Virus record (IMG/VR): IMGVR_UViG_3300008266_001651
Location: 1 to 28,519 of that record
Direction: 5' to 3' (one strand)
DNA length: 28,519 bases
Origin: a virus
Shown: positions 1 to 28,519 of the stretch, one piece after another
Position numbering within the stretch: position 1 is the stretch's first letter
Layout of the letters: the number at the start of each line of letters is the position of its first letter
Program-made: the position numbers and the translations under genes
Notes under the pieces: generated by a model
Databases searched by the model: none
What the model was told of the DNA's origin: nothing
What the model saw: the letters and a program-made list of their open reading frames with translations, nothing else

Positions 1-450
1 GTCCAGACCCGTCACTTCCTTGCCGCCAGAGCCAGTACCGTCGCTGTAAACAGCATCAGCCAGCTTGTTGGCCATCGTCGACTCAGCGACGTTCAGGCGA
101 GCTTCCATCAGGTCGATGAAGGCTTCCTTGCCGCTGTTTTGCAACATCTCCAGGCCGCTCATAACGACCGGGACAGCAAGCTGCTTGATGTTGAATTCAG
201 CCGCAGAGATGACGTCTTGAGCCGCCACCGGCAGGAGGTCGTAACCGCTGTAGAAACCGGCGTTGCCGTTCTCGGCAAAGCTCAGCTCTTCCAGGATGAC
301 GTTGCCGCCGGAAATGGTCTTGACGTTGCCACGCTGCTGCAGACGCGCCAAAAGCGCGTTGTTCTTGGTGACGTTGTCCGCAATAGTGCGCGACCGATTC
401 TGAATCGTGGTCGCAATGATGTCGGTGACCGACGTATTAGCGAAAGCCAT
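1..450 (-). CDS. Major capsid protein (N-terminal part, cut by window edge)
   Basis: The 150 visible codons start MAFANTSVTDIIATTI and contain KTISGGNVILEELSF, a G-F-Y-S-G-Y-D motif and EAFIDLMEARLNVAEST. From memory this pattern is typical of a widespread phage major coat protein family in temperate podoviruses and siphoviruses. An HK97-like fold is expected from family knowledge and is not shown here. The protein forms the capsid shell. The start at 450 is set by a GGAG ribosome binding site about eight bases upstream. The gene follows the scaffold candidate, the usual order, but is separated from it by 190 bases with a promoter-like sequence and hairpins. The C-terminal part lies outside the window. 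Confidence 0.88.
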   Translation of the reverse strand, partial: MAFANTSVTDIIATTIQNRSRTIADNVTKNNALLARLQQRGNVKTISGGNVILEELSFAENGNAGFYSGYDLLPVAAQDVISAAEFNIKQLAVPVVMSGLEMLQNSGKEAFIDLMEARLNVAESTMANKLADAVYSDGTGSGGKEVTGLD

Positions 451-479
451 ATGAAAAGCTCCACATGAAGATGAACGAA

Positions 480-620
480 CACGCTTGCGCGTGCGCCAGT
501 TTCGTGTGGCCTACGGAAGACCTTGGTCAGTCCGTTTCGCGTAGGTGGGCCCGAGGGGCTCCTAATGCTTTCGGTGGCTGTGCGGTGCTTTGAGGCACAC
601 AGGCGTGGCGTTTCCGCCAC
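480..620 (-). promoter_or_regulatory. Structured leader of the capsid mRNA (GNRA-loop hairpins)
   Basis: This untranslated stretch holds no gene. Read as minus-strand RNA it contains GUGGCG-GAAA-CGCCAC (620-605) at its start and CACGC-GCAA-GCGUG (493-480) shortly before the ribosome binding site. Both stems are perfect and both loops are GNRA tetraloops. A smaller GCCC-CUC-GGGC hairpin lies between them. Such elements could stabilise the capsid message or serve as protein-binding sites. The function is inferred. Confidence 0.45.
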
Positions 621-631
621 ACCATGTTGTG

Positions 632-660
632 ATTAGACCACTATCTTGAATTCATCGCAA
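632..660 (-). promoter_or_regulatory. Putative promoter for the major capsid gene
   Basis: On the minus strand TTGCGA (660-655) is followed after exactly 17 bases by TCTAAT (637-632). These match the sigma-70 -35 and -10 consensus at 4 of 6 and 5 of 6 positions. The -35 box lies inside the end of the scaffold gene. Transcription would start near 625 and give a leader of about 175 bases. A separate promoter would fit the high demand for capsid protein. Called by eye only. Confidence 0.45.
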
Positions 661-1756
661 TAGCTGCCTCAATCGCGTCGCGGATGTTGTCCGACTGCAC
701 TCGAGGAGCGCCCATTCCTGGGCCGGCTGACGTCACGCTTACAGCAGCAGAACGCGCCCGCTGCGCTGCATTTGCGCCGCCTTTGTTGCGCTGGCTCATG
801 ACCGACTGCACGCGGTCGTTCATCAGGCACGCCTTTTCATACGCCTGCTGCAGCGTCATTTCGACGCCGCGGCGTTGTGCGACCTCGAGGATGTCCGCCA
901 TTTCCTCGCGGACGTCGTTGGCAAACTCGGCACGATCCAGGAATTGCGCGACCTCGGACTCAGCCTTCTGCGCCGTCGCCACGCGCTGCTGTTGCTGCAT
1001 CTGCTGGAATTGCGACATGAACTGCTGCACCGGGGCGAGCTGCTGCTGGATCGCCTGTTGCAGTTGCGATTGCACCGGGTCGGACGCCTGGGGTTGGCCC
1101 GCGAGCGCGGAGTCCAGCATCTCGACAAACTGGTTGCCGAACCTGCCAGTTCCGTACTGTTTCACCAAGCCAGCCATCATCTGCGCCAGCTCGGGGCCGG
1201 TGCTGGTGCGCAGCTTGACCGCCGTTGCCATCAGGTTGTCGATTGCTTGGGCGGGCGTGGCGTTCTCGGCGCGGATGTACGCCTCGTAAGGTGCCAGCAC
1301 GCGGGCGAACTGCTCGGCGTTGCGGCGCAGCTCAACCGTCTCCTGCAGGGTGCGCTGCACTTCCTGCTCTCGGCGGGCGACCTCGGCGCGTACCGTCTCC
1401 GGCAACTGCGCCCAGTGCTCGCGGACGTCAGGACGCCACGAGGCAGGAGCCTTGTCGATCTTTGGTCCCGCCTTGGGACCAGGCGTGATTTCTGGCGCTT
1501 CGGTCTTTTTGAACTTGCCCTGCTCGTCGCGGGGGCGATCGGACTGCTCCTCGGCCAGCGCGTTCAGGTCTTGGGAGCCTCCATCCACAGACTGTGCAGT
1601 TGGCGCAGAGTCAGTGGAAACACCAAAGTCCACACTCGAGGACTCAGGTGCGGGCGTTGGTGCAGGGGATTCAATTGGTGCCGGCGCAGGGGCCTCGGGA
1701 GACGCTGCGATCGCCGCTTCAAGACTTTCACGGATGGATGTGGTGGGGTTTTCCAT
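641..1756 (-). CDS. Putative scaffolding protein
   Basis: This 371-residue protein is encoded directly upstream of the capsid gene, the usual place for a scaffold. The N-terminal 80 residues are rich in Ala, Pro and Ser and probably disordered. The middle has a charged helical stretch (about 115-160), and residues 220-270 are very Gln-rich (QQAIQQQLAPVQQF, QQMQQQQ), suggesting coiled coil. The C-terminus is basic and then ends in an amphipathic helix. A nearly identical short motif occurs at both ends: IRESLEAAIAAS at residues 8-19 and IRDAIEAAIAMN at 358-369. Scaffolds assemble the prohead and bind coat protein through a terminal helix; that function is inferred from position and composition. 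No protease domain is visible. Confidence 0.68.
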   Translation of the reverse strand: MENPTTSIRESLEAAIAASPEAPAPAPIESPAPTPAPESSSVDFGVSTDSAPTAQSVDGGSQDLNALAEEQSDRPRDEQGKFKKTEAPEITPGPKAGPKIDKAPASWRPDVREHWAQLPETVRAEVARREQEVQRTLQETVELRRNAEQFARVLAPYEAYIRAENATPAQAIDNLMATAVKLRTSTGPELAQMMAGLVKQYGTGRFGNQFVEMLDSALAGQPQASDPVQSQLQQAIQQQLAPVQQFMSQFQQMQQQQRVATAQKAESEVAQFLDRAEFANDVREEMADILEVAQRRGVEMTLQQAYEKACLMNDRVQSVMSQRNKGGANAAQRARSAAVSVTSAGPGMGAPRVQSDNIRDAIEAAIAMNSR

Positions 1757-2095
1757 TTATCGCCTTCTGTTGTTAACTTCATGAATTGCCCGTTCGATGT
1801 CCGAGCGTTTGAATGAACCGCCTTGCTTGTAGTAGTTCTCGCGGGACTCTTTTTGCCTAGCCCACGATGAACTGAAGTCATCCACCGTGGTTAGACCTGT
1901 GCGCCGCATGTAATCGCGGTGTTTCTTACGGCTCGAGATGTCCGCTCCATCAGTCGCCCGCAGCCCGTCATAGCTGCGGTCGTTCCATAGCGCGCCGCGG
2001 TTGCGCGCTGTCTCGCGCTCGGGCGGGATGTAGTCCTCAGTGACCTCGATCATCTCGTAGGTCTGCGGGTCTTGAATGTATCTGCGGCGAGTCAT
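1757..2095 (-). CDS. Conserved phage protein, SSRxxHR motif
   Basis: A charged 112-residue protein with a central motif ISSRKKHRDYMRRTGL followed by a DDF triplet. I recall similar motifs in small proteins encoded near capsid genes of other podoviruses, but I know no function. The C-terminus is highly basic (EVNNRRR). The ATG overlaps the TGA of the upstream 57-residue gene, so the two are probably translationally coupled. The stop abuts the scaffold gene. No membrane segment or signal peptide. Confidence 0.7.
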   Translation of the reverse strand: MTRRRYIQDPQTYEMIEVTEDYIPPERETARNRGALWNDRSYDGLRATDGADISSRKKHRDYMRRTGLTTVDDFSSSWARQKESRENYYKQGGSFKRSDIERAIHEVNNRRR

Positions 2096-2265
2096 TTCTT
2101 CCTCAGTGCTTGGGCGTGCATTGCCTGCTTGAGCAGCCTGCCGCCCTTGTCTTCTTGGTTGTACTCTTTGGCAACCTTGACGGGCACGCCAACCTTCTTG
2201 GCGAACTCCGGATCGTGCGCAGCCGCTGCCATCATTCGCGCTTGAGCTGGTGATTTGCTTGGCAT
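2092..2265 (-). CDS. Small conserved phage protein (57 aa)
   Basis: A 57-codon frame starting MPSKSPAQARMMAAAAHD and containing FAKKVGVPVKVAKEYNQED. The pattern PSKSxAQxxMM followed by FAKKVGVP is one I recognise from many phage structural regions; its role is unknown to me. It is Ala/Lys-rich and likely helical. It shares ATGA with the next gene downstream. The start at 2265 is the only one giving an open frame here. Confidence 0.7.
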   Translation of the reverse strand: MPSKSPAQARMMAAAAHDPEFAKKVGVPVKVAKEYNQEDKGGRLLKQAMHAQALRKK

Positions 2266-2272
2266 TTCATCC

Positions 2273-2800
2273 TCACATCAAAAGCATGATTTCTTCTTCA
2301 CGACGGCGCTTGATCCGCCGACGTTCATTTTCCGCTGCCCAGGCTGCGATGACCTCTCGCGCCCGCTTGCGGGCCCTGGCATCGCGCACGCGCTTGGCTT
2401 CGATCTCGCGCTCCTCGAGCACGCTGACGACCATCTTGGCAACCGCCTGCGCGTCAAATTGAGGCGGAACAGGAATTGTCGCTGTGGGGCCCGTCTTGGT
2501 GACGACTGTCACCTTGTCCTCGACCGTGACGACCTCGGCCTCGTCGGCGTCAACCGGATCAACCGCAGCCTCAATCAGCTTGCGTAGTTGAGCGCGCTCG
2601 TCTGCCTCTTCCTTGAATTTGCGCTTGCGCTTGATTTGCGGAATCCAACCGTCACCGCGGTCGGCAACAGGCGCAATGGGAACGACAGTAGGCGCAAAAA
2701 ACGTCTGGGCGTTGGTGTACAGCCCAGGCTGCAGCGTCTGCGCTGGCGCAGATGGCTGACTGGAAAATGGTTGTTCGCTGAGTGACGAATAACCGAGCAT
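2273..2800 (-). CDS. Hypothetical phage protein with basic C-terminal helix
   Basis: A 175-residue protein starting MLGYSSLSEQPFSS, an N-terminal signature seen in small phage proteins near structural genes. Residues 15-50 are Pro/Ala/Thr-rich. Residues 55-75 are basic. An acidic stretch with DPVDADEAEVVTVED follows, and the last 45 residues form a strongly charged helix ending RRRIKRRREEEIMLLM. The charge pattern suggests a nucleic-acid or coat-binding helix, but no function can be assigned. It starts one base after the upstream gene ends. Confidence 0.6.
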   Translation of the reverse strand: MLGYSSLSEQPFSSQPSAPAQTLQPGLYTNAQTFFAPTVVPIAPVADRGDGWIPQIKRKRKFKEEADERAQLRKLIEAAVDPVDADEAEVVTVEDKVTVVTKTGPTATIPVPPQFDAQAVAKMVVSVLEEREIEAKRVRDARARKRAREVIAAWAAENERRRIKRRREEEIMLLM

Positions 2801-2801
2801 G

Positions 2802-3116
2802 TCAGATCGTCACGTTGCCCGTGATGGTCACATTGCTAGTGATGGTGCCGTTAGGTGACGGCGGTGGGGGCGGCGTAGGCGCTGGCGGGTCGGTCGGGAT
2901 GGGATAGTCCACCCATTTCTCCTCGCTCTGGCTCCACTTCCACACATAGCCCTCGATAGGCTCGGGCTCCACAGGCCGCACCACCCAGCCGGGCGGGCAC
3001 CACCATACTGTCTCTTCACCGGGCCCAGGCAGCGGAGGCTCAGGCACCTCCACCCAGCCCTCAGTGCCGTCAGTGTGATCTTTGGGGATCGACCCGTTTT
3101 TGCTGTAGATGGTCAT
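2802..3116 (-). CDS. Proline-rich hypothetical structural protein
   Basis: A 104-residue protein with many Trp and Pro residues (PEPPLPGPGEETVWWCPPGW), a poly-Pro linker (PTPPPPPSP) and a C-terminal tandem TSNVTITGNVTI, a short beta-strand-like repeat. Its ATG overlaps the TGA of the LamG gene, so the two are coupled. The context suggests an accessory virion protein, perhaps a chaperone or small appendage for the LamG protein. No known family recognised. Confidence 0.6.
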   Translation of the reverse strand: MTIYSKNGSIPKDHTDGTEGWVEVPEPPLPGPGEETVWWCPPGWVVRPVEPEPIEGYVWKWSQSEEKWVDYPIPTDPPAPTPPPPPSPNGTITSNVTITGNVTI

Positions 3117-5182
3117 CGCGTCTGGAAGGGTGCTGACGGAGGCGTGAAGTTGCCGGTGTACCGAGCGTAGCCGTTGGTGATGCGTAGCTCGTCGATGTAG
3201 CCGTTGTAATTATCAAAAGATGTGTTATTTCCGTTTGCGCCAACTATAGGTCTGTTGGTTCCGTTCAAATAATTTGTGGAATCGGTGTAAGTAGAACCTT
3301 CTTGAACGCCGTCCAAAAACAACTTAGTGCTTGTGCCGGATCTAGCCAAAGCAACGTGATACCATTGATTCAAGCTAATAGTTGTTGTTCCAGTAATTCT
3401 GTCGGCGCTATTAGCAATATAAATTAGTTTATTGCTGCTGTTTATATAAATTGTTGGATACGCGCCGCTGGTGCTGGCAGGTCTTGAGTCGTACAAAATT
3501 CTTGGCCCGTTAGCAGCAACGTACATCCAAAATTCAACAGTAAAATCACTTGTTCCAAAAGCAAGCTCTGATCGCCCCGGCATGGTCAGCCAATCCCCCG
3601 TCCCATCAAAGTACATGCTCGTCGTGCCAAACTTGGCCTGCGTCGTGCTGACCTGCAAGTTGCCAACAGTACGCACGTCGTTGATCGTCGAGGCGTCGTA
3701 GATGCCTGCGTTGGTGAAGTTCAGCAGCAGGCTGGTGTTGGTGATGGCGGTGAGGGGAGTGGTGGGGGGAGTGAAGTTGGCGGTGTAGACGGCAGTGCCT
3801 TTGACTAGGCGGAAGTTGCTGATGTAGCCAGGAAAATACGCGGTAGCCGCGCCAGTAATTCCGTATCTACCCGCCCCAATAAGTGCATCGGAATTAGACA
3901 AAGTTCTTGCTGTTGTGCTAGTTCCTTGGCTGACGCCATTTATATAAAGTGTCCAAGTTCCTGACGCTCTTGTTACTGCAACATGACACCAAGCATTAAC
4001 ATAGTTAGTACCAGATGAAGCAATCAAAATTGCGTTGCTGTAAATACGAATAACGCTTCCAGAGAACGCGGTTAACGTAAAACCATCAACAGTTCCAGCG
4101 TTTCCATTTGAACGCCCTTCGTAAATCCCAACGTCTGATGGCGTAGAAGTCGCATAAACCCAACATTCCAGCGTGAAATCGCCTGTGCCTAAGTCAAACG
4201 CGGTATTGCTTGGTGAAGCAAGGTAATCTCCCGTCCCATCAAAATACCCACTGCCCCCATACGAGGCCGTGCTGTAGGACGCTGGCGGGTTGAACGGCGC
4301 GAACTTGCTGATGCGCGTGTCGCCGTTGCGCGTGATGGTGAAGGCGTTGGTGCTGTTGTCTTTGAAGCGGTTGTCCTGCAAGCACAGCAGGCTGGTGTTT
4401 GTGATTGCTGTCAGCGGGGTGGTGGGGGGCGTGAAGGCTGCGGTGTAGACAGCGGTGCCTTTGACGATGCGGAGGTTGCTGATGTATCCGGTTGTGTAGG
4501 CTGATGAACCAGAAAAGTTTTGACCACCAATGTAAACAGTAAAATTTGGATTTAACGCAGTTGAATATGCTGCGCTGTAGCCTTCAACACCATTTACAAA
4601 AATCTTTAGCGTCCCTGATGTTCTAACAAATGCAACGTGATTCCATTGATTGTTTACGACGGCTACTGTTGATGTGTATAAAGTACCATCGTACCAATAA
4701 GGAAAATTGCTTGCGTCTATGTACGCGGCGTATGGTGCAGCAGTGGCAGAACCACGAGCGTCAACGATAGGACCGTTCGCTGCGGCTGGCTTGTTTACCC
4801 AGCATTCAATCGTAAAATCACCAGTACCAAACTGAAACACCGCATTCGCGGGGACCGTCAAATAGTCACCGTTCCCATCAAAATACCCGCTCCAGTAACC
4901 CGTAGGCATGTACGGGTTGAACGACCCCTGTGTGGTGTCGCCGTTGCGGGTGACGGTGAAGTTGTTGGTGCTGCTGTCGAGGAACGTGTTGTTCTGAGCG
5001 CCGTTAGTGCTGGTGGTGTTCAGCAGCATGCTGACGTACTCGAAGTACGGATCGCTTGATGCGTTCTCAATCGGCCAGATGTTTTGCCGTCTAGCCAAGA
5101 ACAATTCGCGCATGTTCCATACGCCAGTCGCAACAGACTGCGTAGGAATGTTAGCCTTGCCGACAACCCCGCCGTTGTACAT
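3113..5182 (-). CDS. Virion-associated protein with three LamG-like domains
   Basis: A 689-residue protein with three concanavalin A-like/LamG_3 modules (about 95-255, 305-475, 520-685). Each begins with YFDGxGDYL or YFDGTGDWL followed by GTxDFTxEFW or GTGDFTxECW, and contains a Q-W-x-H-V-A strand and a Y-I-S-N-L-R or Y-I-D-E-L-R strand. Modules end in YTxxFTPPxxP. The N-terminal 40 residues (GVWNMRELFLARRQ) match a conserved phage start. Such proteins probably bind carbohydrate on the host surface or decorate the virion; this is family inference. Module cores are clearly more AT-rich than the linkers, and linker DNA is repeated, so the gene looks assembled by domain shuffling. Confidence 0.8.
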   Translation of the reverse strand: MYNGGVVGKANIPTQSVATGVWNMRELFLARRQNIWPIENASSDPYFEYVSMLLNTTSTNGAQNNTFLDSSTNNFTVTRNGDTTQGSFNPYMPTGYWSGYFDGNGDYLTVPANAVFQFGTGDFTIECWVNKPAAANGPIVDARGSATAAPYAAYIDASNFPYWYDGTLYTSTVAVVNNQWNHVAFVRTSGTLKIFVNGVEGYSAAYSTALNPNFTVYIGGQNFSGSSAYTTGYISNLRIVKGTAVYTAAFTPPTTPLTAITNTSLLCLQDNRFKDNSTNAFTITRNGDTRISKFAPFNPPASYSTASYGGSGYFDGTGDYLASPSNTAFDLGTGDFTLECWVYATSTPSDVGIYEGRSNGNAGTVDGFTLTAFSGSVIRIYSNAILIASSGTNYVNAWCHVAVTRASGTWTLYINGVSQGTSTTARTLSNSDALIGAGRYGITGAATAYFPGYISNFRLVKGTAVYTANFTPPTTPLTAITNTSLLLNFTNAGIYDASTINDVRTVGNLQVSTTQAKFGTTSMYFDGTGDWLTMPGRSELAFGTSDFTVEFWMYVAANGPRILYDSRPASTSGAYPTIYINSSNKLIYIANSADRITGTTTISLNQWYHVALARSGTSTKLFLDGVQEGSTYTDSTNYLNGTNRPIVGANGNNTSFDNYNGYIDELRITNGYARYTGNFTPPSAPFQTR

Positions 5183-5547
5183 TAGGACAGCTCCTCGTAG
5201 GAGATCGTCATTTCAAGGTCGCCGTTGGTGCCCGCCGAGGCGCTAATCTTGTCGCCTTCCTCAAGGTAGATCGGAGCCATCTTGTCGACCACGATCAGCG
5301 AAGCATCGGCAGGAACCACGACCGTCTTGGCAATCGAATAAGTGACGGCTGCGCTTGAGTCATACCAAGTCACGTTGACGTCGGCATTGAACGCGCCATC
5401 GACGTTGGCGACGTAGACCGAGTTGACCTTCAGCACTTTGCCGCTGGCTGCGGAGTTGGTCAGGATGTCCGCGCTGGATGTCGTGAGCGCAGCCCCGACC
5501 GTCCTGCCCAGGCTGGTCGTGAGGTTGATGATATTAGGTGCCGCCAT
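5182..5547 (-). CDS. Conserved small virion protein
   Basis: A beta-rich 121-residue protein starting MAAPNIINLTTSLGRTV, with SGKVLKVNSVYVANVDG and a closing IYLEEGDKISASAG motif. I recall this pattern from small proteins encoded among structural genes of many tailed phages. The fold looks like a single beta-sandwich, fitting a decoration or tail-accessory protein. The TAA stop overlaps the ATG of the LamG gene. The exact role is unknown. Confidence 0.7.
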   Translation of the reverse strand: MAAPNIINLTTSLGRTVGAALTTSSADILTNSAASGKVLKVNSVYVANVDGAFNADVNVTWYDSSAAVTYSIAKTVVVPADASLIVVDKMAPIYLEEGDKISASAGTNGDLEMTISYEELS

Positions 5548-5550
5548 GCC

Positions 5551-5895
5551 TTAACTCCCAAAGATCAGCGCGTAGCCGTACCCACGCGGGTTGTCCACGG
5601 CCCGCCCTGCCGGGTATGTGACGAATACTTCCTTGCTGCCAACGCCCCAGTTGACCTTAGAGCCGCTGTTACTGGACGACAGCACCGTGTCCCGGCTCAG
5701 CGTCGTGCCGCTGGACGTATAGGTGCCGATGCCGACTTCCCAGTCGGTGCCGTTGGTGATCGTGTAATAGGTCGTGTTGCCGTTGCCTATGGCAGCAAAC
5801 GACTGAAAGCCCGTCACCGCGCCCGCGAGCGTCAGCGTCCCGGTGCCGGTCGTGGTCGATGTCTCTTTGACGCGATCTTTGAAAACAAGTGGCAT
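5551..5895 (-). CDS. Conserved small virion protein, beta-rich
   Basis: This 114-residue protein starts MPLVFKDRVKETSTTTGTGT and continues with LAGAVTGFQSFAAIGNGNTT, a signature I recognise in many phage structural modules. It is Thr/Gly/Ser-rich and predicted all-beta, with VFVTYPAGRAV near the end. It sits between two other small beta proteins downstream of the portal, so a neck, tail or decoration role is likely but not shown. Confidence 0.72.
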   Translation of the reverse strand: MPLVFKDRVKETSTTTGTGTLTLAGAVTGFQSFAAIGNGNTTYYTITNGTDWEVGIGTYTSSGTTLSRDTVLSSSNSGSKVNWGVGSKEVFVTYPAGRAVDNPRGYGYALIFGS

Positions 5896-5903
5896 GGTTT
5901 ACC

Positions 5904-6305
5904 TCAGAGCTGGAAGATACCGCTTGCGTTCCAATTGATCGAAATGTCGCCGCCGTTTGGCGTGACCGGCAAACCCGTGACGTTGGTGTCCATCCACGCC
6001 ACCAGGCGCGAAGTGGCCGCGCTTCCGGTGTCGATGTAGATGAGCAACGCCTCAACGCTGTTGCCCGTGACCGCCGTGTACGTCACATCGTCGCCGTCAA
6101 AGAGTCCATTGGTAACGGTTGTGTTACCGATCGTTTGTGGCGTTCCTACAACACCAGAAACGCTCGAGTAGAACTCGTCCGCGGCGTTGTAGTTGTAGAC
6201 GCCCGTGTCGATCAGGGCTACCTTGACCGTGCCGTCGTTAAGGTCGACGTTGGCAGCAGCGTCAAGTAGCGCCTGCTTGTAGAGTGGGTAAATCGCGTTT
6301 GCCAT
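5904..6305 (-). CDS. Conserved small virion protein
   Basis: A 133-residue protein starting MANAIYPLYKQALLDAA, with the motif VKVALIDTGVYNYNAADEF and a later EALLIYIDTG segment. The pattern, in which an N-terminal helix precedes KVALxDT and beta strands, is common in phage structural regions next to portals. It lacks a membrane segment. It lies directly downstream of the portal gene, so a connector or decoration role is plausible. Function not established. Confidence 0.72.
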   Translation of the reverse strand: MANAIYPLYKQALLDAAANVDLNDGTVKVALIDTGVYNYNAADEFYSSVSGVVGTPQTIGNTTVTNGLFDGDDVTYTAVTGNSVEALLIYIDTGSAATSRLVAWMDTNVTGLPVTPNGGDISINWNASGIFQL

Positions 6306-8507
6306 TTACGCCATCCCGCCCATCGCCGGCTGCACTTGCGGCAACGTCGCCATGCCCTGCGGCATGTCGTCCTCGTCGTCGTCGACCTCTTTGACCTCAA
6401 CGATGTCGCCGTTTTGATCGCGTATCGGTACGCGCTTCTTTCGGCGTGAAATCTGCTGCGTCAGAGCCGCCAACTGCATCGCGTTGTTGTCTTGCGACTC
6501 GACGATCTTGTCAAAAGCGCTGGAAATCTTGCCATTGCCGTCGACAACGATAGGCGAGCTGTTCGCGCCCGCCATCATCTGCTGCACCTGTTGGAACTGC
6601 GCAGCCATCTGGTCAAACTTGGCCTTCATCTCGATCTTCTGCAGCTCGATCGTCGCCTTCAGGCCGGCGATCTGCTGATCCGACTGGGCCTCCATCGCAG
6701 CGATCCGCTCGTTTGACTTGATCTTCTCGGCCTCAATCTGCAGCTTCGCCTGCTCGATCATCTGCTCGGGCGACGGGCCCTGCTGCTTCGGTGCCATGAG
6801 CTGCTGCTGCATGCCGGCGACCGCTTGGTCGAGAATCGACTCGATCTGCGTGCTCACGCGGAACTTGGATACCGCCCATTGCATCAGGCGCAGCAGGTAC
6901 GGGCCGGCCTCCGGCACCTGTTGAGCCATCGGCGCGACTTGGGAGATGAACGCGCCCAGGCCCTGCATAAACTGCACCGCGGCGTCGCGCTCAGCCGCCC
7001 AGTCCAGCGCAGCCATCGAGTCCGCTTCGACGTTGATGCGGTACTGCGCCAGCGCCTCGTCCTTCAGCAGCGCAATTGCCGGCTCGACAAACTGGACATC
7101 CGGCGTGCGCAGGATGTTCGAGCGCTCGACGATCGTCTGCGGTTGCCAGTGCTTGCAGATAATCTCAGCCTTGATCCGCAGCGCCTCGGTGATCCACTCA
7201 GCGATGTAGAACTGCATCAACTGCATGCGCGTTGAGCCAAACTGCGCCTTGATCTGCTGCGCCGTGGCGGTCTCGCCGGCACGGGTCGAGCCGCGCATGA
7301 TGTCGCTGACGCCCAGCACCTCGTAAATCTGCTGCGTCTTGTCGGCGCGGTACACGCGCAGCCGCTCGATCGCGTTTACCACGGCGTCAATCGGAACCCA
7401 GTCGACCTTGCCCTTGATGCCACCGGCCTCGGAGAACATCGCCCAGTTGTCAACCGGGATCAGTTGGTTCTCGGACGCCTGCTGGAACATCCGCTGCAGG
7501 CCCTCGGCGGACTTGTCGTACACGCCCACCACCTTGGCAGCGCGGGTCAGCCAAGTGATGCGGGTGTTGATCTCGTCCAGCTCGTTGAACTGATCCTGCG
7601 CAAAGACGTAGTCGGCGCGAGGAATGAAGTTGGACGTCGTGACGTTCGCCGCCAAGGGCTTCGGGCAGGGAAAGAAGTTCTCGAGCTGCAGCGGGTCGTC
7701 TTTGACGTCGAGGATGACTTCCGCGCCTTTGCTGTACCAATAGACCTTCTTGTGCTCCTTGCACCAGATTTCAAAGATTTCTGCCCGCTCCCAGGGGTCG
7801 TACTTGGGAGCCTGGTCGTTGTTCGCCTTCTTCGGCTGGATCAACGGCACGACGCGGGCGATCTCTTCGCCAAAGCGGGCCTTGAGTTGATCGCGGGTCA
7901 TGTAGACGCGCCGCGCCACCCAGCGCACCTCCTGCCAGGTGCGTGCCGGCGACCAAAAGAAGTCCTCCCAGTGGACGTAGTCGCAAGGCGCGTCCTCGTC
8001 CAGAATCCGTTCGCTCGCGGGCATCAGCATCCCGGTCATTGCGTCAACGGTCTCAGGCACTTCCTCGATCTCGACCTCATACCGCAGCCAGACTTGGCCC
8101 AGACCGACAACGAGCCAGTCCTCGATCGACTGCCGCACTGCGCTGTCCCAGCTCGAGACGTCGTCGTCAAACCCCTTGTTCAGAATACGCTGCAGCATCG
8201 TCCCAGCGACGCGAGCCTGGTCGTCGTCCGCGTCCTGGAACGTACGCGCCACATCCGCCTTCGGCGGGCGGGCGTAGAGCATCGACATCAATACCTTGAC
8301 CGTGCTCCAGAACAGATTGACGCGGGACTCCTGCATCCCCCAGTCGTCGCGTTTGTCGAGGTAGCGCTGCAGAATGCGCTTACTCTCGTCGTGGAACTTG
8401 TTCAGCTCCTGACGGCTGGATTCAATCTCCGTCCCCCACCGCTGGGCCAGACCCTGCGGGGTAGAGTCAAACTGACTCTCGCTTTCAATCTTGTCGGTCT
8501 GTTCCAT
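6306..8507 (-). CDS. Portal protein, P22-like
   Basis: At 733 residues this is in the size range of P22-type podovirus portals. The N-terminus has the long charged helix RQELNKFHDESKRILQRYLD and WSTVKVLMSMLYARPP, typical of these portals. The core contains the conserved RGSTRAGETATAQQIKAQFG stem region. From about residue 530 the tail is a Gln-rich coiled coil with an acidic end (EVDDDEDD), comparable to a barrel extension. The portal is the dodecameric DNA channel and docks the terminase. An AAGG site six bases before the ATG supports the start. It lies directly downstream of an HNH gene that separates it from the large terminase. Confidence 0.87.
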   Translation of the reverse strand: MEQTDKIESESQFDSTPQGLAQRWGTEIESSRQELNKFHDESKRILQRYLDKRDDWGMQESRVNLFWSTVKVLMSMLYARPPKADVARTFQDADDDQARVAGTMLQRILNKGFDDDVSSWDSAVRQSIEDWLVVGLGQVWLRYEVEIEEVPETVDAMTGMLMPASERILDEDAPCDYVHWEDFFWSPARTWQEVRWVARRVYMTRDQLKARFGEEIARVVPLIQPKKANNDQAPKYDPWERAEIFEIWCKEHKKVYWYSKGAEVILDVKDDPLQLENFFPCPKPLAANVTTSNFIPRADYVFAQDQFNELDEINTRITWLTRAAKVVGVYDKSAEGLQRMFQQASENQLIPVDNWAMFSEAGGIKGKVDWVPIDAVVNAIERLRVYRADKTQQIYEVLGVSDIMRGSTRAGETATAQQIKAQFGSTRMQLMQFYIAEWITEALRIKAEIICKHWQPQTIVERSNILRTPDVQFVEPAIALLKDEALAQYRINVEADSMAALDWAAERDAAVQFMQGLGAFISQVAPMAQQVPEAGPYLLRLMQWAVSKFRVSTQIESILDQAVAGMQQQLMAPKQQGPSPEQMIEQAKLQIEAEKIKSNERIAAMEAQSDQQIAGLKATIELQKIEMKAKFDQMAAQFQQVQQMMAGANSSPIVVDGNGKISSAFDKIVESQDNNAMQLAALTQQISRRKKRVPIRDQNGDIVEVKEVDDDEDDMPQGMATLPQVQPAMGGMA

Positions 8508-8509
8508 GT

Positions 8510-8938
8510 TCAGCCTTTCAGGCGACCCTCTGCGACCAGCTTCGGCCTGAGCGTGTTGATGTAGTAGTCCTTACTGCGGCAGGGTCGAGAGCAATATTTT
8601 GCTGCGCCATTGGTCAAGTGCTGCCTCTTCTCAAAATCAGAACCACACACAACGCAAGTCAGTTTTAGCATCGGCATGCGGTTCCAGCTTTTGCGTAAAT
8701 TTTGAGCCGCACGCTCCTTGTGCTCTTTGGTGGCTCCTTGCTCTGTAAAGTGATGGCTGTGATGGTCAAACGCCGCAAGCAACTCTAGGTTCTCAATCCT
8801 GTTGTCTTTGCGATCACCGTTTTTGTGATGAACGTGATAGCCAGGCGGTATGCTTCCGTGATGCCGCTCCCACACAAGGCGATGCTCGTAGGCTTGACGC
8901 CTACCGGCAACGCAGACAACGCGATACGTCGTGTTCAT
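8510..8938 (-). CDS. HNH endonuclease between terminase and portal
   Basis: A 142-residue protein with an HNH_3-type core (HRLVWERHHGSIPPGYHVHH, then GDRKDNRIENLELL) at residues 19-55. A C-terminal four-Cys zinc knuckle (CVVCGSDF and CSRPC) lies at about 94-122. The His/Asn residues of the ββα-metal site are all present, so it is probably active. Its ATG overlaps the TGA of the large terminase. Free-standing HNH enzymes near terminases are either homing endonucleases or packaging partners (as shown for HK97 gp74). Its base composition is more AT-rich than the flanking genes, which favours a mobile origin. Confidence 0.82.
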   Translation of the reverse strand: MNTTYRVVCVAGRRQAYEHRLVWERHHGSIPPGYHVHHKNGDRKDNRIENLELLAAFDHHSHHFTEQGATKEHKERAAQNLRKSWNRMPMLKLTCVVCGSDFEKRQHLTNGAAKYCSRPCRSKDYYINTLRPKLVAEGRLKG

Positions 8939-10239
8939 CCGATTCGTGTTCCTGGTTTAGGAGCCGTATCCCATAAATCCTGAAGACTGAAGGCGTAATG
9001 CGCCCCCTGCGAGTCGGGCTTCGTTGGGATTCTAGTACCTGATTGAGATTTTGACGATACAGGACGCACGCTCAAGGCCATGTATCTGAACGCATCCGCG
9101 CCGTGCGAGTGCTGGTCGTGCTTCGGGCGGTTTCGGAACGTCTGCGTTTTCTCGTCCCACTCCCGCATGTACGCCCGCAGGTGCTCAACGCCCTCATACG
9201 TCGCCGTCTCGTCAAAATAGCACTTCGGTAGAGTCAACCGCGCCGCTTCGATGCCGTCCTGCAGCGACATCTCCGGCACGATCTGCGGTTTGATGCCGTT
9301 TTGCAGGAATTGCTCGATGATCGACTTGCCGGTCTGCAGGCTTTTGGCGCGGGCGTCGTGCGGGAGAAAGATTGTTCCCACCCTGTACGGTCTTTGTTTG
9401 ATCCAGTCGATGTAGTGCTGGATCGGCTGGCTGTCTGTCTCCTGCCAGCCCCACCATGAGCACGAGTCCGTAAACCCCAAGTCCGCAGCGAGGTGGACAG
9501 GAAACGCGGGGTCCAGTTTGTGTTCGCCCACCCGCTTTTCTTCGTACGCCTCGCCAATCAGCTTGGCGTAGTACGCGCCAGGGATCGCGGCGTCGAAACT
9601 GATCTCGTACTCGGTCGCGTACGTCTCTTCCGTCATCTGCGCCTTGGCGTCGCGCAGCTCTTCGGCGTCCAGGATTCCCGTTTTTGACGCCGGCAGCTCG
9701 AGCAGCATGTGCGTGCTGGGATTTAGACGCGCCTCTTCTCTGATTTGCCAGAAGAAATTCTTTCCCGCGGGCGTGCCGGCAAATATGGCCCACCCTTTCC
9801 TATCACTTAGTGCTGGTCTTAGGACGGAATACCACGCGCTCGGCCTTATTTGACCCGTCTCGTCGAGCACGACGCCGTCGAAATACATACCCCGCAAGGC
9901 GTCAGGGTTATCCGCGCCAGCCACATATATCCGGCTGATGCTTTTGTGGCCGTTTTGTATATCTATGCGTAGTTCGCTCTCGTTTGGCGGTGCAGCCTGG
10001 AAGTCTTTGGTCAGCTCCTTCAGGTATTGCCACGCGACACGCTTGGCCTGCTCGCGAAATGGGGCGAGGTAGGCGAACTGTGGACGCGGCAGGCTCGTCT
10101 CGAGCGCGCCGATGACCAGGTCAGCGCACATCGCCACCGTCTTGCCCGCCCGTCTGTGCGCGACGACCGTCGTCCAGCGCTTGCTGCGGTTGTGCAAGGG
10201 CAAGAAGACGTCGCGGGGTTTGTACTCTTGGAGCTTCAT
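8935..10239 (-). CDS. Terminase large subunit
   Basis: A 434-residue packaging motor protein. The ATPase domain has Walker A AHRRAGKT (27-34) and Walker B GVVLDE (122-127), followed by the coupling motif FAGTPAGKN. The nuclease domain shows acidic motifs AADLGFTD, a central LPHDAR and HGADAFRY near the end, as expected for an RNase H-like headful or cos nuclease. It pumps DNA through the portal and cuts concatemers. No good ribosome binding site is visible at the start. A 116-base GC-rich spacer separates it from the small terminase, while its stop overlaps the HNH gene start. Confidence 0.92.
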   Translation of the reverse strand: MKLQEYKPRDVFLPLHNRSKRWTTVVAHRRAGKTVAMCADLVIGALETSLPRPQFAYLAPFREQAKRVAWQYLKELTKDFQAAPPNESELRIDIQNGHKSISRIYVAGADNPDALRGMYFDGVVLDETGQIRPSAWYSVLRPALSDRKGWAIFAGTPAGKNFFWQIREEARLNPSTHMLLELPASKTGILDAEELRDAKAQMTEETYATEYEISFDAAIPGAYYAKLIGEAYEEKRVGEHKLDPAFPVHLAADLGFTDSCSWWGWQETDSQPIQHYIDWIKQRPYRVGTIFLPHDARAKSLQTGKSIIEQFLQNGIKPQIVPEMSLQDGIEAARLTLPKCYFDETATYEGVEHLRAYMREWDEKTQTFRNRPKHDQHSHGADAFRYMALSVRPVSSKSQSGTRIPTKPDSQGAHYAFSLQDLWDTAPKPGTRIG

Positions 10240-10355
10240 GTGTTTTTCGCAAAAGCCTTTTTTTGAAATGCTAGGGGAGAGGGTGGGGCCCCTGCTGCCT
10301 CAGGCCCCCCGGCTCCGGGTTCGATGGGGGGTGGGGGGTCTGGGGCCAGCACAAA
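10240..10355. repeat. Spacer of G and C homopolymer runs with G-quadruplex motif
   Basis: The gap between small and large terminase is full of homopolymer runs. On the plus strand 10317-10345 reads GGG-N6-G6-N1-G6-N3-G4, which satisfies the standard G-quadruplex pattern. A second cluster, G4-N3-G3-N1-G4, lies at 10274-10288. No gene is seen here. A role in packaging recognition or transcription pausing is possible but unproven. Confidence 0.6.
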
Positions 10356-10826
10356 TCAACGACCCCCCCCTACCTCAACCACCTCACTCTCATTACTAGT
10401 CCAGTGACTTTGCGGAGAATGTTCAATCGCCTCAACAACTTGCGCTTCTATGGTCTCTGGTTGTGCCGCAGATGTGCCGATTTGCCGGCCCGCAAGCCAT
10501 CCAAGCTGCAGAACTATGCCGCCTTGGATGTCCTGATTGACTTGGATTGGAATGACCTTGCCAACCATGTTGGCGAAGATTTGGCGGTCTTGTATGCCTC
10601 CGTTGGCGCGGTCTATGAGCCAGCCAGCCAGGCCCTCTGCGTGGCAGTCCCTCGCGGCGATCTCAACAGCTTGCCGCAGGCTGATGGTCAGCGCGTTGGC
10701 CTTGCCCTTCTGACGGCCTTTCCGGTTGGTTCTTGGGTCGCCCTTGATGAATGGCTTGCCACGCAGCGGGTTGTCCTGCTTCTCGCCTGCAGTTTGCTGC
10801 ATGTCAGATTGCGCGTTACTCATCAT
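10356..10826 (-). CDS. Terminase small subunit candidate
   Basis: A 156-residue protein encoded directly before the large terminase. The N-terminal part has KPFIKGDPRTNRKGRQKG, the DUF5681-like signature common in DNA-binding and small-terminase-like phage proteins. A helical segment (TISLRQAVEIAARDC) follows. Small terminases recognise the packaging site and load the large subunit; here the role is inferred from position and signature. Two adjacent ATG codons are possible starts, and the first overlaps the stop of the upstream HNH gene. The last codons contain eight consecutive G, a slippage-prone run three codons before the stop. Confidence 0.72.
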   Translation of the reverse strand: MMSNAQSDMQQTAGEKQDNPLRGKPFIKGDPRTNRKGRQKGKANALTISLRQAVEIAARDCHAEGLAGWLIDRANGGIQDRQIFANMVGKVIPIQVNQDIQGGIVLQLGWLAGRQIGTSAAQPETIEAQVVEAIEHSPQSHWTSNESEVVEVGGGR

Positions 10827-11317
10827 TCTTGTCCTTCAAGATCGTCATCTGGATTGTCATCCGGGAAAGATTCGTACTGCAGCAAACGCCATTGAGCGTG
10901 CCTGACTCGCACCAGCAAATAGTTTGTCTTCTTCCTACGCGCTGCGATGACGCGCTGAAACTCTGGGCTCATCTCCGCGATCTCATCAGGAGCCCAAAGA
11001 CTGGCTTCTTTGTCGTAACGCTTGAGCAATGCTTGCTCAATGAACTGAGCGCGCTCTAACGCCCTGAAAAGCGGCCTGTTGCCCAACAACGAGTTGCAAT
11101 GCCTGCAAGCAGGCAACAGCACAAACCTCACGCCATGCTTTGCCCAAGCCTTTTTGTCCTGCGTTTCTACCCAAGACAACGGCGGTGCGTGGTCGAGCGT
11201 TTCCGCTGAGTCGCCGCAATAAAAGCACTCATGCCTGTTGACGCCATCGGCTGAATGCCATCTGTAGAGCTGGCCGTAGGTCTTAAAGAGGCGCTTACGT
11301 TCTGCTTTTAAGCTCAT
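10823..11317 (-). CDS. HNH endonuclease upstream of the small terminase
   Basis: This protein of about 164 residues has a treble-clef HNH layout: CFYCGDSAETLDHAPPLSW (about 32-50) supplies a CxxC pair and the DH catalytic pair, and LPACRHCNSLLGNRP supplies the second CxxC and the Asn. The rest is helical and basic. I chose the ATG at 11317 over an in-frame TTG three bases earlier. The stop overlaps the small terminase start (ATGA). HNH genes in this position are frequent in cos- and headful-packaging phages. Nicking near the packaging start or homing are both plausible. Confidence 0.8.
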   Translation of the reverse strand: MSLKAERKRLFKTYGQLYRWHSADGVNRHECFYCGDSAETLDHAPPLSWVETQDKKAWAKHGVRFVLLPACRHCNSLLGNRPLFRALERAQFIEQALLKRYDKEASLWAPDEIAEMSPEFQRVIAARRKKTNYLLVRVRHAQWRLLQYESFPDDNPDDDLEGQE

Positions 11318-11340
11318 CAATCAACATCGCTTTCATCAAG

Positions 11341-11469
11341 ACATCCGGACACCCCGGACATCCGGACATCCCGGACAAACCATAGGTTTTGTCCGTGTCC
11401 GTCCGGGTCGGACATGTCGCGGGACATGATGTCCGGCCAATGTCCGGGTAAATGTCCGGGCAAATGTCC
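11341..11469. repeat. Iteron-like array of GGACA / TGTCC repeats in opposed orientation
   Basis: The gap of about 160 bases downstream of the primase-helicase gene holds four GGACA units at 11347, 11356, 11364 and 11373 (8-9 base period). Four TGTCC units lie at 11430, 11441, 11453 and 11465 (11-12 base period) in the opposite orientation. Further copies at 11390, 11396, 11410 and 11422 lie between. The most common extended unit is ATGTCCGG. The arrangement resembles initiator or operator binding arrays. A minus-strand frame through it encodes only a GHLPGHLPGHWPD artefact of the repeats and is not called as a gene. Confidence 0.65.
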
Positions 11470-11480
11470 GGTTTTAGGCC

Positions 11481-13484
11481 TCATTGTCCAAGTCTCCTGA
11501 CAATCCCATCTGTACCAAGCGCAGCCAAAGCCTTTCCAGCCAGCGCCGACAGAGTCCGCTGCAGCGCCTTTCGAGCCGAGTCTTGTGTGTACTGCTTCCC
11601 CTGCTCGCGGCACTCACGCGCCACCGCATCATAAAAGGCATGCCTTAACGCAGCCTCAGGCGCTTGCCCACCAGCCGCCTCGAGCAGCCCCAACAGCGTC
11701 TTCTCATGCCCCGCAACCTTCACCGCATGAGCCGCGAGCACCTTCTGCGCCGCGTCGTTCCAGCAAGCCACAAGCGATGAATACTCTTCGCCATCCTCAT
11801 CCTGTCCGAGCACCACGCGCTTAAGCTCAAAGCCCTGCGAGCCCAGCCGGTCGCCGTCTTTCTGCTTCAGGAAGTCCAGCCGCGCCAGCAGCGCCCCAGC
11901 ATCAGGACGATACGCGCCCAGCATGAAATCCACGTTGGCCGTGATGGCGCTCGAGCCACGCGGACGCTCAGTGGCCGCATGTCCTGAGTGGTGAATAACG
12001 ATGACCGTGCAATGAAACCTGGCGCGAATACCCGCGTTCAGCAGCCGCAAATACCCCGCAATGTCAGTGGCTGAATTCTCGTCGCCCTCAAATGTTTGCG
12101 ACAGCGTATCTACATAAACCAGCGACGGCTTTTCAGGTAACGCCTCAATGGCCGATGCGAGCAATTCAACCTGTTCAGATAAGCTCAACACCAGCGGCGT
12201 AATACAGACGCGGAAAGACTCGCAAATACCTAAGCCACGCTCCTGATGCCACGCAGCCACGCGGCGATATATCCCCGCGCCGCCCTCCGCGGCCACATAG
12301 ACCACTGAGCCCTGCTTAGTCTTCCTGCCCAGCCACTGTAGCCCATGAGCTACATGCAACGCATGGTCGAGCGCCACAAAGGACTTGAACGTGCCGCTAG
12401 CGCCAAACAGCATGCCAATCGAGTCCGCAGGAATCACATGCTTGACCTGCCAGCGCACCGCAGCCGAACGGCGCTCAAGCTCAGGCAAGCTCAGCAGCAG
12501 CTCACCCGGCGCATCAGTCGAGGGCAAGTCAGAGCCCACCCGCAGCGTCACATTGACCGCAGGCCCGCGCTCAGGCGGCGCGAACTTCTCCGCACTCTTT
12601 ACCGCCCGCGGAATCTCCGCACGCCTCGCGGACCAGCGCGCAATCTCCTCCGCAGGGCCAGCGGGCCTGACCTGATCCATCAGGCTGTAGAGAAAGTCCA
12701 CCGCCGCGCCTGGGAACATCCCGCCCGCCACAAGGCTTGCAGCCATGCGCACGATCGCGTCGTGATAGGACCGCTCGCCCAAGGGCGCGGACATCATCTG
12801 CAGCGCCTCGCCGGCCACAGAGCCCATCGCAGAATGAGATTTCAGCGCTGTGTTGTTTTTTGACAACGTTACGGACTCGCGCACGCTGTCAAGATCAATT
12901 CCAACCGCTTCGCAGGCATCGGCCAGGTTCCAGCGCGTCTGTGGGAACCAGTCCGCGAGCTGATGCCGCCAAGGGCCCGCTGCCCTGGCCTTGGTGTTTA
13001 CGCCGATCGGCAGGCGCACATAGCGCACGATCGCATTGCCAGACTTGTCGTTGCCGAGCTGCCCCTGCGCCGACAGCCGATTCATCACGCGGTCGACCAA
13101 CTCAAGATTGGTGCAATCTGGATCATCTCTGTCTAGAAGGATTCCAACTTGCCACTTGCCTGGGCTCGTCTGCAGCGCCCACGAGTAACCCAAGATTTTG
13201 CTGGGGTCGACGTCATCGACCACAAGGGCTAGTAGTCGCTTGAACGTGCCCTTCTGCCGCGCCCACTGCCCCGACTCCGTGAAGCCAGATAGCAGTGAAA
13301 CCGAGAAATATGTATTGTCCGAACTACCTGCATCATCAATGAGTTGAGCTTGGCGCTCCGTGCCGCGGTAACTCCTACCGCCCCACTCGCCTTGTTCTGG
13401 CGAGGCTCGGAAGTTGCACACCCACAGGTACTCATCGTCGGCCAGGTGTCCTGACACCTCTGCCAAGAAATCGCTGTTCTGCAT
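11481..13484 (-). CDS. Primase-helicase fusion (RepB-like primase plus RepA-like helicase)
   Basis: A 667-residue replication protein. Residues 1-200 look like an archaeo-eukaryotic-type RepB-like primase, with VVDDVDP (about 88-94) as the acidic motif and YVRLPIGVNTK (155-165) as the conserved later motif. Residues 335-560 form a RepA/AAA_25-type hexameric helicase: Walker A GASGTFKS (361-368), Walker B LVYVDTLSQT (455-464) and IVIHHSGH (495-502). It would open and prime the phage origin. The start at 13484 is preferred because AGGAGG lies eight bases upstream; an ATG six codons earlier lacks this. It follows the Cro-like gene in the leftward transcript and ends beside the iteron-like array. 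Confidence 0.85.
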   Translation of the reverse strand: MQNSDFLAEVSGHLADDEYLWVCNFRASPEQGEWGGRSYRGTERQAQLIDDAGSSDNTYFSVSLLSGFTESGQWARQKGTFKRLLALVVDDVDPSKILGYSWALQTSPGKWQVGILLDRDDPDCTNLELVDRVMNRLSAQGQLGNDKSGNAIVRYVRLPIGVNTKARAAGPWRHQLADWFPQTRWNLADACEAVGIDLDSVRESVTLSKNNTALKSHSAMGSVAGEALQMMSAPLGERSYHDAIVRMAASLVAGGMFPGAAVDFLYSLMDQVRPAGPAEEIARWSARRAEIPRAVKSAEKFAPPERGPAVNVTLRVGSDLPSTDAPGELLLSLPELERRSAAVRWQVKHVIPADSIGMLFGASGTFKSFVALDHALHVAHGLQWLGRKTKQGSVVYVAAEGGAGIYRRVAAWHQERGLGICESFRVCITPLVLSLSEQVELLASAIEALPEKPSLVYVDTLSQTFEGDENSATDIAGYLRLLNAGIRARFHCTVIVIHHSGHAATERPRGSSAITANVDFMLGAYRPDAGALLARLDFLKQKDGDRLGSQGFELKRVVLGQDEDGEEYSSLVACWNDAAQKVLAAHAVKVAGHEKTLLGLLEAAGGQAPEAALRHAFYDAVARECREQGKQYTQDSARKALQRTLSALAGKALAALGTDGIVRRLGQ

Positions 13485-13511
13485 GACCGCTGCCTCCTGC
13501 ATGATGCGGCC

Positions 13512-13751
13512 TCAACGAACAGCAGCTAAATCACTCACGGACAACTTGACGTTGCGTCGCTTGGCAAGGCCGATCAATGCCGGCCAATGCCGCTGCGGAA
13601 TCAGCCCACCAGTGCCCTTGGGGTGCGGCTGGCACCAGCGCGACAGCGTCGACGCAGACACGCGCAGCTCGGCTGCAACAGAAGACTTGCCGCCCAAACG
13701 CTCGAGGACATCAAAAGCGGGGGTGAGCTTGTGGATGGTGGGGATGGTCAT
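13512..13751 (-). CDS. Cro-like transcription regulator
   Basis: A 79-residue protein with a helix-turn-helix: FDVLERLGGKSSVAAELRVS then STLSRWCQP, followed by GGLIPQRHWPALIGLAKRR. This is the usual layout of YdaS/Cro-like phage regulators that start the leftward operon. It is divergent from the repressor gene, with about 80 bases between, the classic immunity-region arrangement. It probably represses the repressor promoter and commits the phage to lytic growth. Its stop lies 27 bases before the primase-helicase start. Confidence 0.82.
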   Translation of the reverse strand: MTIPTIHKLTPAFDVLERLGGKSSVAAELRVSASTLSRWCQPHPKGTGGLIPQRHWPALIGLAKRRNVKLSVSDLAAVR

Positions 13752-13834
13752 AAAAGAAGATGGGAGTGGTGGTGGTGATGATCTTTTCTAATGATGCGAT
13801 TGACGCAACGGTGAGTGTAGTTCAATCTAAGCGC
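13752..13834. promoter_or_regulatory. Divergent cro / repressor promoter region with operator-like palindrome
   Basis: The two genes diverge here. TTGACGCAA (13800-13808) is a near-palindrome that can serve as a -35 box in both directions: TTGACG for the plus strand, TTGCGT for the minus strand. The plus-strand -10 match (CAATCT at 13823) is weak and would start transcription almost at the repressor ATG, giving a nearly leaderless mRNA. CGCAAC (13804-13809) recurs in the second control region at 14451-14501. Assigned by eye. Confidence 0.4.
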
Positions 13835-14416
13835 ATGAACACAAGATGGTTCCGAAGGCAGCTACAAGACAAGCATCTTTCCCAGCGCGGTCTGGCAAAG
13901 CTGCTTGACCTGGACCCCGCAGCCGTCTCCCTGATGCTGCGAGGCCAGCGTCGTATGACGCTTAAGGAAGCGCATCGTATCGCCCAGATTCTTGGTGTGC
14001 AAACCTCAGAGGTGATACGCGAGGCCGGCATCCCCGTAGACGACGGCATCCGCCGCGTACCGATCGCAGGCGTCTGCGGCAGCGAGGGCATCGTGCAGTT
14101 GCTGGCTGCGCGCACACACGAGAAGACCGTCGCCCCTGCTGATGTCCCATCGGACAGCTACGCGATCCAGGTGCGCCAGGCCGGCCACTGCAAAGACGGC
14201 TGGCTGATGTTCATCAGCGCGGCCCAGCAAGACCCACGAGAACGCCTCGAGTCGATGAACCTCTGCGCCCTCCAGGACGGAACCCAAGTCGTCGCGTATA
14301 TACGCCGTGGATACAGAAAAGAAACGTTCAATCTGACCCTAGTCACCGATGCAGCCAAGCTATTGCAAGATCAGCATGTGACCTGGGCCTCGCCCGTGCT
14401 GTGGATCAGACCGTGA
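13835..14416 (+). CDS. CI-like repressor with S24-like C-terminal domain lacking obvious catalytic residues
   Basis: A 193-residue protein with an N-terminal XRE-type helix-turn-helix (LSQRGLAKLLDLDPAAVSLM at about 14-33, then TLKEAHRIAQILG). The C-terminal half, starting at VPIAGVCGSEG, resembles the LexA/CI S24 fold. The position of the usual GDSM nucleophile box reads GHCKDGW, and I see neither a catalytic Ser/Lys pair nor a typical Ala-Gly cleavage site. It should maintain lysogeny by binding operators on either side of its gene. The start at 13835 is chosen because the helix-turn-helix begins there; an upstream in-frame ATG would add 25 residues across the promoter. Confidence 0.75.
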   Translation: MNTRWFRRQLQDKHLSQRGLAKLLDLDPAAVSLMLRGQRRMTLKEAHRIAQILGVQTSEVIREAGIPVDDGIRRVPIAGVCGSEGIVQLLAARTHEKTVAPADVPSDSYAIQVRQAGHCKDGWLMFISAAQQDPRERLESMNLCALQDGTQVVAYIRRGYRKETFNLTLVTDAAKLLQDQHVTWASPVLWIRP

Positions 14417-14450
14417 GGCTGAGTACCCTCACGTTTCTGTCGGGTATGTA

Positions 14451-14501
14451 TTGCGATGTTCTCATCGTTGCGCTCTAATCACTTCATCGCAACAACGCAA
14501 C
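14451..14501. promoter_or_regulatory. Putative operator cluster before the rightward early operon
   Basis: This gap contains TTGCGATG (14451-14458) and its exact complement CATCGCAA (14485-14492). It also has CGTTGCG (14466-14472) and a repeated CGCAAC (14488-14493 and 14496-14501). The same CGCAAC element lies in the cro/repressor promoter. The repeats are placed where a rightward early promoter is expected, directly before the ribosome binding site of the first early gene, so binding by the repressor or Cro is a reasonable inference. Confidence 0.45.
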
Positions 14502-14514
14502 CAGGAGCTAGACC

Positions 14515-14688
14515 ATGACACGCCAAGCCTACGAAGTCCGCAACCCATCCTTCTCTGACTTAAACCTTGAGCGTCAGATTGAGTACGGGATCAATGATTG
14601 GTGTGCCGAGGGCAAGTCAGGGCATCAGTATTTTGGTCAGACCAAGGAGCAAGCCGAGTCCATTCGCGCACAGTACCGAGACATCTAA
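14515..14688 (+). CDS. Small early protein (57 aa), unknown
   Basis: A 57-codon frame starting MTRQAYEVRNPSFSDLNLER with a good AGGAG site nine bases before the ATG. It is the first gene after the putative operator cluster, so it should be expressed early. It is polar (QYFGQTKEQAESIRAQYRDI) with no membrane segment. I do not recognise a family. Confidence 0.6.
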   Translation: MTRQAYEVRNPSFSDLNLERQIEYGINDWCAEGKSGHQYFGQTKEQAESIRAQYRDI

Positions 14689-14762
14689 CCAACCCCGCTG
14701 CGGTGGCAGCGGCTTGCCCAGCGGCAGGCCAGTGTCACCCCGACACGCAACGAGGCCCAACA

Positions 14763-14936
14763 ATGGAAACCACCCGCAAGTTCCCCCGCACACTGGCTGA
14801 GGCGTTCCCCCGCGATGCCCGCCACGCTTACGCGATTGAGCGTGTATACAGCCGTAGATACGAGTGCCTGCTGGACGTTGCCCTCGCCTGCGTGCTGGGC
14901 ATCACGTTCGGTCTGATGGTGGCGTTCTCACTATGA
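14763..14936 (+). CDS. Small early membrane-anchored protein (57 aa)
   Basis: A 57-residue protein starting METTRKFPRTLAEAFPRDAR, an N-terminal pattern I recognise from small early phage proteins in Burkholderiales prophages. The C-terminal 22 residues (LLDVALACVLGITFGLMVAF) form one hydrophobic segment, so it is probably anchored with the N-terminus in the cytoplasm. The stop overlaps the next ATG (ATGA). Function unknown. The frame stays open upstream, but only this start fits the conserved pattern. Confidence 0.65.
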   Translation: METTRKFPRTLAEAFPRDARHAYAIERVYSRRYECLLDVALACVLGITFGLMVAFSL

Positions 14937-15175
14937 GCCGCAACGACATCATCCGCATGGCGCGGGAGGCTGGAGTGGGACGCTGGGACGCGCAAGAGGT
15001 AGCAATTGAACGCTTCGCCGCCTTTGTCGCCGCTGCCGAACGCGAGGCGTGTGCAATGGTGTGTGAACAAATAAAGACACATCCACCCTACAACGAACCT
15101 GATGATATGGAACGCGGGTGGAACGTAAGTTGCCGCGTTATTGCAAACGCCATCCGCGCAAGGGGGCAAGCATGA
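14933..15175 (+). CDS. Small early protein (80 aa), unknown
   Basis: An 80-residue protein starting MSRNDIIRMAREAG, with FAAFVAAAEREACAMVCEQI in the middle and VIANAIRARGQA at the end. This matches a common phage pattern (IIxMAREAG, then a helix with ERFAxLVAAAERE and a closing AIRARG). Function unknown; small helical proteins of this type sit in early operons. Both start and stop overlap the neighbouring genes through ATGA, so three small genes are translationally coupled. Confidence 0.68.
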   Translation: MSRNDIIRMAREAGVGRWDAQEVAIERFAAFVAAAEREACAMVCEQIKTHPPYNEPDDMERGWNVSCRVIANAIRARGQA

Positions 15176-15261
15176 AGCACAGCCTGTACGACCTGGTCAT
15201 CGCCACCCTCATTGCCGCACTGGTGTTGCTGATTACCTACGCACTCTTTGCGCTTTCCTGA
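15172..15261 (+). CDS. 29-residue single-span membrane peptide
   Basis: A 29-codon frame, MKHSLYDLVI followed by a hydrophobic span (ATLIAALVLLITYALFALS). It is coupled to the preceding gene by an ATGA overlap, which is the main reason to call it real. Such peptides in early operons can act on host membrane proteins or in exclusion. No family recognised. Confidence 0.5.
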   Translation: MKHSLYDLVIATLIAALVLLITYALFALS

Positions 15262-15280
15262 TTGAGAAAACCACAATCCC

Positions 15281-15439
15281 ATGCTCCAATTCAACCCCCG
15301 CCCAACGATGCAACACACGCTGCCCAACGGACGCAAGGCACCGACAGCCCCGCTGAAATGGCCATTCGGAACGATTAAGCCGCCCACCAAAACGCAACAA
15401 CGGCGAGAGGCAGCAAACGGCCCCGCCGCTCCCTTTTGA
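15281..15439 (+). CDS. Possible small basic protein (52 aa)
   Basis: A 52-codon frame starting MLQFNPRPTMQHTLPNGRKA, rich in Pro, Lys and Arg, with no clear ribosome binding site and no recognised family. It fills the gap between two supported genes on the same strand. Considered plausible only because early phage operons are densely packed. Confidence 0.35.
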   Translation: MLQFNPRPTMQHTLPNGRKAPTAPLKWPFGTIKPPTKTQQRREAANGPAAPF

Positions 15440-15460
15440 CCCACCACCAACGAGGAAACG

Positions 15461-15844
15461 ATGGAAGCCATAGACCACCTGGCCCTGCTCTGGGGCATCG
15501 CTAAAGGCAAAGAGGATGCCGCTCGCGCCGAGCGCATCAAGATCGAGGAAGACATCCTTAAGGCGCACCCGGCCAAGGAAGAAGGCAGCGAGACCTTCAA
15601 GACCGCCAACGGCGTGACGGTCACGCTGATTGGCAAGGTCAGCTACAAGGCTGACATTGACCGCCTCATCGCGCTGACGGGCTCCTGGCCCGATGACATC
15701 CGCCCGATCAAAAGCAAGGTCGAAGCCGATGAGACGCGGCTCAAAGCCATCCGCAACGAGCGCCCAGACCTGTGGCGTCGCATCGCGGAAGCCGTCGAGA
15801 CCAAGACCGCCAAGACCGGCGTCACGATCAAATTCAAGGAGTAA
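15461..15844 (+). CDS. Conserved early phage protein, siphovirus Gp157-like appearance
   Basis: A 127-residue protein with a GAGGAAACG ribosome binding site. The N-terminal helix (LALLWGIAKGKEDAARAERI) is followed by a beta hairpin (TFKTANGVTVTLIGKVSYKA) and a long charged helix. I recognise the general layout from early phage recombination regions, where such proteins may act as nuclease inhibitors or accessory factors, but I cannot name the family with certainty. Its stop lies just before the next start, and the two share an AGGAG site. Confidence 0.65.
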   Translation: MEAIDHLALLWGIAKGKEDAARAERIKIEEDILKAHPAKEEGSETFKTANGVTVTLIGKVSYKADIDRLIALTGSWPDDIRPIKSKVEADETRLKAIRNERPDLWRRIAEAVETKTAKTGVTIKFKE

Positions 15845-15848
15845 AGCA

Positions 15849-16127
15849 ATGGAGACGTTTCACGCTCGTCGGGGCGACCCGGCGACGTCACACATGGCGG
15901 CTGCGCGTCTGCACCTGTTCAGCGGCAAGCACGCAGGCGCTATTTACTGGGAACTGAAGCGGCATGGCGCTGGAACCTACGAAGAGCTGTCAAAGAGAAC
16001 CGGCCTGCGTGCGGATCAAGTATGGCGTCGTTTGTCCGACCTGCAGAAGCGCCAGCTTGCCGAGCCCACTGAAGAAACCCGCGCCGGCTCCTCAGGCCGC
16101 GCACAACGAGTCTGGAGAGCCGTGTGA
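15849..16127 (+). CDS. Small winged-helix DNA-binding protein
   Basis: A 92-residue protein starting METFHARRGDPATSHMAAAR. From residue 28 it has a winged helix: IYWELKRHGAGTYEELSKRT then GLRADQVWRRLSDLQKRQL and a short wing. The opening (DPxTSxxAA) plus winged helix is a common small phage protein type. It may regulate the early operon or support recombination. The start at 15849 is set by AGGAG eight bases upstream, although the frame is open further upstream within the previous gene. Its last bases overlap the GTG start of the next gene. Confidence 0.72.
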   Translation: METFHARRGDPATSHMAAARLHLFSGKHAGAIYWELKRHGAGTYEELSKRTGLRADQVWRRLSDLQKRQLAEPTEETRAGSSGRAQRVWRAV

Positions 16128-16654
16128 TCGACTTCGTAAGTACCGCCCCCAACATTGACCCGCAGACACGCGGCTGCGCGCAACTGCTTGCCGCGGTCAT
16201 CGCGGATGCCATCCGCGGCGCGACGGAAAGCCCGTGGGACCGCGAGGTAGACATGGAGCAGAACGTCGACTCGCGCTTCAGCAACCACGACCCGCTGCTA
16301 AGTATTCATTTTCTATTCGGAGACGACTCACCGTTTGAGCTGTACGCCAAGCTCATCGGCCTGGACGCGCAGGCAATGCGTGAGGCTTTGCTTGACACCA
16401 GCATCAAGCTCGACGGTAAGCGGTTCACTGAGTTTCAGCGCCGCACCGTGCGCTTGCGTCATCACTGGTATCTGAAGCAGAAGGCAGAGCTTGACGCGCA
16501 AGGCAAGAAATTCAAGTTCAAGCTCACGAGCAACATCACAAGGAAAGAAAAGAACCACTCCACGCTGGACCGCAAAACCATCAAGAGCAAGAACGCCGTT
16601 TGGAACTGGGACGGCGTCATCAAGCTCGAGAACCCTACGAATGAGGAAGCATGA
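16124..16654 (+). CDS. Conserved early phage protein with unusual basic extension
   Basis: A 176-residue protein with a GTG start overlapping the previous stop (GTGTGA). Residues 1-115 (AAVIADAIRGAT, FLFGDDSPFELYAKLIGLDA, then a helix with FTEFQRRTVRLRHHW) resemble a conserved phage protein of unknown role. The last 55 residues are a Lys-rich tail (KKFKFKLTSNITRKEKNH and WNWDGVIKL) that could bind nucleic acid. Its stop overlaps the start of an HNH gene. No catalytic motif seen. Confidence 0.6.
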   Translation: MIDFVSTAPNIDPQTRGCAQLLAAVIADAIRGATESPWDREVDMEQNVDSRFSNHDPLLSIHFLFGDDSPFELYAKLIGLDAQAMREALLDTSIKLDGKRFTEFQRRTVRLRHHWYLKQKAELDAQGKKFKFKLTSNITRKEKNHSTLDRKTIKSKNAVWNWDGVIKLENPTNEEA

Positions 16655-17148
16655 TGCGTAAACGACCAGACCTTGCTGCTCGCAATCGAGCCAACGCTAG
16701 GCATGGAATGACTGGCAGTCGAACTCATCGAGTGTGGATTGCAATGATGAGTCGATGTCATGTGCCGTCTGCTAAGGCTTATGCCGCGTACGGTGCGAAG
16801 GGCATTTGCGTTTGCAATGAGTGGCACACCTTTGAAAACTTTTTGCGCGATATGGGTGAATGCCCAGACGGCATGACCGTAGATCGCGTTGACAACAGCA
16901 AAGGTTATGAGCGTGGCAACTGCCGATGGGCCACCTCCGTGGAGCAGGCAAACAATCGCAAGAGCAATGTGCTTGTCACATTCAACGGAGTCACTCAGTC
17001 CATTGCAAATTGGGCGCGTGAAACAGGGTTAGAACGTAAAACTTTGGAATACCGCATACGCGCTGGGTGGGAAGTTGCCCGTGCGTTGTGCAGCAAGCCA
17101 ATCATCAACAGGAAACAACATGGCATTCAATCTCGCATCAGTCTCTAA
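16651..17148 (+). CDS. HNH-type homing endonuclease, AP2-like class
   Basis: A protein of about 165 residues (two adjacent ATG starts). The pattern HGMTGSRTHRVWIAMMSRC, then YGAKGICVCNEWHTFENFL, the core MTVDRVDNSKGYERGNCRWA and NNRKSN is that of free-standing phage HNH/AP2-type endonucleases. The C-terminal part (VTQSIANWARETGLERKTLE, then GWEVARAL) is a DNA-binding helix-turn-helix. Its end runs 29 bases into the Sak4-like gene in another frame, and the region is more AT-rich than its surroundings; both fit a recent mobile insertion. Target unknown, presumably the recombination locus of related phages. Confidence 0.82.
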   Translation: MMRKRPDLAARNRANARHGMTGSRTHRVWIAMMSRCHVPSAKAYAAYGAKGICVCNEWHTFENFLRDMGECPDGMTVDRVDNSKGYERGNCRWATSVEQANNRKSNVLVTFNGVTQSIANWARETGLERKTLEYRIRAGWEVARALCSKPIINRKQHGIQSRISL

Positions 17149-17857
17149 ATCCCGCCGCAAAAGTGCCATCAAGGCAGTCATTAGCGGTGTTTCCAAGGTG
17201 GGCAAGTCATCAATGGCTGCTGATGCGCCAAAGCCCATATTTCTTCCGCTGGAGGACGGTCTTGCTGGCTTAGACGTTGATGCTTTCCCGCTCGCGTCCA
17301 GCATGGATGACGTTTACACAGCCATCGGTACGCTCATCAACGAGAAGCACGATTTCAAGACGCTTGTTATTGACAGCGCCGACTGGCTTGAGCCGTTGCT
17401 GCACGCATATGTGTGCCGTCAGCACAAGTGGGAATCTATTGAAACGCCTGGCTACGGTAAAGGCTACATGGCAGCAGCTACAGAGTGGAAGACCTTGCTT
17501 GACGGTCTGGAAACGCTGCGACGCGACTGCGATATGAACATCATCGTCATCTGCCACGTTAAGCAAACGCACATCGAAAGCCCGACGGCGGAAGGCTATG
17601 ACGCTTGGACGCTCAAGCTGCACACAAAGGCTTCTGCGCTTCTTGAGGAGTGGGCAGACATCATTGGTTTTGCCGCCCACAAGATTGCGGTGAAGAAGAC
17701 AGATGCTGGTTTTGGTCAAAAGGAAACTAAGGCGATTAAGACAGGCGAGCGTGTGTTGCACCTTGAAGCACATCCCGCTTACCCATCGGGCAATCGTTTT
17801 GGCCTGCGCGATTGCGCGTTGTCATGGGATGCTCTCGCGTCTCAATTGCAGGCTTGA
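17120..17857 (+). CDS. Sak4-like RecA-family ATPase (single-strand annealing/recombination)
   Basis: This 245-residue protein has Walker A GVSKVGKSS (23-31) and Walker B TLVIDSADWL, followed by CHVKQTHIESP in the sensor position, as in the AAA_24/Sak4 family of RecA-like phage recombinases. Downstream lie a DUF669 ssDNA-binding protein and a nuclease, its normal partners. It would assist annealing and strand exchange during replication and recombination of phage DNA. AGGAAACAAC precedes the ATG. The start lies inside the upstream HNH gene. It is more AT-rich than the genes that follow. Confidence 0.82.
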   Translation: MAFNLASVSKSRRKSAIKAVISGVSKVGKSSMAADAPKPIFLPLEDGLAGLDVDAFPLASSMDDVYTAIGTLINEKHDFKTLVIDSADWLEPLLHAYVCRQHKWESIETPGYGKGYMAAATEWKTLLDGLETLRRDCDMNIIVICHVKQTHIESPTAEGYDAWTLKLHTKASALLEEWADIIGFAAHKIAVKKTDAGFGQKETKAIKTGERVLHLEAHPAYPSGNRFGLRDCALSWDALASQLQA

Positions 17858-17885
17858 TTCAAATCATCAACTAGGAAACAACAAC

Positions 17886-18353
17886 ATGGCCCGCTTTAGC
17901 TTTAACTCCAACGACGCACCCGTCGCAACCGCACCGACTCGAGGCCCGCTGCCGCCTGGACGTTACGAGTGCATCATCACTAAGTCAGACATCAAGGAAA
18001 CCAAGGCCGGCACAGGACAGTACATTGAGCTCGAGATGCAAGTCGTCGCGGGCGAGCACAGCGGACGCCGGCTGTGGGAGCGCCTGAACGTCAGCAACCC
18101 GAACAAGCAGGCCGAGGACATCGCCAAGGCTGCGCTGGGTGCCCTGTGCGTAGCTGTCGGCGTACACGACATGGAAGACACCGAGCAGCTCCACGACATC
18201 CCGTTTGTGGCGTCTGTTGAGATCGACCGCAAAGACCCTGAGCGCAACCGTATCGTCGGCTACGGCAGCACCGGAGCTGCGCCAGCCGCCAAGCCCGCCG
18301 CACCGCCCGCGAAGCCCGCAGCGCCGGCTGGTGCGCGTCCCTGGCAGCGTTAA
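17886..18353 (+). CDS. DUF669-type single-stranded DNA-binding protein
   Basis: A 155-residue protein starting MARFSFNSNDAPVATAPTRG, with LPPGRYECIITKSDIKETKA, LWERLNVSNPNKQAEDIAK, VASVEIDRKDPERNRIVGY and a C-terminal tail of Ala/Pro/Lys repeats ending RPWQR. This is the DUF669 family, an OB-fold SSB-like protein normally paired with Sak4 or RecT-type recombinases. The low-complexity tail is comparable to the flexible tails of SSB proteins but is basic rather than acidic. AGGAAACAACAAC precedes the ATG. Confidence 0.82.
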   Translation: MARFSFNSNDAPVATAPTRGPLPPGRYECIITKSDIKETKAGTGQYIELEMQVVAGEHSGRRLWERLNVSNPNKQAEDIAKAALGALCVAVGVHDMEDTEQLHDIPFVASVEIDRKDPERNRIVGYGSTGAAPAAKPAAPPAKPAAPAGARPWQR

Positions 18354-18360
18354 TCAATCG

Positions 18361-18432
18361 AGGTGGCCGGAAGCCCGGTGAGCGTCTTCGTCTCCTAGAG
18401 CGCAATAGCCCCGAGTTGCGTCGGGGCCACCT
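18361..18432 (+). promoter_or_regulatory. Structured intergenic RNA element with competing stems
   Basis: The gap before the nuclease gene contains AGGTGGCC (18361-18368), exactly complementary to GGCCACCT (18425-18432). An inner perfect hairpin GCCCCGA-GTTGCG-TCGGGGC lies at 18408-18427. The two stems share three bases and so may exclude each other. No run of T follows, so this is not a standard terminator. It may control the nuclease gene, whose start has no clear ribosome binding site. Confidence 0.45.
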
Positions 18433-18450
18433 ACCTAACAAAGCACAGCA

Positions 18451-19611
18451 ATGAAACTTCCTGAATCCCAACACACCACCAGCGCTGCGATCGTCAAGTG
18501 GTACGAGAGCAAGCCGCAGGAGCACCGCCCGCACATGGGCGCGTCCATCATCGGCCACGAGTGCGAGCGCTACATCTGGAACACTTGGCGCTGGGTGCTC
18601 AAGGCCAGCTTCCCAGGCCGCATCCTGCGCCTGTTTAACTCAGGCGTGCGCGAAGAGACGCGGCTGATTGAGGAGCTGCGCGGCATCGGCGCGGAGGTCT
18701 GGGAGACAGACCCGGCCACAGGCGCGCAGTGGCGTGTGAGCGCGTGCAATGGGCACTTCGGCGGATCGCTGGACGGCGTGGCGCAGGGCTTGCCGGAAGC
18801 GCCTAAGACCGCCTGTGTGCTCGAGTTCAAGACGCACAACGACAAAAGCCACAAAGAACTGGTCGACAAGAAAGTGCAAGTCGCCAAGCCCCAGCACTAC
18901 GACCAGATGACGATCTACATGGGCCTGATGGAGCTGGACCGCGCCCTGTATATCGGAGTCAATAAAAACACCGACGACGTATATACAGAATGGGTGCATT
19001 TCGACGTCGAGCGCTTCAAGCACCTGATGCTCAAGGCGCAGCGTCTGATTGACGCGACCGAGCCCCCGCAGCGGCTGTCGTCAGACCCAGCCTATTGGCA
19101 ATGCAAGTTCTGTACATTCCACCCGGTTTGTCACGGCGACCGCGCCGCAGAGGCGAACTGCCGCACCTGCTGCCATGCCACGCCGGCCACCAAGGGCGAG
19201 TGGCGCTGTGAGGTCAAGGCCAAGACGCTAACTGAGCCAATGCAGAAATCTGGGTGTTCAGATCACCTGATGATTCCTGCGCTGGTGCCGTACGCCGAGC
19301 CGACTGACGGCGGCGACAACTACGTTATTTATCGGCACAAGGAATCCGGCAAGGAGTTTAGCAACGGCGCAGGCCCCGAGCCGCGCTTTAGCAGCCGCGA
19401 CCTCGAGCGCTGCCCTGGCGAGCTTTTGCCGGATGTGGCCGATGTGAAAGCCGCATTCCCCGGTGCAAAGCTCATCAGCGGCACTGCGTTTGACGACATG
19501 GAATCGGATGACCTGGACGCGGTGCCAACGAAGGGCGACACCAAGCAAGCCGCAGAGAAGCGCCAGCGCGTAACCAAGACGATGCAAGCGCTCAAGGAGT
19601 TCAAAGGATGA
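18451..19611 (+). CDS. Cas4/RecB-like PD-(D/E)XK exonuclease
   Basis: A 386-residue nuclease. The motifs are in order: SGVREETRLIEEL (catalytic-domain helix), GGSLDGVAQG with the metal-binding Asp, VLEFKTHND as the ExK motif, and KPQHYDQMTIYM as the Gln/Tyr motif. WQCKFCTFHPVCHG supplies three Cys that, with a Cys near residue 38, could hold an Fe-S cluster as in Cas4/AddB-type enzymes. The last 150 residues form a second part with its own Cys pairs and an acidic/Lys-rich end. With the ATPase and DUF669 protein it forms a phage recombination set. The stop overlaps the next ATG. Confidence 0.82.
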   Translation: MKLPESQHTTSAAIVKWYESKPQEHRPHMGASIIGHECERYIWNTWRWVLKASFPGRILRLFNSGVREETRLIEELRGIGAEVWETDPATGAQWRVSACNGHFGGSLDGVAQGLPEAPKTACVLEFKTHNDKSHKELVDKKVQVAKPQHYDQMTIYMGLMELDRALYIGVNKNTDDVYTEWVHFDVERFKHLMLKAQRLIDATEPPQRLSSDPAYWQCKFCTFHPVCHGDRAAEANCRTCCHATPATKGEWRCEVKAKTLTEPMQKSGCSDHLMIPALVPYAEPTDGGDNYVIYRHKESGKEFSNGAGPEPRFSSRDLERCPGELLPDVADVKAAFPGAKLISGTAFDDMESDDLDAVPTKGDTKQAAEKRQRVTKTMQALKEFKG

Positions 19612-19808
19612 GTGACTTTCAAGTGTTGCCCATTGGGAACTATGTCTCAAATGAGACACACGAGCGCATTTGCAAAGAGCTTTACGAAGAGATGCGCCGG
19701 CTGATCGTGGAGAACGAGCGTCTTCGGCATGAAAACAACAAACTGAGAAAGGCAAACGATGGGCCTGGTCACATCAGTCGTGGTGTGGTTCGCACTGAAC
19801 CCCGATGA
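19608..19808 (+). CDS. Small coiled-coil protein (66 aa)
   Basis: A 66-residue frame coupled to the nuclease gene by ATGA and preceded by AAAGG. Residues 17-48 (ERICKELYEEMRRLIVENER, then LRHENNKLRK) form a clear leucine-zipper-like coiled coil. The C-terminal third overlaps the next gene by 50 bases and may not be conserved. It could be a small DNA-binding or partner protein. No family recognised. Confidence 0.5.
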   Translation: MSDFQVLPIGNYVSNETHERICKELYEEMRRLIVENERLRHENNKLRKANDGPGHISRGVVRTEPR

Positions 19809-19995
19809 AGAGCTAAGCAGCGCAGACGTCGCGGCCAAGTGGGATGTTCACCACAACAACCTCAAGCGCTCGCTCGAGTACGCAGAAATCAAAGGCTGGC
19901 TCGTGCGCTATCGCAAAGAGGACAAGACATCGCGGCTCAAGTGGCGCTGGTTCTACCGGCCAGGCCCGCGGTTGCTCAAGGAGCTAGGCCGATGA
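19759..19995 (+). CDS. Small winged-helix protein (78 aa)
   Basis: A 78-residue protein starting MGLVTSVVVWFALNPDEELS, followed by SADVAAKWDVHHNNLKRSLE as a helix-turn-helix and a wing with KEDKTSRLKWRWFY. This looks like the small MarR/replication-type winged-helix proteins found in early phage operons. GAAAGG lies upstream of the ATG. The stop overlaps the next ATG. It probably binds DNA; target unknown. Confidence 0.7.
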   Translation: MGLVTSVVVWFALNPDEELSSADVAAKWDVHHNNLKRSLEYAEIKGWLVRYRKEDKTSRLKWRWFYRPGPRLLKELGR

Positions 19996-20189
19996 TCCGC
20001 GAAAGCACTGACCGCGTCGCCGTCGTCGACACCGACTATTTCTGGCAACCCATGACGACATGCCCGCTGTCCCGTAAGGTGCAGCTCCTGACGTCAGGTG
20101 GTGTCGCTGTCTACGGTTCTTACGACGGTAAGAACTCCACATGGCAAGCCTGGGCACCGCTGCCCAAAGTCCCACCGGAGATGAAATGA
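19992..20189 (+). CDS. DUF551-like small phage protein
   Basis: A 65-residue protein with WQPMTTCPLSRKVQLLTSGG, VAVYGSYDGKNSTWQAW and APLPKVPPEM. The order W-Q-P-M-x-T-x-P, a hydrophobic strand, a glycine turn and a closing W-A-P-L-P matches a small, very common phage family resembling DUF551. The role is unknown. It is coupled to both neighbours by ATGA overlaps. Confidence 0.7.
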   Translation: MIRESTDRVAVVDTDYFWQPMTTCPLSRKVQLLTSGGVAVYGSYDGKNSTWQAWAPLPKVPPEMK

Positions 20190-20632
20190 CCACCACACTA
20201 CGAACCGCCGCCCAGCAGGCGCTGGAATTTATCAAAGCGACAAACGCAAGTTCTAGCTTCTGGCTTGTACCGGAAAGCAATCTCAACAAGACAGTCAAAG
20301 CCCTCCGCGCCGCGCTGGAGCAGCCGGAGCTGGCACCAGAACGGCGGGTTCCATCATCACTTTGCCCGCGCCATCGAACGCTATTTAAAAGGCCAGCAAT
20401 GAACGACCCCGTCAACAACCCCGTCCACTACACCCGCCACCCCAGCGGCATTCAAGCCATTGAAGTCACCGAGCACATGAATTTCTGCCTTGGCAACGCC
20501 GTAAAATACATCTGGCGCGCAGACCTAAAGTTAGACGCGATCGAAGACCTGAAGAAAGCGCGCTGGTATCTCGACCGCGAAATTGCAAGGCGCGAAGGCC
20601 AGCGTCCTGAAAGCGAGCCGCATGGTTACTAA
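20186..20632 (+). CDS. Fusion of a small helical phage protein with a DUF3310 domain
   Basis: A 148-codon frame in two parts. Residues 1-50 (MTTTLRTAAQQALEFI and TVKALRAALEQPE) match the start of a common small phage protein. Residues 72-148 (from MNDPVNNPVHYTRHPSG, with NFCLGNAVKYIWRADLK and DLKKARWYLDREI) are a complete DUF3310 domain, which normally stands alone. The DUF3310 part can start at an ATG at 20399. In another frame just before it, GGFHHHFARAIERYLKGQQ ends in a TGA overlapping that ATG, a likely remnant of the first gene's original end. A deletion probably created the fusion. Function of DUF3310 is not established. Confidence 0.7.
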   Translation: MTTTLRTAAQQALEFIKATNASSSFWLVPESNLNKTVKALRAALEQPELAPERRVPSSLCPRHRTLFKRPAMNDPVNNPVHYTRHPSGIQAIEVTEHMNFCLGNAVKYIWRADLKLDAIEDLKKARWYLDREIARREGQRPESEPHGY

Positions 20633-21107
20633 GTACATTCTCGGCATCGACCCCGGCATCAAGGGCGCGGTGGCGGTGCTTACGCACGACGGCAAGCTGG
20701 TCGAGGTGTGGGACATGCCCACGCTCGAGGTCAAGGTCGGCAAGTCGATCAAGAACCGCATCAGCCCCGAGCTGCTGTCCCAAGAACTGCGCAACTGGGA
20801 CGTCATGATCGCCTATATGGAGGCAGTCAGCGCCAGCCCGCAGATGGGCGTGACGTCCGCCTTTGCCTTTGGCGAGGGATTCGGGATCGTCAAGGGCGTG
20901 CTGTCTGCGATGGGCATTCCACTTGCCTTAGTCCCGCCTGCCAAGTGGAAGCGGGACATGAACCTGAACGCGGCGAAGGATGGCTCTCGAGCCAAGGCGA
21001 TCGCCATGTGGCCTAACCAGGCAGGCGAGTTCAAGCGGGCGAAGGATGATGGTAGGGCCGAAAGTGCCCTCATCGGTGCCTGGGGTATTGCGAATTCCTC
21101 ACGCTGA
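20622..21107 (+). CDS. RuvC-like Holliday junction resolvase
   Basis: A 161-residue protein starting MVTKYILGIDPGIKGAVAVL; GIDPG carries the first catalytic Asp of the RNase H fold. IAYMEAVSASP supplies the Glu and KDDGRAESALIGAWG the C-terminal acidic pair, the pattern of RuvC-type phage resolvases. It would resolve recombination intermediates and branched DNA before packaging. Its position after the annealing/nuclease set fits. The ATG at 20622 lies inside the end of the previous gene; the frame is open 13 codons further upstream, but homology begins here. Confidence 0.85.
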   Translation: MVTKYILGIDPGIKGAVAVLTHDGKLVEVWDMPTLEVKVGKSIKNRISPELLSQELRNWDVMIAYMEAVSASPQMGVTSAFAFGEGFGIVKGVLSAMGIPLALVPPAKWKRDMNLNAAKDGSRAKAIAMWPNQAGEFKRAKDDGRAESALIGAWGIANSSR

Positions 21108-21113
21108 TGTGAA

Positions 21114-21138
21114 AATGTCTCCGTCACAAGGAGACATT
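21114..21138 (+). promoter_or_regulatory. Perfect hairpin covering the integrase ribosome binding site
   Basis: AATGTCTCC (21114-21122) and GGAGACATT (21130-21138) are exact complements around a seven-base loop. The Shine-Dalgarno AAGGAG lies in the loop edge and the 3' arm, two bases before the hairpin end, and the ATG follows at 21141. In the mRNA from the upstream genes, the ribosome site of the integrase would be paired. As DNA it is also a palindrome that could bind a regulator. Confidence 0.65.
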
Positions 21139-21140
21139 CT

Positions 21141-22091
21141 ATGGCCCTCAAACTTCGCAACGGCACTTACTGGATCGACGTTCAAATCAAGGGCGTCCGC
21201 ATCCGCGAGACGCTCAGGACTGGCGACAAGAAGCAGGCTCTGGCCGCGCATGACCTGCGCCGGGCTGAGCTGTGGCGCGGTGTCGTCATCAAGGAAAAGC
21301 CGCGCAAGACCTTCGCCCAGGCGTGCGAGCGCTGGCTTGTCGAGAAGGCGGGCAAGAAGTCGATCGAGACTGACATCCTGCGCATCGCCATCATCAAGCC
21401 CAAGTTGGGCGCGACGCTGCTGACCGAGATTACCAAGGAGAAGGTCGAGCGCCTGCTGCCCAAGGAGGCCAAGCCCGCCACTCGTAACCGCTACCGCGCA
21501 CTCATCCGCGCCATCCTGCGAGCCGCTGAGCGCGACTGGGAGTGGATCGACAAGGCTCCCTTCATCAAGGCCGAGCGCGAGTCCAACAAGCGCGAGACGT
21601 TCTTGACGCGAGAGCAGGCAGAGGCGCTGCTCGAGAACCTGATGCCCAAGTACCGCCCCGCTGTCCGGTTTGCAATGCTGACCGGCCTGCGCCGCGCTAA
21701 CGTCTTGGGCCTGCGGTGGGAGAACGTCAACCTTGAGACGGCAACCGCCAAGGTCGACGCGGAGGAAGCCAAGGGCGGCAAGCAAATCATCGTGCCGCTC
21801 AACGACGCCGCGGTCGCGTTGCTGACCGCGCTGCCGCACCGCGAGGGGTCTGTCTTCGGTATCGGCCACATCAGCCGCAGCGTGTGGCAGGGCGCGTGCA
21901 AGAAGGCAGGCGTGCCTGACTTCAGGTTTCACGACCTGCGCCACACCTGGGCCTCCTGGCACGCTCAGGCGGGTACGCCGATTCAGGTGTTGCAGGAGCT
22001 GGGAGGCTGGGCCTCGCACAGCATGGTTCAGCGCTACGTCGCTTTCGCGCCGCAGCATCTAGCCAATGCTGCCCGTGCCGTGTCGATTTGA
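21141..22091 (+). CDS. int: Tyrosine-type integrase
   Basis: A 316-residue phage integrase. Residues 1-50 (LRNGTYWIDVQIKGVRIRET and on) form an AP2/DUF3596-like arm-binding domain. Residues 55-140 are the core-binding helices. The catalytic domain shows Arg184 in LTGLRRANVLGLRW, HDLRH at 264-268, Trp290 in LGGWASHS and the nucleophile Tyr299, all in the canonical order. It catalyses recombination between phage attP and a host attB, here probably a tRNA-Ser gene. It ends directly at the first 17-base arm-type repeat of the attachment region and is followed by a rho-independent terminator. Translation may be limited by the hairpin before its start. Confidence 0.93.
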   Translation: MALKLRNGTYWIDVQIKGVRIRETLRTGDKKQALAAHDLRRAELWRGVVIKEKPRKTFAQACERWLVEKAGKKSIETDILRIAIIKPKLGATLLTEITKEKVERLLPKEAKPATRNRYRALIRAILRAAERDWEWIDKAPFIKAERESNKRETFLTREQAEALLENLMPKYRPAVRFAMLTGLRRANVLGLRWENVNLETATAKVDAEEAKGGKQIIVPLNDAAVALLTALPHREGSVFGIGHISRSVWQGACKKAGVPDFRFHDLRHTWASWHAQAGTPIQVLQELGGWASHSMVQRYVAFAPQHLANAARAVSI

Positions 22092-22108
22092 TGTGCCGTA
22101 AATGTGCC
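22092..22108 (+). repeat. Integrase arm-type repeat 1
   Basis: TGTGCCGTAAATGTGCC, two TGTGCC hexamers 11 bases apart. It begins at the base after the integrase stop codon. The same 17-base unit occurs three more times in this region, at 22277, 23007 and 23171. It lies 92 bases (start to start) before the first tRNA-like core. Confidence 0.65.
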
Positions 22109-22144
22109 GCCGCGTGAGCAGCGCGCTACAGGTCGAAATGCTTA

Positions 22145-22171
22145 AGCCCCTGACTGCAGGGGCTTTTTTTT
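22145..22171 (+). terminator. Rho-independent terminator after the integrase gene
   Basis: AGCCCCTG-ACTG-CAGGGGCT is a perfect 8-bp stem followed by eight T. It ends the rightward early transcript before the attachment core. A diverged counterpart with six T lies at the same relative place in the second module (about 23060-23085). Confidence 0.85.
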
Positions 22172-22183
22172 GGCCTAGACCGA

Positions 22184-22222
22184 ATTCCAGTCCAGCGCCT
22201 TGAGCCTCTCGGCCACCTCTCC
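22184..22222 (-). other. attP: attP-like core 1: 5' half of a tRNA-Ser(GGA) gene
   Basis: Read on the minus strand the 39 bases start GGAGAGGTGGCCGAGAGG and end CTGGACTGGAAT. This matches the acceptor 5' strand, D arm and anticodon 5' stem and loop of a bacterial tRNA-Ser with anticodon GGA. The following bases do not pair with the anticodon stem, so the 3' half is absent. This is expected of a phage attachment site whose crossover lies in the anticodon loop. Confidence 0.72.
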
Positions 22223-22276
22223 AATCGTTCAAGATTAATGGCATGCGACAAAGACCTCAAGCGACTTCTATGTGCG

Positions 22277-22293
22277 TGTGCCGTAAACGTGCC
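22277..22293 (+). repeat. Integrase arm-type repeat 2
   Basis: TGTGCCGTAAACGTGCC, identical to repeat 4 and one base different from repeat 1. It lies on the other side of core 1, 54 bases from its end, giving the arm-core-arm layout of an attP. Confidence 0.65.
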
Positions 22294-22312
22294 CAAACAG
22301 TCCAATTACTAG

Positions 22313-22332
22313 AATCACATGCAAGTGTGATT
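22313..22332 (-). other. Inverted repeat after the methyltransferase gene
   Basis: AATCACA-TGCAAG-TGTGATT is a perfect 7-bp inverted repeat just after the methyltransferase stop. It is not followed by a T run on the minus strand, so it is a weak terminator candidate or a protein-binding site of the attachment region. Confidence 0.4.
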
Positions 22333-22338
22333 GCAGCA

Positions 22339-22998
22339 TCAGGCGCTAAACGATAGCCCTTGCTGCTCCATCTTAAGCATGGTGGGCGCGAACATCTGAC
22401 CTTGCGCTTGGGCGCGTTCAATGCGCTCACACGCAATGTCAAAGTATTTACGCTCGCGTTCAATGCCAATGAACTTGCGGCCCATCTCAACTGCAGCAAC
22501 TCCGGTTGTGCCGCTGCCCATGAATGGATCAAGGATCGTGGACGGCTTTCCAAGTTGATCTATGCACCAAGCCATCAACTCAACCGGCTTTTGCGTTGGG
22601 TGCTCTTTGCGGTAAGACAGCACGGACTGGCGGTGCATCTTGGCTGGCCCCTTTTTGTTGCACCAAGCCATCTCACACATAGCCAATGAAAAATCCTGCG
22701 GCTGCACTTTGTCCCAAACAAAGAAGCACTGGCTAGGAGGCAGGTTAAAGTAATTTCCACCCCAGATCACGGCCACTGTGCCTTTGTCTACGCATTCCTG
22801 AATCAACGAGCCATCAGGAGGCTTGTTGTCCCAATCCATGCGCTGATGAGCCTGTCGAACGGGATTGGCGGCAATTCCAATCCCATACGGCGGATCAGTG
22901 ATAACCGCATCGACCTGGGCCAATGTGGGCAAGATTTCTCGGCAGTCGCCATGCCAAAGCTCGGCGTCACCAATGATGATTTTTTGTGGGCAAGTCAC
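22339..22998 (-). CDS. Solitary DNA methyltransferase, beta class (N6-adenine or N4-cytosine)
   Basis: A protein of 219 residues starting with GTG; a stop codon five codons upstream rules out a longer form. The catalytic motif DPPYGIG lies at about 35-41 (VDAVITDPPYGIG), and the SAM-binding motif FMGSGTTGVAAVEMG follows near residue 160. That order defines the beta class. HPTQKPVELMAWCI is the conserved segment before the SAM site. It probably protects phage DNA from host restriction or alters regulation. No restriction enzyme is present. It is the only gene between two attP-like modules, and is transcribed towards the integrase. Recognition sequence unknown. Confidence 0.88.
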   Translation of the reverse strand: MTCPQKIIIGDAELWHGDCREILPTLAQVDAVITDPPYGIGIAANPVRQAHQRMDWDNKPPDGSLIQECVDKGTVAVIWGGNYFNLPPSQCFFVWDKVQPQDFSLAMCEMAWCNKKGPAKMHRQSVLSYRKEHPTQKPVELMAWCIDQLGKPSTILDPFMGSGTTGVAAVEMGRKFIGIERERKYFDIACERIERAQAQGQMFAPTMLKMEQQGLSFSA

Positions 22999-23006
22999 GT
23001 TTTCGC

Positions 23007-23023
23007 TGTGTCATAAACGTGCC
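23007..23023 (+). repeat. Integrase arm-type repeat 3
   Basis: TGTGTCATAAACGTGCC, a degenerate copy (three differences from repeat 2 or 4). It lies directly upstream of the methyltransferase GTG start, 93 bases (start to start) before core 2. This is nearly the same spacing as repeat 1 to core 1, so integrase binding here could affect methyltransferase transcription. Confidence 0.55.
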
Positions 23024-23099
23024 TTGATTGTGAGGGAAACGCGAGATTGCGAAGGCAAAGACCCTTTGATTTGCTTAGGTTTTTTGCGTGCTGAACGCG

Positions 23100-23138
23100 A
23101 TTCCAGTCCAGCGCCTTCGACCGCTCGGCCACCTCTCC
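23100..23138 (-). other. attP-like core 2: 5' half of a tRNA-Ser(GGA) gene
   Basis: This is the second copy of the 39-base tRNA-Ser half, in the same orientation as core 1 and identical at 35 of 39 positions. The four differences all lie in the D arm and loop (GAGCGGTCG instead of GAGAGGCTC on the minus strand), so the copies derive from different tRNA-Ser alleles. The 3' half of the tRNA is absent here too. Beside it, 23139-23151 matches the IHF consensus (WATCAANNNNTTR) except for its first base. Confidence 0.68.
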
Positions 23139-23170
23139 GATCAAGCACTTACGTTTCTCTCAACTCCGTT

Positions 23171-23187
23171 TGTGCCGTAAACGTGCC
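23171..23187 (+). repeat. Integrase arm-type repeat 4
   Basis: TGTGCCGTAAACGTGCC, identical to repeat 2. It ends two bases from the last codon of the endolysin gene. It completes the second arm-core-arm set; its distance from core 2 is 32 bases, against 54 in the first set. Confidence 0.62.
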
Positions 23188-23188
23188 A

Positions 23189-23632
23189 TTAAATCAACGA
23201 TGCTTCCGCGGCCCGCCTACGAACCAATCCGGGCAGCACCTTACCACCACCGCGCACCCATTTCATCAACTCGGCACGCGCCCCAGCCTCGTCGTCGGTG
23301 TTCAGCCGCTTGCGCAGCGTGCTGGCCTGTAGGGCCCCTGTGCCGCAGTTGAAGGCGAAGTCAAGGATCGCCCCCGTCGCCTTCTCGCCCCACTCAGGCA
23401 GCTCAGGACAAAGCTTGAGCACCTTGGGCAGCGCGTGGGTCAGCTCCCACTCCAGCAGTTCCATCGCCCGCTCGCGGCTGATAGGCGGGTCTTTGAGCGT
23501 CACCCGCACCCCGTTCTCGTAGAAGGTCGATCCGACGCCGATGGTGGGGACGTTGGCGGGGCAGAGGTAGGGCTTGAGGTAGAGCCCCTCAAACACCAGG
23601 CACAGGTCGCGAGCGACCGTGATGGCGCTCAT
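23189..23632 (-). CDS. Endolysin, GH24 lysozyme family
   Basis: A 147-residue muramidase. Glu15 (VFEG), Cys24 (YLCPA) and Thr30 (VPTIG) have the exact E-x8-x-x5-T spacing of the T4-type catalytic triad, with Cys in place of Asp, a variant known in phage lysozymes. VGSTFYENG follows. It cuts the peptidoglycan glycan strand at lysis. No signal peptide or SAR anchor is seen at the N-terminus, so it should depend on a holin for export; the gene before it encodes one, with overlapping ATGA. It is the last gene of the late transcript before the attachment region. Confidence 0.88.
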   Translation of the reverse strand: MSAITVARDLCLVFEGLYLKPYLCPANVPTIGVGSTFYENGVRVTLKDPPISRERAMELLEWELTHALPKVLKLCPELPEWGEKATGAILDFAFNCGTGALQASTLRKRLNTDDEAGARAELMKWVRGGGKVLPGLVRRRAAEASLI

Positions 23633-24096
23633 TTCCCGCGCTTGCCCAGCGACCTGTCAGCGAAGAAGAACCCCAGCACCGTCCCGGCCAGGGTGATGTC
23701 CCACTCCTGCATGACCCAGCTCTGGGCGTTGAGCTTGAGCACCCACAGCGCCAACGCAATGGTCGCGGCAGATGGGCGGATGACGCCGTTCCAGATGTCG
23801 ACCACCGCCCAGCCTGAAGGCTTAAACGCCTGCTCCATCGCCTTGCCAAAGGCTTCAGCCTCGGCTGTGGCGACGTTGGCGACCGCCTGAGCCTCGATGG
23901 TCTTGATGCCCAGCTCGCTCTGCAGACGCAAAGCCTCTTGAGTGCGCTGGTGAGCCCTGTCGTCGATCTCGGTCTGAAGTTTCAGCCGCTCAAGCTCAAA
24001 TTTGTGATCCTGCTTCTTGTTGTGCCAAGACGACACCTCGCCCCAGACCATTCTGAAGACGGAACCGCCAAGAAACGAAAACAGAGCTTCCAGCAT
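23629..24096 (-). CDS. Holin, 3TM GTA-type
   Basis: A 155-residue protein. The N-terminus is a short amphipathic segment (MLEALFSFLGGSVFRMVWGE). Residues 28-90 are a charged helix with coiled-coil character. Two hydrophobic segments follow (VIRPSAATIALALWVLKLNA and ITLAGTVLGFFFADRSLGKR). The closing G-F-x-F-A-D-R-S-L motif is typical of the 3TM holin family first named for gene transfer agents. It would permeabilise the inner membrane for the endolysin encoded immediately downstream. Confidence 0.75.
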   Translation of the reverse strand: MLEALFSFLGGSVFRMVWGEVSSWHNKKQDHKFELERLKLQTEIDDRAHQRTQEALRLQSELGIKTIEAQAVANVATAEAEAFGKAMEQAFKPSGWAVVDIWNGVIRPSAATIALALWVLKLNAQSWVMQEWDITLAGTVLGFFFADRSLGKRGK

Positions 24097-24097
24097 C

Positions 24098-24376
24098 TCA
24101 GCGCCCTACAAACCTTGAGCCAAACTGCACGATCGCAAAGATCACCGCAGCCGCGGCCCAGACGCCGACGCCGCGGTTGATCCACTGGTCAACTTTGCGA
24201 TCTGTTTTATGGATTGAAGTCTCATTGACTGCGATCTTCGTCTCGCATTTGCCAATCCGCTCGCCCTGCGACGACTGGCGTTCTTCAATCAGAATCAAGC
24301 GCTGGACGGCGTCCGTTAACTTGTCCACTTTAGCCTCGAGCCGGCCAAAATCGTCGCGTGAGACTGCTGCATCCAT
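24098..24376 (-). CDS. Coiled-coil protein with C-terminal membrane anchor, XhlA-like
   Basis: This protein of about 92 residues starts at an ATG preceded by GAGG eight bases upstream; two in-frame starts just before lack that spacing. Residues 5-60 are a coiled coil (LEAKVDKLTDAVQRLILIEE, then KCETKIAVNETSIHK). The end has one transmembrane segment (GVWAAAAVIFAIVQFGS) and a basic tip. This is the layout of XhlA/holin-accessory proteins. It lies just before the holin and may assist or time lysis. Confidence 0.68.
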   Translation of the reverse strand: MDAAVSRDDFGRLEAKVDKLTDAVQRLILIEERQSSQGERIGKCETKIAVNETSIHKTDRKVDQWINRGVGVWAAAAVIFAIVQFGSRFVGR

Positions 24377-24384
24377 CATCACCC

Positions 24385-24540
24385 TCAGTCGGTTGTGCCA
24401 GCTTTTTCCTGCTGCGTCTGAGCGTTCGCCTGGTCGACAACCTTCTCAATCACTCCTCGTACCTGCCCGTAAGGCAGATTGGCGAGCGCGTTAATGATGA
24501 GCTGCACTTCAGTCGGCTCTAGCTTCAGTTCGATTTCCAT
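24385..24540 (-). CDS. Small lysis-region protein (51 aa)
   Basis: A 51-codon frame, MEIELKLEPTEVQLIINALA then NLPYGQVRGVIEKVVDQ, with a good GGAG site before the ATG. The pattern (a short helix, N-x-L-x-x-L-P-Y/F-G-x-V, a second helix) is common for small proteins next to phage lysis genes. Its function is unknown to me. No membrane segment. Confidence 0.68.
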   Translation of the reverse strand: MEIELKLEPTEVQLIINALANLPYGQVRGVIEKVVDQANAQTQQEKAGTTD

Positions 24541-24599
24541 TGGTGACTCCGTGGTGGGTTAAACAACGCGATGCTGTTGTCGCAACGGCGTTGGCAAAA

Positions 24600-26219
24600 T
24601 TATGCTTCAAGCGCCGCAACACGGGCGCGGAGGGATTGGATTTCTGCAATCAGTAGCGGCACCAGCGAGGACACATCCATCTGCTGGAACTTAGGCGTGC
24701 CGTCCTCGTTGACCTCATCCTTGACGCCGCTGACCGCGTAGGGTGCGTGCTCTTGCGTTTCATGCGCCACCAGCATCGGGCGGGGCTGCGTTGCGCCTTT
24801 CATCAAGCCTTCGTAAACTTTCAGCGCGTCGATGGTTGCGCCGGGATTGGCGACAGGGCCGAGAATGTCTTTGGCGCGATAGTCAGAAGTGGTGTTGTAC
24901 CTGACTAGTCCGCCTGCACGGTTGTAGTCAATGGAACCCCGTGAAGTCACTGTATTTTCTGTTCCAAAACCAACAAACTGAGCGTCGCCCGTTGTCGTTG
25001 CGTTCCAAAAATATGCGGTGTATTGACTAAAAGTTGTGTTTTTACCGGTTATAAGACCAGAAGAACTAGTCGTCCCCACCAGCAAATCACCCCCACTCGT
25101 GATGCGGGCGCGTTCGGTGTTGTTGGTGCCAAACGTGATCGAGCCACTCAACGTATTCCACAAGTCAATGGTGCTGGTTGTGCCACCATAACCAAGGTAT
25201 CCCGATGTCGCGCTATTACTTCCGCCAAAACGAATAATGGATACAGAGCCAGTGGTCAGGTCGCCCGAAGAAACAACACGAACTTCCGTAGTGCTGCCAC
25301 CCGCAACATGCAGACGAGTGCTGGGACTTGTCGTCCCCACCCCCAAATTCCCACTCGCATCCAGCGTCATCGCCTGCGTGAAGGTGATCGCGTTGCCTGC
25401 GGTGCCGGAGGGAGCGGTGGACCATTTGTGCGCGCCAGCATCTTGTTGATACTGTGCGGCAGTTGATGTGGTGATGTATTTCCAGCCAGAATTAAAATAG
25501 GCGTTGGTGTTGATAAAACCGCTGTTGCTTGCAAAGCTAATTGCTTTACCGCCTTCAATTTCCAAGCACGCATCGACGCCCCAAGCACTCGGCGTCACCC
25601 CCAAGCCGAGGTTGCCGGAGGCGTCCAGCGTCATAGCGCGTGCGCTGTTAATCCCAAAAATTAAACTGTTCGCCCCACGGACGTTGATGCCAAAGTCCGC
25701 CGCGCCGGCTGCGGGGGAAACGATGTTCGCGCCGCTGCCGATGTCGCCAATCGAAGTGCCGCTGTTCTGAAAGCGAAGGAACCCGCCGTTGGCATTGGTC
25801 GAGTTGAAGTTGGCAAGCAGCGCGGTTGAGCCGGAATCAACAGAGAGCCTTGCTGACGGAGAAGTCGTGCCAATGCCGACATCACCAGACGCAGTGAACG
25901 TACCAGTAACGCTGCTGCCTGACGCCGTCCACTTCTGCACCTCTGCCGTTTGCACGACAAATCGCGTGTCCGACGTCCCAGCGCGATAGAAGCCGGTGCC
26001 AGTCTCATCCGCCCAGGCAATGCCTGGAACCGTGCTTGTGCCGTTGGCGGCTCGGAAGGCACCCGTCATCCCGCCCGCGCCCGTGCGCGACAGCGAGTTA
26101 GTCATCTCGCTAGCAAGATCGCTCAGCGTCGTATTGGCCCAAGACGACTCGATCGTCGTGCCGGATACGACTGGGTTGCCAGTCGGTAACGTATATGTGC
26201 CAGAACCGTTGCGGGGCAT
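24600..26219 (-). CDS. Tail fibre with C-terminal S74 intramolecular chaperone
   Basis: A 539-residue receptor-binding protein. The N-terminus (MPRNGSGTYTLPTGNPVVSG, then TIESSWANTTLSDLASEMTN) is a conserved virion attachment segment. Residues 100-430 carry beta-structured repeats of the form LDASGNLGVGTTSPS, seen three or more times. From about residue 440 the S74 chaperone follows: TSDYRAKDI with the Ser/Lys pair of the self-cleaving domain, LVAHETQEHAPYAVSG, and the coiled-coil end EIQSLRARVAALEA. These chaperones trimerise the fibre and then cut themselves off. AGGAG lies eight bases before the ATG. Confidence 0.87.
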   Translation of the reverse strand: MPRNGSGTYTLPTGNPVVSGTTIESSWANTTLSDLASEMTNSLSRTGAGGMTGAFRAANGTSTVPGIAWADETGTGFYRAGTSDTRFVVQTAEVQKWTASGSSVTGTFTASGDVGIGTTSPSARLSVDSGSTALLANFNSTNANGGFLRFQNSGTSIGDIGSGANIVSPAAGAADFGINVRGANSLIFGINSARAMTLDASGNLGLGVTPSAWGVDACLEIEGGKAISFASNSGFINTNAYFNSGWKYITTSTAAQYQQDAGAHKWSTAPSGTAGNAITFTQAMTLDASGNLGVGTTSPSTRLHVAGGSTTEVRVVSSGDLTTGSVSIIRFGGSNSATSGYLGYGGTTSTIDLWNTLSGSITFGTNNTERARITSGGDLLVGTTSSSGLITGKNTTFSQYTAYFWNATTTGDAQFVGFGTENTVTSRGSIDYNRAGGLVRYNTTSDYRAKDILGPVANPGATIDALKVYEGLMKGATQPRPMLVAHETQEHAPYAVSGVKDEVNEDGTPKFQQMDVSSLVPLLIAEIQSLRARVAALEA

Positions 26220-26230
26220 GTCTTACTCCT

Positions 26231-28144
26231 TTACTGCATCCCCGCCGCTGCGGGTGCGCCACGAAGAATTGCAAGCAGTTGCTGCTGAGCTGCGGACAGA
26301 GGCTCTCCGCGTGCCAATTGCGCCTCAAGCACCTCAATCATCCGCTGCGGATTTTGCAGCGCTTCGGCAAGCGCCTGGTCGCGGTTGCGGGTTGCCATTG
26401 AACGCAGCGCGTCTATCGCGGTGCGATTGACAGCGCCAACAGGCCCAGAGCCCGTCAGCAAAGCATCTGCTGCGTTGCCAGCCGCCTCAGCGGCGAACGT
26501 ATCGCTTGCGGTGTTGCTGCCGCCGCCAGCCGTTGCGCTTCTCTTAACGCCCTGGACGATGTTCTGCTGGCGCAGAGCGCCAAGGATTGCCTCGAGGCGG
26601 TCGTTGGCAGTCGGGTCAAGCACCAACTCACGACGCGGGCCTCGAGCGGCGTCCAGAGCCCTGCCAAGGCCAGCCTCGGTAACCTTTGGCACATCGCCGG
26701 CAGCATCGGCAGACACGCCTCGCACGCGCCCCGTGGCGGGGTCGACAAACGACTCACGCACCTTGCCTGCAGCCTGAGAAGACCTGACGATGTCAGAGTC
26801 GCGCTTATATCCAGACAGCACGCTTTGCCAACGGTTGTTTGTCGCGTTGTTGAGGATGTTGTCGACCTGTTGCAGCACGCCCATCGTGGCGGGGCTTTCC
26901 CGCGGCGCAGCCTGATAGGCATTGGTCGGCACCATCGGGGCCTTGCTAGCAAGGTTGGCGCGAATGGTTGCCAAGTGCTCAGGCGTAAAGTCAGGCCCAA
27001 GCCGGTCGATCTCATCCGACAGCTGCGTCAGCATGCTGCGCACTGCCGGGTTGCTGGCTTCGGCAGATCGCGCAGCCGCATCCAACGACGACCTGAAGGC
27101 GGACAGATCACGAGCAAAAGCAGGCGCGTTGATCGTGCTCATTGCTTGGTTGTAAAGCACATCCCTATTGGCAGAGCGCGCTGCGCGCTGCGCACCGACG
27201 TTCTCAGCGCCTCGCGTCGCCCGCGTCAGCTCGTCGTAAACAGAGCGCGCTTGCTGCTGGTCAAAGTCGTACCAGTTTGCCCCGCTGCGAGCGCGAGAAC
27301 CTGCCTCAAGGCGCGCAAGTTGCGGGTCTGCTAGCTGCGCTGCCGTTGACAGCGGAATCGGTCCCTGCCGGCCTTGGCGCAGCCGATCAATCGTCTGACG
27401 CAGCACCGTCTGGTCGCCAAGCTCCTGCGCGAGCTGCTCGCCAGCGCGCTCGGTGCCGCCAGACTGCGTCACCATCCGACGCACCTGGTTGCCGCCCGCC
27501 AACACAACAGGCGTAGTCGCGCTCAGAATGGCACCGCTGGCCGCATTGACTGCTCGAGAATCGTCCTTGCCAAGAGGCTCAATTGAGCCCAAAGCAGCGC
27601 CCGTAAGCGCCGCATCAGCCGCAAGAGCGCCCGTGCCAAGGCGCGCCGTCGTTGGGGCAGCGCGCATCATCCCAACAGTACGCGGCAAGGATGTGACGGC
27701 TCTGGTAGCCGCGCCAACAGGCAGCGCCAGCGTCGGCACCACATTGCCAGCGACCTGCAGCGTCTTGCCAACCAACTCGCCACCAGGCGTGGCCTCGGCC
27801 AGCGCAGCATCGCGTTTGCGCTTGTCTTCGACTTCCTGACGCATCGCGGCCTTCTCGGCCTCGGTGCCCGTCATGTCGGTGTACAACTGACGCACGCCAG
27901 TCGACAGATCGGTCATGCCTGCGCCGATGTTGGCGAGCACTTTCTGAGTGCCAGACATGTCATCCAAGACGCCCTGCTGCAACCTTTGACGCTCGGTGTC
28001 GAAGTCCACCATCGAGAAAAATCGGCCAGACGGAATGTCTGAGTAATACTTCTTCCGCAGCGCAATGAGCAATTGATCGTCAGGAACGTCTGAATACATC
28101 GGGAACTTAGCCCGAACTTCAGACATTTTGATTGTCTGATCCAT
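26231..28144 (-). CDS. Internal virion / DNA ejection protein
   Basis: A 637-residue Ala-rich, mostly helical protein. The N-terminal motif KFPMYSDVPDDQLLIALRKK followed by YYSDIPSGRFF is the signature of podovirus internal or ejection proteins. Residues 125-205 contain Gly/Ala-rich hydrophobic stretches (VAGNVVPTLALPVGAA, LGTGALAADAALTGAALGS) that could cross the membrane during ejection. The rest is long charged helices (DFDQQQARSVYDELTRATRG). The start at 28144 has GGAGGAATTG before it. The gene overlaps the upstream gene by one base (TGATG). Confidence 0.72.
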   Translation of the reverse strand: MDQTIKMSEVRAKFPMYSDVPDDQLLIALRKKYYSDIPSGRFFSMVDFDTERQRLQQGVLDDMSGTQKVLANIGAGMTDLSTGVRQLYTDMTGTEAEKAAMRQEVEDKRKRDAALAEATPGGELVGKTLQVAGNVVPTLALPVGAATRAVTSLPRTVGMMRAAPTTARLGTGALAADAALTGAALGSIEPLGKDDSRAVNAASGAILSATTPVVLAGGNQVRRMVTQSGGTERAGEQLAQELGDQTVLRQTIDRLRQGRQGPIPLSTAAQLADPQLARLEAGSRARSGANWYDFDQQQARSVYDELTRATRGAENVGAQRAARSANRDVLYNQAMSTINAPAFARDLSAFRSSLDAAARSAEASNPAVRSMLTQLSDEIDRLGPDFTPEHLATIRANLASKAPMVPTNAYQAAPRESPATMGVLQQVDNILNNATNNRWQSVLSGYKRDSDIVRSSQAAGKVRESFVDPATGRVRGVSADAAGDVPKVTEAGLGRALDAARGPRRELVLDPTANDRLEAILGALRQQNIVQGVKRSATAGGGSNTASDTFAAEAAGNAADALLTGSGPVGAVNRTAIDALRSMATRNRDQALAEALQNPQRMIEVLEAQLARGEPLSAAQQQLLAILRGAPAAAGMQ

Positions 28145-28519
28145 CAATTCCTCCGTTGCCTAAGTCCCAGGGGGTCCGCAGCATTGTCTGCTGGTTGAGG
28201 CGCAGAAGCGGGTCCGGTAGCCGGCGCAGACCCAGGCGGCGGACGCATTGCCCTGCCAGCGCGAGCCTTCAGCGAGTCCATGTAGACCTTGTAGGCGTCC
28301 ATTTTCTGCTTCACAACACCAGGCTTGTCGCCTAGTTGCGGCGTCAGTTCTGCAGCCTTTTGGCGTGCTTCAGACTCGTTGACGCCCGCGCCTGTCGCAG
28401 CACGCAGCAGAGCCTCAGACATAGAGCTTGCAGCCTGTACAAACTTCTGCCGATCCTCGCTGCGCATGGTGTTGGCGATGTCTTCGCCAAACACCGGCAA
28501 CGTGCCGACAACACGCTCA
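28144..28519 (-). CDS. C-terminal part of another internal virion protein (cut by window edge)
   Basis: The frame is open through the right edge, so the start lies outside. The 124 visible residues include FGEDIANTMRSEDRQKFVQA, GVNESEARQKAAELTPQLGD, KMDAYKVYMDSLKARAG and a Pro/Ala-rich end. This helical C-terminal domain resembles the ends of large ejection-type virion proteins. It is coupled to the next gene. Much of the protein may be missing, so the function is a context-based inference. Confidence 0.6.
   Translation of the reverse strand, partial: ERVVGTLPVFGEDIANTMRSEDRQKFVQAASSMSEALLRAATGAGVNESEARQKAAELTPQLGDKPGVVKQKMDAYKVYMDSLKARAGRAMRPPPGSAPATGPASAPQPADNAADPLGLRQRRN

Follow-up and report, generated by a model that had tools for sequence, protein, structure and literature searches.

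The array and its neighbouring genes

The window analysed here, 28,519 nucleotides in length, is a 28.5 kb virus record from IMG/VR. Within it, an array of short repeats lies between the packaging genes and a gene for a primase-helicase of 673 amino acids. The features of this region are as follows.

10356..10826, minus strand: probable small terminase subunit gene (terS), whose orthologues are 88-90% identical while the adjoining array type changes
10823..11320, minus strand: Endonuclease VII-like (HNH-type) gene, between the array and the terminase genes and outside the proposed origin
11341..11489, no strand: whole array, with two opposed sets of iterons flanking a hairpin (13 copies of GGACA/TGTCC); proposed replication origin
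11347..11377, plus strand: distal set of four GGACA with a period of 8-9 bp, facing the proximal set
11373..11394, no strand: central inverted repeat GGACA-AACCATAGGTT-TTGTCC; the minus strand reads CCTATGG
11390..11426, no strand: middle part with both iteron orientations, including a close pair beside the hairpin
11430..11469, minus (helicase-coding) strand: helicase-proximal set, four direct (C)CGGACAT with a period of 11-12 bp, at the same place in relatives
11481..13502, minus strand: primase-helicase, 673 aa, with a RepB-primase-like N-terminal part (weak), an RSF1010-RepA-type RecA core and a C-terminal winged helix
11484..11738, minus strand: winged-helix domain (residues 589-673) by predicted fold; proposed iteron-binding domain

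On the plus strand, GGACA starts at 11347, 11356, 11364 and 11373 (spacings 9, 8 and 9) and TGTCC at 11430, 11441, 11453 and 11465 (spacings 11, 12 and 12). Between these outer sets lie TGTCC at 11390 and 11396 and GGACA at 11410 and 11422, and an extra TGTCC at 11485 falls inside the final helicase codons. Counted on both strands, this amounts to 13 copies in 140 bp; GGACA is the most clustered 5-mer of the window, and the largest cluster in 300 dinucleotide-preserving shuffles of the whole window had 6 copies, a size reached once. The original prediction of opposed GGACA and TGTCC arrays with copies between them is thereby confirmed in its coordinates, as is their position directly behind the primase-helicase gene, whose 3' end (minus strand) abuts the array. 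That prediction had missed the central inverted repeat of the array, GGACAAACCATAGGTTTTGTCC (11373-11394). It had also placed the sites on one face of the helix, which fails at 10.5 bp per turn: with spacings of 8-9 and 11-12 bp the phase drifts through 0, 17, 69 and 120 degrees in the TGTCC set and through 0, 309, 223 and 171 degrees in the GGACA set, so that the sites do not share one face. The window array is without an AT-rich melting element, its interior not being AT-rich.

The primase-helicase contains an AAA_25 core (residues 343-509; Pfam E 6e-34). This RecA-fold core is homologous to RepA of RSF1010, both in a PDB profile match (1g8y, 7e-21) and in a structural comparison (VIA Z 22.1, rmsd 2.8 over 220 residues); a whole-protein fold search reached the helicase core region alone. 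The N-terminal match to RepB_primase is weak (E 0.035). The last 85 residues are predicted to adopt the H-E-H-H-E-E topology of a winged helix (pLDDT 84), with the winged helices of ORC (Z 9.4) and MecI (Z 9.1) as the closest folds, while Foldseek returned no match to this domain with E below 0.001. The predicted C-terminal winged helix would thus resemble those of origin recognition proteins. Within it, R-(xx)-F-Y and K-A-(xx)-R are conserved among the aligned helicases that have GGACA arrays. No RepC-like protein was found among the window genes scanned, which were part of the gene set. The recombination region of the same phage encodes a Sak4-like single-strand annealing ATPase near a Cas4-domain exonuclease (17075-17857 and 18451-19611).

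The array type follows the helicase C-terminus

Related helicases were collected in two scans of viral contigs, giving 16 and then 80 loci, partly overlapping, and were divided into relatives with a window-like C-terminus (type A) and relatives with another C-terminus (type B). After removal of near-duplicates, a GGACA array was present in 10 of the 10 distinct type A relatives and in none of the 37 of type B; the Fisher p of 2e-10 for this comparison ignores shared ancestry, and the weight of the argument rests on the recombinants described below. TGCAC or TGCG arrays accompany 25 of the 37 type B helicases, and the remaining 12 show no clear array. In many type B relatives, TGCAC, TGCGC or TCGCA repeats are opposed across a hairpin at the very position of the GGACA array. 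The array is therefore kept with the same C-terminus and changes in sequence when the C-terminus changes, which supports the candidate-origin reading first proposed for this locus; the suggested check for loss of the repeats among relatives with the same replication gene came out in its favour, every relative with the same C-terminus having retained the array.

The type A arrays share an anatomy, in which three to five direct GGACA copies are followed by a close pair, by GGACA-hairpin-TGTCC and by further inverted copies. The close pair is found again in divergent loci. In the central hairpin the stem letters vary with pairing mostly preserved, and the CC-TA-GG centre recurs across phages. Behind helicases with a window-like C-terminus the array usually lies 10-40 bp past the stop; more distant arrays were seen at 380-800 bp in two such loci and at 380-1540 bp in a few members. 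Five type B arrays (L057, L063, L087, L096 and L084) have, as a second hairpin, an imperfect one with a TGTANGGGGTGTGGGG-like stretch that recurs beside an iteron. Comparison of the gene region and array with phage records found no direct DNA similarity, and a protein scan of genome contigs gave no confirmed relatives.

Strand skew was a further check suggested for the origin. In the window, the cumulative A-T skew has a sharp minimum at 11605, 140 bp from the array, and the gene-strand switch lies at 13.75 kb. Of 18 array loci, however, 10 show a fall in A-T skew over the array and 10 a rise in G-C skew; a clear change at the array is limited to the window and its closest relatives, distant ones lacking it, and skew thus lends no consistent support across loci.

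Natural recombinants and other readings of the array

The best evidence comes from natural recombinants. Two pairs of phages, L029/L062 and L030/L070, share a primase part with 94-100% protein identity and 94% DNA identity; the homology breaks off near residue 310, and 91% DNA identity restarts just past the array, the helicase half, C-terminus and array having been exchanged as one. L029, with a GGACA array, and L062, with a TGCAC array, have primase domains 96-100% identical and small terminases 90% identical, whereas their helicase cores and C-termini are just 12-26% alike and their arrays are of different types. The exchange follows the same pattern in L030 and L070, with the same break region. 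The converse is seen in L060, whose N-terminal part is unrelated to that of the window and which retains the helicase core, the C-terminus and the GGACA array. Judged from these sequences, the unit of exchange is helicase core plus C-terminus plus array. Since the helicase half and the array are swapped while the primase and terS stay, the array belongs to the helicase and not to the terminase or the primase.

We weighed three other functions for the array against this evidence. It might be a regulatory site alone, through which the C-terminal domain controls its own operon or the late genes, with replication starting elsewhere. Iterons often act in autoregulation as well, and the array does lie between the replication and packaging genes. 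However, no promoter- or terminator-like site was matched at 11000-11800, and the array is found past the 3' end of the helicase gene whatever comes next, as in L004, where the next gene is on the opposite strand. We regard a purely regulatory role as unlikely; the operator for a late transcript, offered with the original prediction as the alternative to an origin, finds no support, as the array does not track the packaging genes.

That the array is a pac or cos site recognised by the small terminase is very improbable. Packaging sites are frequently at or near terS, and in this family a probable terS lies 40-1700 bp downstream, immediately after the array in L016 and L017. A packaging site should stay with its terS, yet terS genes 88-90% identical adjoin GGACA in one phage and TGCAC or TGCG in another, and it is this independent exchange of the array that leads us to reject the reading. 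Moreover, the distance to terS varies while most arrays start no more than about 40 bp from the helicase stop, none of the family contigs examined has an end at the array, and helicase-linked arrays occur without this terminase nearby in plasmids, in a satellite-like record and in L019. A role in the helicase transcript, as a 3'-terminal RNA structure or a terminator, is also very unlikely: folding of the strand far exceeds that of shuffled sequences (z of -6.3 for RNA and -6.8 for DNA), but such folding is unavoidable for inverted iterons, there is no T run, some relatives have separate terminator-like hairpins after the array, the order of iteron orientations varies among loci (L098, L099 and L160) and some phages have an extra gene between the helicase and the array.

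The idea of a primase-recognition hairpin, like the ssi sites of RSF1010, was also considered. It is weakened by the recombinants, in which the primase half stays and the hairpin changes, and by the occurrence of the CC-TA-GG hairpin with RepB-like, Prim-Pol and TOPRIM-annotated proteins alike.

Recurrence of the layout in unrelated replicons

An unbiased search started from the repeats. Three spaced GGACAT were found at 74 loci in viral contigs, and 29 of these follow an AAA_25 helicase gene, at up to 600 bp and mostly within 210 bp of its 3' end, although several of the 29 helicases are nearly identical and represent fewer independent cases. The reversed pattern gave 12 loci, none of them behind an AAA_25 helicase. 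A search for GGACA-CCCTWWAGGG-TGTCC retrieved 26 loci, of which 16 follow an AAA_25 helicase and a seventeenth does so according to Pfam.

For generality, RepA-type helicases of phages, plasmids and satellites were picked by protein similarity alone. In most of them a similar array layout follows the gene directly, with a repeat particular to each: GGTACA in Idiomarinaceae phage 1N2-2, GGTTCA in Alteromonas PB15, GGGGACA in Salicola CGphi29, GCGGAGAT in Rhizobium N65, CGCAACA in a Methylobacterium plasmid and TGCGGCA in a Klebsiella plasmid of 17 kb that carries a capsid gene; others have GTGACA, TGCGGAAG or GGACA. Of 22 phage and plasmid records not selected for repeats, 15 have the strongest repeat cluster of their locus just behind the helicase stop; like the 12 type B loci above, the other seven show no clear array there, and the link between helicase and array is not universal. 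Hairpins centred on CC-TA-GG, with a stem of 5 or more, lie no further than 450 bp from the stop in 10 of 23 records, against 0.09 expected, and away from helicase stops there was one in 117 kb. The helicases of 1N2-2 and PB15 are 66% identical and their hairpin cores nearly so, while their iterons differ by one base throughout (GGTACA versus GGTTCA), a concerted change as expected from coevolution of a binding domain and its site.

Several other loci deserve mention. A pattern scan of genome contigs gave mostly weak matches of 3-5 copies, which were left out of the origin counts; a clear match was in Blastochloris sulfoviridis (L195:5411-5730), where an AAA_25 helicase is followed by a two-cluster GGACA array, a candidate with a cultured host. 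Strong GGACA arrays also occur within other open reading frames (L105:2598-3770, L107:413-1618, L134:9780-10760 and L139:454-1434), the first encoding a DUF1376 protein and the other three matching no Pfam family; these are perhaps initiator genes with the origin inside. At L021:1370-1520, five direct GGACA copies immediately precede a promoter-like stretch and terminase genes, in a locus without an AAA_25 helicase that does not fit the helicase rule. An E. coli O145 plasmid (L295:3200-3720) has the end of a RepA-type helicase and a AAAAGTGAGG array in a satellite-like element with a capsid gene; this helicase end and array are found in 632 of 5426 E. coli genomes, 802 of the 803 places being chromosomal. 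The Klebsiella plasmid with the TGCGGCA array, pKp_Goe_795-4 (L297; circular, 16,971 bp), carries a RepA-type helicase and a capsid gene and may be a circular satellite instead of a plasmid.

Comparison with known origins

Phage P4 alpha differs from the window protein in its TOPRIM-type primase, its other helicase and its unrelated repeats. The two are alike in that P4 alpha/ori/crr also relies on a single protein with primase, helicase and a winged-helix domain that binds short repeats (PMC4234260).

A close likeness in organisation is to the PICI and SaPI modules, such as SaPI Rep and EcCICFT073, which also have an initiator helicase, sometimes fused to a primase, and an origin with two iteron sets immediately 3' of the initiator gene (PMC6092414, PMC7581432); in the window, too, the array begins at the helicase stop. 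PICI origins of this kind are functional as plasmid origins, and the pri-rep-ori module of EcCICFT073 replicates as a plasmid (PMC6092414). SaPI Rep and Cch2 bind the iterons just behind their own genes through the C-terminal domain (PMC7581432), a recognition for which co-inheritance and the winged-helix prediction suggest a counterpart in the window. Unlike these modules, the window has a helicase of the RecA-fold RepA/AAA_25 type, with a layout found in phages, plasmids and satellites, and its centre is a CC-TA-GG hairpin where that of PICIs is an AT-rich stretch. Because its opposed sets flank a hairpin and its interior is not AT-rich, we do not class the window array as a member of the PICI/SaPI type; its organisation is best read as PICI-like, apart from the other helicase class and the hairpin at its centre.

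The SCCmec Cch2 origin likewise has direct repeats just behind the helicase gene with inverted repeats alongside, and binding of the repeats by the isolated C-terminal domain of Cch2 has been demonstrated biochemically; it differs in having another helicase, a separate primase and three AAGTG iterons (PMC7581432). The oriV of RSF1010 (IncQ) resembles the window in combining iterons with hairpin elements, and RepA of this plasmid is the closest solved homologue of the helicase core (PMC4434180, PMC4234260). In RSF1010, however, iteron binding falls to a separate protein, RepC, and recognition of the ssi hairpins to RepB', whereas in the window one protein would carry all the parts, and the window-type hairpin travels with the helicase, not with the primase. 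Finally, pRN1 has a prim-pol and helicase protein with a C-terminal winged helix and an essential, long stem-loop just behind the gene; its authors also pointed out a stem-loop in phage BIP-1 (PMC4234260). It differs from the window, with its RepA-type core and iterons, in having an SF3 helicase and no iterons.

Proposed mechanism and implications

What the sequences themselves show is the array and its conservation, the way it is inherited together with the helicase half, and the recurrence of its layout in unrelated replicons. We consider it highly probable that the array is the replication origin of the phage and that the adjoining primase-helicase is its initiator, with the C-terminal winged helix binding the GGACA iterons. 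From binding through hairpin melting to origin activity, we infer the following steps. The C-terminal winged helix of the RepA-type helicase would bind the GGACA iterons, and, with two iteron sets opposed, a pair of helicase rings would come to lie around the CC-TA-GG hairpin at the centre. The duplex would be opened or extruded at the hairpin, which would serve as the opening or loading site, and the attached primase would synthesise the first primers. The precedents of SaPI Rep/Cch2, the PICIs and pRN1 make these steps plausible.

Beyond this phage, we tentatively suggest, as a possibility somewhat short of an even chance, that RepA-type (AAA_25) helicases with variable winged-helix C-termini are widespread self-recruiting phage initiators. 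Each would use its own iteron 'password' around a shared CC-TA-GG hairpin, whatever the primase, and helicase and origin would be swapped as a cassette, perhaps in escape from satellites or defences that exploit the origin. We found no paper on the origins of AAA_25/RepA-type phage helicases in the open-licence literature.

Origins are unknown for most phages, uncultured ones above all. Our results suggest that a close analogue of the PICI-type origin, with an unrelated helicase, is common in phages. If correct, this would allow the origin of any phage, plasmid or satellite that encodes a RepA-type helicase to be located directly beyond the stop codon of the helicase gene, and the C-terminal domains with their cognate iterons would form a natural series of protein-DNA specificities.

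Follow-up and report, generated by a model that had tools for sequence, protein, structure and literature searches.

Genes and attP-like modules in the window

We analysed a stretch of 28,519 bases, hereafter the window, which comprises positions 1-28,519 of the virus record IMGVR_UViG_3300008266_001651. Pfam and PHROG searches identified portal, terminase, tail-fibre and endolysin genes, all on the same strand, and the portal protein shares 40% identity with a Myxococcus phage Mx8 protein. The order of features is integrase, arm-core-arm, an oppositely oriented methyltransferase gene, a further arm-core-arm and endolysin. The tyrosine integrase gene (21141-22091, plus strand, 316 aa; Pfam Phage_integrase, E 3.7e-29) encodes residues R184, K211, H264, R267, W290 and Y299, which were invariant in 11 of 11 aligned sequences and which we take to be the catalytic residues. 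The methyltransferase gene (22339-22998, minus strand, 219 aa) is of the N6/N4 type (Pfam N6_N4_Mtase, 2.6e-23; PHROG DNA methyltransferase, 3.6e-49), and the first backbone gene beyond this cargo encodes the endolysin (23189-23632, minus strand; Pfam Phage_lysozyme, 1.2e-31; PHROG endolysin).

An earlier note on this DNA had described four copies of a 17-base repeat and two copies of a tRNA-Ser 5' half, and repeat searches and pattern scans reproduced these at the same positions. The repeats are arm pairs of the form TGTGCC-N5-TGTGCC, all on the plus strand: in module 1 at 22092-22108, beginning at the base after the integrase stop codon, and at 22277-22293; in module 2 at 23007-23023 and at 23171-23187, one base from the endolysin stop codon. 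The two 39-base cores lie on the minus strand and are identical at 35 of 39 positions (4 mismatches). Core 1 (22184-22222) carries D-arm allele A (GAGCCTC) and core 2 (23100-23138), identified by pattern scan and alignment, carries allele B (CGACCGC); the anticodon, GGA, was assigned by eye. The distance from left arm to core is 92 in one module and 93 in the other, as reported before, and the distance from the core end to the right arm is 54 in module 1 and 32 in module 2. With up to 3 mismatches allowed, the arm pattern matched 5 times in the window, against a mean of 0.33 in 100 shuffles of which none reached 5, and the core pattern matched twice against 0 expected; the repeats and cores are far above chance. 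The fifth arm-like match (10462-10478, 2 mismatches) is isolated and far from the integrase gene, and is probably due to chance.

The two modules are thus direct-orientation, attP-like sites with cargo between them, in which the arm motifs have been kept and the spacers have diverged, as the earlier note had it. Both consist of a core with arm repeats on either side and an adjacent tyrosine integrase gene, the layout of a lambda-type attP. They are also of phage type and not host junctions: phage genes flank them on both sides, ARAGORN found no complete tRNA in the window, and no tRNA was found in the scanned loci of the Ser(GGA) class. A terminator or its remnant had been claimed at the same place in both modules. 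This holds for module 1, where a strong hairpin (9 pairs, 22144-22165) and T run follow the integrase gene (22144-22171, plus strand), but module 2 has only a weaker match (6 pairs, 23050-23068), and the total from the terminator scan (6) was not clearly above that in shuffles (mean 3.4, sd 1.9). The left half of module 2 does not look like an eroded copy; it resembles a separate sequence family, with 59% identity to the left half of module 1 (shuffled 53%) and 63-79% to the left halves of other cassettes.

Two further features were seen by eye. The short inverted repeat AATCACA-TGCAAG-TGTGATT (22313-22332) is also present in the cassette of the related phage locus L003. Among 16 aligned Ser(GGA) modules, including both from the window, 14 have RATCAANNACTT just outside the core (window 23139-23150), the exceptions being module 1 of the window and module 1 of L003; this motif resembles the IHF consensus.

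One and two modules among related phages

We used the best 80 of 132 viral stretches from a search with the integrase, to which searches with two relatives added more. This gave 115 loci with an integrase match, of which 17 were dropped as repeats of a counted contig or as 100% identical, leaving 98. Ten of these were too short, 14 had no recognisable core and 74 had a recognised core. Near-identical phages remain among the 98 loci, so the following class fractions are not independent: tRNA-Ser(GGA) 5' half (9 loci, two modules in 7 and one in 2), tRNA-Ser(CGA) 3' half (4 loci, two modules in 2 and one in 2), tRNA-Cys 3' half (17 loci, all scored as single-core) and tRNA-His (44 loci, 40 with one core and 4 with a second partial copy approximately 157 bp away, without cargo). 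The integrase-module-cargo-module layout was therefore found in 9 phages among the 98 integrase loci and, with 61 of the 74 loci single-core, is rare outside the two Ser classes. On reading the sequence, one of the 17 tRNA-Cys loci (L063) was found to contain cargo and a truncated second module; a tRNA-Leu called there by ARAGORN was rejected, as the call covers the tRNA-Cys-like core 2 and continues into the endolysin gene. L081, of the same class and with an integrase gene 96% identical to that of L063, has no cargo.

Scans made regardless of integrase gave a similar picture. Ser(GGA) modules were found in 12 stretches, of which 9 had two modules and represented the same seven phages, and Ser(CGA) cores with a GGCACA motif were found in 7 stretches, of which 2 had two modules. 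A whole-record pattern which fits only allele-B cores matched 5 of 12 records. The arm repeat was rejected as a widespread phage motif: TGTGCCGTAAAYGTGCC occurred exactly in 20 stretches, 7 of which belong to this integrase family, and of the other 13, 12 contained isolated matches and one (L082) had a second arm and a tRNA-His. The earlier note had proposed comparing relatives for one versus two modules, and both kinds exist, with L005 and L007 as single-module relatives. It knew of no described arrangement with a doubled attP around a cargo gene; the doubled site is real, but it is recurrent with different cargo and not a one-off. This recurrence indicates a slot for cargo and not a singular doubling of attP.

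The cassettes are approximately 0.9-1.7 kb long with 1-3 recognisable genes, and their cargo varies. In addition to the window methyltransferase we found, in L003, a queuine tRNA-ribosyltransferase-like protein together with a transporter-like protein (Vut_1) and one small ORF; in L006, an N6/N4 methyltransferase of larger size; in L010, L080 and L008, ART-PolyVal-like proteins, above the Pfam cut-off in the first and below it in the other two; in L012, an acetyltransferase-like protein with a weak match; in L023 and, by eye, L069, small ORFs that start with a stretch of the HTPGPW type, one of those in L023 matching a PHROG of unknown function; and in L063, a C5 methyltransferase. No recombinase or transfer family was recognised in the searched cargo ORFs, which comprise all but the second small ORFs of L006, L080 and L010. 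The recognised cargo lies on the minus strand in all 7 Ser(GGA) phages and on the plus strand in L063 and, by eye in both cases, in L023 and L069. AGGA directly adjoins the arm, with a start codon soon after, in 5 of 7 Ser(GGA) cassettes; the window methyltransferase starts with GTG at a distance of 8 nt from the arm, and the stop codon is near the other arm in L080, L008, L010 and L012. With start and stop codons this close to the arms, the cassette is a compact unit. A promoter scan found no promoter-like site at 20900-24200 of the window. Since in most Ser(GGA) cassettes the cargo start codon lies beside the arm and on the endolysin strand, expression would probably be by read-through from the endolysin operon.

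Cargo genes were also considered as carriers of the arms, and this was rejected after looking for their relatives elsewhere. Around relatives of the methyltransferase in 7 loci (L211–L217), including relatives of the window methyltransferase at 73-76% identity in 6 loci, the flanks examined contained neither arms of this kind nor Ser(GGA) cores, and relatives of the effectors in 6 loci (L229–L232, L234, L236) had neither these arms nor any of the tRNA-half cores sought. The cassettes are thus not defined by their cargo. One of these loci, from a related phage, encodes an acetyltransferase-ADP-ribosyltransferase fusion (L232, 3395-4636), parts of which resemble the cargo of L012, L080, L008 and L010, and a neighbouring gene resembles, by eye, the window ORF at 641–1756; this suggests a possible source for the effector cargo.

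Several relatives differ in other ways. In L061 a PAPS-reductase-like gene, just above the Pfam cut-off, follows a single tRNA-Cys module (1242-2190) and a terminator-like stretch (by eye) replaces the second module, so that here the slot is occupied by cargo with only one attP. L006 has approximately 219 extra bases between integrase and left arm (5949-6170), with a small ORF by eye, and the C-terminus of its integrase differs from those of its relatives. A complete tRNA-His gene lies 3' of the integrase gene in 35 of 67 loci scanned (L013-L016, L024, L053 and other tRNA-His-class relatives), and some of these relatives, such as L024, have only a short anticodon-region core by eye. These downstream genes fit the tRNA-dependent lysogeny which a published study demonstrated for mycobacteriophages (PMC10865867).

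Searches of bacterial chromosomes were made for the same elements. The module pattern matched 0 stretches in a genome collection of 84,980 species. Among the best 80 of 481 loci matched by the integrase profile in that collection, the best full-length match was 41%, with higher identities for short segments only. Patterns for the tRNA-Ser matched in 0 of 7 and 0 of 399 genomes, and a looser pattern in 0 of 60 (which are within the 399), although these patterns may misfit the host tRNA. In the stretches and genomes examined we found neither a cassette in circular form, nor an array of three modules, nor a cassette standing alone in a chromosome.

Joints at the cores and ancestry of the half-sites

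Comparison of closely related phages places the boundaries of the variable segment at the cores. L003 and L080 match exactly over 1,217 bp on the left side of core 1 and over 40 bp counted from the start of that core; beyond this they have different cargo, with 53% identity between their cassette-right ends and 73% between their cassette-left ends, and from the first base of core 2 onwards they are again exactly identical, for 538 bp. L080 and L012 have 0 matching bases to the left of core 1 and 91 exact bases from its start. The converse of the first pair is shown by L080 and L010, which are diverged in the integrase gene (71% nucleotide identity), the left arm region (62%) and downstream (59%), and their cassette ends are 96% and 97% identical. 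Their effector proteins share only 61% identity in the best segment despite these ends, so whole cassettes were not transferred unchanged in recent times. The left arm region of L006 is that of L003 and L080, with divergence from both starting 18 nt into core 1, and the core 2 left flanks of L003, L006 and L080 diverge 0-4 bases before the core. If one point serves both joints, it would lie in ATTCCAGTCCAGCGCCTT, the first 18 bases of the core, which covers the anticodon loop and stem. This is the region in which a tRNA-targeting tyrosine integrase is expected to act. The integrase genes of these three phages are 93-100% identical and their cargos are all different. It should be noted that L006 breaks the rule of allele A in core 1 and allele B in core 2, as both of its cores are B-type, and that the single-module L007 carries allele A, which would not be expected had the crossover taken place at the core's left end.

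The half-sites on either side of the cores fall into separate families. For left half-sites, mean identity was 73% among cassette-left sequences, 71% among phage-left sequences and 56% between the two (shuffled 53%); for right half-sites it was 72% among cassette-right, 72% among phage-right and 60% between them (shuffled 52%). As the loci are related to each other, these means are descriptive and not independent. In the window, the module 1 left half was 55–79% identical to the phage-left halves of relatives (79% to L003, L006 and L080) and 53–69% to cassette-left halves, and its right half was 62–84% identical to other cassette-right halves and 50–62% to phage-right halves. For module 2, the left half was 63–79% identical to other cassette-left halves and 44–60% to phage-left halves, and the right half was 56–75% identical to other phage-right halves and 47–56% to cassette-right halves. 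On the basis of these identities, module 1 is a phage left half joined to a cassette right half, and module 2 a cassette left half joined to a phage right half. The arm pairs beginning at 22092 and 23171 thus belong to phage halves, and those at 22277 and 23007 to cassette halves. The two modules had been thought to come each from a different relative; instead both are hybrids whose ancestry switches at the core. The natural unit therefore runs from core to core (22184-23099, 916 bp), inserted into one attP, and this is the segment that we propose as the mobile cassette. The left arm lies 92-93 nt from the core in 7 of 7 Ser(GGA) cassettes, in a comparison for which arms were chosen by pattern, so that conservation of the motif is partly by construction.

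Proposed origin of the cassettes and comparison with known systems

The hybrid half-sites, the joints at the cores, the variable cargo and the retention of arms and spacing can all be read in the sequences. With good but not complete confidence, we interpret the core-to-core segment as a non-autonomous, attP-bearing gene cassette which was inserted site-specifically into the single ancestral attP of the phage. Here it would hold one DNA methyltransferase gene and its own attP-like site, without a recognisable integrase. A circle of cassette-left, core and cassette-right would insert into phage-left, core and phage-right at the tRNA-Ser core, most likely through the phage's own tyrosine integrase, judging by the sites used. 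This would yield phage-left with cassette-right as module 1 and cassette-left with phage-right as module 2, which is the arrangement seen. As a core and its two arm pairs are retained in each product, excision, exchange and leaving-behind are possible in principle: the cassette could be excised, swapped between co-infecting or tandemly integrated phages, or remain at the tRNA gene of the host, and either of the cores might act as attP and so form the host junctions. That cassettes are exchanged among these phages, perhaps still, is the best reading of the comparisons.

We weighed this against three other explanations. That the double module is an artefact of assembly or binning is extremely improbable: the records are metagenomic contigs, but identical double-module stretches occur in separate ones, namely the window and L095 (100% over 8,189 bp, window 20331-28519, with a difference only in a 121-base piece near the L095 end), L003 and L004 (100%, 6,393 bp) and L011 and L012 (100%, 6,981 bp), and the metagenome numbers differ within each of the latter two pairs. 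A more serious alternative is that the modules were made once, by tandem prophages or aberrant excision, and that homologous recombination later replaced the cargo when phages co-infected a cell, the short cores and arms acting as patches of identity and Int being idle after the first event. Joints within the core might also arise by homologous recombination there. The cores do offer up to 39 bp of shared identity, and cargo inside cassettes is mosaic, as seen in the effectors of L010 and L080; there is also cargo without a second module in L061, and the second module of L063 is truncated. We nevertheless consider a passive slot of this kind unlikely, because several comparisons place the joints at the cores, with the L006 comparison narrowing this to 18 bp, because separate families of cassette and phage half-sites need recombination at the core itself, and because arms (chosen by pattern) and spacing are kept on both modules.

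It is also conceivable that a second prophage or island, integrated at the same tRNA and since decayed, was trapped by composite excision via the outer sites, so that the second module is the leftover att site of the decayed element. The same hybrid modules would be expected once from the accretion and cis-mobilization of ICEs and IMEs described in PMC5704250. As the whole story this would predict one history per lineage, yet the close backbones of L003, L006 and L080 carry three different cargos and one family of cassette ends is found in two backbones, which makes it distinctly improbable. Tandem integration may well be how cassettes first arise.

Under the cassette reading, the larger proposal is of an integron-like phage system, in which the integrase of lysogeny would also capture and exchange minimal attP-bearing cassettes, many with genes for DNA modification or effectors, at a duplicated attP, leading to swapping of cargo and possibly to islands at tRNA genes; the balance of evidence for and against this wider claim is about even in our judgement. 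If true, it would give temperate phages a concrete route to swap accessory genes site-specifically and not by random recombination, the genes in question being DNA methyltransferases, ADP-ribosyltransferase-like proteins and others, perhaps anti-defence cargo. The origin of phage 'morons' beside attP would become testable, and the cassette site suggests a naturally modular cargo slot.

Among the papers listed in the literature searched, to which subscription papers and preprints are mostly external, none concerned a phage with cargo between two attP sites, which does not prove absence. Several known systems share parts of the arrangement. As in the attP of lambda-type integrases at tRNA genes, there is a tRNA-half core with arm-type pairs on both sides beside int; unlike in these, there are two attP-like sites with cargo between them and the core of the Ser(GGA) class is the 5' half of the tRNA. 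Helper-embedded satellites (HE-PICIs) are described in PMC10111431 as having their own integrases and being located in late genes. The cassette resembles them as a second mobile element which is nested in a phage genome and would be excised with the phage, but no integrase was recognised in it and its site is attP. More generally, the recombinase carried by phage satellites (PICIs, tycheposons) was absent from the searched cargo ORFs.

Cis-mobilizable elements (CIMEs), according to PMC5704250 and PMC3146451, are elements from which the genes for integration and transfer have been lost and in which attL and attR have been kept. As in these elements and in accretion, the cargo lies between att sites, some of them hybrid, which would be usable by the integrase of a neighbour; no integrase or transfer gene was recognised among its searched ORFs (the second small ORFs of L006, L080 and L010 excepted), and it stands in tandem with a helper with which it could be co-mobilised. 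Unlike CIMEs, the cassette is approximately 0.9-1.7 kb, is flanked on either side by genes of the phage and varies even among close relatives. It was found in phage contigs and not in bacterial chromosomes, the module pattern matching 0 stretches in the genome collection.

In integrons, small gene units with attC sites are inserted at one fixed position next to the gene of a tyrosine recombinase, IntI. Like integron cassettes, the units described here are compact, occupy a fixed slot by a tyrosine recombinase gene, have a constant orientation within a class and have a start codon near the recombination site. They differ in that the sites are attP-like, with tRNA-half cores and arm pairs where integrons have attC, in that the recombinase matches the Pfam family Phage_integrase where integrons have IntI, and in that no array of more than one cassette was seen, the stretches examined having no more than two cores at any locus. 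The integron features used in this comparison are partly taken from PMC11389934.

With one defining feature lacking for CIMEs (chromosomal location) and for integrons (attC and IntI), we regard the arrangement as a variant form of known kinds. It is nearest by mechanism to the accretion of cis-mobilizable elements and nearest by behaviour to integron cassettes, and it would join phage attachment sites, cis-mobilizable elements and integrons.
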